The notes below the pieces were generated by a model. That model saw only the letters and a program-made list of their open reading frames with translations. It was not told where the DNA came from and ran no database searches. Shown here one piece after another: positions 1-42,375 of a DNA stretch of 42,375 nucleotides. The position numbers and the translations under genes are program-made. Source of the stretch: Burkholderiaceae bacterium (GTDB lineage: Bacteria; Pseudomonadota; Gammaproteobacteria; Burkholderiales; Burkholderiaceae_D). The first letter of the stretch is position 1, and each line of letters opens with the position of its first letter. The stretch is from the NCBI GenBank assembly GCA_019745005.1, contig JAIETO010000202.1, forward strand, positions 1-42,375. The letters are read 5' to 3'.

Positions 1-866
1 CCAGCATCGCGCAAAATCGTCGCGTGAAAATTGCCCGCTTCGGCATCATCATCAACAATCAGAATTCGATAGCCTTTAGTTTGGCGGCGCGCAATCAGCG
101 TATCAATACGCTCGGTTAAGCTCACAATATCAACGGGTTTCGTGAAATACCCATCGCCCTGCGCGCGTACAGATCGCAAACGACTCTCAAACGAACTCGA
201 ATTCGAAATAAAAACAACTGCACAGTCCAGTTTGCCTGCGATGTGCAATGCCTCGACTTTCTCCGCGCCGGCAAGTCGCCCTTCTGGAAAGCACAGGTCA
301 ATCACAACGACGTCGGGTTTTCTACTTTTTAGTCCCGCCTCTAGCGCATTGAGCTGGTTAATGCGGATAACTTCATAACCAAAATGTTCCAATTGCGTCG
401 TGATTGCTTCCGTCTGATTAGGGTCATCATCGACTAACATAACCAAGCGATTCAAATCGGTATCAGTTGATTTATCGTCGGGTAAGGGGCGTTTTGCTTC
501 GGCCTCTTGCCCATTATCTGCTTTCGACTTTGGCGCAACCGTGGCAAATTCTAAATACGACATGACATCATTGACGAACTGATTGAGTTCGGCTTCAATA
601 AAACTGGCGCCCTTGATCAAAGGTTTTAATCGCCCTTCAAGCAAACGGGCTTGTGCACCAACCTCTGGAAAACCGAAAGTACCAGCCGAACCCGCCATCG
701 TGTGCAATAGTCGATGCAAAAGTGTTAGCGCATCAGTATCGCTGGGGTTTTGCGAGAATTGGTTTAGCGCTGTTTCAATCTCCTTCATCTTTGCAGGCAA
801 CTTTGCGGCAAACATCACCTCCAGCGCATGTAAAGCTTTCTGTAGACTTTCTTCTTTATTGCTCAA
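1..866 (-). CDS. Hpt-REC-REC phosphorelay protein, C-terminus cut by the window edge
   Basis: My own reading of the reverse strand gives 288 open codons up to the window edge. Residues 1-110 form an Hpt domain with phosphorylatable His55 in HTMAGSAGTFG. A first receiver domain follows at about 140-260 (acid patch DDDP near 146-149, phospho-Asp190, Lys243 in TKP). A second receiver begins at about 266 (LIVDDD) and is cut off. Proteins of this layout often end in a GGDEF or EAL output domain, but that part is not visible here. The start I favour is TTG at 866, directly after the stop of the upstream response regulator, with AAGGTG about 7 bases before it; an in-frame ATG further in is possible. 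It probably receives phosphate through Hpt and is co-expressed with the single-REC protein upstream. Confidence 0.8.
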   Translation of the reverse strand, partial: MSNKEESLQKALHALEVMFAAKLPAKMKEIETALNQFSQNPSDTDALTLLHRLLHTMAGSAGTFGFPEVGAQARLLEGRLKPLIKGASFIEAELNQFVNDVMSYLEFATVAPKSKADNGQEAEAKRPLPDDKSTDTDLNRLVMLVDDDPNQTEAITTQLEHFGYEVIRINQLNALEAGLKSRKPDVVVIDLCFPEGRLAGAEKVEALHIAGKLDCAVVFISNSSSFESRLRSVRAQGDGYFTKPVDIVSLTERIDTLIARRQTKGYRILIVDDDAEAGNFHATILRDA

Positions 867-1259
867 TTAATTCACCTTATCCCACAATTCACGCACTTGC
901 GTCGAAAGCGACATAGGATCAAACGGCTTCGCAATCACGCCGATTGCACCCAGCGATTTGTAATAATCAAGCTCAGAAGATTGCACTTTTGCCGTCATAA
1001 AAATAACTGGCGTTGATGCGCTGCCTGGCAGCTTACGCAATCCTGCTAGCGTAGTTGGGCCATCCATATTCGGCATCATCACGTCCAGCAGCAACAGATC
1101 TGGCATGAAGCCGCCTTCAATTGCTGCCAAGGCTTCTGCGCCCGAACTGCAGGTTTGTAGGGTCAGTCCGCCAACCACCTCCAGTGCTATCTGCGCGACC
1201 GCTTGAATGTCTTGGTCATCTTCGACGTAAAGGACATTCGTTAGTGTTCCTGTTGACAT
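867..1259 (-). CDS. Single-domain (CheY-like) response regulator
   Basis: A 130-residue stand-alone receiver domain with no output domain. All key receiver residues are present: acid pair Asp14/Asp15, phospho-acceptor Asp59 (LLLLDVMMPNMDG), Thr89 (FMTAK) and Lys111 (KPFDP). The start at 1259 is chosen because the receiver fold begins right after it and an AGGA motif sits just upstream; the open frame extends further upstream without homology. Its stop is immediately followed by the start of the Hpt-REC-REC gene, so the two are almost surely co-transcribed. This pairing suggests a phosphorelay, in which the Hpt partner could pass phosphate to or from this protein. Confidence 0.9.
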   Translation of the reverse strand: MSTGTLTNVLYVEDDQDIQAVAQIALEVVGGLTLQTCSSGAEALAAIEGGFMPDLLLLDVMMPNMDGPTTLAGLRKLPGSASTPVIFMTAKVQSSELDYYKSLGAIGVIAKPFDPMSLSTQVRELWDKVN

Positions 1260-1521
1260 AAATTTCCTAAGTGAGGACTGCGTTGTTTCACATGGTTGAG
1301 ACAAAAACGTATGTGAACCCCAGATATTTGTCCAAAAAGGCGATACCGTAAGCACCAGATAAACAGCCCAATGACGATACATGCTTCAATAAAAAAACAT
1401 AAAAAGCCGATATTTCGCGCCACCTGACAAAATAATTTTACTCTGGCACAACAAACCACGATAGTGCATTCTACAAATTCGCATCACCGAACCAACAGCA
1501 TGCTTTTTATGAAACAAAATA

Positions 1522-4500
1522 TTACTTGAGTGAGAAATCAACGCGATTCGGCTTTCCTTTATCTTGAATGCCTTCTGCATTCAATTTCGGCGCGATTAAA
1601 AACATCCTGTCTGAACCGACTTCAGCTTCTTTTTGAAGATAGTCACGTACAGTATCCGCACGTTTTTGTGCCAACTCCCGCAAGAGTTCACCGCCAATTG
1701 GTATGTTGTTCAACAACAATTCCATCATCTGCTCAGGCGGCAAGGTCTTTGCAATGCCTAGCGCGTTTCTTGGCTTGCTTATTTTCTCTGACTGATAAAT
1801 GTCACTGATGTATTTTTGTCGATCCGCTTGAGTGACGGCAAGCTCATTTAACAGTACATTTTTATCGATTTTTTGTGCGTCTCGAAATTTTAGGGCGCGA
1901 ACTTTTCGATCAAATATGTGCAAGCGCAATGCATCGCTATCGGTCTTCTCATCCGCCCGTCCCGTAATATCGAGCTTGAGCGCCGCGCGATTCTTGAGGG
2001 CTTTGGCAAGGCTATCTAACTTCGTCTTTGATTCTGTGCTGAGTTCGCTCGTACCGTCCTGAAACTCCACGTAGGCGAGTTCCTCCCCGCCGCCAAAAAG
2101 TGAGCCTAGCAACGCAAATGGCGAAGTGACCGCCTTCGTAATTAAATTCACAAAAACTTTGAAAATGATGCCGCCAACCGAAAACTGAGGATCAGAAAGT
2201 GAACCTGATATGGGCAAATTGATTGAAATACGACCATCGTTATCCTTCAGAAGCGCGACAGCCAACAACACGGGTAATCGCGTTGCATTCGGGTTATCAA
2301 TACGTGCGCCAAAAGTAAGTTGGTCTAAAGTCACTTCATTCTCGGCACGCAGTTGCTCGCCCTCTAAGTGGTAACTTACTTGAACGGTTAATTTACCTTT
2401 CTCAATGCCGTAACCCGCGTACTTCGCGGCATACGGCGTTAAGCGCGTTAATTCAATGCCATTTGCACTGCCTTTCATGTCCAGAAAAATGGGCGAACTG
2501 AGAGGATTAACCGTACCCGAAATTTTAACGGGCGCATCACGGTCAATCTTACCCAGTAGCTCTAAGCTGGCTGGCTGGGGCATATCCGACGCAATTGCAG
2601 CAACTCGGCCGTTGATATCGGTCAAATTAGCGACGTAATTAGGCTTAATAAAGTTGTCAGTAAAATTAATATTTCCCCCTTTGAGGAGAATTTCGCCAAT
2701 ACGTATGGTCGGCTTTTTCGGCGTTAGCACTTGAGCAGAGTGAGGTGCGGCAGGCTCCACTTTGGTTTCGACAGCGGTCTCTGCTGGTGACGTGCTCGCA
2801 TCTGCTTCCGCCTTGTTTTTCGGCGCGTTAGATTGCGCTGCGCCTTGCAGGTTCAACACGCCCTTTTCAGATAAAACGAGTTTTGCAAAAAAGTCGTTCA
2901 AGCTGAGCCTGCCTATACTCAAGGAATTCAGATTACTCAAACTCGTCAGAGTTTGGTCTATGCCACCAAAATTGGCATCAATTTTTTCAATCGAAATCGA
3001 CTTCCACTCGAGAAAATCATCAAGCTCGCCTGGCTGCAAAAACTTAAACCCGTCTAGCTTCGCACCGCCAACAAATGAGGCTTGTAGTGTCTGTTTGCTG
3101 GCTTCCTTACTAGCGTCCTTTTCTGTGCCCTGACTTTTGCGCACTAAATTTAAGACGTTGGTTTTCCCCTTGATGTCGAGATTCCCCCTTTGAACATCCA
3201 TCTTTAAAATTGGCGCCAAGTAGGGCGACAACAAGGAGACAGGCAAGGCTTTACCATCAACATCAATATTCACTTTGTTGAAATTTTGCGTTGCGTTCGC
3301 GCTTAGCGCCAAACGCCCGAGCCGATTAAATTGCGCTGAAAAATCGATGCGACTCTCGCCGGTAAGCTCGCTATTGATCTGATCTACTTTCAGCATCAGA
3401 TTGTCGACACGCCCTTTCACCGTCGGGCTCACGCTCACATCAACCAAACTAAATGCCGCCGCATTCACGTTAGCGTCACGCAAATTCACGCGCCACTGTT
3501 TTGCAGAATTTTTTGGCGCAGCGTCTTGGTTTGCCAACGCGGACCTTGTTATTGAGCTCGCTGAAGGAATCGAGGTGGCGACGGCTGGTGCAGATGCTTG
3601 CCGCAAAATGTTCATCAGCCCAATTGTCGCTTGGCTGTCACGAATAAATTCCGCATTCAAGCCATCAATAGTCAATCCATCGACATCGAGCAGTTGCTGC
3701 TCCAAATCGGCATTCATCTTTTTTAAGTTAAATGCCTTAAATTGCAACTGTCCACTCGCTTTTTGCCTTGGACTTAATTTAAATTCCTGCACTTGCAGAC
3801 TGATGTCGCTGAACTTTAGCTTTCCATCCATCCTGTTGATCATCATCTGCGCTTGCGCTTCGCCTTCCACCTTCGCATTTACATACGGGTTCAAATACGA
3901 CTGAAAATCATTGATGCGAATTCCCTCACTTTTAAGATCCAACATGGCGTTCAAACTTATTGGATGGAATTCACCCGACATGCTCAATTTTTGCTGCGTA
4001 CCAAGCTCCGCGCTTGACGTGATCTGCGCAGGCCGGGCGTCGACTTTGGAAGAGAGATTCTTAACATTTAGCTCAACATTGCGCACCTCAAGTATTTGGC
4101 TAGGTTGCGCAAAAAAATCATCGCGCCAATGAATTTGACCCTTAGCGACAGTCAAATCGGCGAGGAGCAAGTTCGCTTGCGTTTTCGCATCTTTAGCTAT
4201 GTTGTTTGATTTTGCCGTTTGCGCCTGTGCTTCTGATGGGCTTTTTTGCGGCATTAATTTCGCCACATTCAAAAGACCTTTTTTATTCATATTTAGCCAA
4301 ATTTCTGGCGATGTGAGACTTATTTTTTCAACTTCTCCTGAAGCATTAAGCACGTTGACCTGCTTTAGTTTGACTGCAAAAGTCTCTACGTTTAAAAGCG
4401 GCGTCGCAGCTTGATCTTGTATGGCGACTTGATCGACGCGGACATCGCCGCCTAAGAGAATTTCATTTATTTTTTTCTTGCGACTAAACGTTAAATCAAG

Positions 4501-5337
4501 CTTGGTGCTGAGGTGCGCTTTACTCAAGGTAAATGGCAAGGCAACGGGCGAATACGCGATGTATTCCGTCAAATCAAGCCCAGAGATATCCATCGCCAAA
4601 CTCGTATCCAAATCATCAACAAATGGTTTGCTACGTGCCTTTAAAGAAAAACGTGCGCCGTTCACTTGTGCAGAAAACGCAGGTTGCACAAAGCTTTGAA
4701 TTGCGGACGGAAAATTAGAGACAAAGGGAAGTCCAATCTGTATGTCTTTGATGGCGATTTCTTTACCAACGGCGTCGTCCGTAAAACGAAGCTGGCTGTT
4801 TTTCACTTGGATGTTCGCAATCGAGAATCGCACAGGTGAGTCATTTTTCGGCGCGGACTCTAGTCGCTCCAGAATATCCGTGTAGTTATAGCGTGAAAAA
4901 TTACCTACCGAGGTGCGCACTAAGTGCATATCGAATTGATCAATCAAAATTTCATCGAGCACGAGAGCGCGATGAAACACGGACGATAGAGATAAATTGA
5001 CCGCCGCTTCTTTGACTTTGAGTGCCGGCGTTTTGCCATCGACTTCATACAAAGTGATGGCATCGAAACTCGTGCGCAAGGTAAATGGCGAAAAGTGAAT
5101 GGCGCCTATGTCGATTTTTCGGCCAATTTTTTCAGCCGCTACGGCCGTGATTGTTTTATGCAGGTACGAAGGCAAAAATGCCCAGCTCACCACCGCAAAG
5201 ATCGCGAAAATGATCAGCGCGATGAAAGTTAGCTTACGCGCACGATGGAAATACGTCGATTTCTTCCAATGCGCAAACTTACCGGTCTGATCTGGGTCCA
5301 AATTTAGCTCCTTGCCACATTCAATGCTGCTTGGCAT
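1522..5337 (-). CDS. DUF748 / AsmA-like envelope protein, 1271 aa
   Basis: A very long protein with one N-terminal membrane anchor (about residues 34-56, preceded by basic residues). A periplasmic body follows, with the repeated beta-rich style of AsmA/TamB-like proteins: conserved phrases such as KIGRKIDIGAIHFSPFTL near the start, and a DUF748 section at about 900-1100 (LTRLTPYAAKYAGYGIEKG). A low-complexity Ala/Pro/Glu linker lies in the middle. The C-terminus after the GGGEELAYVEF segment resembles an OmpA-like tail, as usual in this family. Relatives are thought to act in outer-membrane lipid transport or envelope integrity; the exact role of this one is unknown. It follows hutI on the same strand but is separated from it by a repeat element, so it is probably a separate unit. 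Confidence 0.85.
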   Translation of the reverse strand: MPSSIECGKELNLDPDQTGKFAHWKKSTYFHRARKLTFIALIIFAIFAVVSWAFLPSYLHKTITAVAAEKIGRKIDIGAIHFSPFTLRTSFDAITLYEVDGKTPALKVKEAAVNLSLSSVFHRALVLDEILIDQFDMHLVRTSVGNFSRYNYTDILERLESAPKNDSPVRFSIANIQVKNSQLRFTDDAVGKEIAIKDIQIGLPFVSNFPSAIQSFVQPAFSAQVNGARFSLKARSKPFVDDLDTSLAMDISGLDLTEYIAYSPVALPFTLSKAHLSTKLDLTFSRKKKINEILLGGDVRVDQVAIQDQAATPLLNVETFAVKLKQVNVLNASGEVEKISLTSPEIWLNMNKKGLLNVAKLMPQKSPSEAQAQTAKSNNIAKDAKTQANLLLADLTVAKGQIHWRDDFFAQPSQILEVRNVELNVKNLSSKVDARPAQITSSAELGTQQKLSMSGEFHPISLNAMLDLKSEGIRINDFQSYLNPYVNAKVEGEAQAQMMINRMDGKLKFSDISLQVQEFKLSPRQKASGQLQFKAFNLKKMNADLEQQLLDVDGLTIDGLNAEFIRDSQATIGLMNILRQASAPAVATSIPSASSITRSALANQDAAPKNSAKQWRVNLRDANVNAAAFSLVDVSVSPTVKGRVDNLMLKVDQINSELTGESRIDFSAQFNRLGRLALSANATQNFNKVNIDVDGKALPVSLLSPYLAPILKMDVQRGNLDIKGKTNVLNLVRKSQGTEKDASKEASKQTLQASFVGGAKLDGFKFLQPGELDDFLEWKSISIEKIDANFGGIDQTLTSLSNLNSLSIGRLSLNDFFAKLVLSEKGVLNLQGAAQSNAPKNKAEADASTSPAETAVETKVEPAAPHSAQVLTPKKPTIRIGEILLKGGNINFTDNFIKPNYVANLTDINGRVAAIASDMPQPASLELLGKIDRDAPVKISGTVNPLSSPIFLDMKGSANGIELTRLTPYAAKYAGYGIEKGKLTVQVSYHLEGEQLRAENEVTLDQLTFGARIDNPNATRLPVLLAVALLKDNDGRISINLPISGSLSDPQFSVGGIIFKVFVNLITKAVTSPFALLGSLFGGGEELAYVEFQDGTSELSTESKTKLDSLAKALKNRAALKLDITGRADEKTDSDALRLHIFDRKVRALKFRDAQKIDKNVLLNELAVTQADRQKYISDIYQSEKISKPRNALGIAKTLPPEQMMELLLNNIPIGGELLRELAQKRADTVRDYLQKEAEVGSDRMFLIAPKLNAEGIQDKGKPNRVDFSLK

Positions 5338-5387
5338 TATCGCGCTCTTATAATTTTATACAGTGAATTATTGTTAAATTTCTTTCC

Positions 5388-5496
5388 AAAGGCCTCTGCA
5401 CAAAGTAGCGAGCGGTCGAAGTTTGGATCGCGCTTTGCGGCTAGCGTCACAGATACAAAATTTGGCCAAGCAGTAACTTGATCAACTCTTCCCTAA
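5388..5496. repeat. Intergenic inverted-end element, copy 1 (diverged)
   Basis: This is a diverged copy of the element that is best preserved at 19362-19502. It shares the core GTAGCGAGCGGTCGAAGTTT (5405-5424) and the right part AAAATTTGGCC...CAGTAACTTGATCA, ending in CTTCCCTAA. It is about 109 bp long, with a shorter centre. Its right end overlaps the hutI stop codon (TAG on the reverse strand, 5495-5493). Confidence 0.75.
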
Positions 5497-6737
5497 CGAA
5501 TTTCACCACCAAACACCGTGCGCAGTGCCTGTTGCCCGCCGATCTTATACGCAAGATCGGCGGGTCGGCTGATATTCCAAAGCGCGAAATCAGCGGCCAT
5601 GCCAATGGCCAGTGTGCCAGTCTCATTAGCAATACCCAACGCACGTGCTGCGTTTCGCGTTACGCCTTGTAATGCTTCTTGCGGCGTCAGCCGAAACATC
5701 GTGCATGCCATATTCATACTTAACAAGATAGAGGTCAGCGGAGAGGTACCGGGGTTGCAATCAGTAGCAATCGCAATAGGTATGCCAGCCGCACGCAAGG
5801 CGGCAATCGGCGGCAACTTCGTTTCGCGCAAAAAGTAATAAGCCCCAGGTAGCAACACGGCCACTGTTTGGTTTGCCGCCATTGCAGCAATCCCTTGCTC
5901 AGACAAATACTCCAAGTGATCCGCGGATAAACCATTAAAGGCTGCGGTTAGCGCCGCACCATTCTGATCTGAAAGTTGTTCTGCGTGCAGCTTTACAGGC
6001 AAGCCCAGACGATGTGCCGCGTTAAAAATGCGTTCGGTTTGCGCCAAACTGAAGCCAATGTTTTCGCAAAATGCATCCACCGCATCAACCAAGCCTTCAT
6101 CAGCCAAGGCGGGCAAGATTTGTTGGCAGAGCAAATCGATGTAATCATCGGCCCGCCCAGCATATTCAGGCGGGACGGCATGTGCGCCGAGAAAAGTGGT
6201 CTTCACACGTATTGGAAACTCTTTACCAATGCGCCGTGCCACACGCAAAATACGCCGCTCTGTCTCAAGGTCTAAGCCATAGCCGGATTTAATTTCCAGC
6301 GTCGTCAATCCCTCACGCATCAGGTCGTTGAGCCTAGGCAAACTCGCTTCCAACAAGGCGTCTTCACTGGCTGCGCGGGTCGCTCGTACGGTGGATAAAA
6401 TACCGCCACCTTTACGTGCTATGTCTTCATAGGAAGCACCATTAAGGCGAGCTTCAAACTCATCGCTGCGGTTTCCTGCATACACCAAATGCGTATGGCA
6501 GTCGATAAGGCCCGGGGTAAGCCAAGCACCTTTGCCATCGTGGCTTTTTTTTGCGTGAAACGTGTTGGGCAAATCCGCCTGCGCGCCCAGCCAAGCAATT
6601 TTGCCGCCTTTCACAGCAATTGCACCATCGTGTATCTCACCATAGGCGCCGCTTGCACCATGTTTGATAAACGCGCCCTCGTCGGCGCAGAGGGTGGCAA
6701 GGTGCACGTTGAGCCAAAGGCTATCGACTATTTCCAT
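5493..6737 (-). CDS. hutI: Imidazolonepropionase
   Basis: A 414-residue amidohydrolase that hydrolyses 4-imidazolone-5-propanoate to N-formimino-L-glutamate, the third step of histidine breakdown. Metal-binding motifs are present: His81/His83 in [12 protein letters not shown], then [19 protein letters not shown] and the Asp of [10 protein letters not shown]. The start at 6737 (MEIVDSLW) is preferred over upstream in-frame codons because AAAGG lies about 6 bases before it and the length then matches the family. It overlaps the end of hutD by 17 bases, so translation is probably coupled. The stop codon lies inside the right end of a repeat element. It is the last gene of the hut operon; no gene for formiminoglutamate removal (hutF/hutG/hutE) is in this window. 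Confidence 0.97.
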
Positions 6738-7383
6738 GCGCGCCTTTCGTTGCGGACAATTCATGATTAAGAAAACTAATACGCATGCAAAACAACAGCG
6801 CCAATTCGCCGGCATCAATGTGCACGCGGATGCCCGTTGCAGGCTGCTCTTCGTCCAGCATCAAAAGATCACCAGCTTGCAAATTTTCTTGCCCTTGCAC
6901 GATGGCATTGCCCATTGTGCAATACAATAACAACTGTTGCGCATCGCTTGCGTCAATAAAATGGCTGCCTGATTCAAGCCGTTGCATATGGTGCTGACAC
7001 ACATCGCGCCGCGTCATGAGATTGAGATCAATGACTGGGCTAGCGGGTTCAAGTAACTCCGCAAAAATCGGCAGTTCACCCATAAAACGGTAAGGCAAAC
7101 TGCGCTGCTCAAGACGCACGGACTGGGCGAATGGCGTGCTTGAGATGCTTTGTTGCGATTCGTCAGTATGCAGAATTAATCCGGCACCCGATAAAACTGC
7201 CAAACTACGATCAATGCGGGGAAACGCAGAAAACGGCCCAGCTACCCGCACTTCTGCGCAACTAAGCCGCCAAACGAAATGCTCAAAGCTCGCGCCCGAC
7301 GGAAAAACCGCTAATTCAGTCGTGGTGCCGCCGCCGTTTTTCCACGGCATTGTGACGTAATCTTGTTGGCTCCATCGCTGCAT
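6721..7383 (-). CDS. hutD: HutD/Ves family protein
   Basis: A 220-residue cupin-like protein of the HutD (Ves) family. The N-terminal signature [12 protein letters not shown] (about residues 13-24) and the WRLSCAEV and [11 protein letters not shown] segments are typical. HutD is conserved in many hut operons and is thought to bind an intermediate or limit pathway flux, but its reaction is not established. It starts 12 bases after hutH and its end overlaps hutI, so it is firmly in the operon. Confidence 0.93.
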
Positions 7384-7395
7384 GCAAACCCCGTC

Positions 7396-8943
7396 TCAAG
7401 CGAGATATAAATTCGCATATAAAGGCTGACACTGCGCACTTAATGCGCCTTGTAGCACCATGTTTTTTGCCGCCTCGATATCTGGCGCAAAAAAACGATC
7501 TTTATCGTAAAACGGAACTTGCTTGCGCAACGCTTGCAGCACCGTCATCAAATGGTCAGAGCTGTGTAAGGGCTGATGGAAATCAATCCCCTGCGCCGCA
7601 GCGAGCAATTCTATGCCGACTATCGTTGCCGTGTTATGCGCCATATCGTGCAAGCGGCGTGCGGCAAACGTGGCCATACTGACATGATCTTCTTGATTGG
7701 CCGACGTGGGAATCGTGTCAACACTCGCGGGATGGGCATGCGATTTGTTTTCCGACGCAAGCGCCGCCGCCGTAACGTGGGCAATCATAAAGCCTGAGTT
7801 CAAACCAGACGAAGGCACCAAGAACGGCGGCAAACCAGAAATCGTTGCATCAATCAGTAAGGCGATACGGCGCTCGGAAATCGCGCCAATTTCAGCGATT
7901 GCCAATGCCAAAGTATCCGCTGCAAAAGCCACAGGTTCGGCATGAAAATTACCGCCAGAAATTACTTGCTCAGTGTCGACAAACACCAAAGGATTATCGG
8001 TAACGGCGTTGGCTTCAATCAGCAAACTGCGCGCCACGTTGTTGATGAGGTCGAGGCAGGCGCCCATCACTTGTGGTTGGCAACGCAGACAGTAAGGATC
8101 TTGCACGCGCTCGTCGTTTTCTAAATGGGATAGCCGAATTTGGCTGCCCGCTAACAATTCGCGGTAAATCGCTGCCGTTGCTATTTGACCCGCCTGACCG
8201 CGCACCGCATGGATGCGCGGGTCAAACGGTGCATCGCTACCTTTGGCCGCATCCACCGCCATCGCGCCCGTAATGGTTGCCGCTTCAAGCAGGCGCTCTG
8301 CCAAAAACAAACCATTTAGGGCCAATGCTGTGGAAACTTGCGTGCCATTGATCAGCGCCAAGCCCTCTTTCGCCGCCAATACCACGGGCGTGATACCTGC
8401 CTTTGCTAAGGCTTGCGCAGCAGGCTGCATTTGCCCCGCGACGCGCACCACGCCTTCGCCCATCAATGCCAAAGTCATGTGCGACAAAGGCGCTAAATCG
8501 CCCGACGCGCCAACCGAACCTTTGACGGGAATGGCCGGCATGATGCCGGCATTAAACATGGCGATCAGGCTATCAATGACGGACGCCCGAATGCCAGAAA
8601 AGCCGCGTGCGAGACTGGCGATTTTCATGACTAAAATCAGGCGCACCACTTCGTCTGAAATCAATTCGCCCGTACCAACGGAGTGTGAAAGAATTAAATT
8701 GCGTTGCAGAAGTTCTAGCTGCTCATCGGGAATACGAGTTTTCGCAAGTTTGCCAAAACCCGTGTTAATGCCGTACGCCGCATCGCCTTTCGCGACAATT
8801 TTTTGAATTAATTCGGAGGATGCGTTGATGCCCGCATAGGCTTCGCTTGCTAAGCTGATTGGACGGTGCGCCTGCCACAGCGAGCGTAAATCGCTTAAGG
8901 AAAATTGACCGGGCTTTAAGGTGAGGTTTGCTGAAGAATTCAT
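7396..8943 (-). CDS. hutH: Histidine ammonia-lyase
   Basis: A 515-residue lyase that converts L-histidine to trans-urocanate and ammonia, the first step of the pathway. The Ala146-Ser147-Gly148 triad in [12 protein letters not shown] forms the MIO cofactor by self-cyclisation. Other family segments are present: [10 protein letters not shown], the NGTQVSTAL region, the [14 protein letters not shown] block and the DNPLVF loop. The length is normal. An AAGAGA motif precedes the ATG at 8943. It lies between hutU (88 bases upstream) and hutD (12 bases downstream) on the same strand. Confidence 0.98.
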
Positions 8944-9031
8944 TTTTTGTCTCTTATATTTTTATACTAATGCTATATTCCATAAGCCTTTCCAGACAAA
9001 AAGTGCCTGAAAAGCCCATGAATAAAGCGCA

Positions 9032-10729
9032 TTAGGGTTTGGCAATCATCGGTAGTTTCAATGCGTTGCGTTCCGCACAGGCCACCGCTGTTGCGTAGCC
9101 CGCATCAGCATGGCGCATTACACCAGACCCACTGTCGTTCACCAACACGCGTGCCAAACGCTTTGCCGCAGCATCTGTGCCGTCTGCAACGATGACCATG
9201 CCAGCGTGCTGCGAATACCCCATGCCCACGCCTCCACCGTGATGCAAACTCACCCAACTCGCACCACCAGCCGTATTTAACAGCGCGTTGAGGAGTGGCC
9301 AATCGGACACTGCGTCGGTGCCATCCATCATCCCTTCCGTTTCACGATTTGGGCTGGCGACTGAGCCCGTATCTAAGTGATCTCGTCCTATCACGATGGG
9401 GGCTTTGAGTTCGCCGTTTTTTACCATTTCATTGAATGCCAAACCTGCGATATGGCGCTCGCCCAGCCCTAACCAACAAATACGCGCGGGTAAGCCTTGG
9501 AAGGCGATACGCTCTTTCGCCATCGTGAGCCAGTGATGCACAGCTTTATTCTCTGGGAACAGTTCTTTGATCTTCGCATCGGTTCTGTAAATATCTTCGG
9601 GGTCGCCCGACAATGCTACCCAGCGAAATGGCCCTTTGCCTTCACAAAACAAGGGGCGAATATAGGCTGGCACAAAGCCAGGGAAATCGAAGGCGTTTTG
9701 TACGCCGATATCAAACGCCACCTGACGAATATTATTGCCGTAGTCAACTGTAGGAATACCCATGGCATGAAAAGCCAGCATCGCACGCACATGCAAGGAG
9801 CAAGAATGGGCAGCGGCCGCCGTGAGCTGTGCATGCTGGTGTTCATCAGCCTGTGCCGCTTTCCATTGCTCGACACTCCAGCCTAGGGGCAAATAGCCGT
9901 TGATCAAATCGTGCGCAGACGTTTGGTCAGTGACTAAATCCGGCTTCAAGCCGCCCGCTTTTGCGCGTTTGACCAGTTCTGGTAATAGCTCTGCTGCGTT
10001 GCCTAACAGGGCAATCGAAATCGCTTCTTTGTGTTCGCAATGATATTTCACCAGCGCCAAAGCATCGTCGAGATCTTTTGCTTGTTTGTCGACGTAGCGT
10101 GTACGTAAGCGGAAATCGATGCTGCTTTGCTGACACTCAATGTTCAAAGACACGGCGCCCGCCAAGGTCGCTGCTAAAGGCTGGGCACCGCCCATACCAC
10201 CCAAACCCGCGGTCAATATCCAACGCCCTGCCCAATCACCGTTGTAATGTTGGCGCCCCGCTTCAACAAAGGTTTCATACGTCCCTTGCACTATCCCTTG
10301 CGTGCCAATATAAATCCAGCTTCCCGCTGTCATCTGGCCGTACATGAACAAACCTTGGCGATCAAGCTGATTGAAGTGTTCCCAATTCGCCCATTTTGGC
10401 ACCAAGTTTGAATTGGCAATCAGGACGCGCGGTGCATCTTCATGCGTCTTAAAAATACCGACGGGCTTACCCGATTGAATCAACAAACTTTCGTCGGCTT
10501 CAAGGTCTTTTAAGGATGCAAGAATTTGATCAAAGCAAGCCCAATCGCGTGCGGCGCGCCCAATGCCACCGTACACCACCAAATGCTTGGGGTTCTCAGC
10601 CACTTCGGCATCAAGATTATTTTGAATCATGCGATAGGCTGCTTCTGCAACCCAAGTTTTACAGACTTTGTGCGGGCCGCGAGGCGCGCGAATGACACGG
10701 CTGGTATCCCAGCGTGGATCAGAATTCAT
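9032..10729 (-). CDS. hutU: Urocanate hydratase
   Basis: A 565-residue NAD-dependent urocanase that converts urocanate to 4-imidazolone-5-propanoate, the second step. Strong family segments include the NAD-binding [12 protein letters not shown] region, YGNNIRQ and the active-site cysteine block [17 protein letters not shown]. The C-terminus also has the family motif [20 protein letters not shown]. The start at 10729 (MNSDPRWD) is supported by GGGAG at a good distance and by normal family length; the frame stays open upstream without homology. It is the first gene of the hut operon, so the operon promoter must lie in the 10730-10933 interval. No HutC-type repressor gene is present in the window. 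Confidence 0.98.
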
Positions 10730-10933
10730 GGTGTTCTCCCAATGGCTTTTTGAGTTTTGGTGTGCGTTTCTTTTCCCATCCGTACGCCTGTGCTTAACAC
10801 GCGCTATGGACATCAATCGACTTAACTGGCGGGATCACCGACGCGTTGAAGTTGTGGCATGCACTATATCGGAGCGCGCAATGAAATGCATTAGATGAGA
10901 CGCAACAGTGAAGCAAAAAATATGAAAACGGGC
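10730..10933 (-). promoter_or_regulatory. Upstream region of the hut operon, promoter not pinned down
   Basis: No gene is supported here. On the reverse strand a TATAGT hexamer (10868-10863) lies 134 bases before the hutU start and could be a -10 box, but the matching -35 is poor. I see no convincing palindrome of the HutC type. The interval must hold the hut promoter because the terminator of the upstream gene lies just before it. Confidence 0.35.
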
Positions 10934-10963
10934 AAAAAAAATGGCAGCCGCAGCTACCATTTT
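10934..10963 (-). terminator. Intrinsic terminator after the small secreted-protein gene
   Basis: Read on the reverse strand this is an 8-pair stem (ATGGTAGC / GCTGCCAT, one G-U pair) with a 4-base loop, extended by A/T pairs and followed by seven T. It lies about 70 bases after the stop of the 11033-11428 gene and insulates the hut promoter from that transcript. Confidence 0.8.
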
Positions 10964-11032
10964 CCCCATCTGAACAAAACGACTTATGTTTTTTAACCGC
11001 CTTATCGTTTCGCTACCTGAATTCCTCAGCGC

Positions 11033-11428
11033 TTATTTCTTAGGTTTGTCTTGGCGCTTGCCCGCTGCGGTGGAAGGCAAGTAGCTCAACGGGTCATTCG
11101 TACCTGAAGCATAAGCTGTCATCACTGTGCTTGGGCGCATGCACGTCGCACCTAACACGCGAGAATCTGCAGAAACCGAATTCACACACACCTGCAAACT
11201 TTGCACCTTGGCTTGTGGAATACCAGCCGCGCCAGCGATTGCGACAACATCACGATGATCCGCGCCAGCGGCGATTAAGTGGTCTACCGTTGCTTGTAAA
11301 TTGCGGCTGGATGTCAAGGCAGTAAAAATGCCGTCTCTCGATATATCCACTTTTGTTTCAGCCGTTGCAGCAACAGCGCTGCATGCCATCACAGAACCCA
11401 ACACCGCACTAATAAGAATTTTTTTCAT
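11033..11428 (-). CDS. Small secreted protein of unknown function
   Basis: A 131-residue protein with a clear signal peptide (MKKILISAVLGSVMACSAVA, cleavage near residues 20-24). The mature part has alternating Ala/Val-rich stretches, two cysteines (in VCVN and ATCM) that could form a disulphide, and a basic tail (GKRQDKPKK). The start at 11428 is fixed by the signal peptide and a very strong AGGAGGGG site; the longer frame has neither. I do not recognise a family. It follows the peptide N-methyltransferase by about 170 bases on the same strand and ends at a good terminator, so it could be the last gene of that transcript or have its own promoter. Confidence 0.85.
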   Translation of the reverse strand: MKKILISAVLGSVMACSAVAATAETKVDISRDGIFTALTSSRNLQATVDHLIAAGADHRDVVAIAGAAGIPQAKVQSLQVCVNSVSADSRVLGATCMRPSTVMTAYASGTNDPLSYLPSTAAGKRQDKPKK

Positions 11429-11601
11429 GATCACCCCTCCTGAATTGAACAAACTGGACAAACTATTTTGTCGCGCACTTTGATTCTAATTAATTTTGCC
11501 GCAAACGCAAAGCAAAAACGCAGAATCTGATGTTCCTACACCATGCATTTAAGTCACTGATTTAAAAGCATAAAACTTTAGCAATGCTTAAAAGTCCGAG
11601 G

Positions 11602-12441
11602 CTATGATACAGACGCTTCTGATAGTTCAGAAACCGTCCCGAGAGCGGGCAACGCCTTTAATCTGTCAATGATTACTTGGTCAAATTGCATCGCTGCCGC
11701 TGGCGGAATTACCAGCGTGGTGATTTGCTTTAAGCTCGCCTGCGGTAGATCGCGCAAACGAATTTTGTCCTGCCGCGTTTGCTCTAATGGATGGGTCGCC
11801 GCCTCATACAAGATCACCTCATGATCAAGCGGGTAATCTCGCGCCAGCTTATCCACCAAGACTTGCAAGCGCGCCGCGTCGGTATCAAAACGCTTTAAGC
11901 TCAACTCCCCTGCCAACCCCGGTTGCCACAAAATCAGTAAGCAAGTCGGGTCAATCTTGCGCTGATAAATCATAAACTGCGTGGTTTCCATGGCTTGCAC
12001 GCCCGTTTTGCCAGGGTCAATACCAATATCGGCCACCAGACAATCTTCCGCTGAAATACCCGGCTCCATGTGGGCAGAAAAACCCTCGGCGCGCGCGCCT
12101 TCAATCGCCATGTGCGAGATGCAAGCAAAGATACCGGGATGCCCGTAAAACGCGGCGCACACGGTTTTTCCTTCACGCACCGCTTGCAATATGGTTTCTG
12201 TCATGCGCCGATACGTGTCGCGCCGATTTTTACCTTCAACGTCGCAATCGCTGTAATAGCCCAAGAGACAAACATATTCTTTGGCGATACCTTGTAACCA
12301 TTTGCGGGCAAAAACATTGGGCACGGCAGCAATAACCACATCGGCAGTTTCAATGTAACTCTTTGCAATCGGTGTGAGTTGCCCCGCCATGCGCATGCCG
12401 GTGCCGACGCAAATGAGTTTGCCTTGTTTTTGAGTGTTCAT
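11602..12441 (-). CDS. Split-borosin peptide backbone N-methyltransferase
   Basis: A 279-residue SAM-dependent enzyme of the tetrapyrrole-methylase fold whose motifs match borosin alpha-N-methyltransferases, which methylate backbone amides of a precursor peptide. Seen: VGTGM (12-16) at the N-terminal Rossmann-type strand; YY at 62-63; GKNRRDTY (70-77); FYGHPG (98-103); and EPGISAEDCLVADIGIDP (126-143). From memory of fungal OphMA, its catalytic Tyr66, Arg72, Tyr76 and Tyr98 align with Tyr63, Arg73, Tyr77 and Tyr99 here. The protein ends soon after the catalytic domain and has no clasp or core peptide, so it must act in trans, as SonM does in Shewanella. The precursor candidate is at 14487-14717. 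The ribosome site is weak. Assignment as an ordinary cobalamin or porphyrin methylase is unlikely, because no such pathway gene is near. Confidence 0.88.
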   Translation of the reverse strand: MNTQKQGKLICVGTGMRMAGQLTPIAKSYIETADVVIAAVPNVFARKWLQGIAKEYVCLLGYYSDCDVEGKNRRDTYRRMTETILQAVREGKTVCAAFYGHPGIFACISHMAIEGARAEGFSAHMEPGISAEDCLVADIGIDPGKTGVQAMETTQFMIYQRKIDPTCLLILWQPGLAGELSLKRFDTDAARLQVLVDKLARDYPLDHEVILYEAATHPLEQTRQDKIRLRDLPQASLKQITTLVIPPAAAMQFDQVIIDRLKALPALGTVSELSEASVS

Positions 12442-12537
12442 AGATAAGTGACGTGCGGAAGATTAATCGTGAGTTCAGCTTGCAAAAAGAAACTGGTTGA
12501 AAGGATTTACGGTCAAAGCAAAACAAAGAAACTTGCC

Positions 12538-12595
12538 GCAGAGGCGCAGAGGTCGCAGAGAAAACCATCATTCTCCGCGACCTTTGCGCCTCTGC
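12538..12595. repeat. Long hairpin repeat between the GGDEF and methyltransferase genes
   Basis: Two 25-base arms (12538-12562 and 12571-12595) match as an inverted repeat at 23 of 25 positions around an 8-base loop. The arms are built of repeated GCAGAGG/CGCAGAG units. It belongs to the same general type as the repeat at 17191-17312. It separates the GGDEF gene from the methyltransferase gene and could stall or stabilise the transcript. Confidence 0.8.
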
Positions 12596-12692
12596 TGCGA
12601 GATTGCAAGACAAATGTATCAATACACACGTTTGACGAACTTCGACTGTTGAAAACGCTCCACGGCAAGCAGACAATTATGCACAAAAGTGT

Positions 12693-14450
12693 TTACTCGT
12701 AGACGGACACTCTATTACGTCCATTGTTTTTGGAAACGTACAGAGCTTTATCTGCGGCTGCCAATGTTTCTTCAAAACTTTGTAGACCATGCTTACCGCG
12801 TGAAGCGGCGCCAAAGCTGGCGGAAATTGAAAACTGATAACCACAATCGGTGGTATTAATTTCTTCAACTACAGCACGCCAACGTTCCGCGCAGGCCAGT
12901 ACTTCGTCGTCTGTTAAGTCCACCAAGCACAAGCCAAATTCTTCGCCACCCAAGCGGCCAAATACATCATTCTTACGCAGCGTTTTTTGGATGGCAGCGC
13001 ATACGTTTTTCAACACCCAATCGCCTGAGGCATGCCCAAACGTGTCGTTGATTTTCTTGAAGTTATCCATGTCGAATAACACCAAACTGACCTGTTGGTC
13101 AGCGCGTTTAAAGATGAGATTGCAGCAGGCAATGAAATGGGCGCGATTGCTGACTTGGGTTAAGCCGTCCATTTGCGCAGAATAACGGAAGAGATTTTTT
13201 TGTCGCCACGTGCGCATCAGCCAAGCGCCCAAAATGGCGACCAGCACGGTAATTAAAGTCGTGAGTAAAACGAGGTTTTGGTTTTTACCGTATTGCAACT
13301 GCTTTTCTACAGTGAGAATTTTATTTTTTTGCTCAAGCAAGGTGAGTTGATTAGCTTTGTCTTGAGAATCGAATTTGACGCGTTGATACGCAAGGTTCTT
13401 TTGTAATTGATCGTCGAGTACCTTCTTCTTAAGTGCCAGATTGATGTCGTAATAATCAATGGCGCTATTAAGTTGGCCTTGTGCTCGTTTTAAACTTGCC
13501 ATCGTTTCACTTGTCCGCTCTAGCATTTGCACAGAGTTTTCCTTCTTCGCTCTTTGAAATGCGCGCAAACCAAACCGCTCTGCGTTGGGAAGATCATTGC
13601 GTCGAATATATGCCCGTGCTAATGCTTCTTCTAACTGCACCAAGTAGTCCGAACTTCCATTGGACTTGATGAGTGCATACAACAATGGCAGTCCAGCGCG
13701 AATTCCATCATCATTCCGACCTGAATTGATTAGGTCGACAGCAACTATACTTTTGACAAAAAGGCTGATGACCTTCCTCTCCGATAAATCACATGCTGCG
13801 ACTGCATCCTTTTGCTTACTTTGTACACCCTCGGAATTCGCCATCAAAAAATTAATTTCAACGATATTTGCTAGGCCATAACATTTTGCCGCCAAACGAT
13901 TCTCGGCGGTTGCAATCGCCAGCATGCGTTCGGCAAACCTTAATGACTCATCAAAACCATTCAAGGAATTCGCTAGACGAATAGCGCCCTGCAGGGTCGA
14001 TACCTTGGAGTCGACATCGGTCAATCTCTCTAAAACCGAAATACTTTTGTTCAGCTCGACGAGGGCATTTTCATATTCTCCAATCGCAACATAGGCGTCG
14101 GATAATTCATACGAAAACTTAGAGATTAAGTTAGGATCACGCACATTCTTAACGTATGACAAAACAAGTTCTATGCGTGCCTTCTGTTGGCCAGTCATAC
14201 CCAGCGCTGACGCTGACAAAAGATAAAATTCATCACGTTGCTTGTCGTCGAACTGCAGCGAACGCTCCTTTAGCTTCTGAATAGTGACTAGGGCGCTCGA
14301 TGGCGAACTATCAATCTGCTCCCGTACCTGTCGAAACAGAGTATCAACAGAAAGTACATCTTCAGAAATTGCAGAAGAAGAAATAAAAAAAACGCCAAAT
14401 ACAAAGATTGACGTTTTTAGTAGACCTAACAAAGATTGGCCGAAGTTCAT
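12693..14450 (-). CDS. Periplasmic TPR sensor with GGDEF diguanylate cyclase domain
   Basis: A 585-residue protein with a signal sequence or anchor (about 8-28), then a long helical TPR-like sensor region (about 35-350, for example DAYVAIGEYENALVELNKSI). A coiled-coil stretch follows at about 345-395, then a membrane segment (about 400-420: LVLLTTLITVLVAILGAWLM) and a C-terminal GGDEF domain. The active-site motif is GGEEF, with an RKND inhibitory site five residues before it, so it should make cyclic di-GMP and be product-inhibited. It lies 36 bases after the borosin precursor gene and before the methyltransferase, all on one strand. This position may link the peptide pathway to cyclic di-GMP, or the gene may simply have landed there. 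Confidence 0.93.
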   Translation of the reverse strand: MNFGQSLLGLLKTSIFVFGVFFISSSAISEDVLSVDTLFRQVREQIDSSPSSALVTIQKLKERSLQFDDKQRDEFYLLSASALGMTGQQKARIELVLSYVKNVRDPNLISKFSYELSDAYVAIGEYENALVELNKSISVLERLTDVDSKVSTLQGAIRLANSLNGFDESLRFAERMLAIATAENRLAAKCYGLANIVEINFLMANSEGVQSKQKDAVAACDLSERKVISLFVKSIVAVDLINSGRNDDGIRAGLPLLYALIKSNGSSDYLVQLEEALARAYIRRNDLPNAERFGLRAFQRAKKENSVQMLERTSETMASLKRAQGQLNSAIDYYDINLALKKKVLDDQLQKNLAYQRVKFDSQDKANQLTLLEQKNKILTVEKQLQYGKNQNLVLLTTLITVLVAILGAWLMRTWRQKNLFRYSAQMDGLTQVSNRAHFIACCNLIFKRADQQVSLVLFDMDNFKKINDTFGHASGDWVLKNVCAAIQKTLRKNDVFGRLGGEEFGLCLVDLTDDEVLACAERWRAVVEEINTTDCGYQFSISASFGAASRGKHGLQSFEETLAAADKALYVSKNNGRNRVSVYE

Positions 14451-14486
14451 TTAGTTTAAACGCTCAGAAACTACTGAAAGCGTTCA

Positions 14487-14717
14487 TTAATTCGACTCAG
14501 GATCTGGTGAAGTGTGAGTAACCTGGATTTTATCTGCATCAATAGACTCCACCCCGGCAACACTTGCCATTTTCGCAGTATCGCCCGACAAAAATGCAGC
14601 TTGTTCATCAGCCGACAAACCAAAATTAGTCATCGCGCCCACTGGGTCTTGGTTATGAGCTTCACGCGCAGCGGCGTCTTGATCGAGGGAATTCAAATAA
14701 TCTAATAACGTTGGCAT
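14487..14717 (-). CDS. Borosin precursor peptide (leader with binding domain plus core)
   Basis: A 76-residue acidic peptide. Residues 1-57 form a helical domain of the LigA-like / borosin-binding type (LLDYLNSLDQD, then MTNFGLSADEQAAFLSGD), the same domain that forms the clasp of fungal OphMA and the leader of Shewanella SonA. The short tail after residue 58, with the segment KIQVTHTSPDPESN at 63-76, is the likely core. By analogy with SonA, whose alternating branched residues are methylated, I infer Ile64 and Val66 as the most likely targets. The start at 14717 has GTGAG 6-7 bases before it. The gene is followed by the GGDEF gene at 36 bases and, further on, by the methyltransferase. Database annotation as a LigA dioxygenase subunit would be misleading, since it is far too short and no partner subunit is near. 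Confidence 0.85.
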   Translation of the reverse strand: MPTLLDYLNSLDQDAAAREAHNQDPVGAMTNFGLSADEQAAFLSGDTAKMASVAGVESIDADKIQVTHTSPDPESN

Positions 14718-14768
14718 GCTGTCTCACTTTCGAGTGGTAAAGGTTAAATTTACAAGACCAAACCAGAT

Positions 14769-14797
14769 TCTATAATGCTTTTATTGCATGATGGAAA
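14769..14797 (-). promoter_or_regulatory. Possible sigma-70 promoter of the borosin precursor gene
   Basis: On the reverse strand TTTCCA (14797-14792) and TATAGA (14774-14769) are 17 bases apart and lie about 50 bases before the precursor start. Both boxes are imperfect. The 121-base gap in front of the precursor is the largest gap in this block before the GGDEF gene, which fits a promoter here. Confidence 0.35.
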
Positions 14798-14838
14798 AAA
14801 TCTACCTGAGCTGTTGTTGAAATTAAGACGAGCATTAC

Positions 14839-15039
14839 TTAACTTGACTTCATTTGTGGGAAGTCTAAATCGACTTCGCGAAAGTCACTGATTTCTCGTA
14901 ACACGCCAACTCGCCCCACGAACGGGCTACGTTCATGCCAGCCGCCGTTTTTAACGGGCACCAACCAATATCCGTCTTCATCATGCGCAACACAAAATGG
15001 CGGCGTTTGCATATATTCGTAAAATTTGATAGCGCTCAT
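14839..15039 (-). CDS. 66-residue protein of unknown function
   Basis: Starts at 15039 (MSAIKFYEYM), 11 bases after the stop of the M14 carboxypeptidase gene, so it is probably its operon partner. The sequence is rich in aromatic residues (YGYW-like segment EDGYWLVPV, GGWHERSPF), has one cysteine and ends acidic. It has no signal peptide and no membrane segment. I do not recognise a family; the coding case rests on the tight spacing and normal composition. An upstream in-frame start would overlap the carboxypeptidase gene and adds nothing protein-like. Confidence 0.65.
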   Translation of the reverse strand: MSAIKFYEYMQTPPFCVAHDEDGYWLVPVKNGGWHERSPFVGRVGVLREISDFREVDLDFPQMKSS

Positions 15040-15050
15040 CGCGTTGCCAT

Positions 15051-16772
15051 CTATTTGATTTGTGCCGTATCGAACACAGAAAATACTGGGTAACGCCGCC
15101 ATTCTGGCTCACGATAACGCTGTCCGTGCTGGAATATGAAGCCCAATACGGCACTTTGGTCGCTTAGTAAACTGGGATTGGCCTCTTTCCACCGTTCAAA
15201 TTTTTCGCGCAATCCAGGCTCTTCTTCTAGCATGGCGGCAGCGCTGTCTTCGAACACATAGTCGGAAAAATTTTCTTTTTTCTCTAAGATGCTATTGAAG
15301 AAACCCCAGCGAAAAAAACTATCGTGCGCTTGTGGTTCCAAGGTTTCGACGGCGTAGCGGGCACTTTCTTGGTTTAAGAAAACCAGCACATCGCCTGCCC
15401 TCGCTAATACGGTTTCTTGTTGCGTGCTTAAGCTAAGTTCGTCGTGAAAGAGGTGCCCTTCGTAAGCACCCGCGCGCGATGTGACGCTAACGACATGGTA
15501 GCTTTGCACTTGCAGCGCTTGCTCTTGTGTGATGCGTTTTAAGGCGACTTGATTCCATTGCAGACGTTCAATCACCTCGTGCCAGGCTTGCGGAATCAAA
15601 TAGGCTTGCGGCGTGTGCACCACATGATCTGGCACGAAATGCTCAAAATATTTAATGTCACGTTCCCAAGGTTGATTGCGGTCATAAGCAAGCCGCATGT
15701 ATTTACCCAACTTGCTGGGTCGAGTTACCGCTTGATAACCGCGAAAGCGGAAGTAACTTGGCTTGTCGACATTAGCCCGCCACCGCACTGACCACTGCGT
15801 CTTTGCAGCCGCTTCTCGCTTCGCTAAGGTTCGTGCAGTTTGAATTTGCGCCGCATGTTGCACACTAAACTGCAAGACGGATTCGACTAAGTGGCGCATT
15901 GCTGCATAACGGTCCGCATAGGGTTTAAGCATGTGCGTTTCTGGCATAAAGCCTAAGGTGTGATGCAGCGCGGCGTAGCCAGTTGAAAAACGCGGCACTT
16001 CAAGAAAATCTTCGATTCCGTCGTCGGGCGTTTCTTTCACAGGGTTCACGTATGGGCAGGTCGGCCAGCCGCGCTGCTCCATCTCTTTAAAAATGGCAGG
16101 CACCATTTTTTCGCGCAGAAAATGACCTAGATCGCCGCCCAATTTGTCGGCCTGCGTTTGAATTAAGGTCATCGTGTATTGATAATCTGCACCGTTAGAG
16201 GTATGCGTATCGACCATGACATCAGGCTGCCAAGCGCTGAAAAATTGATTAAAAACTTGTGCAGCCAAACTATCGCATTTGATGAAATCGCGGTTCAAAT
16301 CAAGATTCCGACCATTGGCGCGGAAGCCAAACATTTCCGGCCCGTCTTGGTTCACCCGCGAGGTGTTTTGTCGGTTGTGGCAGCCATCCACGTTGTACAC
16401 AGGAATAAACAGAAATACGCATTTGCCTAGCGCAGCGAGCCGCTCAGGTTGCACACAGAAATCACGCACTAAAGCCATGCAGGCGTCTATCCCTTCTGGC
16501 TCGCCGGGGTGAATGCCGTTATTGTTAAAGAACACAAAACGATTCGTGGCTTTCAAGGTACTGCGGTCAAACACGCCATCGCTAGTGATCACCCCCGCAT
16601 GCATAGGAATGCCGCTATCGGACACACCAATTTGCGTGAAATGCAGCACCTGCGGAAAGCGCGCGGAGAGTTTCTCGTAAAATGCAATACAGTCCTGCCA
16701 TGTCGTGGTTTGATTCGCATTACCGAGTTCAAACGGTGTGCGCAAATCGCTGGAGTGGGAGAGAACGTTCAT
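15051..16772 (-). CDS. M14 family zinc carboxypeptidase
   Basis: A 573-residue metallopeptidase. Zinc ligands His88 and Glu91 lie in NNNGIHPGEPEG, and the third ligand His190 lies in DTHTSNGADYQYT. The substrate-binding NLDLNRDF block is at about 156-163, and the likely catalytic Glu lies in GFMPETHMLKPY. The C-terminal 250 residues are specific to a bacterial subfamily. No signal peptide is seen, so it is probably cytoplasmic and removes or trims amino acids from peptides. The start at 16772 (MNVLSHSS) is preferred; an in-frame ATG at 16802 adds ten residues and neither has a strong ribosome site. It lies upstream of the borosin precursor on the same strand, with the 66-residue gene between, so a role in peptide trimming is possible but unproven. 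Confidence 0.9.
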   Translation of the reverse strand: MNVLSHSSDLRTPFELGNANQTTTWQDCIAFYEKLSARFPQVLHFTQIGVSDSGIPMHAGVITSDGVFDRSTLKATNRFVFFNNNGIHPGEPEGIDACMALVRDFCVQPERLAALGKCVFLFIPVYNVDGCHNRQNTSRVNQDGPEMFGFRANGRNLDLNRDFIKCDSLAAQVFNQFFSAWQPDVMVDTHTSNGADYQYTMTLIQTQADKLGGDLGHFLREKMVPAIFKEMEQRGWPTCPYVNPVKETPDDGIEDFLEVPRFSTGYAALHHTLGFMPETHMLKPYADRYAAMRHLVESVLQFSVQHAAQIQTARTLAKREAAAKTQWSVRWRANVDKPSYFRFRGYQAVTRPSKLGKYMRLAYDRNQPWERDIKYFEHFVPDHVVHTPQAYLIPQAWHEVIERLQWNQVALKRITQEQALQVQSYHVVSVTSRAGAYEGHLFHDELSLSTQQETVLARAGDVLVFLNQESARYAVETLEPQAHDSFFRWGFFNSILEKKENFSDYVFEDSAAAMLEEEPGLREKFERWKEANPSLLSDQSAVLGFIFQHGQRYREPEWRRYPVFSVFDTAQIK

Positions 16773-16843
16773 AGCAAACTCGAAGTTTTTGGTGTGCTGC
16801 ATTTTAGCACCGCTGATTTTTATCTCTAACCGAAAAAAGCCTG

Positions 16844-17056
16844 ATGGAAGCCAACGATTTACAGCGCCTTGTTAGCCTCGAAATGCCCTATGGAAAATAC
16901 CAAGGGCGTGTACTTGCCGACTTACCCGGCCACTATTTAGGTTGGTTCGCGCGCGAAGGATTTCCCAAGGGCGAGTTGGGCAAACTACTGGCCTTAATGT
17001 ACGAGATTGACCACAATAATCTACGCGAACTCTTGCGACCGTTAAGAAATAAATAG
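16844..17056 (+). CDS. DUF3820 family protein
   Basis: A 70-residue protein with the family core MPYGKYQGRVLADLPGHYLGWF (split here as MPYGKYQGR at about 14-22 and DLPGHYLGWF at 26-35) and a Gly-rich turn near FPKGELG. This family is annotated as a putative quorum-sensing-regulated virulence factor, but its biochemical role is unknown. It is divergent from the carboxypeptidase gene, with only about 70 bases between their starts, which must hold both promoters. Confidence 0.88.
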   Translation: MEANDLQRLVSLEMPYGKYQGRVLADLPGHYLGWFAREGFPKGELGKLLALMYEIDHNNLRELLRPLRNK

Positions 17057-17190
17057 GGAGTATGCTTAAAAATAGGCATTAATGCGCATTATTTATAAGC
17101 ACATTTAAAATATACCTATTGCAGTATTATGTTTTTACGGCTACGTTCAGGTTGGATGTTGATGAAATTCATTGGTAATGAAAAAGATCA

Positions 17191-17312
17191 AAACCTCTCA
17201 ACACAGAGACACAGAGACACGGAGAAAGGCAAAAAAGCCGTTGTTCTCTGTCTTCGTTTTTCCTCTGAGCCTCTTTCGCAAAGCGATGCTTTACCTCTGT
17301 GTTGAGAGGTTT
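17191..17312. repeat. Intergenic element with perfect 18-base inverted ends
   Basis: The ends AAACCTCTCAACACAGAG (17191-17208) and its exact reverse complement (17295-17312) enclose 86 bases made of further CAGAGACAC-type units and a GGC-A6-GCC hairpin. It is of the same general type as the hairpin at 12538. It fills most of the 351-base gap between the DUF3820 gene and the lyase gene; I see nothing else in that gap apart from AT-rich sequence. Confidence 0.85.
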
Positions 17313-17407
17313 GTTTTTCTTCGCAATGTGAGCCTTTACTTTTATCAACATTCAATCTGAAGATAGCCGTTTTTACGATACAAAACAGAATCAAGAAAGA
17401 ACTCAAC

Positions 17408-18517
17408 ATGTTGAGCGAACAAGAAACCCGCGCCCTGCGTTTGCGTTGTACACAATTTTTGTGCAATCACGCGCCAAGTTCACCAGCGCAAGACTTTGCC
17501 AAGATGAGCGCATGGTGTGCGGAGAATCAGATTGATTACGATACCTACGGCGAAGGTGACTATCTTCAAGCCTTTGAGGAAAAAATCGCCAAGCTCCTTG
17601 GAATGGAAGCCGCCCTTTTTTGCATCACCGGCACCCTGACGCAAGTCACGGCACTCCGACTAGCTTGCGCAGAAAGAGGAAATTCATTGGTCGCGCTGCA
17701 CCCGACTTCGCACATTTTGAAACACGAACGTAGTAATTTTCAATTGCTTCAACACTTTCACGCACTGCAAATTGGCGACCCGTTTAGACCATGGACCGTC
17801 GCCGATTTGCAAACCCTTACCGACCCCGTCGCGGCTGCCCAACTCGAATTACCCATGCGCGAAATTGGCGGACAATTGCCGTCTTGGGATGAGCTCAATG
17901 CCATCAAAAATTATTGCGCCTTGCATGACATACACCTGCACATGGATGGTGCCCGCCTGTGGGAAGCAGGTGCGGGTTTTAAACGGGACTACGCCGACAT
18001 CGCACAAGGTTTTGATTCGGTCTACGTCTCGTTTTATAAGGGCATAGACGGACTTGGCGGTGCTATGTTGCTGGGAAAATCCGACTTCATTGCGAAGGCC
18101 AATACGTGGATGAAGCGCCAAGGCGGTAACGTGTTTCGCCGTGCACCGTTTGCCATTGCCGCCGCCATGCAGTTTGATCAACGCATTGCCGCCATGCCGC
18201 AGTATTTTGAACGCGCACTTTGGCTGGCAAATGAATTAAAAAATTTCACTGGCATCACCATCAACCCCAGCGTGCCGCAAGTGAATATGCTGCATGTGTA
18301 TTTGCCCGTGACAAAAGAACGAGCGACCGACATTCGTAATAACATTGCCCATGAGCATGGGGTCTGGTTGTTTAATTCTGCCAACCACACTGCCTTGCCC
18401 AACCAATGCATGTTCGAATGGACGGTAGGCGATAGTTTGCTCAATATGCCCGACGCGAATGTGAATAACGCGCTAAAGTTACTTTGCGACGCAATGGCAA
18501 GTCCGCCAAAAAACTAG
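17408..18517 (+). CDS. Threonine-aldolase-like PLP-dependent lyase
   Basis: A 369-residue fold-type I PLP enzyme of the threonine aldolase / beta-eliminating lyase group. Seen: YGEGDYLQAFEEKIAKLLG near the N-terminus, the cofactor-contacting HLHMDGARLWEAG (177-188) with Asp180 and Arg183, and the Schiff-base Lys211 in SFYKGIDGLGGAML. Low-specificity threonine aldolases split threonine to glycine and acetaldehyde, but substrate cannot be read from sequence. The start at 17408 (ATG) fits family length, though the ribosome site (AAGAAAG region) is only moderate. It is a lone gene, convergent with the beta-lactamase gene, with only 10 bases between stops. Confidence 0.92.
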   Translation: MLSEQETRALRLRCTQFLCNHAPSSPAQDFAKMSAWCAENQIDYDTYGEGDYLQAFEEKIAKLLGMEAALFCITGTLTQVTALRLACAERGNSLVALHPTSHILKHERSNFQLLQHFHALQIGDPFRPWTVADLQTLTDPVAAAQLELPMREIGGQLPSWDELNAIKNYCALHDIHLHMDGARLWEAGAGFKRDYADIAQGFDSVYVSFYKGIDGLGGAMLLGKSDFIAKANTWMKRQGGNVFRRAPFAIAAAMQFDQRIAAMPQYFERALWLANELKNFTGITINPSVPQVNMLHVYLPVTKERATDIRNNIAHEHGVWLFNSANHTALPNQCMFEWTVGDSLLNMPDANVNNALKLLCDAMASPPKN

Positions 18518-18527
18518 CGCAATTCAA

Positions 18528-19349
18528 TTACGGCGCTGGTAAGGCATGAATCGACTTAAGCACGGCGCGGGTAATCAATTCGCGTTTTTCTAAATCTTCC
18601 AAGCGCTTGGGTGTGTCGATATTCAACGCGAAAAACACGGCACCATTGGACCACTCGACCCAGCCCACCCACCAACCATACCGACCTTCCCAGCCGGTTT
18701 TGGCGCGGATGATCCAATCGTGCCCCGCCTCAACCACCATGATGTCTTTGACTATTCGTTGGTGCTCGACGGAGAACGGCAAGTCGTTCTGATACAAGCG
18801 CTTCAAAAAAGAAATTTGTTCATAAGCGGAAATGGCTAAATTTCCATCCACCCAATAATTGCCTTTTGCAGTGCTGGGGTCCGCGTTCCCGTAATTCAGC
18901 TTTTTCAAATATTGACGTGCCTGATCTTCACCAATTTTTTGGGCAAAAATTTCGTACACCCAAATGGCAGAATTACGCATTGCAGAGCGCAAATTTTGGT
19001 CTTGATTGTGCGCTGCAAAACTGCGTTTCACGCCGTCCCAAGGGAATACTTCAAACTCATCGCGCACTGCCCCAGCATCCAACGCAAAAAGCGTGTGGGG
19101 AATTTTGTAGGTTGACGCGGGTGAATAGCGTTTGTTCGCACGCTCGTCGTTATACACCAAGGTGACAGGGGTCTTCGTGCGCGCATCGAGTACAACAATC
19201 GTTCCTTGCGCATGATTCTTTTTAAAGATTGCCCCCCAATCAGGGCGCAACTGCGGCGCGTCTTGCGCTTGACTATGTGCGCTCACGCTTAGCGCGGCGG
19301 CGATTAAAACATTAAAAATGGACTGCAAAAAACTCTCCTTGTTTTTCAT
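18528..19349 (-). CDS. Class D (OXA-type) beta-lactamase
   Basis: A 273-residue serine beta-lactamase with a signal peptide (about 1-28). Class D motifs are in order and at normal distances: Ser79-Thr-Tyr-Lys82, Ser127-Ala-Ile129 (Ile in place of the usual Val), Tyr153-Gly-Asn155, Trp166 and Lys217-Thr-Gly219 followed by WEGRYGWWVGWVE. It should hydrolyse penicillins in the periplasm; the spectrum cannot be read from sequence. The ATG at 19349 gives a charged n-region (MKNKES) but has no Shine-Dalgarno, and a repeat element begins 12 bases upstream. A perfect AAGGAG lies 6 bases before an in-frame TTG at codon 8, an alternative start. No mobile genes flank it, so it looks like an intrinsic chromosomal gene. 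Confidence 0.95.
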   Translation of the reverse strand: MKNKESFLQSIFNVLIAAALSVSAHSQAQDAPQLRPDWGAIFKKNHAQGTIVVLDARTKTPVTLVYNDERANKRYSPASTYKIPHTLFALDAGAVRDEFEVFPWDGVKRSFAAHNQDQNLRSAMRNSAIWVYEIFAQKIGEDQARQYLKKLNYGNADPSTAKGNYWVDGNLAISAYEQISFLKRLYQNDLPFSVEHQRIVKDIMVVEAGHDWIIRAKTGWEGRYGWWVGWVEWSNGAVFFALNIDTPKRLEDLEKRELITRAVLKSIHALPAP

Positions 19350-19361
19350 TAGATCAGTGAC

Positions 19362-19502
19362 TTAAGGAAGCTCTGATTATGTGTAGCGAGCGGTCAAAGT
19401 TTGAATCGAGAAGCGCACCTGTACGACTGTACAGCGAGCACGGTAGCCGGTGTCGCAGGTTCAAAATTTGGCCGCGCAGTAACTTAATCAGTGCTTCCTT
19501 AA
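19362..19502. repeat. Intergenic inverted-end element, copy 2 (best preserved, 141 bp)
   Basis: The ends TTAAGGAAGCTCTGATTA (19362-19379) and TAATCAGTGCTTCCTTAA (19485-19502) are inverted repeats with one mismatch. The inner parts also pair imperfectly (GCGAGCGGTCAAAGTTTGAA against TTCAAAATTTGGCCGCGCAG), and the centre holds a CTGTAC/GTACAG hairpin, so the whole element can fold on itself. TTAA at both outer ends may be a target duplication. The right end contains the stop codon of the AraC/GyrI gene and the left end lies 12 bases from the beta-lactamase start. Other copies are at 5388, 32412 and 42298. It has no coding capacity, as expected of a MITE-like element. Confidence 0.88.
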
Positions 19503-20458
19503 AGCGGCGTTACGGGAACACATATATCGCAACGAAATTCCTCGGCCTTACAATTTGTATTCGCGCCTTTTGGATAATATTCGAAACACGGACGGGCATC
19601 TAATTGATAACCGCTGGCTGGCAGCCAATCTCTAAGCAACTTTTCCCATGCTTGCCCAACTTCTTGAACGTTTCCTTCGAACTGAAAAACCGCGTAAAGG
19701 CCGCCTGGTATGATTTTTTTTATTGCGCCACCCGCTGCCACAAAGTCAGCGCTGACCTCCGCACACGCATCGTAACGACATTGCTTTGGCGCAGTGATAC
19801 TTGGGTCGTCATAGGCGATGCCATAGCGCGCGTGATCGGGGCCGAGCTTATTCATTACCGCCCACGGCACATAGGTTTCCTGCCAAAAACGCTCAATTGG
19901 CGCACCATATTCGCCTAAATGTCTAAAGTACGCGACGTGTGCAGGTTCGCGCTTGATCAGGCTTACTTTCATGCTGTTCTCCATCGTTTTGGCACGGTGT
20001 TTGCCGGAGACAGCATGTTCGGCGAAATCAGCATGTAAAGCCTGACTGTGCTTGCTATTCGTCTGACTTAAATTGCTATTTGTGTGGCGCGCGAGCAATT
20101 GTTGCGTGCGCCAAGCGCTGGGTGAACACCCAAACCTGTTCTTGAAGGCCCGCGTAAACGCCTCCGCTGAACCAAATCCCACCGACAAGGCAATATTTAA
20201 AATGCGCGTTCTGGGTTGCACCACAAGGCGCATAGCTGCAACCTCAATGCGCCGCCGACGCACATAATCACCCAAGGTTTCCCCGATCAGTGCAGCAAAC
20301 AGGCGATGAAAATGAAACGACGAGAAATGAGCGACTGCAGCGAGTTTTGGTAAATCAATTGCTTCATCCAAATGCTCGTCGATGTAGTTTAGTACCTGAT
20401 GCATACGACGGTCATATTCGTGACGGTTTTGCTTGCTAGACAGAGTTGACGAAGACAT
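19499..20458 (-). CDS. AraC-family regulator with C-terminal GyrI-like domain
   Basis: A 319-residue protein. Residues about 15-118 carry the two AraC helix-turn-helix units (LPKLAAVAHFSSFHFHRLFAAL and ILNIALSVGFGSAEAFTRAF, each within normal position). A linker follows, then a GyrI-like effector-binding domain at about 163-319 (VSLIKREPAHVAYFRHLGEYG to FRCDICVPV). Such regulators bind small or aromatic, often toxic, ligands and activate efflux or defence genes. The stop codon is contributed by the end of the adjacent repeat element. It lies upstream of the beta-lactamase on the same strand, but there is no direct sign that it controls it. Confidence 0.93.
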   Translation of the reverse strand: MSSSTLSSKQNRHEYDRRMHQVLNYIDEHLDEAIDLPKLAAVAHFSSFHFHRLFAALIGETLGDYVRRRRIEVAAMRLVVQPRTRILNIALSVGFGSAEAFTRAFKNRFGCSPSAWRTQQLLARHTNSNLSQTNSKHSQALHADFAEHAVSGKHRAKTMENSMKVSLIKREPAHVAYFRHLGEYGAPIERFWQETYVPWAVMNKLGPDHARYGIAYDDPSITAPKQCRYDACAEVSADFVAAGGAIKKIIPGGLYAVFQFEGNVQEVGQAWEKLLRDWLPASGYQLDARPCFEYYPKGANTNCKAEEFRCDICVPVTPL

Positions 20459-20606
20459 TAGCGCAATTTCGAAATTGTAGAGACAGGTGTATTCAATTTT
20501 TGTTCATTTATTTTTATGAAGGGAATTCTTTGTCGTCAGTGGGCACAAATTTTTAAGCAAGAAGTATCACAAATTCAAGCGGAGTTCGCGCCGCTTTTTT
20601 GAATCC

Positions 20607-21935
20607 CTAAGCCGGATTTTGTAAATACAAGATCCGCTTACGCACAAACTGAATATGGCTACGCAAGCCATACAGCTCTTCCGCATAGGCTAAAGGAACC
20701 GAGATATGGTTGACCTTCCCCTCAAGTTCATCGAGTGCCTTGAGCTGTTGTTGGCATACAAGGTCGCGATTTTGCTCGCCTAATTCTTCGATTGCGTGCT
20801 CCACGAGTCGCAATTGACCATACCAACGATACACGCGTGAACGAATACGCCAAACATACAAGGGCGGAATAATTTTTGATAAAGGCAAAATCAATGCGCC
20901 AAGGGCTAGTAGAACCACCCACATACGTTCTAAGAAATTCGCTAACCAAAAACTTAAATAGCGTTGGAAAAACGGTGGGCCATTTTTATAGAATTTTTCG
21001 GCCTGGCGCGTAACAGGAATTTCTGTATAACGGTCTGAAGGAAACTCGGCTTGGCGGCTGAACCACCCAGCGCGACCATGAATTTTTTGCGCCGATTGCA
21101 GAATTAAGCCGATTAGTGCGGGGTGCAAACTTTCATGCGCCACCAAGGTGGCCGTTGGTGAAATTAAATGCACATCATTGGCGGGAATATTCTTACCAAA
21201 ATCGACGATCCCGCGTGGCAATACCACGTGGGAAAGAAACGGAAAGCGCCGCGTGTAGGCTTCTGCTTGATTAAAATTGAAGAGCTTCACATCGGGTGAG
21301 CGCAATAATTCTTGCAGCACGGGCGAATCAGGGGCGGACACCATGACCAGCGCATCTAATTTTCCGGCCGCTAATGCCTCTGCTGCTGCCTCATTGTCTA
21401 GTCGCTGCAGTTCTACATCACTTTCGCCCACATCATTGGCCGACATAATTTGCTTGAACAAGCGTGCAACACCCATGCCTTCGGTGCCGACATTAATGCG
21501 CTTGCCTTTAAATTCAGCAATGCTGGTCAGTTCTTTTTTACTCTTATAAAACACCCATAGAGGTTCGTAAAACAAGCTGCCCAAAGACACCAAGCCTTTG
21601 CTTTCAGCCTCCTCTGCGTCAGTGGAGCCGCTTTGTACGAAACCAAGTTCAATGATGGAATCTGGGTCGCTAATTCTTTGTAAATTTTCTTGCGAACCTT
21701 GTGAAGCCTGCAATCTGACGGTGATGTCATTCTTCGCTAAGTCTTGCACGTATTGATTGGCAAGGCGTTGATATGCGCTGTCGTCTGGGCCGGTTGAAAA
21801 ATCAATGACACGGGGCGGTGCAGGGTCGACTAATTTGTAGGCGACAATACAAACCAGCGCCACCACCAAAGTCATTGGCCCAAACGCGACCAAGAGGTCA
21901 CGAATCGATACGCGGGTGAATTCTATTTTTGGCAT
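20607..21935 (-). CDS. TAXI-type substrate-binding protein with membrane segments
   Basis: A 442-residue protein. An N-terminal membrane segment (about 14-36) is followed by a TAXI-family solute-binding domain (about 42-300: STGPDDSAYQRLANQY, the GKRINVGTEGMG block, and LDALVMVSAPDSP). A second membrane segment lies at about 338-362 (VVLLALGALILPLSKIIPPLY), then a helical cytoplasmic tail. Free TAXI proteins serve TRAP transporters, but here the domain is tethered to the membrane and no TRAP permease gene is in the window. It may therefore be a sensor or act with a permease elsewhere. It starts 25 bases after the CinA-like gene and is likely co-transcribed with it. Confidence 0.85.
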   Translation of the reverse strand: MPKIEFTRVSIRDLLVAFGPMTLVVALVCIVAYKLVDPAPPRVIDFSTGPDDSAYQRLANQYVQDLAKNDITVRLQASQGSQENLQRISDPDSIIELGFVQSGSTDAEEAESKGLVSLGSLFYEPLWVFYKSKKELTSIAEFKGKRINVGTEGMGVARLFKQIMSANDVGESDVELQRLDNEAAAEALAAGKLDALVMVSAPDSPVLQELLRSPDVKLFNFNQAEAYTRRFPFLSHVVLPRGIVDFGKNIPANDVHLISPTATLVAHESLHPALIGLILQSAQKIHGRAGWFSRQAEFPSDRYTEIPVTRQAEKFYKNGPPFFQRYLSFWLANFLERMWVVLLALGALILPLSKIIPPLYVWRIRSRVYRWYGQLRLVEHAIEELGEQNRDLVCQQQLKALDELEGKVNHISVPLAYAEELYGLRSHIQFVRKRILYLQNPA

Positions 21936-21960
21936 TCGACTTTATGCGTTTTGATTCGTT

Positions 21961-22746
21961 TTAAGCGGGAACGTACTCAGCGGAAAATTGATCTAGCCCT
22001 GCGAGCATTTCAATGAATGCGGCATCGACTTGTTTGGGTTCACCTTTGACGCCCAATTCGATGTGCCGCCGAATCTGATGATTGCCTACGCTGGGTAGAC
22101 TAAATACTTTGATCAAGGGGTACTTCGCTTCTAAAGCCTCCATCAGCGGCGTGAGCGTGGACTCCATGGCTTCGAACACCAACACGGCTTTTTCGGCACG
22201 CGCTTCTTGGTGAAATAAATGCGCGTAGTGCGTATCTAACACCCATTCCATCATCGGCCACGCCATAACGGGAAAACCAGGAACGAAGTAATGGTTATGA
22301 ATCGCAAAGCCAGGAATTTTGTTGTACGGATTCGGGATTAACTCTGCGCCGATGGGGAACTCGCCCATTTTCAGACGATGCAAATTTTCTGCCGAATTCA
22401 AATCAAGGATCTTGCCCGCTTCTGCCGCTGTTTCGGTGATGCGTTGCTGTATCAGGACTTTGGCTTCAGGGTGAAGCTGAGTGCCCACGTTTAAAGCGGC
22501 GGCCGCGCATTGGCGTGTGTGATCGTCAGGCGTCGCACCTATTCCGCCCGTGCTAAAGACAATGTCATTCGTGGCAAAGCTACGTTGCAAGGTACTGATG
22601 ATGCGGGCTTTATCATCGCCAATATATTCTGCCCAAGCGAGCTGCAAACCGCGCGCATGCAGCAGTTCTATCATTTTAGGTAAGTGCTTGTCGGCACGCT
22701 TACCGGAGAGAATTTCGTCACCAATGATGATTAGACCAATTGCCAT
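21961..22746 (-). CDS. CinA-like MoCF-domain protein
   Basis: A 261-residue protein with a molybdopterin-binding (MoCF/MoaB-type) domain: IIIGDEILSGKRADKH near the N-terminus and FSTGGIGATPDDHTRQ at about 64-79. It matches the N-terminal domain of CinA and related competence/damage-inducible proteins but lacks the C-terminal nicotinamide-nucleotide amidase domain. CinA-type N-domains can hydrolyse ADP-ribose; the function of short forms is uncertain. AAGGAGA precedes the ATG at 22746. Confidence 0.9.
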   Translation of the reverse strand: MAIGLIIIGDEILSGKRADKHLPKMIELLHARGLQLAWAEYIGDDKARIISTLQRSFATNDIVFSTGGIGATPDDHTRQCAAAALNVGTQLHPEAKVLIQQRITETAAEAGKILDLNSAENLHRLKMGEFPIGAELIPNPYNKIPGFAIHNHYFVPGFPVMAWPMMEWVLDTHYAHLFHQEARAEKAVLVFEAMESTLTPLMEALEAKYPLIKVFSLPSVGNHQIRRHIELGVKGEPKQVDAAFIEMLAGLDQFSAEYVPA

Positions 22747-22845
22747 TTTCGTCTCCTTGAGGGCTTACATAAAACAAATACTGGCGTTTTTGCTTCGCCA
22801 TGCCAACGCAATTTTGCGTAAGTCCTAGTCTCAATTTTCAGATAA

Positions 22846-23736
22846 TTACTGCAACAAACTCGTTCCTGACTGTACCTGCGGCACGCTATTCTGCTCAAGC
22901 GCAACGCTGGTTGCGACTTGATGTTCAGCAGACGCTTGCTGCGCCCGCAGTGCTGCCAACGCCGCCAAGCAATAATGCTGAAACCATAAGCCGGTAAAGA
23001 TAAACACTAGCACATACAACCAAATCGCCAAGCCTGCCAGCAAGGGGAAAAAGAACACAGACAACGCGCCACCTAACCAAAGAAAGGTCGGCACGGCGCC
23101 CAAAAAGCCTGTCGCTATACCAATGGCTAACAAGGCTTTCTTATGTTGTGCAAGGATTTGCTGGCGCTCTTGTTCATCGGCATGCTCCGCCAGGGCATCA
23201 TAAGTCATCACGCGGTAAGTCAACCATCCCCACAAAAAAGGTTGCACGATCACGTGCACGGGTGGAAAAAGCAACAAGGGCAAACTCATCACCCAAAAAA
23301 GTAAAAATAAGCCAAACGATGTACTCGAATGCAGCAAACTACCGAAAATTGAGCCGCCTTTACGGGTGACAAGCTGCGGGTAATCACGCTTACCAACATG
23401 CCGATTAATAAAGGGCATGGCAAATAAACCGATGATGAGCAGCGAAGAAATCACCATCACGGGTAACAATGCCCACATGGCAATTAAAGGGACGATCACC
23501 GTTTTTAATACAGCCAAGCCGATAGTGTTGAGCGTGTTGCCGACGACTTTAAATGCGTCATGTTCAAGAAAAAAACTCTGAATCAAATCGATTAAGCTCT
23601 GCATGCCCCACCACATTGCCAGCCCCCACAGCAGCAACGAGATGAAAAATGGCAGCAAGCTGAGTAACAGCATACGAAAGTGGAATTGCGACCCCAAGGC
23701 ACGCGCCCAGGCGCGGCTAACGGCTTGGAAATTCAT
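22846..23736 (-). CDS. EI24-domain (CysZ-like) membrane protein
   Basis: A 296-residue integral membrane protein with four or more hydrophobic spans (about 24-46, 72-108, 143-170, 207-250) and the EI24/CysZ signature around QPFLWGWLTYRVMTYDALAEHA. CysZ relatives move sulphate, but membership at this level does not fix substrate. The start at 23736 (MNFQAVSRAW) gives a 4-base ATGA overlap with the hydroxylase gene upstream; the longer frame begins with unrelated sequence. Its tail is rich in Ala, Gln and Ser. Confidence 0.88.
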   Translation of the reverse strand: MNFQAVSRAWARALGSQFHFRMLLLSLLPFFISLLLWGLAMWWGMQSLIDLIQSFFLEHDAFKVVGNTLNTIGLAVLKTVIVPLIAMWALLPVMVISSLLIIGLFAMPFINRHVGKRDYPQLVTRKGGSIFGSLLHSSTSFGLFLLFWVMSLPLLLFPPVHVIVQPFLWGWLTYRVMTYDALAEHADEQERQQILAQHKKALLAIGIATGFLGAVPTFLWLGGALSVFFFPLLAGLAIWLYVLVFIFTGLWFQHYCLAALAALRAQQASAEHQVATSVALEQNSVPQVQSGTSLLQ

Positions 23737-24737
23737 GGTGCAAACTCTTTGTCTAATTTCAATAAGCGTCGTATGCCTAAGTATTGTTGCGACCAAAAAC
23801 CCGCACCATAATCGCGTGCAACGCCTTCGGGAAATGGCAATTGATCGCGAATACCGGTCATTGCGAACTCCTTACTAAAATTGGACGTGCCGAATAACAC
23901 ATCCCAGATAGGCAATAAGACTGCGAAATTATGCCCGCCTAAACTGCCTTCGCCTTTACTTTCATGCCCGATACCAATCGCGTGGTGCGTACGGTGAAAG
24001 CGCGGTGAGACCAAGAGCCGTTCGCCTATCGCCCCAAAGTGCAGGCGCACATTGGCATGCTGCAAACTCTGCAGCATGCGTGACACGACGATTAGCAATG
24101 CGTATTGGCCTGGTTGTACGCCAATTGCCAAAGCAACGAGAGCAAGATAAATATCGCGTAAAAAATCATCGAGTAAATGGTTGCGGTTATCGCTCCATAG
24201 GTTCATGTTTCTTTGGCTGTGGTGCAGGCTATGCAAAGCCCAACTCCACTCCCATTGATGTTGCGCACGGTGATACCAGTAATCAAAAAAATCCAACACA
24301 ACTAAGTACAGGAAAAAAAGCAAAATTGGATGCGCGAGCGAACTGGGCCAGAGCCGCTCTAAGTTAAACGGCTGTACGCCCTGTAAATGCAAAAAACCCG
24401 TGACGCCATCAATAAGAGGCGTCAACGCGAAGAAAATAACCAGAGAAAATACGCCCAAGCGATGCAAGGCCGTGTATAGAAAATCGTTCCAACGAGCCCG
24501 CTTATCCGTAAAGCGATGCACGGGTATCAAGGCCTCTAAAGGACGCAATAATGCAAACAAAACCAGCAGCTCTAGCGCACCAAATAGGAACCACTCCACC
24601 GCTTCAAACGCATCTTCTGTAAATTCACCCAAGCCAAATTGGTAAATTAAGGGCTGCACGATACCTTCGAAAATTGCCGCTTGCGCCCCAGAGAAGAGGT
24701 TGCTGGCAATGTCAACAAGTGGGTCGATCAAATTCAT
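23733..24737 (-). CDS. Sterol desaturase / fatty-acid hydroxylase family membrane enzyme
   Basis: A 334-residue di-iron membrane oxygenase. The three His boxes are HRAQH (156-160), HSLHH (169-173) and HRTHH (248-252). Hydrophobic spans lie at about 49-66, 92-108, 136-152 and 196-222. The family hydroxylates or desaturates lipids; the substrate here is unknown. It overlaps by 4 bases both the deacetylase gene upstream and the EI24 gene downstream, so these three genes are translated as a coupled unit, which suggests a shared envelope or lipid task. Confidence 0.92.
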   Translation of the reverse strand: MNLIDPLVDIASNLFSGAQAAIFEGIVQPLIYQFGLGEFTEDAFEAVEWFLFGALELLVLFALLRPLEALIPVHRFTDKRARWNDFLYTALHRLGVFSLVIFFALTPLIDGVTGFLHLQGVQPFNLERLWPSSLAHPILLFFLYLVVLDFFDYWYHRAQHQWEWSWALHSLHHSQRNMNLWSDNRNHLLDDFLRDIYLALVALAIGVQPGQYALLIVVSRMLQSLQHANVRLHFGAIGERLLVSPRFHRTHHAIGIGHESKGEGSLGGHNFAVLLPIWDVLFGTSNFSKEFAMTGIRDQLPFPEGVARDYGAGFWSQQYLGIRRLLKLDKEFAP

Positions 24738-25513
24738 TTATGCTTAGAAAGTTGTGGATGTGCATCTAGCGTAGCAAAACAAACGCCTTTTTGCCGAAGA
24801 CCGACAATCAGAGGCTCAAGGTTTTCCGGCGCCCACGGTGTCTTACGTGACCAAATACCCATGTGCGCCATGAAAATATCACCGTCTTTTAAATCACGCA
24901 GACTGCGCTGCAGTAAGGCAGCATTCGACCATTTTTCGCTAGCTAATTCGTCTCCAGAAAAACCCGCCTCCGCCCAAGCAACGTGGGTGTATCCGCAAGT
25001 CTTGGCCGCTGCAAGCAAATGGGGTGTCAGTTTGCCACCGGGTGCCCGCCAATAATGGCTTAAGGTCTTTCCCGTTAAATGGGTAAAAGCGTTTTCTACG
25101 CGCTGCAATTCTTGGCAGTAATCTTGCGCGCTCCATGTCAAAGTCTTGCCCGCCGAAGAACCAAATTGTGGTTTAACTTGAAAACGCCCATCAGGAAGGT
25201 CGCGCAGGACATACACATGGTCAAAAGTATGATTACCAAATGCATGACCGTCTGCGGCAAGATTTTGCCAAAAGCTTGACCACGATGGGTCTAAAGAAAA
25301 ATCACCCTTGACAGTTTTTTCGTTCGCCAGAAAAAAGGTCGCTTTGACTTGATGTTTGCGCAAAGTCTGGGCAATGAATTCCGCTTGAGATTGGCTTCCT
25401 GTATCAAAAGTCAGATAAACCGTGCCTTTGCACTGGGCTGGCGCGACTTGATTTTGCGCTTCAACAGAAGCGCTTAAGAACAAAGCAAGGCTAAAAAATT
25501 TTCGCCAGCGCAT
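24734..25513 (-). CDS. Secreted polysaccharide deacetylase (NodB-like), altered motif 1
   Basis: A 259-residue protein with a signal peptide (about 1-19). NodB-type motifs: TFDTG (35-39), NHTFDH (94-99), RAPGG in WRAPGGKLTPH, and the late His in IFMAHMGIW. Motif 1 normally reads TFDDG; Asp37 remains but the following residue, usually a metal ligand, is Thr. His95 and His99 are kept. It may still be active with altered metal binding or substrate. It lies 5 bases after the YncE-like gene and overlaps the hydroxylase gene. Confidence 0.9.
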   Translation of the reverse strand: MRWRKFFSLALFLSASVEAQNQVAPAQCKGTVYLTFDTGSQSQAEFIAQTLRKHQVKATFFLANEKTVKGDFSLDPSWSSFWQNLAADGHAFGNHTFDHVYVLRDLPDGRFQVKPQFGSSAGKTLTWSAQDYCQELQRVENAFTHLTGKTLSHYWRAPGGKLTPHLLAAAKTCGYTHVAWAEAGFSGDELASEKWSNAALLQRSLRDLKDGDIFMAHMGIWSRKTPWAPENLEPLIVGLRQKGVCFATLDAHPQLSKHK

Positions 25514-25518
25514 AGTCG

Positions 25519-26502
25519 CTAAAGAATACCAGCGCGATTATGGAAATACACGCCATGCGGCGAACGGCCGACGGGAATCAGCTTCACTACTTTGCGGCTT
25601 TCAACGTCAATCACGGCGACTTTTTTAATCCAGCGCAAGGTCGCCCAAAGGGTTTTGCCATCGGCGGTTAATTCCATACAATCTGGACCACCGGGAACGG
25701 GAATCGTCGCGATATTCTCTAGCGTCACTTGGTCAATGATGTTGATGGTATTGGACACGCGGTTAGAAACGAAGATATGACGCTTGTCACCCATGGCTCT
25801 AAAATTATGCGCACCTGCGCCGGTTTTAATTTGTTTGACGGTCTTTTGTGTACGCCAATCAATCACTTCAACATAATCTTTACCCATAATACCGACCAAC
25901 AAATGCTTGTCGTCAGGCGTCATGGCAATGCCTGCCGGCAGTTTGCCAACGGGGATGGTCCATTTCACTTTTTGCGTTGCCAAATCAATTGCTGATATTT
26001 GGTCACTGCCCTGCTGGGTAATAAACACTGTGGTGCTAGCTGCGTCGAAAGCCATATGGCTAGGCAGTTTTGGTAAGGGTACGCGGCTAATGAGTTGAAA
26101 ATCTTTGCCGTCAAACTTGTAAAAATCGACTCGATCTAGACGCAGCGAATTCGACACGAACCACTTTTGATCAGGCGAAAAGCCAATTTGATACGGATCA
26201 GCAATATTGGGAATGCGACGTTGAATTTGCCCGCTAACTGGGTCTAAAAATACCAGTTCGTTGCCGAGCGCATTGGCCACAATCAGGGACTTGTTGTCCG
26301 GCGTTGCCATCAAATGGTGCGGCTCTTTACCGATAGGGAAAGTGCTTATCTCCTTTTGCGTTGCTTGATCAAGCAAACTTACCGTCGCGTCGCGTGAATT
26401 GAGTACGACCACCACATTGGCGTGTCCCTGACCACTCAGAAAAAACAGCAAAGACAACAGGGAAGACAGAATCCAGAACCTACCAGAGAAACGAAGCCGC
26501 AT
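25519..26502 (-). CDS. Periplasmic YncE-like beta-propeller protein
   Basis: A 327-residue protein with a signal peptide (about 1-29) and repeated seven-bladed propeller units of the YVTN/YncE type. Each unit has a blade phrase such as ISTFPIGKEPHHLMATPDNKSL, VKWTIPVGKLPAGIAMTPDD or VVKLIPVGRSPHG (each shortened here). The start at 26502 (ATG, MRLRFSGRF) gives a proper signal peptide; a TTG five codons upstream is less likely. It is first in the run propeller - deacetylase - hydroxylase - EI24, so the promoter of that run lies in 26503-26744. No catalytic residues can be assigned; these proteins often bind partners or cofactors. Confidence 0.9.
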   Translation of the reverse strand: MRLRFSGRFWILSSLLSLLFFLSGQGHANVVVVLNSRDATVSLLDQATQKEISTFPIGKEPHHLMATPDNKSLIVANALGNELVFLDPVSGQIQRRIPNIADPYQIGFSPDQKWFVSNSLRLDRVDFYKFDGKDFQLISRVPLPKLPSHMAFDAASTTVFITQQGSDQISAIDLATQKVKWTIPVGKLPAGIAMTPDDKHLLVGIMGKDYVEVIDWRTQKTVKQIKTGAGAHNFRAMGDKRHIFVSNRVSNTINIIDQVTLENIATIPVPGGPDCMELTADGKTLWATLRWIKKVAVIDVESRKVVKLIPVGRSPHGVYFHNRAGIL

Positions 26503-26744
26503 GAAGGATAACCACAAAAAATCAGAATGAAAAAAATGGAACGGTGCCCATAGAACGTTTCACATTTTACCGCGCCCTAGTGACAGAAAACCTCCTAAGG
26601 ACGAAATGCATGGCATATTTCTGTGCGGTTTTGCGAAATATCAAAGCAAATGCCTTAGTTTTCTGGATTCGCCAGGAGCGAGCAAACCCCACAGACCGTA
26701 TTTCCACTACAATGTCGCCACTTTTTTAATCACCAAGGACACTT

Positions 26745-27101
26745 ATGACATCCATCACCACCGTTTCAGGTTTGCAGTACGAAGATAAAGTTGAAGGCAC
26801 GGGCGACGTCGCTGCAGCGGGCAACCACGTAGTCGTTCACTACACAGGCTGGTTGCAAAACCCTGACGGCAGCGCGGGGAAAAAATTCGATTCCAGCAAA
26901 GACCGTAATGACCCATTTTCATTTGCGCTGGGCGCTGGTCAAGTCATCAAAGGCTGGGACGAAGGCGTGCAAGGTATGAAAATTGGTGGCACAAGGATTT
27001 TGACCATCCCCTCCAGCCTCGGTTACGGCCCACGCGGCGCTGGCGGCGTGATTCCTCCAAATGCAACGCTCATTTTTGAAGTGGAACTCTTAGGCGTCTA
27101 A
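26745..27101 (+). CDS. FKBP-type peptidyl-prolyl isomerase
   Basis: A 118-residue single-domain FKBP without a signal peptide, so cytoplasmic. Family segments are complete: [40 protein letters not shown] (split over about 64-89) and [24 protein letters not shown] at the end. It speeds cis-trans isomerisation at prolines in folding proteins. AAGGAC precedes the ATG at 26745. It is a single-gene unit followed by a strong terminator. Confidence 0.97.
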
Positions 27102-27210
27102 GCTTTGAATCTTCAAATATTTTTTAGGGAGTATGCAAGATGAGCCTTGATTTACGCAAGTAAATAAAGCGCTTTCATTAATAACCAATCTATACTCTGC
27201 GCAGTACAAA

Positions 27211-27238
27211 AGCACGCAAGCATCAGCGTGCTTTTTTT
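27211..27238 (+). terminator. Intrinsic terminator after the FKBP gene
   Basis: A perfect 7-pair stem AGCACGC / GCGTGCT with an 8-base loop, followed by six or more T (27233-27238). It lies about 110 bases after the FKBP stop. The rest of the 378-base gap up to 27479 holds the porin leader, including a short repeat. Confidence 0.9.
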
Positions 27239-27423
27239 CGCCCATTCTATCCGACGCCTTTTAGCCGCGGGATCAAGGATCAAAAAACCAAAAAAACGTC
27301 ATCCAAAGCGGCTACGTGTAGCAATTTTTCGTCATTCTTATTGAAGTGAGCCGATACAAAGAAAGTCACAAAAATGTCACGGCGCGGCCATATACTACTT
27401 TGCCCACTTCGCAATCTCACTTG

Positions 27424-27463
27424 AACTTCGGAACATCCGAACAACCGAACAACCGAACTTCCA
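27424..27463 (+). repeat. Short tandem CCGAACAA-type repeat in the porin leader
   Basis: The sequence just before the porin gene repeats GAAC-containing units (GAACTTC, GGAACATCC, then CCGAACAA twice, then CCGAACTTCC). It sits directly upstream of the ribosome site (AGAGGAAA) of the porin gene, so it lies within the probable 5' leader. TATACT at 27391-27396 is a possible -10 box with no good -35. Confidence 0.5.
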
Positions 27464-27479
27464 AACAGAGGAAATCCTT

Positions 27480-28820
27480 ATGCGACAAAAAAAGATGGTT
27501 CAATTTTGCTCCGTATTGCTAAGCGCTTTATCGTTAGTGAAGGTCGAAGCAGCAGAGCAAAACGACAAATCTATTAGCAACGTCGATGAAGATTGGGCGA
27601 TCCATGGGCAATTTACCAACGTGACACAAAAACACGCCAGCTTTCGCTCGCCTTATAGTGGACAAAACAGTTTAGATGCCAAGGGCCGTGTGGAAGAAAC
27701 CACCGATATTACGATTTACGCTGGCGTACGACTCTGGCGGAATGCTGAATTCTGGCTGAACCCAGAAATTGATCAAGGATTCGGCCTTAGCAATACCGTG
27801 GGTTTAGCTGGTTTCTCTAGCGGAGAAGCTTATAAAGTAGGGGCAAACAGTGCTTATCTGCGCTTACCGCGTGCCTTTCTCCGCCAGACTTTCGCGCTTA
27901 ACGGTGAGACAGAAAATATCGAGCCTGCAGCAAATCAATTAGGGGGCAAGCGCGTAAGCAACAATGTTGTTGTAACCGTGGGAAAATTTTCTGTGGTTGA
28001 CCTGTTCGATACCAACACGTATGCACATGACCCACGGACAGATTTTCTCAACTGGTCGGTGATTGATGCAGGCGCGTTTGACTATGCGGCGGACGCGTGG
28101 GGCTTTACCTACGGTGCGGCGGTGGAATGGAATCAAAATGCGTGGACTGCGCGCGCTGGCGTGTTTCAATTGTCGCCAGTGCCGAACGCAAAAGTTGCCG
28201 GCCTCCATTTCAAACAATATTCACTGGTGGGAGAACTTGAATCACGCTTTCAATTGGGCGAACATCCTGGCAAATTAAAACTATTGGGCTTTATCAACCG
28301 TGCGCCCATGGGTAATTATGCGGATGCTGTACAAGCCAGCATCACAAACGGGGGCGTTCCAGATATTGCGCAAGTACGAAGAAAAGGGACACGCGCTGGC
28401 GCTTCACTTAATTTTGAGCAGGAAGTGGCGAAGGAAATAGGCATTTTCGCTCGTGCTAGCTTCAATGATGGCGATAAAGAAGCGTATGAATTTACCGAAA
28501 TCAACAAATCCATTTCCTCTGGTATTGCCATCAAAGGCGCCAACTGGGGTCGCTCCGAAGACACCTTTGGCCTCGCCACTGTCTTTAATGGTTTATCTAG
28601 CCAAGCAAAAAGATACTTTGCACTGGGCGGAATCGGCATTTTGATCGGCGACGGAAACCAACGTTATGGCGCAGAGAAAATCTTGGAAACTTATTACTCG
28701 GCAAAAATTGTGACGGGTGTAACACTCACGTTGAATTTCCAACACGTTACTAACCCTGCTTACAACAAAGACCGTGGACCTGTTTCGATTTATGCGGCAC
28801 GCGTGCACGCGGAGTTTTAA
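27480..28820 (+). CDS. OprB-type carbohydrate porin
   Basis: A 446-residue outer-membrane beta-barrel with a signal peptide (about 1-24, ending VEAAEQ). The pattern of alternating hydrophobic residues continues to a terminal Phe (RVHAEF), as required for outer-membrane insertion. Segments such as WAIHGQFTNVTQKH, FRSPYSGQNSL and the NFQHVTNPAYNKDRGPVSIYAARVH end are typical of carbohydrate-selective OprB porins. Substrate specificity cannot be read. AGAGGAAA lies before the ATG. It is a single-gene unit bracketed by terminators. Confidence 0.88.
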   Translation: MRQKKMVQFCSVLLSALSLVKVEAAEQNDKSISNVDEDWAIHGQFTNVTQKHASFRSPYSGQNSLDAKGRVEETTDITIYAGVRLWRNAEFWLNPEIDQGFGLSNTVGLAGFSSGEAYKVGANSAYLRLPRAFLRQTFALNGETENIEPAANQLGGKRVSNNVVVTVGKFSVVDLFDTNTYAHDPRTDFLNWSVIDAGAFDYAADAWGFTYGAAVEWNQNAWTARAGVFQLSPVPNAKVAGLHFKQYSLVGELESRFQLGEHPGKLKLLGFINRAPMGNYADAVQASITNGGVPDIAQVRRKGTRAGASLNFEQEVAKEIGIFARASFNDGDKEAYEFTEINKSISSGIAIKGANWGRSEDTFGLATVFNGLSSQAKRYFALGGIGILIGDGNQRYGAEKILETYYSAKIVTGVTLTLNFQHVTNPAYNKDRGPVSIYAARVHAEF

Positions 28821-28886
28821 GCAAACCGCGTCATTTTTTCAGAGAATTTTATGTTGACTTGTTGCTTTTCGGGGAACGATTGCGTC

Positions 28887-28909
28887 GCGGCGAAAGGTGC
28901 CGCCTTTTT
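28887..28909 (+). terminator. Probable intrinsic terminator after the porin gene
   Basis: GCGGC / GCCGC stem with a 7-base loop followed by CTTTTTC, about 67 bases after the porin stop. The stem is short but GC-rich; a competing AAAGG/CCTTT pairing is possible. Confidence 0.55.
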
Positions 28910-29148
28910 CTTCGGTCGCGCGCGGCGAAACGTATGTGCTAATGTTTTAGCGCTTTTCGAAGGCGGAGCCAGCGAAGCGTAAAAATCGTGTTGAAGTTAG
29001 CGCGCTCCATGTTGTAACGCCCAAGTTCGCACAGCGCGACGCTTTTAGATAGGCTGTAGACTAAGAGTATCGGTAACGCTTGCGTTTGCTACGAGGCCAA
29101 AGTGGTATCAATATAGCGCCGTACGCTTACTTAAGAAAAAAGGAAAAA
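28910..29148 (+). other. Gap before the SSB-like gene with no gene seen
   Basis: No convincing coding sequence is seen here. The gap is GC-mixed, with only weak local inverted repeats (for example CGCTT...AAGCG near 28950-28980). It presumably holds the promoter of the SSB-like gene, whose AAAGGAAAA ribosome site ends the gap. Confidence 0.4.
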
Positions 29149-29445
29149 ATGATAGATGCACTCGTAGCGGGCCGCCTGTATGGCAATGCCGAAGAACGTA
29201 AAGGTCAAGCCGATTCTGTTTATGTCACCTGCAAAGTACGGGCAGCAACGGACGATGGCGATCTGATTTTTTGTAATGTTATTGCCTTCAATGACACCGT
29301 CCGCGACGCGTTACTAGCATTAAGCGACGGTGACAGCATCGCACTTTCTGGCGCGCTGACACCTAAGGTTTGGACAGATAAACAGGGCAATACCCGCCCT
29401 GCTTTGGATTTAATAGCGCACGCGGTGATTGCTGTTAAAAATTAG
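29149..29445 (+). CDS. Small SSB-like OB-fold protein
   Basis: A 98-residue protein that matches the core of the single-stranded DNA-binding OB fold: MIDALVAGRLYGNAEERKG at the start, YVTCKVRAAT, and FCNVIAFNDTVRDALLALSDGDSIALSGALTPKVW (each within normal position). It lacks the long acidic tail of housekeeping SSB, so it is likely an accessory paralogue rather than the replication SSB. The start at 29149 is supported by AAAGGAAAAA directly before ATG; longer frames upstream lack homology. It is convergent with the DUF819 gene. Confidence 0.85.
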   Translation: MIDALVAGRLYGNAEERKGQADSVYVTCKVRAATDDGDLIFCNVIAFNDTVRDALLALSDGDSIALSGALTPKVWTDKQGNTRPALDLIAHAVIAVKN

Positions 29446-29477
29446 CAATGCGCCGGTTTTCGCCAATGCACTCTAAC

Positions 29478-30752
29478 TCAAGCGCCCGTCAACCAACGTA
29501 ATAATTGTCCGCAAATCCAACCACCATACGTGCCGACCGCGTATCCCAACACGGCCAACAAAACGCCAACAGGGGCTAATGCAGAATGAAAAGCGCTGGC
29601 GACGACGGGCGCACTGGCCGCACCGCCAATATTGGCTTGGCTGCCAACTGCCATGTAAAACAACGGCGCCTTAATCAGCCATGCCATGCCTAGCATGAGG
29701 GCACCGTGAAAACTAATCCAAATTAAGCCCAACACAAAGAGTTCAGGGTCAGAAAAAATCGCCTTCAAATTCATTTGCATGCCTATCGTCGCAACCAGAA
29801 TATAGATCGCTGCCGAACCTACTTTAGAGGCGCCCGCTCCCTCCAGTTTTTTTGCCTTCGTAAACGACAGCAATAAACCGAAGGTCGTCGCCAAAATAGT
29901 CACCCAAAAGAAATTGGCTGTCATGCTGTAGCGCTCTAACTGGGGCGCGTTGGTTTTGATAAATGGCACGATGTAACTTGTCATCCAATGCGCCAACCCC
30001 GTCGACGCCAAGCCTATTGCTAAAATATAGATGAGGTCATTGGTTTTGGTGACGCGTACATTTTCTAGTTGTACTTGTTCGACTCTTTTTCGCAGCTCTA
30101 TCAACGCGCTGGTATTTGAACCACGCCATGCGTCAATTCGGTTTGCGCGCGCCGCCATGAACAGCAAAAAAGCCATCCAAATATTCGCGACGATGACATC
30201 CACGGCAACGAATTTTCCAAACACATCTGCGCCAACGCTATACACCTCTTTCATCGCGGCTTGATTGGCACCACCGCCTATCCAACTCCCCGCCGTTGTG
30301 CTCATGCCCCGCCAAATGGCGTTCTCACCGTTTGGATCTAGCAAACTTGGATCGTAAAAACCCATAATCCAGAGCGCCAGAGGCGCACCAAGAATCACGC
30401 CCACAGAGCCGGTAAAAAACAAAATGATGGCTTTCGGCCCAAGTCGAATAATCGCACCGAGATCACACGCCAAGCAAAGCAACACCAACGCCAAGGGCAG
30501 CAAGTAGTCACGCGCCATCGGGTACAAGCGCGAGGTTTCGCCATTAATGACGCCTAAGGTATTAAGTAGGCCGGGAATGAAGTAACACAGCAGAAGCGCG
30601 GGGACGTAGGTATAAAACTTCTTCCAAATTGGTTGATCCGACGATTCTGTAACGAATACCAAACCCAAGATTGCCGCCAATAGGCCCAAGATAACTGGGT
30701 CAGCGCTGATCAATGCTGCGCCTACTTGATCTGCTTGCGTACTCGTCGCCAT
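29478..30752 (-). CDS. DUF819 family membrane protein (probable transporter)
   Basis: A 424-residue polytopic membrane protein with about ten hydrophobic spans and the DUF819 (YjcL-like) signatures GTWIGGG-type segment at AGSWIGGGANQAAMKEVY and, near the end, GSQANIGGAASAPVVASAFH. The paired Gly-rich loops in the two halves suggest an inverted-repeat transporter fold. Substrate is unknown. It is divergent from the Nramp gene with about 300 bases between the starts. Confidence 0.9.
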   Translation of the reverse strand: MATSTQADQVGAALISADPVILGLLAAILGLVFVTESSDQPIWKKFYTYVPALLLCYFIPGLLNTLGVINGETSRLYPMARDYLLPLALVLLCLACDLGAIIRLGPKAIILFFTGSVGVILGAPLALWIMGFYDPSLLDPNGENAIWRGMSTTAGSWIGGGANQAAMKEVYSVGADVFGKFVAVDVIVANIWMAFLLFMAARANRIDAWRGSNTSALIELRKRVEQVQLENVRVTKTNDLIYILAIGLASTGLAHWMTSYIVPFIKTNAPQLERYSMTANFFWVTILATTFGLLLSFTKAKKLEGAGASKVGSAAIYILVATIGMQMNLKAIFSDPELFVLGLIWISFHGALMLGMAWLIKAPLFYMAVGSQANIGGAASAPVVASAFHSALAPVGVLLAVLGYAVGTYGGWICGQLLRWLTGA

Positions 30753-31054
30753 AGGATTTCTCGAAGAAAAATCGACATTCTAAAGGGTAGCTTCGCAAAC
30801 TGTGTTTTCTCAGTGAAATTTTGTCGCCTTGTTGATTCGTGCTTTTTTGCTGCGATTTGATAGTTCAAGCGGATATGACAGGCTTCAACGCTTACATCGT
30901 TTGTGTCAGCGCAAAACAATTAAGAAGAATTCGCGTTACTCTGTGACCGCACGCTCGTGTTTTGGGCGCGACATTCATCCGGCTTTTTCGTTCTTGTGCA
31001 CATAAGGCGAAGAGCGCGACAAAAATTATCTGCATGAAGCAAGCAAAGGTCGCT

Positions 31055-32401
31055 ATGCCACATCATCACAGTGCACAAAATTCTGCACGTACTCACGCCA
31101 AAAGGCGCACCGAGCAAGGTGTTTTCATCCACCACCACAAGCGAGGTATTAGCGCCCAATTCGCACGTTTTCGCACTGCGGGCACCTCTTGGTTGGCCGC
31201 ATTTTTAGCAGTCTTGGGGCCTGGCTTACTCGCAGGTTTATCGGATGATGACCCAGCGGGAATCACGACCTACTCGGTACTGGGTACTGATTTTGGCTAC
31301 CGCTTGTTATGGATTATTCCGGCCTCGACCATTTTGCTAGTGCAATTTCATATGATGGCGGTACGCATTGGTGCAGCTAGCGGCATGGGCTTTGTTGCTG
31401 TGATCCGCCATCATTGGGGACGAGCGTGGGCGTACTTCGCTGTGATTGGATTGCTATTTGCCAACTTCGGTACGATTTGCGCCGAGTATGCGGGCATTTC
31501 AGCGGCGGGTTCTTTGATCGGCATTCCCGCCTGGATTAGCTCACCTTTGGCAGCGATACTGATTTCTCTGGTGGTCGTGCTGGGTTCATTTCATCGCATC
31601 GAACGGGTTTTATTGCTGATTTCATCCACCTTAGCGCTCTACATCATTGACGGCATTTTGGCTGCACCAGATTGGTCTGCCGTTTGGCATTATTCCATTG
31701 TTCCACATATGCCCACCGATCAACTGGGCTGGGTAGCGATTGCCGCCACCTTGGGGACAACTTTAGCGCCATGGGGCTTGGCGTTTATCCAATCATATGC
31801 GGTGGATAAGAAAATTACAGTGGCGAATTTACGCTGGGAGCGTGTCGACGTGCTCATCGGATCTTTACTCACCGGCCTAATCGGCTTGGCGATTGCCGTA
31901 GCCTGCGCAGCAACCTTGAACCGCTCTGGCATCCACATTAAAGATGCGGGCGATGCAGCGCTCGCGCTTCGGCCGTTGGCGGGTTCTTTCGCGACGGTTC
32001 TTTTCGGCGTTGGCCTTCTTGGTGCTTCACTGCTTGCGGCTGCGGTGGTGCCGATTGCCACCGCTTATTCCATCGCCGAAGGCATAGGCGCACCCGCCTC
32101 GCTCGATCTCGATTCGCGTCGTTTTCAATTTTTTTACGCCGCGTTTATTGGCTTAACCGTCGCCGCTGCGAGTGTGGTTTCCATTCCCGGCTTGCCATTG
32201 ATTCCCCTTATTTACAGTAGCCAAGTAATCAATGCAGTACTCCTGCCTTTGCACGTTATTGCTTTGGTTTTACTGGCGCGCAACCAAAAAATTGTTGGCG
32301 AAGCGCGTATCAATTTTCCGACTCAGTTGGCCGGATGGGTGAGCGTCGCCTTGATAGTGGCTTGCGTGGCAGCTTTGACTTGGAGCTGGTTGTTCAAATA
32401 A
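31055..32401 (+). CDS. Nramp-family transporter with non-canonical metal site
   Basis: A 448-residue membrane protein with about eleven spans that belongs to the Nramp superfamily. The first-helix motif reads SDDDPAGITTYS where manganese/iron Nramps have DPGN, and the sixth-helix region (TTLAPWGLAFIQS) lacks the MPH motif. This points to a divergent subgroup with a different substrate, perhaps another divalent metal. The N-terminus carries His clusters (HHH and HHH-K near residues 3-30). The start at 31055 is chosen for AAAGGTC at the right distance; an ATG at 31034 and a TTG at 30962 are in frame but have no ribosome site. Confidence 0.85.
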   Translation: MPHHHSAQNSARTHAKRRTEQGVFIHHHKRGISAQFARFRTAGTSWLAAFLAVLGPGLLAGLSDDDPAGITTYSVLGTDFGYRLLWIIPASTILLVQFHMMAVRIGAASGMGFVAVIRHHWGRAWAYFAVIGLLFANFGTICAEYAGISAAGSLIGIPAWISSPLAAILISLVVVLGSFHRIERVLLLISSTLALYIIDGILAAPDWSAVWHYSIVPHMPTDQLGWVAIAATLGTTLAPWGLAFIQSYAVDKKITVANLRWERVDVLIGSLLTGLIGLAIAVACAATLNRSGIHIKDAGDAALALRPLAGSFATVLFGVGLLGASLLAAAVVPIATAYSIAEGIGAPASLDLDSRRFQFFYAAFIGLTVAAASVVSIPGLPLIPLIYSSQVINAVLLPLHVIALVLLARNQKIVGEARINFPTQLAGWVSVALIVACVAALTWSWLFK

Positions 32402-32411
32402 ATCGTTAAGT

Positions 32412-32484
32412 AAAAGACCCTCTGATTACGAGTAGCGAGCGGCCAAAATTTGATCGCGCAATAAACTATTCAAAACTTTCTCCT
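32412..32484. repeat. Intergenic inverted-end element, copy 3 (internally deleted)
   Basis: A 73-base copy keeping the left end (CTCTGATTACGAGTAGCGAG) joined to the right part (AAAATTTGATCGCGCAATAAAC, ending CTTTCTCCT), with the middle missing. It lies in the gap between the convergent Nramp and anti-sigma genes. Confidence 0.75.
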
Positions 32485-32544
32485 CGCATCAGCGTCATTC
32501 AACCAAACTTCTGGACACCTGCACTCAACACCAGCGTCGCATTA

Positions 32545-33009
32545 CTAACTTGAACGCGCATAGCGAGCAAAGCAAACAGTGCCGCCAACACAAAGACAAA
32601 TTGCCGCCCCCACCATAGTTACTGTGAGCGCCGTCTCCATAGTCAACACAGTAATTATCCAAGGTAAAGCGAGATGCACACAAGCACCAAGGGTAAAGGC
32701 GATCACCAAGATCAAGGCCAGTGTGTCTCGTTGAAGGCGCACGTAACCACGGTGCAAATTTCGCAATGATTGTGCATACTCCAGATCGAGCGCGCGCTTG
32801 CGTGATTCCACATCAAGCAAAGACTCTTGTAATGCAGCATTCAACAAGTGCGCGCGAAATCCAACAGGTAATGCTGGAGGACTCAGCGCTTGCTGTAATG
32901 CGAGATGCAGTACATCTTCTTGCTCCAACGTGATGTCATCTACGCTTAAAGAATCAGCGGCGTGAGTAGCGTTGATAAATTGCGCTTCATTTTCGATTTT
33001 TTTCGACAT
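32545..33009 (-). CDS. Putative membrane anti-sigma factor
   Basis: A 154-residue protein. The cytoplasmic N-terminal part (about 1-92) is helical and contains a typical anti-sigma-like stretch (LSPPALPVGFRAHLL). Two membrane segments follow at about 95-118 and 122-146. It starts 9 bases after the ECF sigma gene, the usual position for an anti-sigma partner. It has no HxxxCxxC zinc motif, so it is not of the ZAS type. Assignment rests mainly on context and topology. Confidence 0.72.
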   Translation of the reverse strand: MSKKIENEAQFINATHAADSLSVDDITLEQEDVLHLALQQALSPPALPVGFRAHLLNAALQESLLDVESRKRALDLEYAQSLRNLHRGYVRLQRDTLALILVIAFTLGACVHLALPWIITVLTMETALTVTMVGAAICLCVGGTVCFARYARSS

Positions 33010-33018
33010 ACTTTCTCC

Positions 33019-33657
33019 TCATAACCAAAGGCTGGCATCGGCGAGGCCATGCGCCTGCAATGCACGATAAAGGGCTTGTCTTGCGCGGTGTAAATGGGTT
33101 TTGACAGTGCCCTGTGGTAAAGCCAGCATGTCGGCAACCACATCGACAGAATGCTCTTCAAAGTAATACAACTTTAAACAAGTCTGATATGCCGTGGGTA
33201 GCGCATCAATCATGCTGCGCAATAGATCTAATGCCGCACCATCACAGCTAGGCACCAGCGCGGGCAAATGTTCAAGATCTTCCCAATCGGTATGTTCGTC
33301 ATACAGCGCGGAGCTTTGCTTGCGACGCCCAAGTTCTGTCAGGCACCGGTTTCTCGTGATGGTATAAATCCAAGTCGATAAGGCCGCCATGTTCGGCTGA
33401 TAGCCTGCCAACGAACGCCAAGCCCGAAGTAGGCTGTCCTGCGCCATGTCTTGGGCGAGGTGCGTGTCGTGCAGCATTGCAACGCATAGATGAAACACTT
33501 TAGTTTCATAGCGCTGCACCAGCGTTTCAAACGCTTGGTAGGTCTGCCCGCTCTGCAATAGGCAAACGATGTCCGCATCGCGTTGTGCGGCCGCCGTCTC
33601 AAGCAGAGTCGGAGGCGTGATTTCGGGGAGCGGGCTAGTGGCGTAATCGTTGGGCAT
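33019..33657 (-). CDS. ECF-type RNA polymerase sigma factor
   Basis: A 212-residue group 4 sigma factor. Region 2 lies at about 41-112 (QAFETLVQRYETKVFHLCVAML, then AQDMAQDSLLRAWRSL and the STWIYTITRNRCLTELGRR segment). Region 4 lies at about 143-198 (LPTAYQTCLKLYYFEEHS and PQGTVKTHLHRARQAL). It should direct transcription of a small regulon when released by the anti-sigma encoded 9 bases downstream. A promoter motif identical to the one before the divergent DUF6249-like gene sits right before its ATG, with the -10 box ending only 5 bases away. The transcript is therefore expected to be leaderless or nearly so, and no Shine-Dalgarno is present. Confidence 0.95.
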   Translation of the reverse strand: MPNDYATSPLPEITPPTLLETAAAQRDADIVCLLQSGQTYQAFETLVQRYETKVFHLCVAMLHDTHLAQDMAQDSLLRAWRSLAGYQPNMAALSTWIYTITRNRCLTELGRRKQSSALYDEHTDWEDLEHLPALVPSCDGAALDLLRSMIDALPTAYQTCLKLYYFEEHSVDVVADMLALPQGTVKTHLHRARQALYRALQAHGLADASLWL

Positions 33658-33662
33658 TGCAA

Positions 33663-33693
33663 TTGATACTGCGAAGTTTCAAATCGGTTTCAC
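33663..33693 (-). promoter_or_regulatory. Predicted ECF promoter of the sigma/anti-sigma operon
   Basis: On the reverse strand GTGAAACC (33693-33686) is followed after exactly 16 bases by GTATCAA (33669-33663). The same two boxes with the same spacing occur on the other strand at 33719-33749. The -10 box ends 5 bases before the sigma ATG. Confidence 0.82.
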
Positions 33694-33718
33694 ACTCCAA
33701 CAAATAATTTTCAAAATC

Positions 33719-33749
33719 GTGAAACCATTTCCAAATGCGGGGGTATCAA
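33719..33749 (+). promoter_or_regulatory. Predicted ECF promoter of the DUF6249-like gene
   Basis: GTGAAACC (33719-33726), 16 bases, then GTATCAA (33743-33749), identical in both boxes and spacing to the motif driving the sigma gene. It leaves a leader of about 40 bases, with AGGAG before the ATG at 33796. Confidence 0.82.
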
Positions 33750-33795
33750 GTGCGTATAGACAAATACTTCAACCTCACACTATAGGAGTTTTTCC

Positions 33796-34218
33796 ATGGA
33801 TGATGTACGCCACATATTGCCCTTTATGATTCCCATCATCGCTATTTTGATGGGCTTAGGCATTAGCATGCTTGCAATCTGGCTTGAATACAAGAAAAAG
33901 ACCCGCCTGTTCGAGCTACACCACAAGGAGCGCTTACTTGCTATCGAACGTGGTATGGACGTACCACCGCTACCACCCGAATTTTTTATGCGTTTGCGCG
34001 GCAGCGAGTTAGATGCTAAAGCAAGTAGCTTGCGCAGGGGCTTGCAACTGTTAATGGTCGGTTTGGCTTTGGGCGTGGCACTGTTGATTAACTTTGGTCC
34101 AGACGCAGCAGTGTGGGCGCTGTTACCCATCGCACTGGGCTTGGCGTATTTGATATTCTTTAAAATCGGCGGCGCCGCGCTTTTAGAGGCTGACTCATCA
34201 AAGACTGAGCATCATTAG
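33796..34218 (+). CDS. DUF6249-like membrane protein, likely ECF target
   Basis: A 140-residue membrane protein. A first span lies at about 8-30 (LPFMIPIIAILMGLGISMLAI), followed by a charged cytoplasmic loop with the family phrase HHKERLLAIERGMDVPPLP (about 41-60). Two further spans lie at about 83-101 and 105-125. The C-terminus ends in His residues. I recognise it as a DUF6249-type protein; its function is unknown. It is divergent from the ECF sigma operon and carries the same promoter motif, so it is very likely under control of that sigma factor. Confidence 0.85.
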   Translation: MDDVRHILPFMIPIIAILMGLGISMLAIWLEYKKKTRLFELHHKERLLAIERGMDVPPLPPEFFMRLRGSELDAKASSLRRGLQLLMVGLALGVALLINFGPDAAVWALLPIALGLAYLIFFKIGGAALLEADSSKTEHH

Positions 34219-34342
34219 CAATTTCGGCCCAACTAATGTTGCACGGAAAAATTTCAACTCGCGGGTTGATATGGCATTGCGGGTGAACACGTTTTTATTG
34301 AACGCGAGATGGGTTCAGGGATTCGTTAGATAAAGTCGCGCT

Positions 34343-34522
34343 CTACCCTAATTTAGCACCCCGCAAACGCAAAGCATTCGCAATAACTGACGCCGAACTC
34401 AAGCTCATCGCCAAGGCAGCAAACATCGGTGAGAGTAGCCAGCCTGTGATGGGAAATAAGACACCTGCGGTTTGGGATATGTCTAAGCAATTGCAGAAAT
34501 TGAATAAAAAACCTGAAAAATA
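34343..34522 (-). pseudogene. C-terminal remnant of a copper-type P1B ATPase
   Basis: The reverse strand encodes a stretch ending at 34343 that matches the last two membrane helices of CopA-type ATPases: AGVLFPITGWLLSPMFAALA, then MSLSSASVIANALRLRG, then a stop. Upstream of about 34483 the match becomes garbled (FLFNFCNCLDIS where QNLFFAFIYN-type sequence is expected) and then disappears. No ATPase catalytic domain exists anywhere near. I read it as a decayed gene end. It lies in a 699-base gap that otherwise holds a terminator and no gene. Confidence 0.75.
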
Positions 34523-34600
34523 GCCACGTACATTCAAAGCCAAGACAGCAAGAGCTGCGAGTGTGTGCGCTATCGTTTGCAAACTCGTTTAAAAATCGGG

Positions 34601-34628
34601 AAAAAAGACGGGCAAACCACACCCGTCT
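34601..34628 (-). terminator. Strong intrinsic terminator facing left
   Basis: Read on the reverse strand: a perfect 7-pair stem AGACGGG / CCCGTCT, a 9-base loop, then five T. It ends transcripts from the BNR-propeller gene, whose stop is about 290 bases upstream. Confidence 0.88.
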
Positions 34629-34917
34629 ATAAAACATAAGCGGCAAAAAAGTCACTTGACCCATTTGCCGTTTCGCAAGCGCGCCCGACTATCGTTTGCC
34701 TAGAACCCAGATTTTCCATTTTGTACGTTGGCGGCGCATTTTCGAGAATTTCTTGTGGCGCTTCGTTGCGAATAGCGCGCTATTGACAACTCATGCGCCA
34801 CAAAACTGTCTGAAAAAATTCCTCGGCCATCAGCACAAAACCGAGTGAATAATCTGAGTTAAAAGGCTCCTCCTCCACTTTTGCTAGGCATGTGTACGGG
34901 TTAAGCTGCTCGCAAAA
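34629..34917 (-). other. Long non-coding stretch between the BNR gene and its terminator
   Basis: No gene is seen. It contains an inverted repeat CGGCAAA / TTTGCCG (34641-34647 and 34664-34670) near the terminator. It would be a long 3' untranslated region of the leftward transcript, or could hold a small RNA. Confidence 0.35.
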
Positions 34918-36297
34918 TCAAGGCTCGCTAATGACGAGGAAGGGATCAAACGACGGACTAACCACGCTGGTGCCATCTGTACCAAGTAAAGTCTTGTTAT
35001 TCCAATTGACCTTTCGTTGATACACGACACCAGCAGGGAAATTGCTTAGTATGGGCGTATTGGGGCTAGCAAATACCCCCATGAAAGCAAGACCGTCTGC
35101 AAGCAACACTGTGCGCGGGCCGGCGTCTTGCGGATTGTTTGCATCGGAAAATAAAAGCGCCGCGTTACTGAGTTGATTTGCAAGATTGCCGTTTGTCGTC
35201 ACGAAGGCAGAATCAGATTCTTCTAAGGTGGTGATTATTCGTCCCGCATCTTCGACTTGATACATGAAGCCCAAGCGCCCCGCCGAATTAAAGGCCAAAC
35301 TAGGATTTTTCCCCTTCTTAACGGCGCGTAAATCGCTTGACCAAGTTTGCCCACCATCGGTCGAACGCCGTAAGTGCAGCGTGCTGCCACCAATCGACAA
35401 ACCTTCTTGAAACACTAACACCACATGTTTCGAGTTACGTGGATCGACCGCAATCGCAGTTTGCGAATCCGTTTCAAAAAATTGCGCCGGATAACTTGGT
35501 TGCGAACTGGCCACCACCACACCAATTTTTTTGTCCGCACCAATCAAATTATCAAAACGATTCGTTGCGCTCACAACATCGCGAAACACGATGATGTCGG
35601 CACGTGGACCAGAATTCAGTTTCACGCGATTACCGCGAAAGACGGTATAACTTGTGCCATCGGCATGGCTGGCAAGCGGCAAGTAATTACTACCGCTAAA
35701 AGAATTACTGCGTTTATTGATGAATGTGCGCGGCAGCAATCCAGCAGTGGTCGTACTAGGGTTAGCAATGCTCGCACTCACCGCCTCCCCGTGTTCGGTG
35801 GCGACCATGAGTAAGCGTTCGGCCGAGCCATTTTTTTGCAAGAGAATTTGTGCACCACTGACCGCATCGATAAATTCGGACGTTAGCCGGACAAAACTTG
35901 GTGACGACGAAAAATTCTCAGTGCGATAGATGCGAAAACCTGCCACACCATTTTCGTCTATACCAACAAACAAACTTCCTGTCGAGTTAAAAGCCACCGA
36001 TGCGCTCGCATTCGAATACTGAGGGGGAATGCTGTTTGACAAAGACCAAGTGGTTCCGCGATTGGTCGAGACCCACAAATTGTCTAATAACGGTGGCCTC
36101 GGATCTACGGTGCGTGCCCATGCGGCAAATCGCTGTCGGTTGGTCGGGTCAATCGCAAGACTCGGATGTGAATTACTGATTTTTTCGTTGCTTTGCGCTT
36201 CGGGCACCATATTAATCAAGCGTACGGCGGCGGTCGCGCTTTGCTGATAAGTCAGAGCCAAAAATATCGATATTGCGGCAATTTTGAAATGCGCCAT
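34918..36297 (-). CDS. Secreted BNR/sialidase-like beta-propeller protein
   Basis: A 459-residue protein with a signal peptide (about 1-23). BNR/Asp-box motifs of the SxDxGxTW type are visible: STNRGTTWSLS in the first quarter and RSTDGGQTWSSDLR at about 320-333. Phrases such as SHPSLAIDPTNRQRFAAWA and TAIAVDPRNSKHVVLVFQ repeat the blade pattern. True sialidases need an Arg triad and a Tyr/Glu pair, which I cannot assign, so it may be a non-catalytic exo-propeller. The start at 36297 (MAHFKIAAIS) has GGGAGAA before it and a proper signal peptide; longer starts do not. Confidence 0.82.
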   Translation of the reverse strand: MAHFKIAAISIFLALTYQQSATAAVRLINMVPEAQSNEKISNSHPSLAIDPTNRQRFAAWARTVDPRPPLLDNLWVSTNRGTTWSLSNSIPPQYSNASASVAFNSTGSLFVGIDENGVAGFRIYRTENFSSSPSFVRLTSEFIDAVSGAQILLQKNGSAERLLMVATEHGEAVSASIANPSTTTAGLLPRTFINKRSNSFSGSNYLPLASHADGTSYTVFRGNRVKLNSGPRADIIVFRDVVSATNRFDNLIGADKKIGVVVASSQPSYPAQFFETDSQTAIAVDPRNSKHVVLVFQEGLSIGGSTLHLRRSTDGGQTWSSDLRAVKKGKNPSLAFNSAGRLGFMYQVEDAGRIITTLEESDSAFVTTNGNLANQLSNAALLFSDANNPQDAGPRTVLLADGLAFMGVFASPNTPILSNFPAGVVYQRKVNWNNKTLLGTDGTSVVSPSFDPFLVISEP

Positions 36298-36321
36298 AAC
36301 TTCTCCCATTTTGTTTATATT

Positions 36322-36417
36322 CCATTTCCAAATCAAGTGTGTCTAGGCGACGAGCCGCAGACAGTGCTGTAGCACGGCAAGGCGAAGGCAACAACGACAC
36401 GATTGATTTTGAAATGG
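36322..36417. repeat. 96-bp element with inverted ends upstream of the BNR gene
   Basis: The left end 36322-36343 and the right end 36396-36417 (22 bases each) match as an inverted repeat at 19 of 22 positions. The interior carries a GTGCT/AGCAC hairpin and GGCGA-rich units. Only one copy is seen in this window. It covers most of the likely promoter region of the BNR-propeller gene. Confidence 0.65.
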
Positions 36418-36561
36418 GGTTAGTTGGTGAAGCGCGACATCAATGCAACCGCAAGGACGCCTGCTTCACTTCCTAAGTGCCAGAACTGGAGAAAAAAGTT
36501 GCAAGAAAAATTTGAACCGCGTGTGCGAATGCGTCAGCGCGGATGTTGCCACTAAGGGCGC

Positions 36562-37158
36562 TTACTCTTTAATGAAATGCTCGCGATAGTATTTGAGTTC
36601 GTCGATAGACTCGATGATATCTGCTAAGGCCGTGTGTTTTTGATGCTTTTTAAAGCCGCTGGCAATTTCAGGTTTCCAGCGACGGCAAAGCTCTTTGAGT
36701 GTTGATACATCTAAATTGCGGTAGTGAAAAAATGCCTCTAGCTTTGGCATTCCGCGCACCATGAAGCGACGGTCTTGGCAAATGGTATTACCGCACATCG
36801 GTGATTTTCCGGCGGGTACAAAATTTCGCAAAAAGTCGATCAGCGCTTTTTCCGCGTCTGCTTCGCTGATGGTGGATGCCTTCACGCGATCAATTAAGCC
36901 TGAGCGGCCATGCGTACCTTTGTTCCATGCATCCATCTTGTCCAAAACTTCGTCCGATTGATGAATCGCGAAAACCGGCCCTTCCGCTAATACGTTCAGT
37001 TGCATATCAGTTACGACCACGGCGATTTCAATAATGCGGTCTGTATCTGGCTCTAACCCGGTCATTTCCATATCGACCCAAACCAAGTTCATTTCATTGG
37101 GCTTGTTGGGCTTAGGCAGATTCTCTGGGTTTATCGTTGGCGTGGTAGCTTGTGACAT
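36562..37158 (-). CDS. orn: Oligoribonuclease
   Basis: A 198-residue DEDDh 3'-5' exonuclease that degrades short RNA fragments, including pGpG from cyclic di-GMP turnover. Catalytic residues are visible: Asp29 and Glu31 ([16 protein letters not shown]), Asp129 (TICQDRRFM), His175 and Asp180 (KHTALADI). The N-terminus is about 20 residues longer than in enterobacterial Orn and rich in Pro/Asn, but GAGGAAG before the ATG at 37158 supports it. It is divergent from the M48 protease gene. It is relevant here because the window also encodes two cyclic di-GMP synthases. Confidence 0.97.
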
Positions 37159-37287
37159 AATTCTTCCTCGGTGTTTTGTTTGGCGTTGGCCTACGCAAAA
37201 ATTCTCGCTCCAAGCTAGGCGTTGCGGCGAAAGCTTGCGTTGGTTTTTGGCGTGTTGGCGGTGTTTGGTTTAACAGTTTTTACTCGA

Positions 37288-38580
37288 ATGTGGCATTTTC
37301 CCATGATTTTTCAAACGTTTTCGGTTTTATTCGTTGCCTTCCTATTAATCACTTTGATTTTGCAATTTTGGTTAGGTTCACGTCAGATTCGCCATATTCT
37401 CACGCATCGCTCCCAGGTGCCTCTTGAGTTTGCGGAAAAAATTTCGCTCGCTGCCCATCAAAAAGCCGCCGATTACAGCATTGCGAAGACAAAGTTCGGC
37501 ATGCTGACGCTGATCGTTAATGCGGTTGTCCTCATCGGCTTTACCTTGTTTGGTGGCTTGCAGTGGTTGGCAGTGACTTTGTTTGCGCAAAACGGTGCTG
37601 GTATGGTGTATCAAATCAGCTTGCTGGTGGCTTTCGCGTTAATTAGCGGCATTATTGACCTACCCTTCGATTACTACCGCCAATTTGTGCTTGAAGAAAG
37701 ATTTGGCTTCAACAAAATGACACGGCAATTGTTTTTTGTTGACATGCTCAAAAGCACCGCAATCGGCGCAGCACTTGGCTTGCCCTTGATTTGGGTGGTA
37801 CTGAGTTTGATGGAAAAATCTGGATCGCTGTGGTGGCTCTACGCGTGGCTGGTTTGGACAGGCTTTCAACTTTTGATGATGTCGATTTTTCCGACTTTTA
37901 TCGCGCCTTTGTTTAATAAATTTTTACCCCTTGAAGACACAGAGTTGCGGGCGCGCATCGAAGGCCTGATGCGCCGCGTTGGTTTTGCTTCTAGCGGCTT
38001 GTTCGTGATGGATGGCTCTAAACGCAGCGCCCACGGCAATGCGTACTTTTCGGGTTTTGGTGCCACAAAGCGCATCGTTTTCTTTGACACCTTGCTGGCA
38101 CGTTTAAATCCACCCGAAATTGAGGCGGTCTTAGCGCATGAGTTGGGCCATTTCAAACTCAAACACATTATTAAACGTATGGCGGTGATGTTTATCCTTT
38201 CATTAGGATTCTTAGCACTTTTAGGCTATTTGAAAGAACAAATCTGGTTTTACACCGGCCTTGGAATCGACCCGCTGCTTCTCACCTCAAATGACGCGAT
38301 GGCGCTGATTTTGTTTGCCTTGAGTTTGCCTGTGTTTACCTTTGTTTTATCACCGCTAAGTTCGATTAGCTCGCGCAAACATGAGTATGAAGCGGACGCT
38401 TTCGCTGCAAAACACACGGAAGCGAATGATTTAGTGACTGCACTTGTCAAGCTGTATGAAGACAATGCCTCTACCTTGACACCTGACCCGCTGCATTCCG
38501 CATTTTATGATTCTCATCCTCCAGCATCATTGCGCATTGCGCAGTTAATGAAGGCGCAACCACAACCCTCGTTTCAATAA
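37288..38580 (+). CDS. M48 family (Ste24-like) membrane metalloprotease
   Basis: About 430 residues with several membrane spans and the Ste24/CAAX-protease layout. Zinc ligands His284 and His288 lie in HELGH, with the third at Glu366 in HEYEADAFA. The signatures FDYYRQFVLEERFGFNKMT and GSKRSAHGNAYFSGFG are also present. It is an inner-membrane protease likely used in protein quality control. The start is uncertain: ATG at 37288 or 37303 both fit, with no strong ribosome site; a TTG at 37222 is open but adds an extra hydrophobic stretch. It leads the rightward group protease - pterin dehydratase - rsgA. Confidence 0.92.
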   Translation: MWHFPMIFQTFSVLFVAFLLITLILQFWLGSRQIRHILTHRSQVPLEFAEKISLAAHQKAADYSIAKTKFGMLTLIVNAVVLIGFTLFGGLQWLAVTLFAQNGAGMVYQISLLVAFALISGIIDLPFDYYRQFVLEERFGFNKMTRQLFFVDMLKSTAIGAALGLPLIWVVLSLMEKSGSLWWLYAWLVWTGFQLLMMSIFPTFIAPLFNKFLPLEDTELRARIEGLMRRVGFASSGLFVMDGSKRSAHGNAYFSGFGATKRIVFFDTLLARLNPPEIEAVLAHELGHFKLKHIIKRMAVMFILSLGFLALLGYLKEQIWFYTGLGIDPLLLTSNDAMALILFALSLPVFTFVLSPLSSISSRKHEYEADAFAAKHTEANDLVTALVKLYEDNASTLTPDPLHSAFYDSHPPASLRIAQLMKAQPQPSFQ

Positions 38581-38600
38581 AAACGCCCATCGAGAATGCT

Positions 38601-38960
38601 ATGACGTCCACGATTAGTACAAGTTATTTACTCGCAAAAAAGTCGCTGCCAACGACAAGCGCCTTGGCAGCACAAGAGCTTCCGAATTATCTGGCTGCCA
38701 CACCGGGCTGGCAAGCGGATGGTGCCCGCATTACGAAGACTTTCGATTTTAAAAATTACTACGAAACTCTGGCATTTATTAATGCGATTGCTTATGTGAT
38801 CCATGCGGAAGACCATCATCCTGAGCTTGTCACGACCTACAATCGCTGCATTATTCGCCTCGATACACACAGCGTGAACGAGGGTAAAGGCGGCATCTCT
38901 GAAAACGATTTTATTTGCGCCGCCAAGTTTGATGCGATTTATCAGCAAAGCTTTAGCTGA
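38601..38960 (+). CDS. Pterin-4a-carbinolamine dehydratase
   Basis: A 119-residue protein with the active-site motif AEDHHPEL (His72, His73) and a late conserved His90. It dehydrates 4a-hydroxytetrahydrobiopterin, the product of aromatic amino acid hydroxylases, and can also act as a transcription cofactor. The N-terminus is about 15 residues longer than the shortest family members. The gene starts 20 bases after the protease stop, and its stop overlaps the rsgA start (TGATG). Confidence 0.95.
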   Translation: MTSTISTSYLLAKKSLPTTSALAAQELPNYLAATPGWQADGARITKTFDFKNYYETLAFINAIAYVIHAEDHHPELVTTYNRCIIRLDTHSVNEGKGGISENDFICAAKFDAIYQQSFS

Positions 38961-39874
38961 TGTCGCAAGTATCTATGCCGCTTGGCACGGTAATCGCTGC
39001 GCATGGTCGGCATTATTTGGTGCAGGCTGATGAACTGAAATTACACTGCGTCACAAGAGGGAAAAAAAGTGATGTGGCAGTTGGCGATATTGTGGAATAC
39101 CAACTCACATCAAAGAATCAAGGTGTGATCGAAAAAATTACGCCACGCAAAAGCTTGTTGTATCGATCTGATCAATACAAGTCAAAAATGCTTGCGGCGA
39201 ACTTGACACAGTTATTGATCGTCGTGGCAACCGAGCCTAGCTTTTCTGACGATTTAGTTTCACGTGCGCTGGTTGCCTCCGAGTCTTCGGGCATTAAAGC
39301 GCACATCATTTTAAATAAGATTGACGTCACTGAAAGCTTAGCCAAAGCACAGGCACGTGTTGGCTTGTATGCCAAACTTGGTTACCCCGTGCATGAAGTT
39401 TCGATCCGCGAAAATCCTGAATTTACTCAGCGTACCTTGCAGGCACTATTGGCTGGGCAGAGTACGATATTGATCGGTCAATCGGGCATGGGAAAATCAT
39501 CCTTAATTAATTTGATGATTCCCGATGCAGAGATTGCCACGCGTGAGATTTCCGCTGCCTTAGACACAGGTAAGCACACCACCACCTTTACGCGCCTTTT
39601 CCAAATGAAAACGGACAGCAAGGAAGCAACGTATGTCATCGACTCACCAGGCTTCCAAGAATTTGGTCTACATCATTTGAGCGAAGGTATGTTGGAACGG
39701 GCGTTTCCAGAATTTTTACCGCACCTAGGCAAATGCAAATTCTATAATTGCCATCACCATACAGAGCCAGCCTGCGCTGTGTTGGCCGCCGTCAACGCGG
39801 GTGAAATTAGTAAAATGCGCCATGACTTGTTTAAGCAACTAGTGCATGAAGCGGCGCAGACTATCGGGTATTAA
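38960..39874 (+). CDS. rsgA: Ribosome small subunit GTPase
   Basis: A 304-residue circularly permuted GTPase that helps mature the 30S subunit. An N-terminal OB domain (about 1-70) is followed by the permuted G motifs: NKID (119-122), P-loop GQSGMGKSS (173-181) and DSPG (228-231). The C-terminal zinc site is formed by Cys259, Cys264, His266 and Cys272. All parts are intact. The start overlaps the stop of the pterin dehydratase gene. Its stop overlaps that of the convergent diguanylate cyclase gene (shared TTAA, 39871-39874). Confidence 0.97.
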   Translation: MSQVSMPLGTVIAAHGRHYLVQADELKLHCVTRGKKSDVAVGDIVEYQLTSKNQGVIEKITPRKSLLYRSDQYKSKMLAANLTQLLIVVATEPSFSDDLVSRALVASESSGIKAHIILNKIDVTESLAKAQARVGLYAKLGYPVHEVSIRENPEFTQRTLQALLAGQSTILIGQSGMGKSSLINLMIPDAEIATREISAALDTGKHTTTFTRLFQMKTDSKEATYVIDSPGFQEFGLHHLSEGMLERAFPEFLPHLGKCKFYNCHHHTEPACAVLAAVNAGEISKMRHDLFKQLVHEAAQTIGY

Positions 39875-40875
39875 GAATCAGTGTGACTGGTTTTCGCCAA
39901 CTTAACACAATTGCGACCCGAATTTTTCGCTTCATATAACGCGGCGTCAGCGCGCTCAAACCAAGCATTTGGCGTGTCTTTATCGCGCAATTCTGCGACA
40001 CCTACTGAGGTGGTCACGAGGCATCCTTTGAAAATCGGTGTGTTCTCGATAAGGCTGCGCAACTCCTCCGCGAACTTGGCACTGGCCTCGAGCTGATTGC
40101 CTAGCGTGACAACCACAAACTCCTCACCGCCATAGCGATATAGGCCGTCGGTTGCGCGTATTCGACTGCGAATTAAATCGGCAACGCGAATCAGCACATC
40201 GTCGCCGACGCTATGCCCAAATTCATCATTAATTTTCTTAAAATGATCTAAATCGAGCAGAAGTAAGCAGGCGCCAAACTGGTTTACATCATCAGCACAA
40301 AGTTGTGACAATCTCTTATCAAATGCGCGCCGATTGCCCGCACCAGTCAAAAAATCTAAGCTCGCTTGTTGGTTGAGCTCACGATGTTGCAGGTTAGTGC
40401 GATGTGAAAAAATAGTTGAAAAAAGATTGATTAAGGTGAGCGTAACAATGACGCAGGCGAGGTCGAACAAAGGCATCACTTTGTATAGAAGCCAAACCAT
40501 GCAAAGCAAAGACAAACTATTGATTGCCAGAGCCTCTTTAGCGCGCAAAATAAAAAAAGCCGCAATCATGGTGGGATACGCCCAATAGACAATTGTCGAG
40601 CCGCGTAACGATAAGGCCGTCAGCATACCAATTGAATAGAAAATTGTAACCACGATGCCAGCAACGCGAACACGGCGCGTGCGCAAGACATACACGATTA
40701 CGCACAGCATGCCCGTGACAATTGCCAAATCAACGGCGCCCAGCCACCAGTTTCCTTGTATAAGCCGAATCACCCCAAAGGGAAGAATGCTGGGAATACT
40801 TAAGCCGCAAAGCAGCAGCAAAATGATCTCTTCCTTGGATCTTTTCATTGATGGGCGCTTACCGAGTAACATCAT
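39871..40875 (-). CDS. Membrane diguanylate cyclase (GGDEF)
   Basis: A 334-residue protein with about six hydrophobic spans in the first 155 residues and a C-terminal GGDEF domain. The active site is GGEEF, with an RATD inhibitory site five residues before it, so cyclic di-GMP synthesis with product inhibition is expected. The signal sensed by the membrane part is unknown. The start at 40875 overlaps the stop of the MFS gene by 4 bases (ATGA), so the two are translationally coupled; a downstream Met at 40848 is an alternative. Confidence 0.95.
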   Translation of the reverse strand: MMLLGKRPSMKRSKEEIILLLLCGLSIPSILPFGVIRLIQGNWWLGAVDLAIVTGMLCVIVYVLRTRRVRVAGIVVTIFYSIGMLTALSLRGSTIVYWAYPTMIAAFFILRAKEALAINSLSLLCMVWLLYKVMPLFDLACVIVTLTLINLFSTIFSHRTNLQHRELNQQASLDFLTGAGNRRAFDKRLSQLCADDVNQFGACLLLLDLDHFKKINDEFGHSVGDDVLIRVADLIRSRIRATDGLYRYGGEEFVVVTLGNQLEASAKFAEELRSLIENTPIFKGCLVTTSVGVAELRDKDTPNAWFERADAALYEAKNSGRNCVKLAKTSHTDS

Positions 40876-42122
40876 TTGACGGGGAGTTCGGTCGTTACAA
40901 CTTTGTTATGACGGAAATGAACATACGCCATCAACAAGGCGGCACCCTGCAGGAGCGAACAAAGATAAAACGATGCACCCAAGCGCCAGTCATGCGCTGG
41001 TAAATGACTCACGCGGGACAAAATTGTGGTGCCCAACAGCGGCGCGAAAATAATTGCCACACTATTGATGGCAGTAAGGGAGCCTTGGGTGAGTCCTTGT
41101 TCTTTTGGGTCCACCGCCTTTGAGACGATCGATTGCAACGCCGGCCCCGTCGCGAACGACAAGAAATTAGCAAAGATCACGCAATACATCATCCACCCCG
41201 CATCGACCACGCCATACAAAGCAAAGGCAATCGTGCCGGAACTTAAACCTATCAATACCAACTTGGTCTCACCGAAAAACTTCAGCAAGCGCGACTGTAA
41301 GCCGCCCTGCACGATCACGCCGACTAGGCCAACGATAAACAAAGCGATACCATTGTCTTTAGGACCCCAGCCAAATCGAAACTGTGTGTACAGCACAAAG
41401 GTCGTTTGCAGAATAAATTGAGCGAATACGCTCAAAGCAAAAACACTAATTAAGCCACCAATTCCTTTTAATTTTGCTAGATACAGCAAGGCAGAAAAGG
41501 GATTAGCGCGCTTGAAGGAAAACGCAGAGCGGCGCTCAAGGGGCAGCGATTCTGGCAACACAAAATAGCCATATAGCCAATTTAACAGCGCCAAACCGGC
41601 AGCAACAAAGAACGGTAGACGAACATCCATATCGCCCAAAAATCCGCCCATCATGGGACCAAAAATAAAGCCCATGCCAAACGCCGCACCCAACATACCA
41701 AAGGCTTTGCCGCGTTGTTCAGGTTGCGTAATATCTGCCATGTAGGCATTAGCAACCGCAAAGGTCGCCGCAGTGCCACCGCTAACAATACGCACGAGAA
41801 AGAGTGCCACCAAGGAAGTCGCCAGCCCGTGCACGACGAAACTACAACCTAGGCCAAAAATTGAAACCAGCAAAAGTGGACGTCGTCCATAACGGTCGCT
41901 TAGTGCGCCAAGTAGAGGTGTGCAAAAAAACTGTATCACGCCATAACTTGCCGCCAGCAAACCGTACCACAGGGCTTGTTCATCGGGCGTCGTCGTGAAT
42001 TGACCAATCAGGACGGGCAAAACGGGAATGATCAAACCAATCCCGAGAACATCCAGAAAGACCGTGAATAAGATAAAGGCTTGCGAAGCTTGGCGGTCTC
42101 TACTAAAAATTTTTTTCAACAT
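40872..42122 (-). CDS. TetA-like MFS drug efflux transporter
   Basis: A 416-residue major facilitator with 12 spans. The motif A loop is GALSDRYGRRPLL (about 72-84), and the antiporter motif region GPMMGGFLG is at about 155-163. The N-terminal span FTVFLDVLGIGLIIPVLP is characteristic of the Tet/TCR proton-drug antiporters. Relatives export tetracyclines or other drugs, but many chromosomal members have other substrates. AAAGGTC precedes the ATG at 42122. It is coupled to the diguanylate cyclase gene. Confidence 0.93.
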   Translation of the reverse strand: MLKKIFSRDRQASQAFILFTVFLDVLGIGLIIPVLPVLIGQFTTTPDEQALWYGLLAASYGVIQFFCTPLLGALSDRYGRRPLLLVSIFGLGCSFVVHGLATSLVALFLVRIVSGGTAATFAVANAYMADITQPEQRGKAFGMLGAAFGMGFIFGPMMGGFLGDMDVRLPFFVAAGLALLNWLYGYFVLPESLPLERRSAFSFKRANPFSALLYLAKLKGIGGLISVFALSVFAQFILQTTFVLYTQFRFGWGPKDNGIALFIVGLVGVIVQGGLQSRLLKFFGETKLVLIGLSSGTIAFALYGVVDAGWMMYCVIFANFLSFATGPALQSIVSKAVDPKEQGLTQGSLTAINSVAIIFAPLLGTTILSRVSHLPAHDWRLGASFYLCSLLQGAALLMAYVHFRHNKVVTTELPVK

Positions 42123-42297
42123 GCTGACCTTTGATTTTTTTAATTAAGAAAAACTTATAGACGTGGCTTCAAAAAATCTATTCAAGATATTACTGGCGCG
42201 ATGAGATACATCAACCAGTATAAAGTGCGAGTGCAAATAAATTAGTGCGGGCAAACGACATAAATACTTAAAAAACAGAGAGTATCTTCTAAATCTA

Positions 42298-42375
42298 GGG
42301 AAGTTCTGATTAAGTGTAGCGAGCGGCCAAAGTTTGGATCGAGAAGCGCACCTGTACGAGAGTACAGCGAGCACG
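42298..42375. repeat. Intergenic inverted-end element, copy 4 (cut by the window end)
   Basis: This copy follows the 19362 copy almost base for base (GGAAGTTCTGATTAAGTGTAGCGAGCGG, then CGAGAAGCGCACCTGTACGA, shortened here) until the window ends. It is in the same orientation as the other three copies. It lies upstream of the MFS gene. Confidence 0.85.

Follow-up and report, generated by a model that had tools for sequence, protein, structure and literature searches.

Type IV split borosins, in which the backbone N-methyltransferase and its precursor peptide are separate proteins, have already been published, with SonM/SonA of Shewanella oneidensis as the described pair and with catalytic roles given for SonM Y58, R67, Y71, and Y93 (PMC8429565). 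In the main text of that article, neither GGDEF nor diguanylate occurs (0 occurrences), while the scheme in Figure 1 of PMC11395268 includes a borosin type with a GGDEF domain, to which the figure legend assigns no role. Among the literature matches listed, no statement was found of a receptor role for a borosin-linked sensor, the primary papers for types V–X and 0 (Imani 2022, Cho 2022, Lee 2024) being outside the scope of that survey.

In the current work, we describe a split borosin locus in a 42,375-nucleotide stretch of DNA (hereafter, the window) and compare it with its relatives. The locus shares with SonM/SonA the separate enzyme and precursor, the catalytic residues, the five-helix leader, and the short C-terminal core (PMC8429565); the core itself differs from that of SonA, as a first-pass annotation of this DNA had anticipated. 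Both open reading frames reported in that annotation (enzyme and precursor) are present on one shared strand, the minus strand, where the precursor is followed after 36 bp by the gene for a 585-residue sensor and then, after a further 251 bp, by the enzyme. By comparison, four loci titled Shewanella (L025, L027, L028, and L062) run in the order enzyme, precursor, sensor, and the window enzyme is 50–52% identical to the enzymes of L025 and L027. The features of the locus are as follows.

14487 to 14717, minus strand: SonA-type precursor of 76 residues, with a predicted borosin-binding domain (about residues 1–53), a linker, and a C-terminal core and tail, KIQVTHTSPDPESN (profile match to SonA; predicted helices)
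14508 to 14528, minus strand: putative core, codons 64–70 (I Q V T H T S), with predicted methylation sites I64 and V66 (alignment with SonA)
12693 to 14450, minus strand: predicted membrane sensor diguanylate cyclase of 585 residues (Pfam GGDEF, hydropathy, motifs, structure model)
13275 to 14378, minus strand: sensor part of the cyclase, residues 25–392, with a cysteine pair (C190/C220) that is kept across cyclase sensors
11602 to 12441, minus strand: SonM-type peptide backbone alpha-N-methyltransferase of 279 residues, a predicted activity (SonM match; invariant Y63, R73, Y77, and Y99)

The enzyme matched SonM (7ltc_A) with an E-value of 4.7e-85 and fungal OphMA-type enzymes with E-values of 7e-48 to 3e-42. 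Its Tyr63, Arg73, Tyr77, and Tyr99 align with SonM Y58, R67, Y71, and Y93, and the equivalent positions are invariant in 36 of 36 aligned enzyme sequences (the window's included), confirming the earlier call of a borosin methyltransferase that carries these four residues. Judged from its sequence, the protein is a discrete member of the SonM/OphMA family with the catalytic residues in place and a predicted methyltransferase activity. A cobalamin or porphyrin methylase, which the first-pass annotation had named as the identity that would overturn its call, was rejected by scores alone: the best cobalamin-pathway model reached 1.6e-4 and YabN 2.5e-8, both far below their respective cut-offs, versus 4.7e-85 for SonM. 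The closest relatives of the enzyme are from Undibacterium, which supports the proposed betaproteobacterial origin and points to a host related to that genus.

On its own, the 76-residue precursor gave a weak match to SonA (E 1.2e-4), whereas a profile of 45 precursors matched SonA with an E-value of 1.6e-20, the next chain, an unrelated one, following at 0.059. Five helices are predicted (residues 3–13, 15–23, 25–32, 36–44, and 47–53) in a model with a mean pLDDT of 76 and a low-scoring tail; together with the profile, they confirm the reading of this protein as a borosin precursor with a helical binding domain. The domain had also been described as LigA-like; the Pfam LigA match (20.9 bits) falls under the 25.3-bit cut-off. 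In the alignment, I64 and V66 fall on L63 and I65, the methylated residues of SonA, and are thus the predicted N-methylation sites. Taken together, the SonM match, the invariant residues, and the precursor profile support a type IV split borosin pair consisting of an enzyme and a separate precursor, with the backbone methylation itself a prediction.

The protein encoded between the two is predicted to be a transmembrane TPR diguanylate cyclase that synthesizes cyclic di-GMP. Hydropathy and motifs place an N-terminal signal or transmembrane segment at residues 6–24, TPR repeats at about 35–323, a second transmembrane segment at 393–411, and a GGDEF domain (Pfam E 3e-36) at 425–580, with an intact GGEEF motif and an RKND I-site; the TPR domain is predicted to lie in the periplasm. 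TPR_12 matched with an E-value of 8.7e-7 and 29.5 bits, just under the 30.1-bit cut-off, and paired helices of the TPR type are visible in the structure model (mean pLDDT 91). The best 50 structures listed in a fold search with the full cyclase model were all GGDEF or cyclase entries, so the search was uninformative on the TPR part. The locus set described below contains 80 cyclase sensors, all with the cysteine pair of the sensor part, which is absent from the 6 kinase sensors and from 16 weaker, unlinked TPR matches; the 6 kinase sensors score no higher than generic TPR matches, except for one at 82 bits. Four full-length cyclases (the first copy in L127, that of L138, and two in L137) carry no standard GG[DE]EF motif.

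The first-pass annotation had regarded the inserted signalling gene as unusual, a view contradicted by the relatives of the locus. Among 62 relatives with the enzyme, 60 were evaluable (two were dropped because a contig end cuts the enzyme), and in every one of the 60, the Shewanella-titled four included, a TPR membrane sensor lies no more than 1.1 kb from the enzyme. These sensors comprise 40 separate cyclases, 17 fusions of cyclase and enzyme, and 3 histidine kinases, demonstrating that the output domain can be exchanged; the fusions recall the GGDEF-bearing borosin type of PMC11395268, while the cyclase of the window is a separate gene. One of the 17 fusions, in L034, is broken by a frameshift. 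When 398 genomes were sampled across the phylum, a sensor adjoined 15 of the 16 enzyme genes other than the window's own (12 cyclases and 3 hybrid kinases); in the exception (L141 in genome G462), the enzyme domain lies inside a 1174-residue protein, and no TPR sensor was found in the 9 kb examined. Within the genus (43 genomes), the sensor domain is present in 18 of 20 genomes with an enzyme match and in 0 of 23 without (Fisher 3e-10). The apparent exceptions are G033, in which a contig end cuts the enzyme, and G026, in which the contig stops about 0.4 kb after the precursor. A third is G024, where the enzyme is a remnant with an internal deletion and neither sensor nor precursor was found. 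The loci are related, and only four changes of arrangement are needed on the enzyme tree, so the locus counts are not independent.

Precursor, modifying enzyme, and membrane sensor are therefore co-inherited, and the gene at 12693–14450 is the standard third member of the borosin locus in the SonM clade. The annotation had implied a chance neighbourhood, in which a cyclase with no relation to the split borosin pair came to lie between its two genes. GGDEF genes are indeed plentiful in the genome (32 matches with E-values up to 0.001), but the locus and genome counts contradict this explanation, which we consider extremely improbable: the sensor follows the enzyme through the genus, whereas a neighbouring M14 peptidase gene occurs in 41 of the 43 genomes regardless of the enzyme. 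The recurrence of the trio in many bacteria suggests that the peptides may be signals.

The sensor keeps its place beside the precursor. For 70 of 76 precursors, the 300 bp downstream of the gene contain, on the same strand, the start of a sensor gene (median distance 16 bp), and this adjacency holds whether the enzyme lies before the pair, behind it, fused, divergent, or, as for L131 in genome G641, about 87 kb away. Duplicated precursor-sensor pairs occur in L004, L033, and G031; sensors with no detected precursor are the second copies in L002, L023, L124, and L127 as well as those in L137 and L142, and precursors with no sensor of their own occur in L008, L013, L015, L022, and once in G010. 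These patterns bear on the possibility that the sensor controls peptide making, with an unrelated envelope signal acting on the TPR domain, local cyclic di-GMP or membrane tethering switching the methyltransferase, and the peptide serving elsewhere, for example in biofilm formation or competition. The fusions, which would hold the enzyme at the membrane beside a GGDEF domain, speak for such control. However, the sensor stays with the precursor and not with the enzyme, two precursor-sensor pairs can stand beside one enzyme (L004 and L033) or one pair far from it (L131), and a histidine kinase can replace the cyclase as output; we regard this explanation as unlikely, although it is the stronger of the two alternatives that still carry weight.

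The reading that we favor, and consider probable by a little, is that the three genes form a ligand-receptor unit in which a dedicated TPR receptor binds either the methylated peptide or its precursor as ligand. The cytoplasmic enzyme would bind the helical leader of the precursor and methylate the backbone of the C-terminal core at one or two amides close to I64 and V66. The modified peptide would then be released by a protease (none is recognised here) and make its way to the periplasm, or the modified precursor would stay whole; in either form, the TPR domain of the membrane sensor, whose gene directly follows that of the precursor, would recognise it. On binding, the dimer geometry would shift along the helix of 100 residues by which the TPR domain is joined, across the membrane, to the GGDEF domain, and cyclic di-GMP would thereby rise or fall.

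Sequence variation is compatible with such a unit. Across 21 loci, mean identity to the window is 17% for the core, 41% for the sensor, 53% for the GGDEF domain, 56% for the leader, and 71% for the enzyme; greater variation in sensors than in GGDEF domains may be general to cyclases, and some identity in short core segments arises by chance. Given enzyme and GGDEF similarity, core similarity correlates with sensor similarity (partial correlation 0.31, with 18 of 2000 permutations as high), more than with the GGDEF domain (0.08), a weak difference among 17 related loci.

A different arrangement would have the full-length precursor act as a cytoplasmic regulator of the sensor, with N-methylation of its tail as the switch, no peptide released, and the TPR domain sensing something else. 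It accounts for the adjacency without export, and it agrees with a precursor in which a sequence check found no hydrophobic signal stretch, a finding that counts against a periplasmic ligand. It also agrees with the gene content: among the families common to at least 5 loci (one example per family examined), no exporter was recognised and no protease common to several clades was found. An aspartic-protease family (one member checked with Pfam) was rejected as a general partner because it is confined to 5 gamma loci; searches run without a positive control gave no match to it in the host's own genome or the 43 genus genomes. The M14 carboxypeptidase at 15051–16802 was likewise rejected as the maturation protease, being present in enzyme-less genomes of the genus as well. 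On the other hand, the TPR domain remains the common part when a histidine kinase replaces the GGDEF output, and core similarity follows the sensor over the GGDEF domain, if weakly. We therefore judge a purely cytoplasmic regulator to be improbable, and the ligand-receptor unit remains our preferred account.

In the ComQXPA and Agr systems of Gram-positive bacteria, a precursor, a modifying enzyme, and a membrane receptor are encoded in one locus, and both signal and receptor are variable. The window likewise combines a precursor, a modifying enzyme, and a putative membrane receptor, but it is Gram-negative, with predicted backbone N-methylation, a TPR sensor, a cyclase output, and no recognised exporter. 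RNPP proteins are cytoplasmic peptide-binding TPR regulators. Structures of RapJ and RapF are among the matches to the sensor profile, with other TPR proteins scoring higher; what is shared is thus a TPR domain as a possible peptide sensor, a similarity at the TPR level only. More broadly, and as a tentative proposal to which we give somewhat less than an even chance, the SonM-clade split borosins would be backbone N-methylated signals of Gram-negative bacteria, each precursor standing beside a dedicated periplasmic-TPR receptor with a cyclic di-GMP or histidine phosphorelay output.

For the purpose of bacterial split borosin peptides, the conserved precursor-sensor pair directly suggests a hypothesis, names a candidate partner protein, and supplies cyclic di-GMP as a read-out. 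If true, the proposal would define a new class of ribosomal peptide signals in Gram-negative bacteria and would explain why variable precursor cores are found beside a conserved enzyme.

The two reading frames that the first-pass annotation had assigned to a split borosin system, an enzyme and a precursor, were confirmed in the window at their proposed positions on the minus strand, where a sensor gene lies between them:

14487-14717, minus strand, borosin precursor, 76 residues
12693-14450, minus strand, predicted membrane sensor cyclase, 585 residues
11602-12441, minus strand, borosin methyltransferase, 279 residues

The enzyme matches the solved SonM of Shewanella (E 4.7e-85) and also fungal OphMA-type enzymes (E 7e-48 to 3e-42). 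Its motif residues Tyr63, Arg73, Tyr77 and Tyr99, singled out from the sequence by the annotation, align to Y58, R67, Y71 and Y93 of SonM, which have been probed by mutation (PMC8429565), and are invariant in all 36 sequences compared, the window's counted. Identity as a cobalamin-pathway methylase (best model 1.6e-4) or as YabN (2.5e-8) was rejected, both scores being far below cut-off. The predicted borosin-binding domain of the precursor was likewise borne out: SonA, the Shewanella precursor, is matched by the 76-residue protein alone at E 1.2e-4 and by a profile of 45 precursors at E 1.6e-20, with the next chain, an unrelated one, at 0.059. In the precursor model, five helices fill the chain as far as residue 53 and a loosely predicted tail follows, the same layout as described for SonA; I64 and V66 align with the methylated L63 and I65 of SonA and are thus predicted methylation sites. 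All features tested place the window's two genes among type IV split borosins. Downstream of the enzyme, 11033-11461 encodes a small protein that has a signal-like start and matches no model of Pfam or NCBIfam above cut-off; its relatives lie behind the enzyme in six loci (L002, L008, L013, L014, L022 and L024).

Near its N terminus the 585-residue product has a hydrophobic stretch; TPR-like repeats (Pfam TPR_12, 8.7e-7, slightly under cut-off), another hydrophobic stretch (residues 393-411) and a GGDEF domain bearing GGEEF and the RKND inhibitory-site motif follow. In its structural model (mean pLDDT 91), paired helices span residues 35-323, and a single helix (327-426) then passes through the membrane segment to reach the GGDEF domain. 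We read the protein as a membrane diguanylate cyclase with a TPR sensor that would be periplasmic, a placement suggested by the two hydrophobic segments. The whole protein has 32 matches in its own genome, all of which, except the protein itself, start at query residue 302 or later and mostly cover the GGDEF part; the sensor family profile found one further, weaker TPR protein (contig C300, E 1.6e-22). Another GGDEF gene of the window (39901-40437, 344-residue frame) matches nothing of the cyclase before residue 398.

Within the genus, an enzyme match was found in 20 of 43 genomes; G024, with a fragment of 35 residues, and G033, whose enzyme is truncated at a contig end, are doubtful cases. 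Eighteen of the 20 carry the window's sensor domain, against none of the other 23 (Fisher 3e-10), always on the enzyme's contig and within about 3 kb; the sensor frame is broken in G016. The precursor profile identified 19 genomes, namely the 18 sensor-bearing ones and G026, whose contig stops about 0.4 kb past the precursor. In G024 (L144 2647-2814), an internally deleted enzyme remnant, matched only at its start and in a stretch near its end, lies directly behind the M14 carboxypeptidase gene, and profile searches found neither sensor nor precursor there. The M14 peptidase itself, considered as a partner, occurs in 41 of the 43 genomes and is therefore simply a neighbour. Adjoining its gene in the window is an 87-residue protein (14839-15102) with no family match and with relatives in L002, L003 and L004. 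A third precursor in G010 (L145 3144-3410) sits on another contig, in a 7.5-kb stretch that gave no sensor or enzyme profile match.

Sixty-two loci were retrieved by similarity to the window's enzyme from a collection holding one genome per species, and two (L024 and L063) were left out as their enzymes are cut by contig ends. All 60 remaining loci carry a TPR membrane sensor at most 1.1 kb from the enzyme, so the inserted signalling gene is not the unusual feature it had been taken for. The sensor is a separate cyclase in 40 loci, a cyclase fused ahead of the enzyme in 17 (mostly Lysobacterales, with one record titled Sphingomonadales; the frame is broken in L034) and a histidine kinase in three (L037, L050 and L052). 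Because these loci had been chosen by enzyme similarity, an evenly spread sample of 398 genomes of the phylum was also analysed, with profile cut-offs of E 1e-20 for the enzyme and 1e-8 for the sensor. It yielded 16 enzyme genes in 14 genomes, the window's own not counted, and a sensor adjoins 15 of them (12 cyclases and three hybrid histidine kinases); the sole exception is L141 (G462, 1840-5364), where a borosin-type enzyme domain forms residues 67-327 of a 1174-residue protein whose long C-terminal part has no Pfam match. Strong sensor matches (E up to 1e-30) occur in 13 genomes of this sample, the window's counted, and all but one, G708, also gave an enzyme match (12 of 13; Fisher 2e-19). 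Among the 12, G754 has its strong sensor on a different contig from the enzyme, which adjoins a kinase. In a sample of the order, the enzyme was found in only 3 of 399 genomes, all from the window's genus.

Hybrid histidine kinases with TPR sensors replace the cyclase at L136 4564-7416, L139 4383-7628, L140 1275-4499, L037 7423-10917 and L050 8206-11790, and a plain kinase occupies its position in L052; the enzymes of these loci fall outside the cyclase-linked group (starred) of the enzyme tree.

The precursor goes with the sensor rather than with the enzyme. The profile identified 76 precursors across the window, the 62 loci and 19 fetched stretches, and a sensor start follows on the same strand within 300 bp in 70 cases (median 16 bp). 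The other six comprise second precursors located before the enzyme (L008, L013, L015 and L022), a tandem copy in L017 at 487 bp and a possibly spurious one in L023. Profile-found precursors occur in 53 of the 60 loci, and small candidate frames were seen by eye in four more (L038, L039, L040 and L059). Across the 60 loci, the enzyme comes after the cyclase in 23 and ahead of both precursor and cyclase in 17; fusions account for another 17, and in the remaining three it stands ahead of precursor and kinase. The enzyme is divergent in L132, and G641 has a second precursor-sensor pair (L131) about 87 kb away from its enzyme. Four changes on the enzyme tree explain all arrangements (quick method, 78 rows); the arrangement is therefore old and the loci are not independent. 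In 23 relatives that share the window's gene order, the cyclase-enzyme gap is below 70 bp or an overlap in 19 and holds a second precursor in the other four. The window's gap of 251 bp contains an inverted repeat (12529-12604, 34-nt arms, 85% complementary); its core 18-mer has 23 genome copies within one mismatch, against none for a reversed-pattern control, and it therefore looks like a dispersed REP-type element.

Pfam recognised GGDEF in all 34 aligned cyclases and TPR_12 in 24, sensors lacking the latter being assigned by the family profile. At the thresholds used, the N-terminal and second hydrophobic segments were detected in 79 and 78 of the 80 cyclases of the locus set, and both in all six kinases. 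Every one of the 34 aligned cyclases has C190 and C220, and all 80 have the pair (76 from enzyme-bearing loci; the others are in L131, L137, twice, and L142), which is absent from the six kinases and from 16 weaker, unlinked TPR hits. One more row among these hits, L114, duplicates the L139 kinase and was not counted. The profile was built on pair-bearing sensors and so favours such hits, yet scores overlap (69 bits for an L137 cyclase with the pair, 82 for the L050 kinase without it). The model places both residues on neighbouring helices, and they might plausibly form a periplasmic disulphide. Of the 80 cyclases, 75 keep an intact GG[DE]EF; the broken L034 is among the five that do not.

Across 21 loci the enzyme shows the highest mean identity to the window (71%), ahead of the precursor leader (56%), the GGDEF domain (53%), the sensor (41%) and core plus tail (17%); the untrimmed L007 precursor start lowers the leader value slightly, and short segments gain chance identity. 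In cyclase pairs from one locus or genome, the sensor is more divergent than GGDEF in 10 of 11 (34 vs 81 in L033 and 41 vs 77 in L127; both are near 20 in L137). Given enzyme and GGDEF, core similarity across 17 related loci has a partial correlation of 0.31 with sensor similarity (18 of 2000 permutations as high), compared with 0.11 for the enzyme and 0.08 for GGDEF, which lends modest support to a ligand-receptor reading. That the sensor instead governs peptide making seems unlikely.

The association of borosins with GGDEF is already published, since the legend of a type scheme names the domain (PMC11395268); it goes unnamed in the excerpted text of a review covering types IV to X (PMC11285071). 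Among the matches listed in open-licence literature, we saw no mention of a role as sensor or signal, and such a reading of the trio may or may not already be in print.

Transport is the weak point of the ligand-receptor reading, since no exporter was recognised among gene families common to at least five loci and a hydrophobic signal stretch is missing from the precursor. A purely cytoplasmic switch strikes us as improbable. Backbone methylation has been credited with aiding membrane crossing by peptides (PMC8429565), and it is speculation that the window's peptide might cross in this way. Near gamma borosin loci, an aspartic-protease family (L023, L025, L028, L033 and L062; Pfam Asp 1.1e-18 for the L023 member) and a GNAT acetyltransferase family (10 loci, two members checked with Pfam) are possible candidates for maturation steps. 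Precursor-sensor adjacency, joint duplication (L004, L033 and G031), presence or absence together, and replacement of the output domain while a TPR sensor is kept all point to a ligand-receptor pair, and we lean somewhat towards the view that the peptide or its precursor would be the ligand of the TPR receptor.
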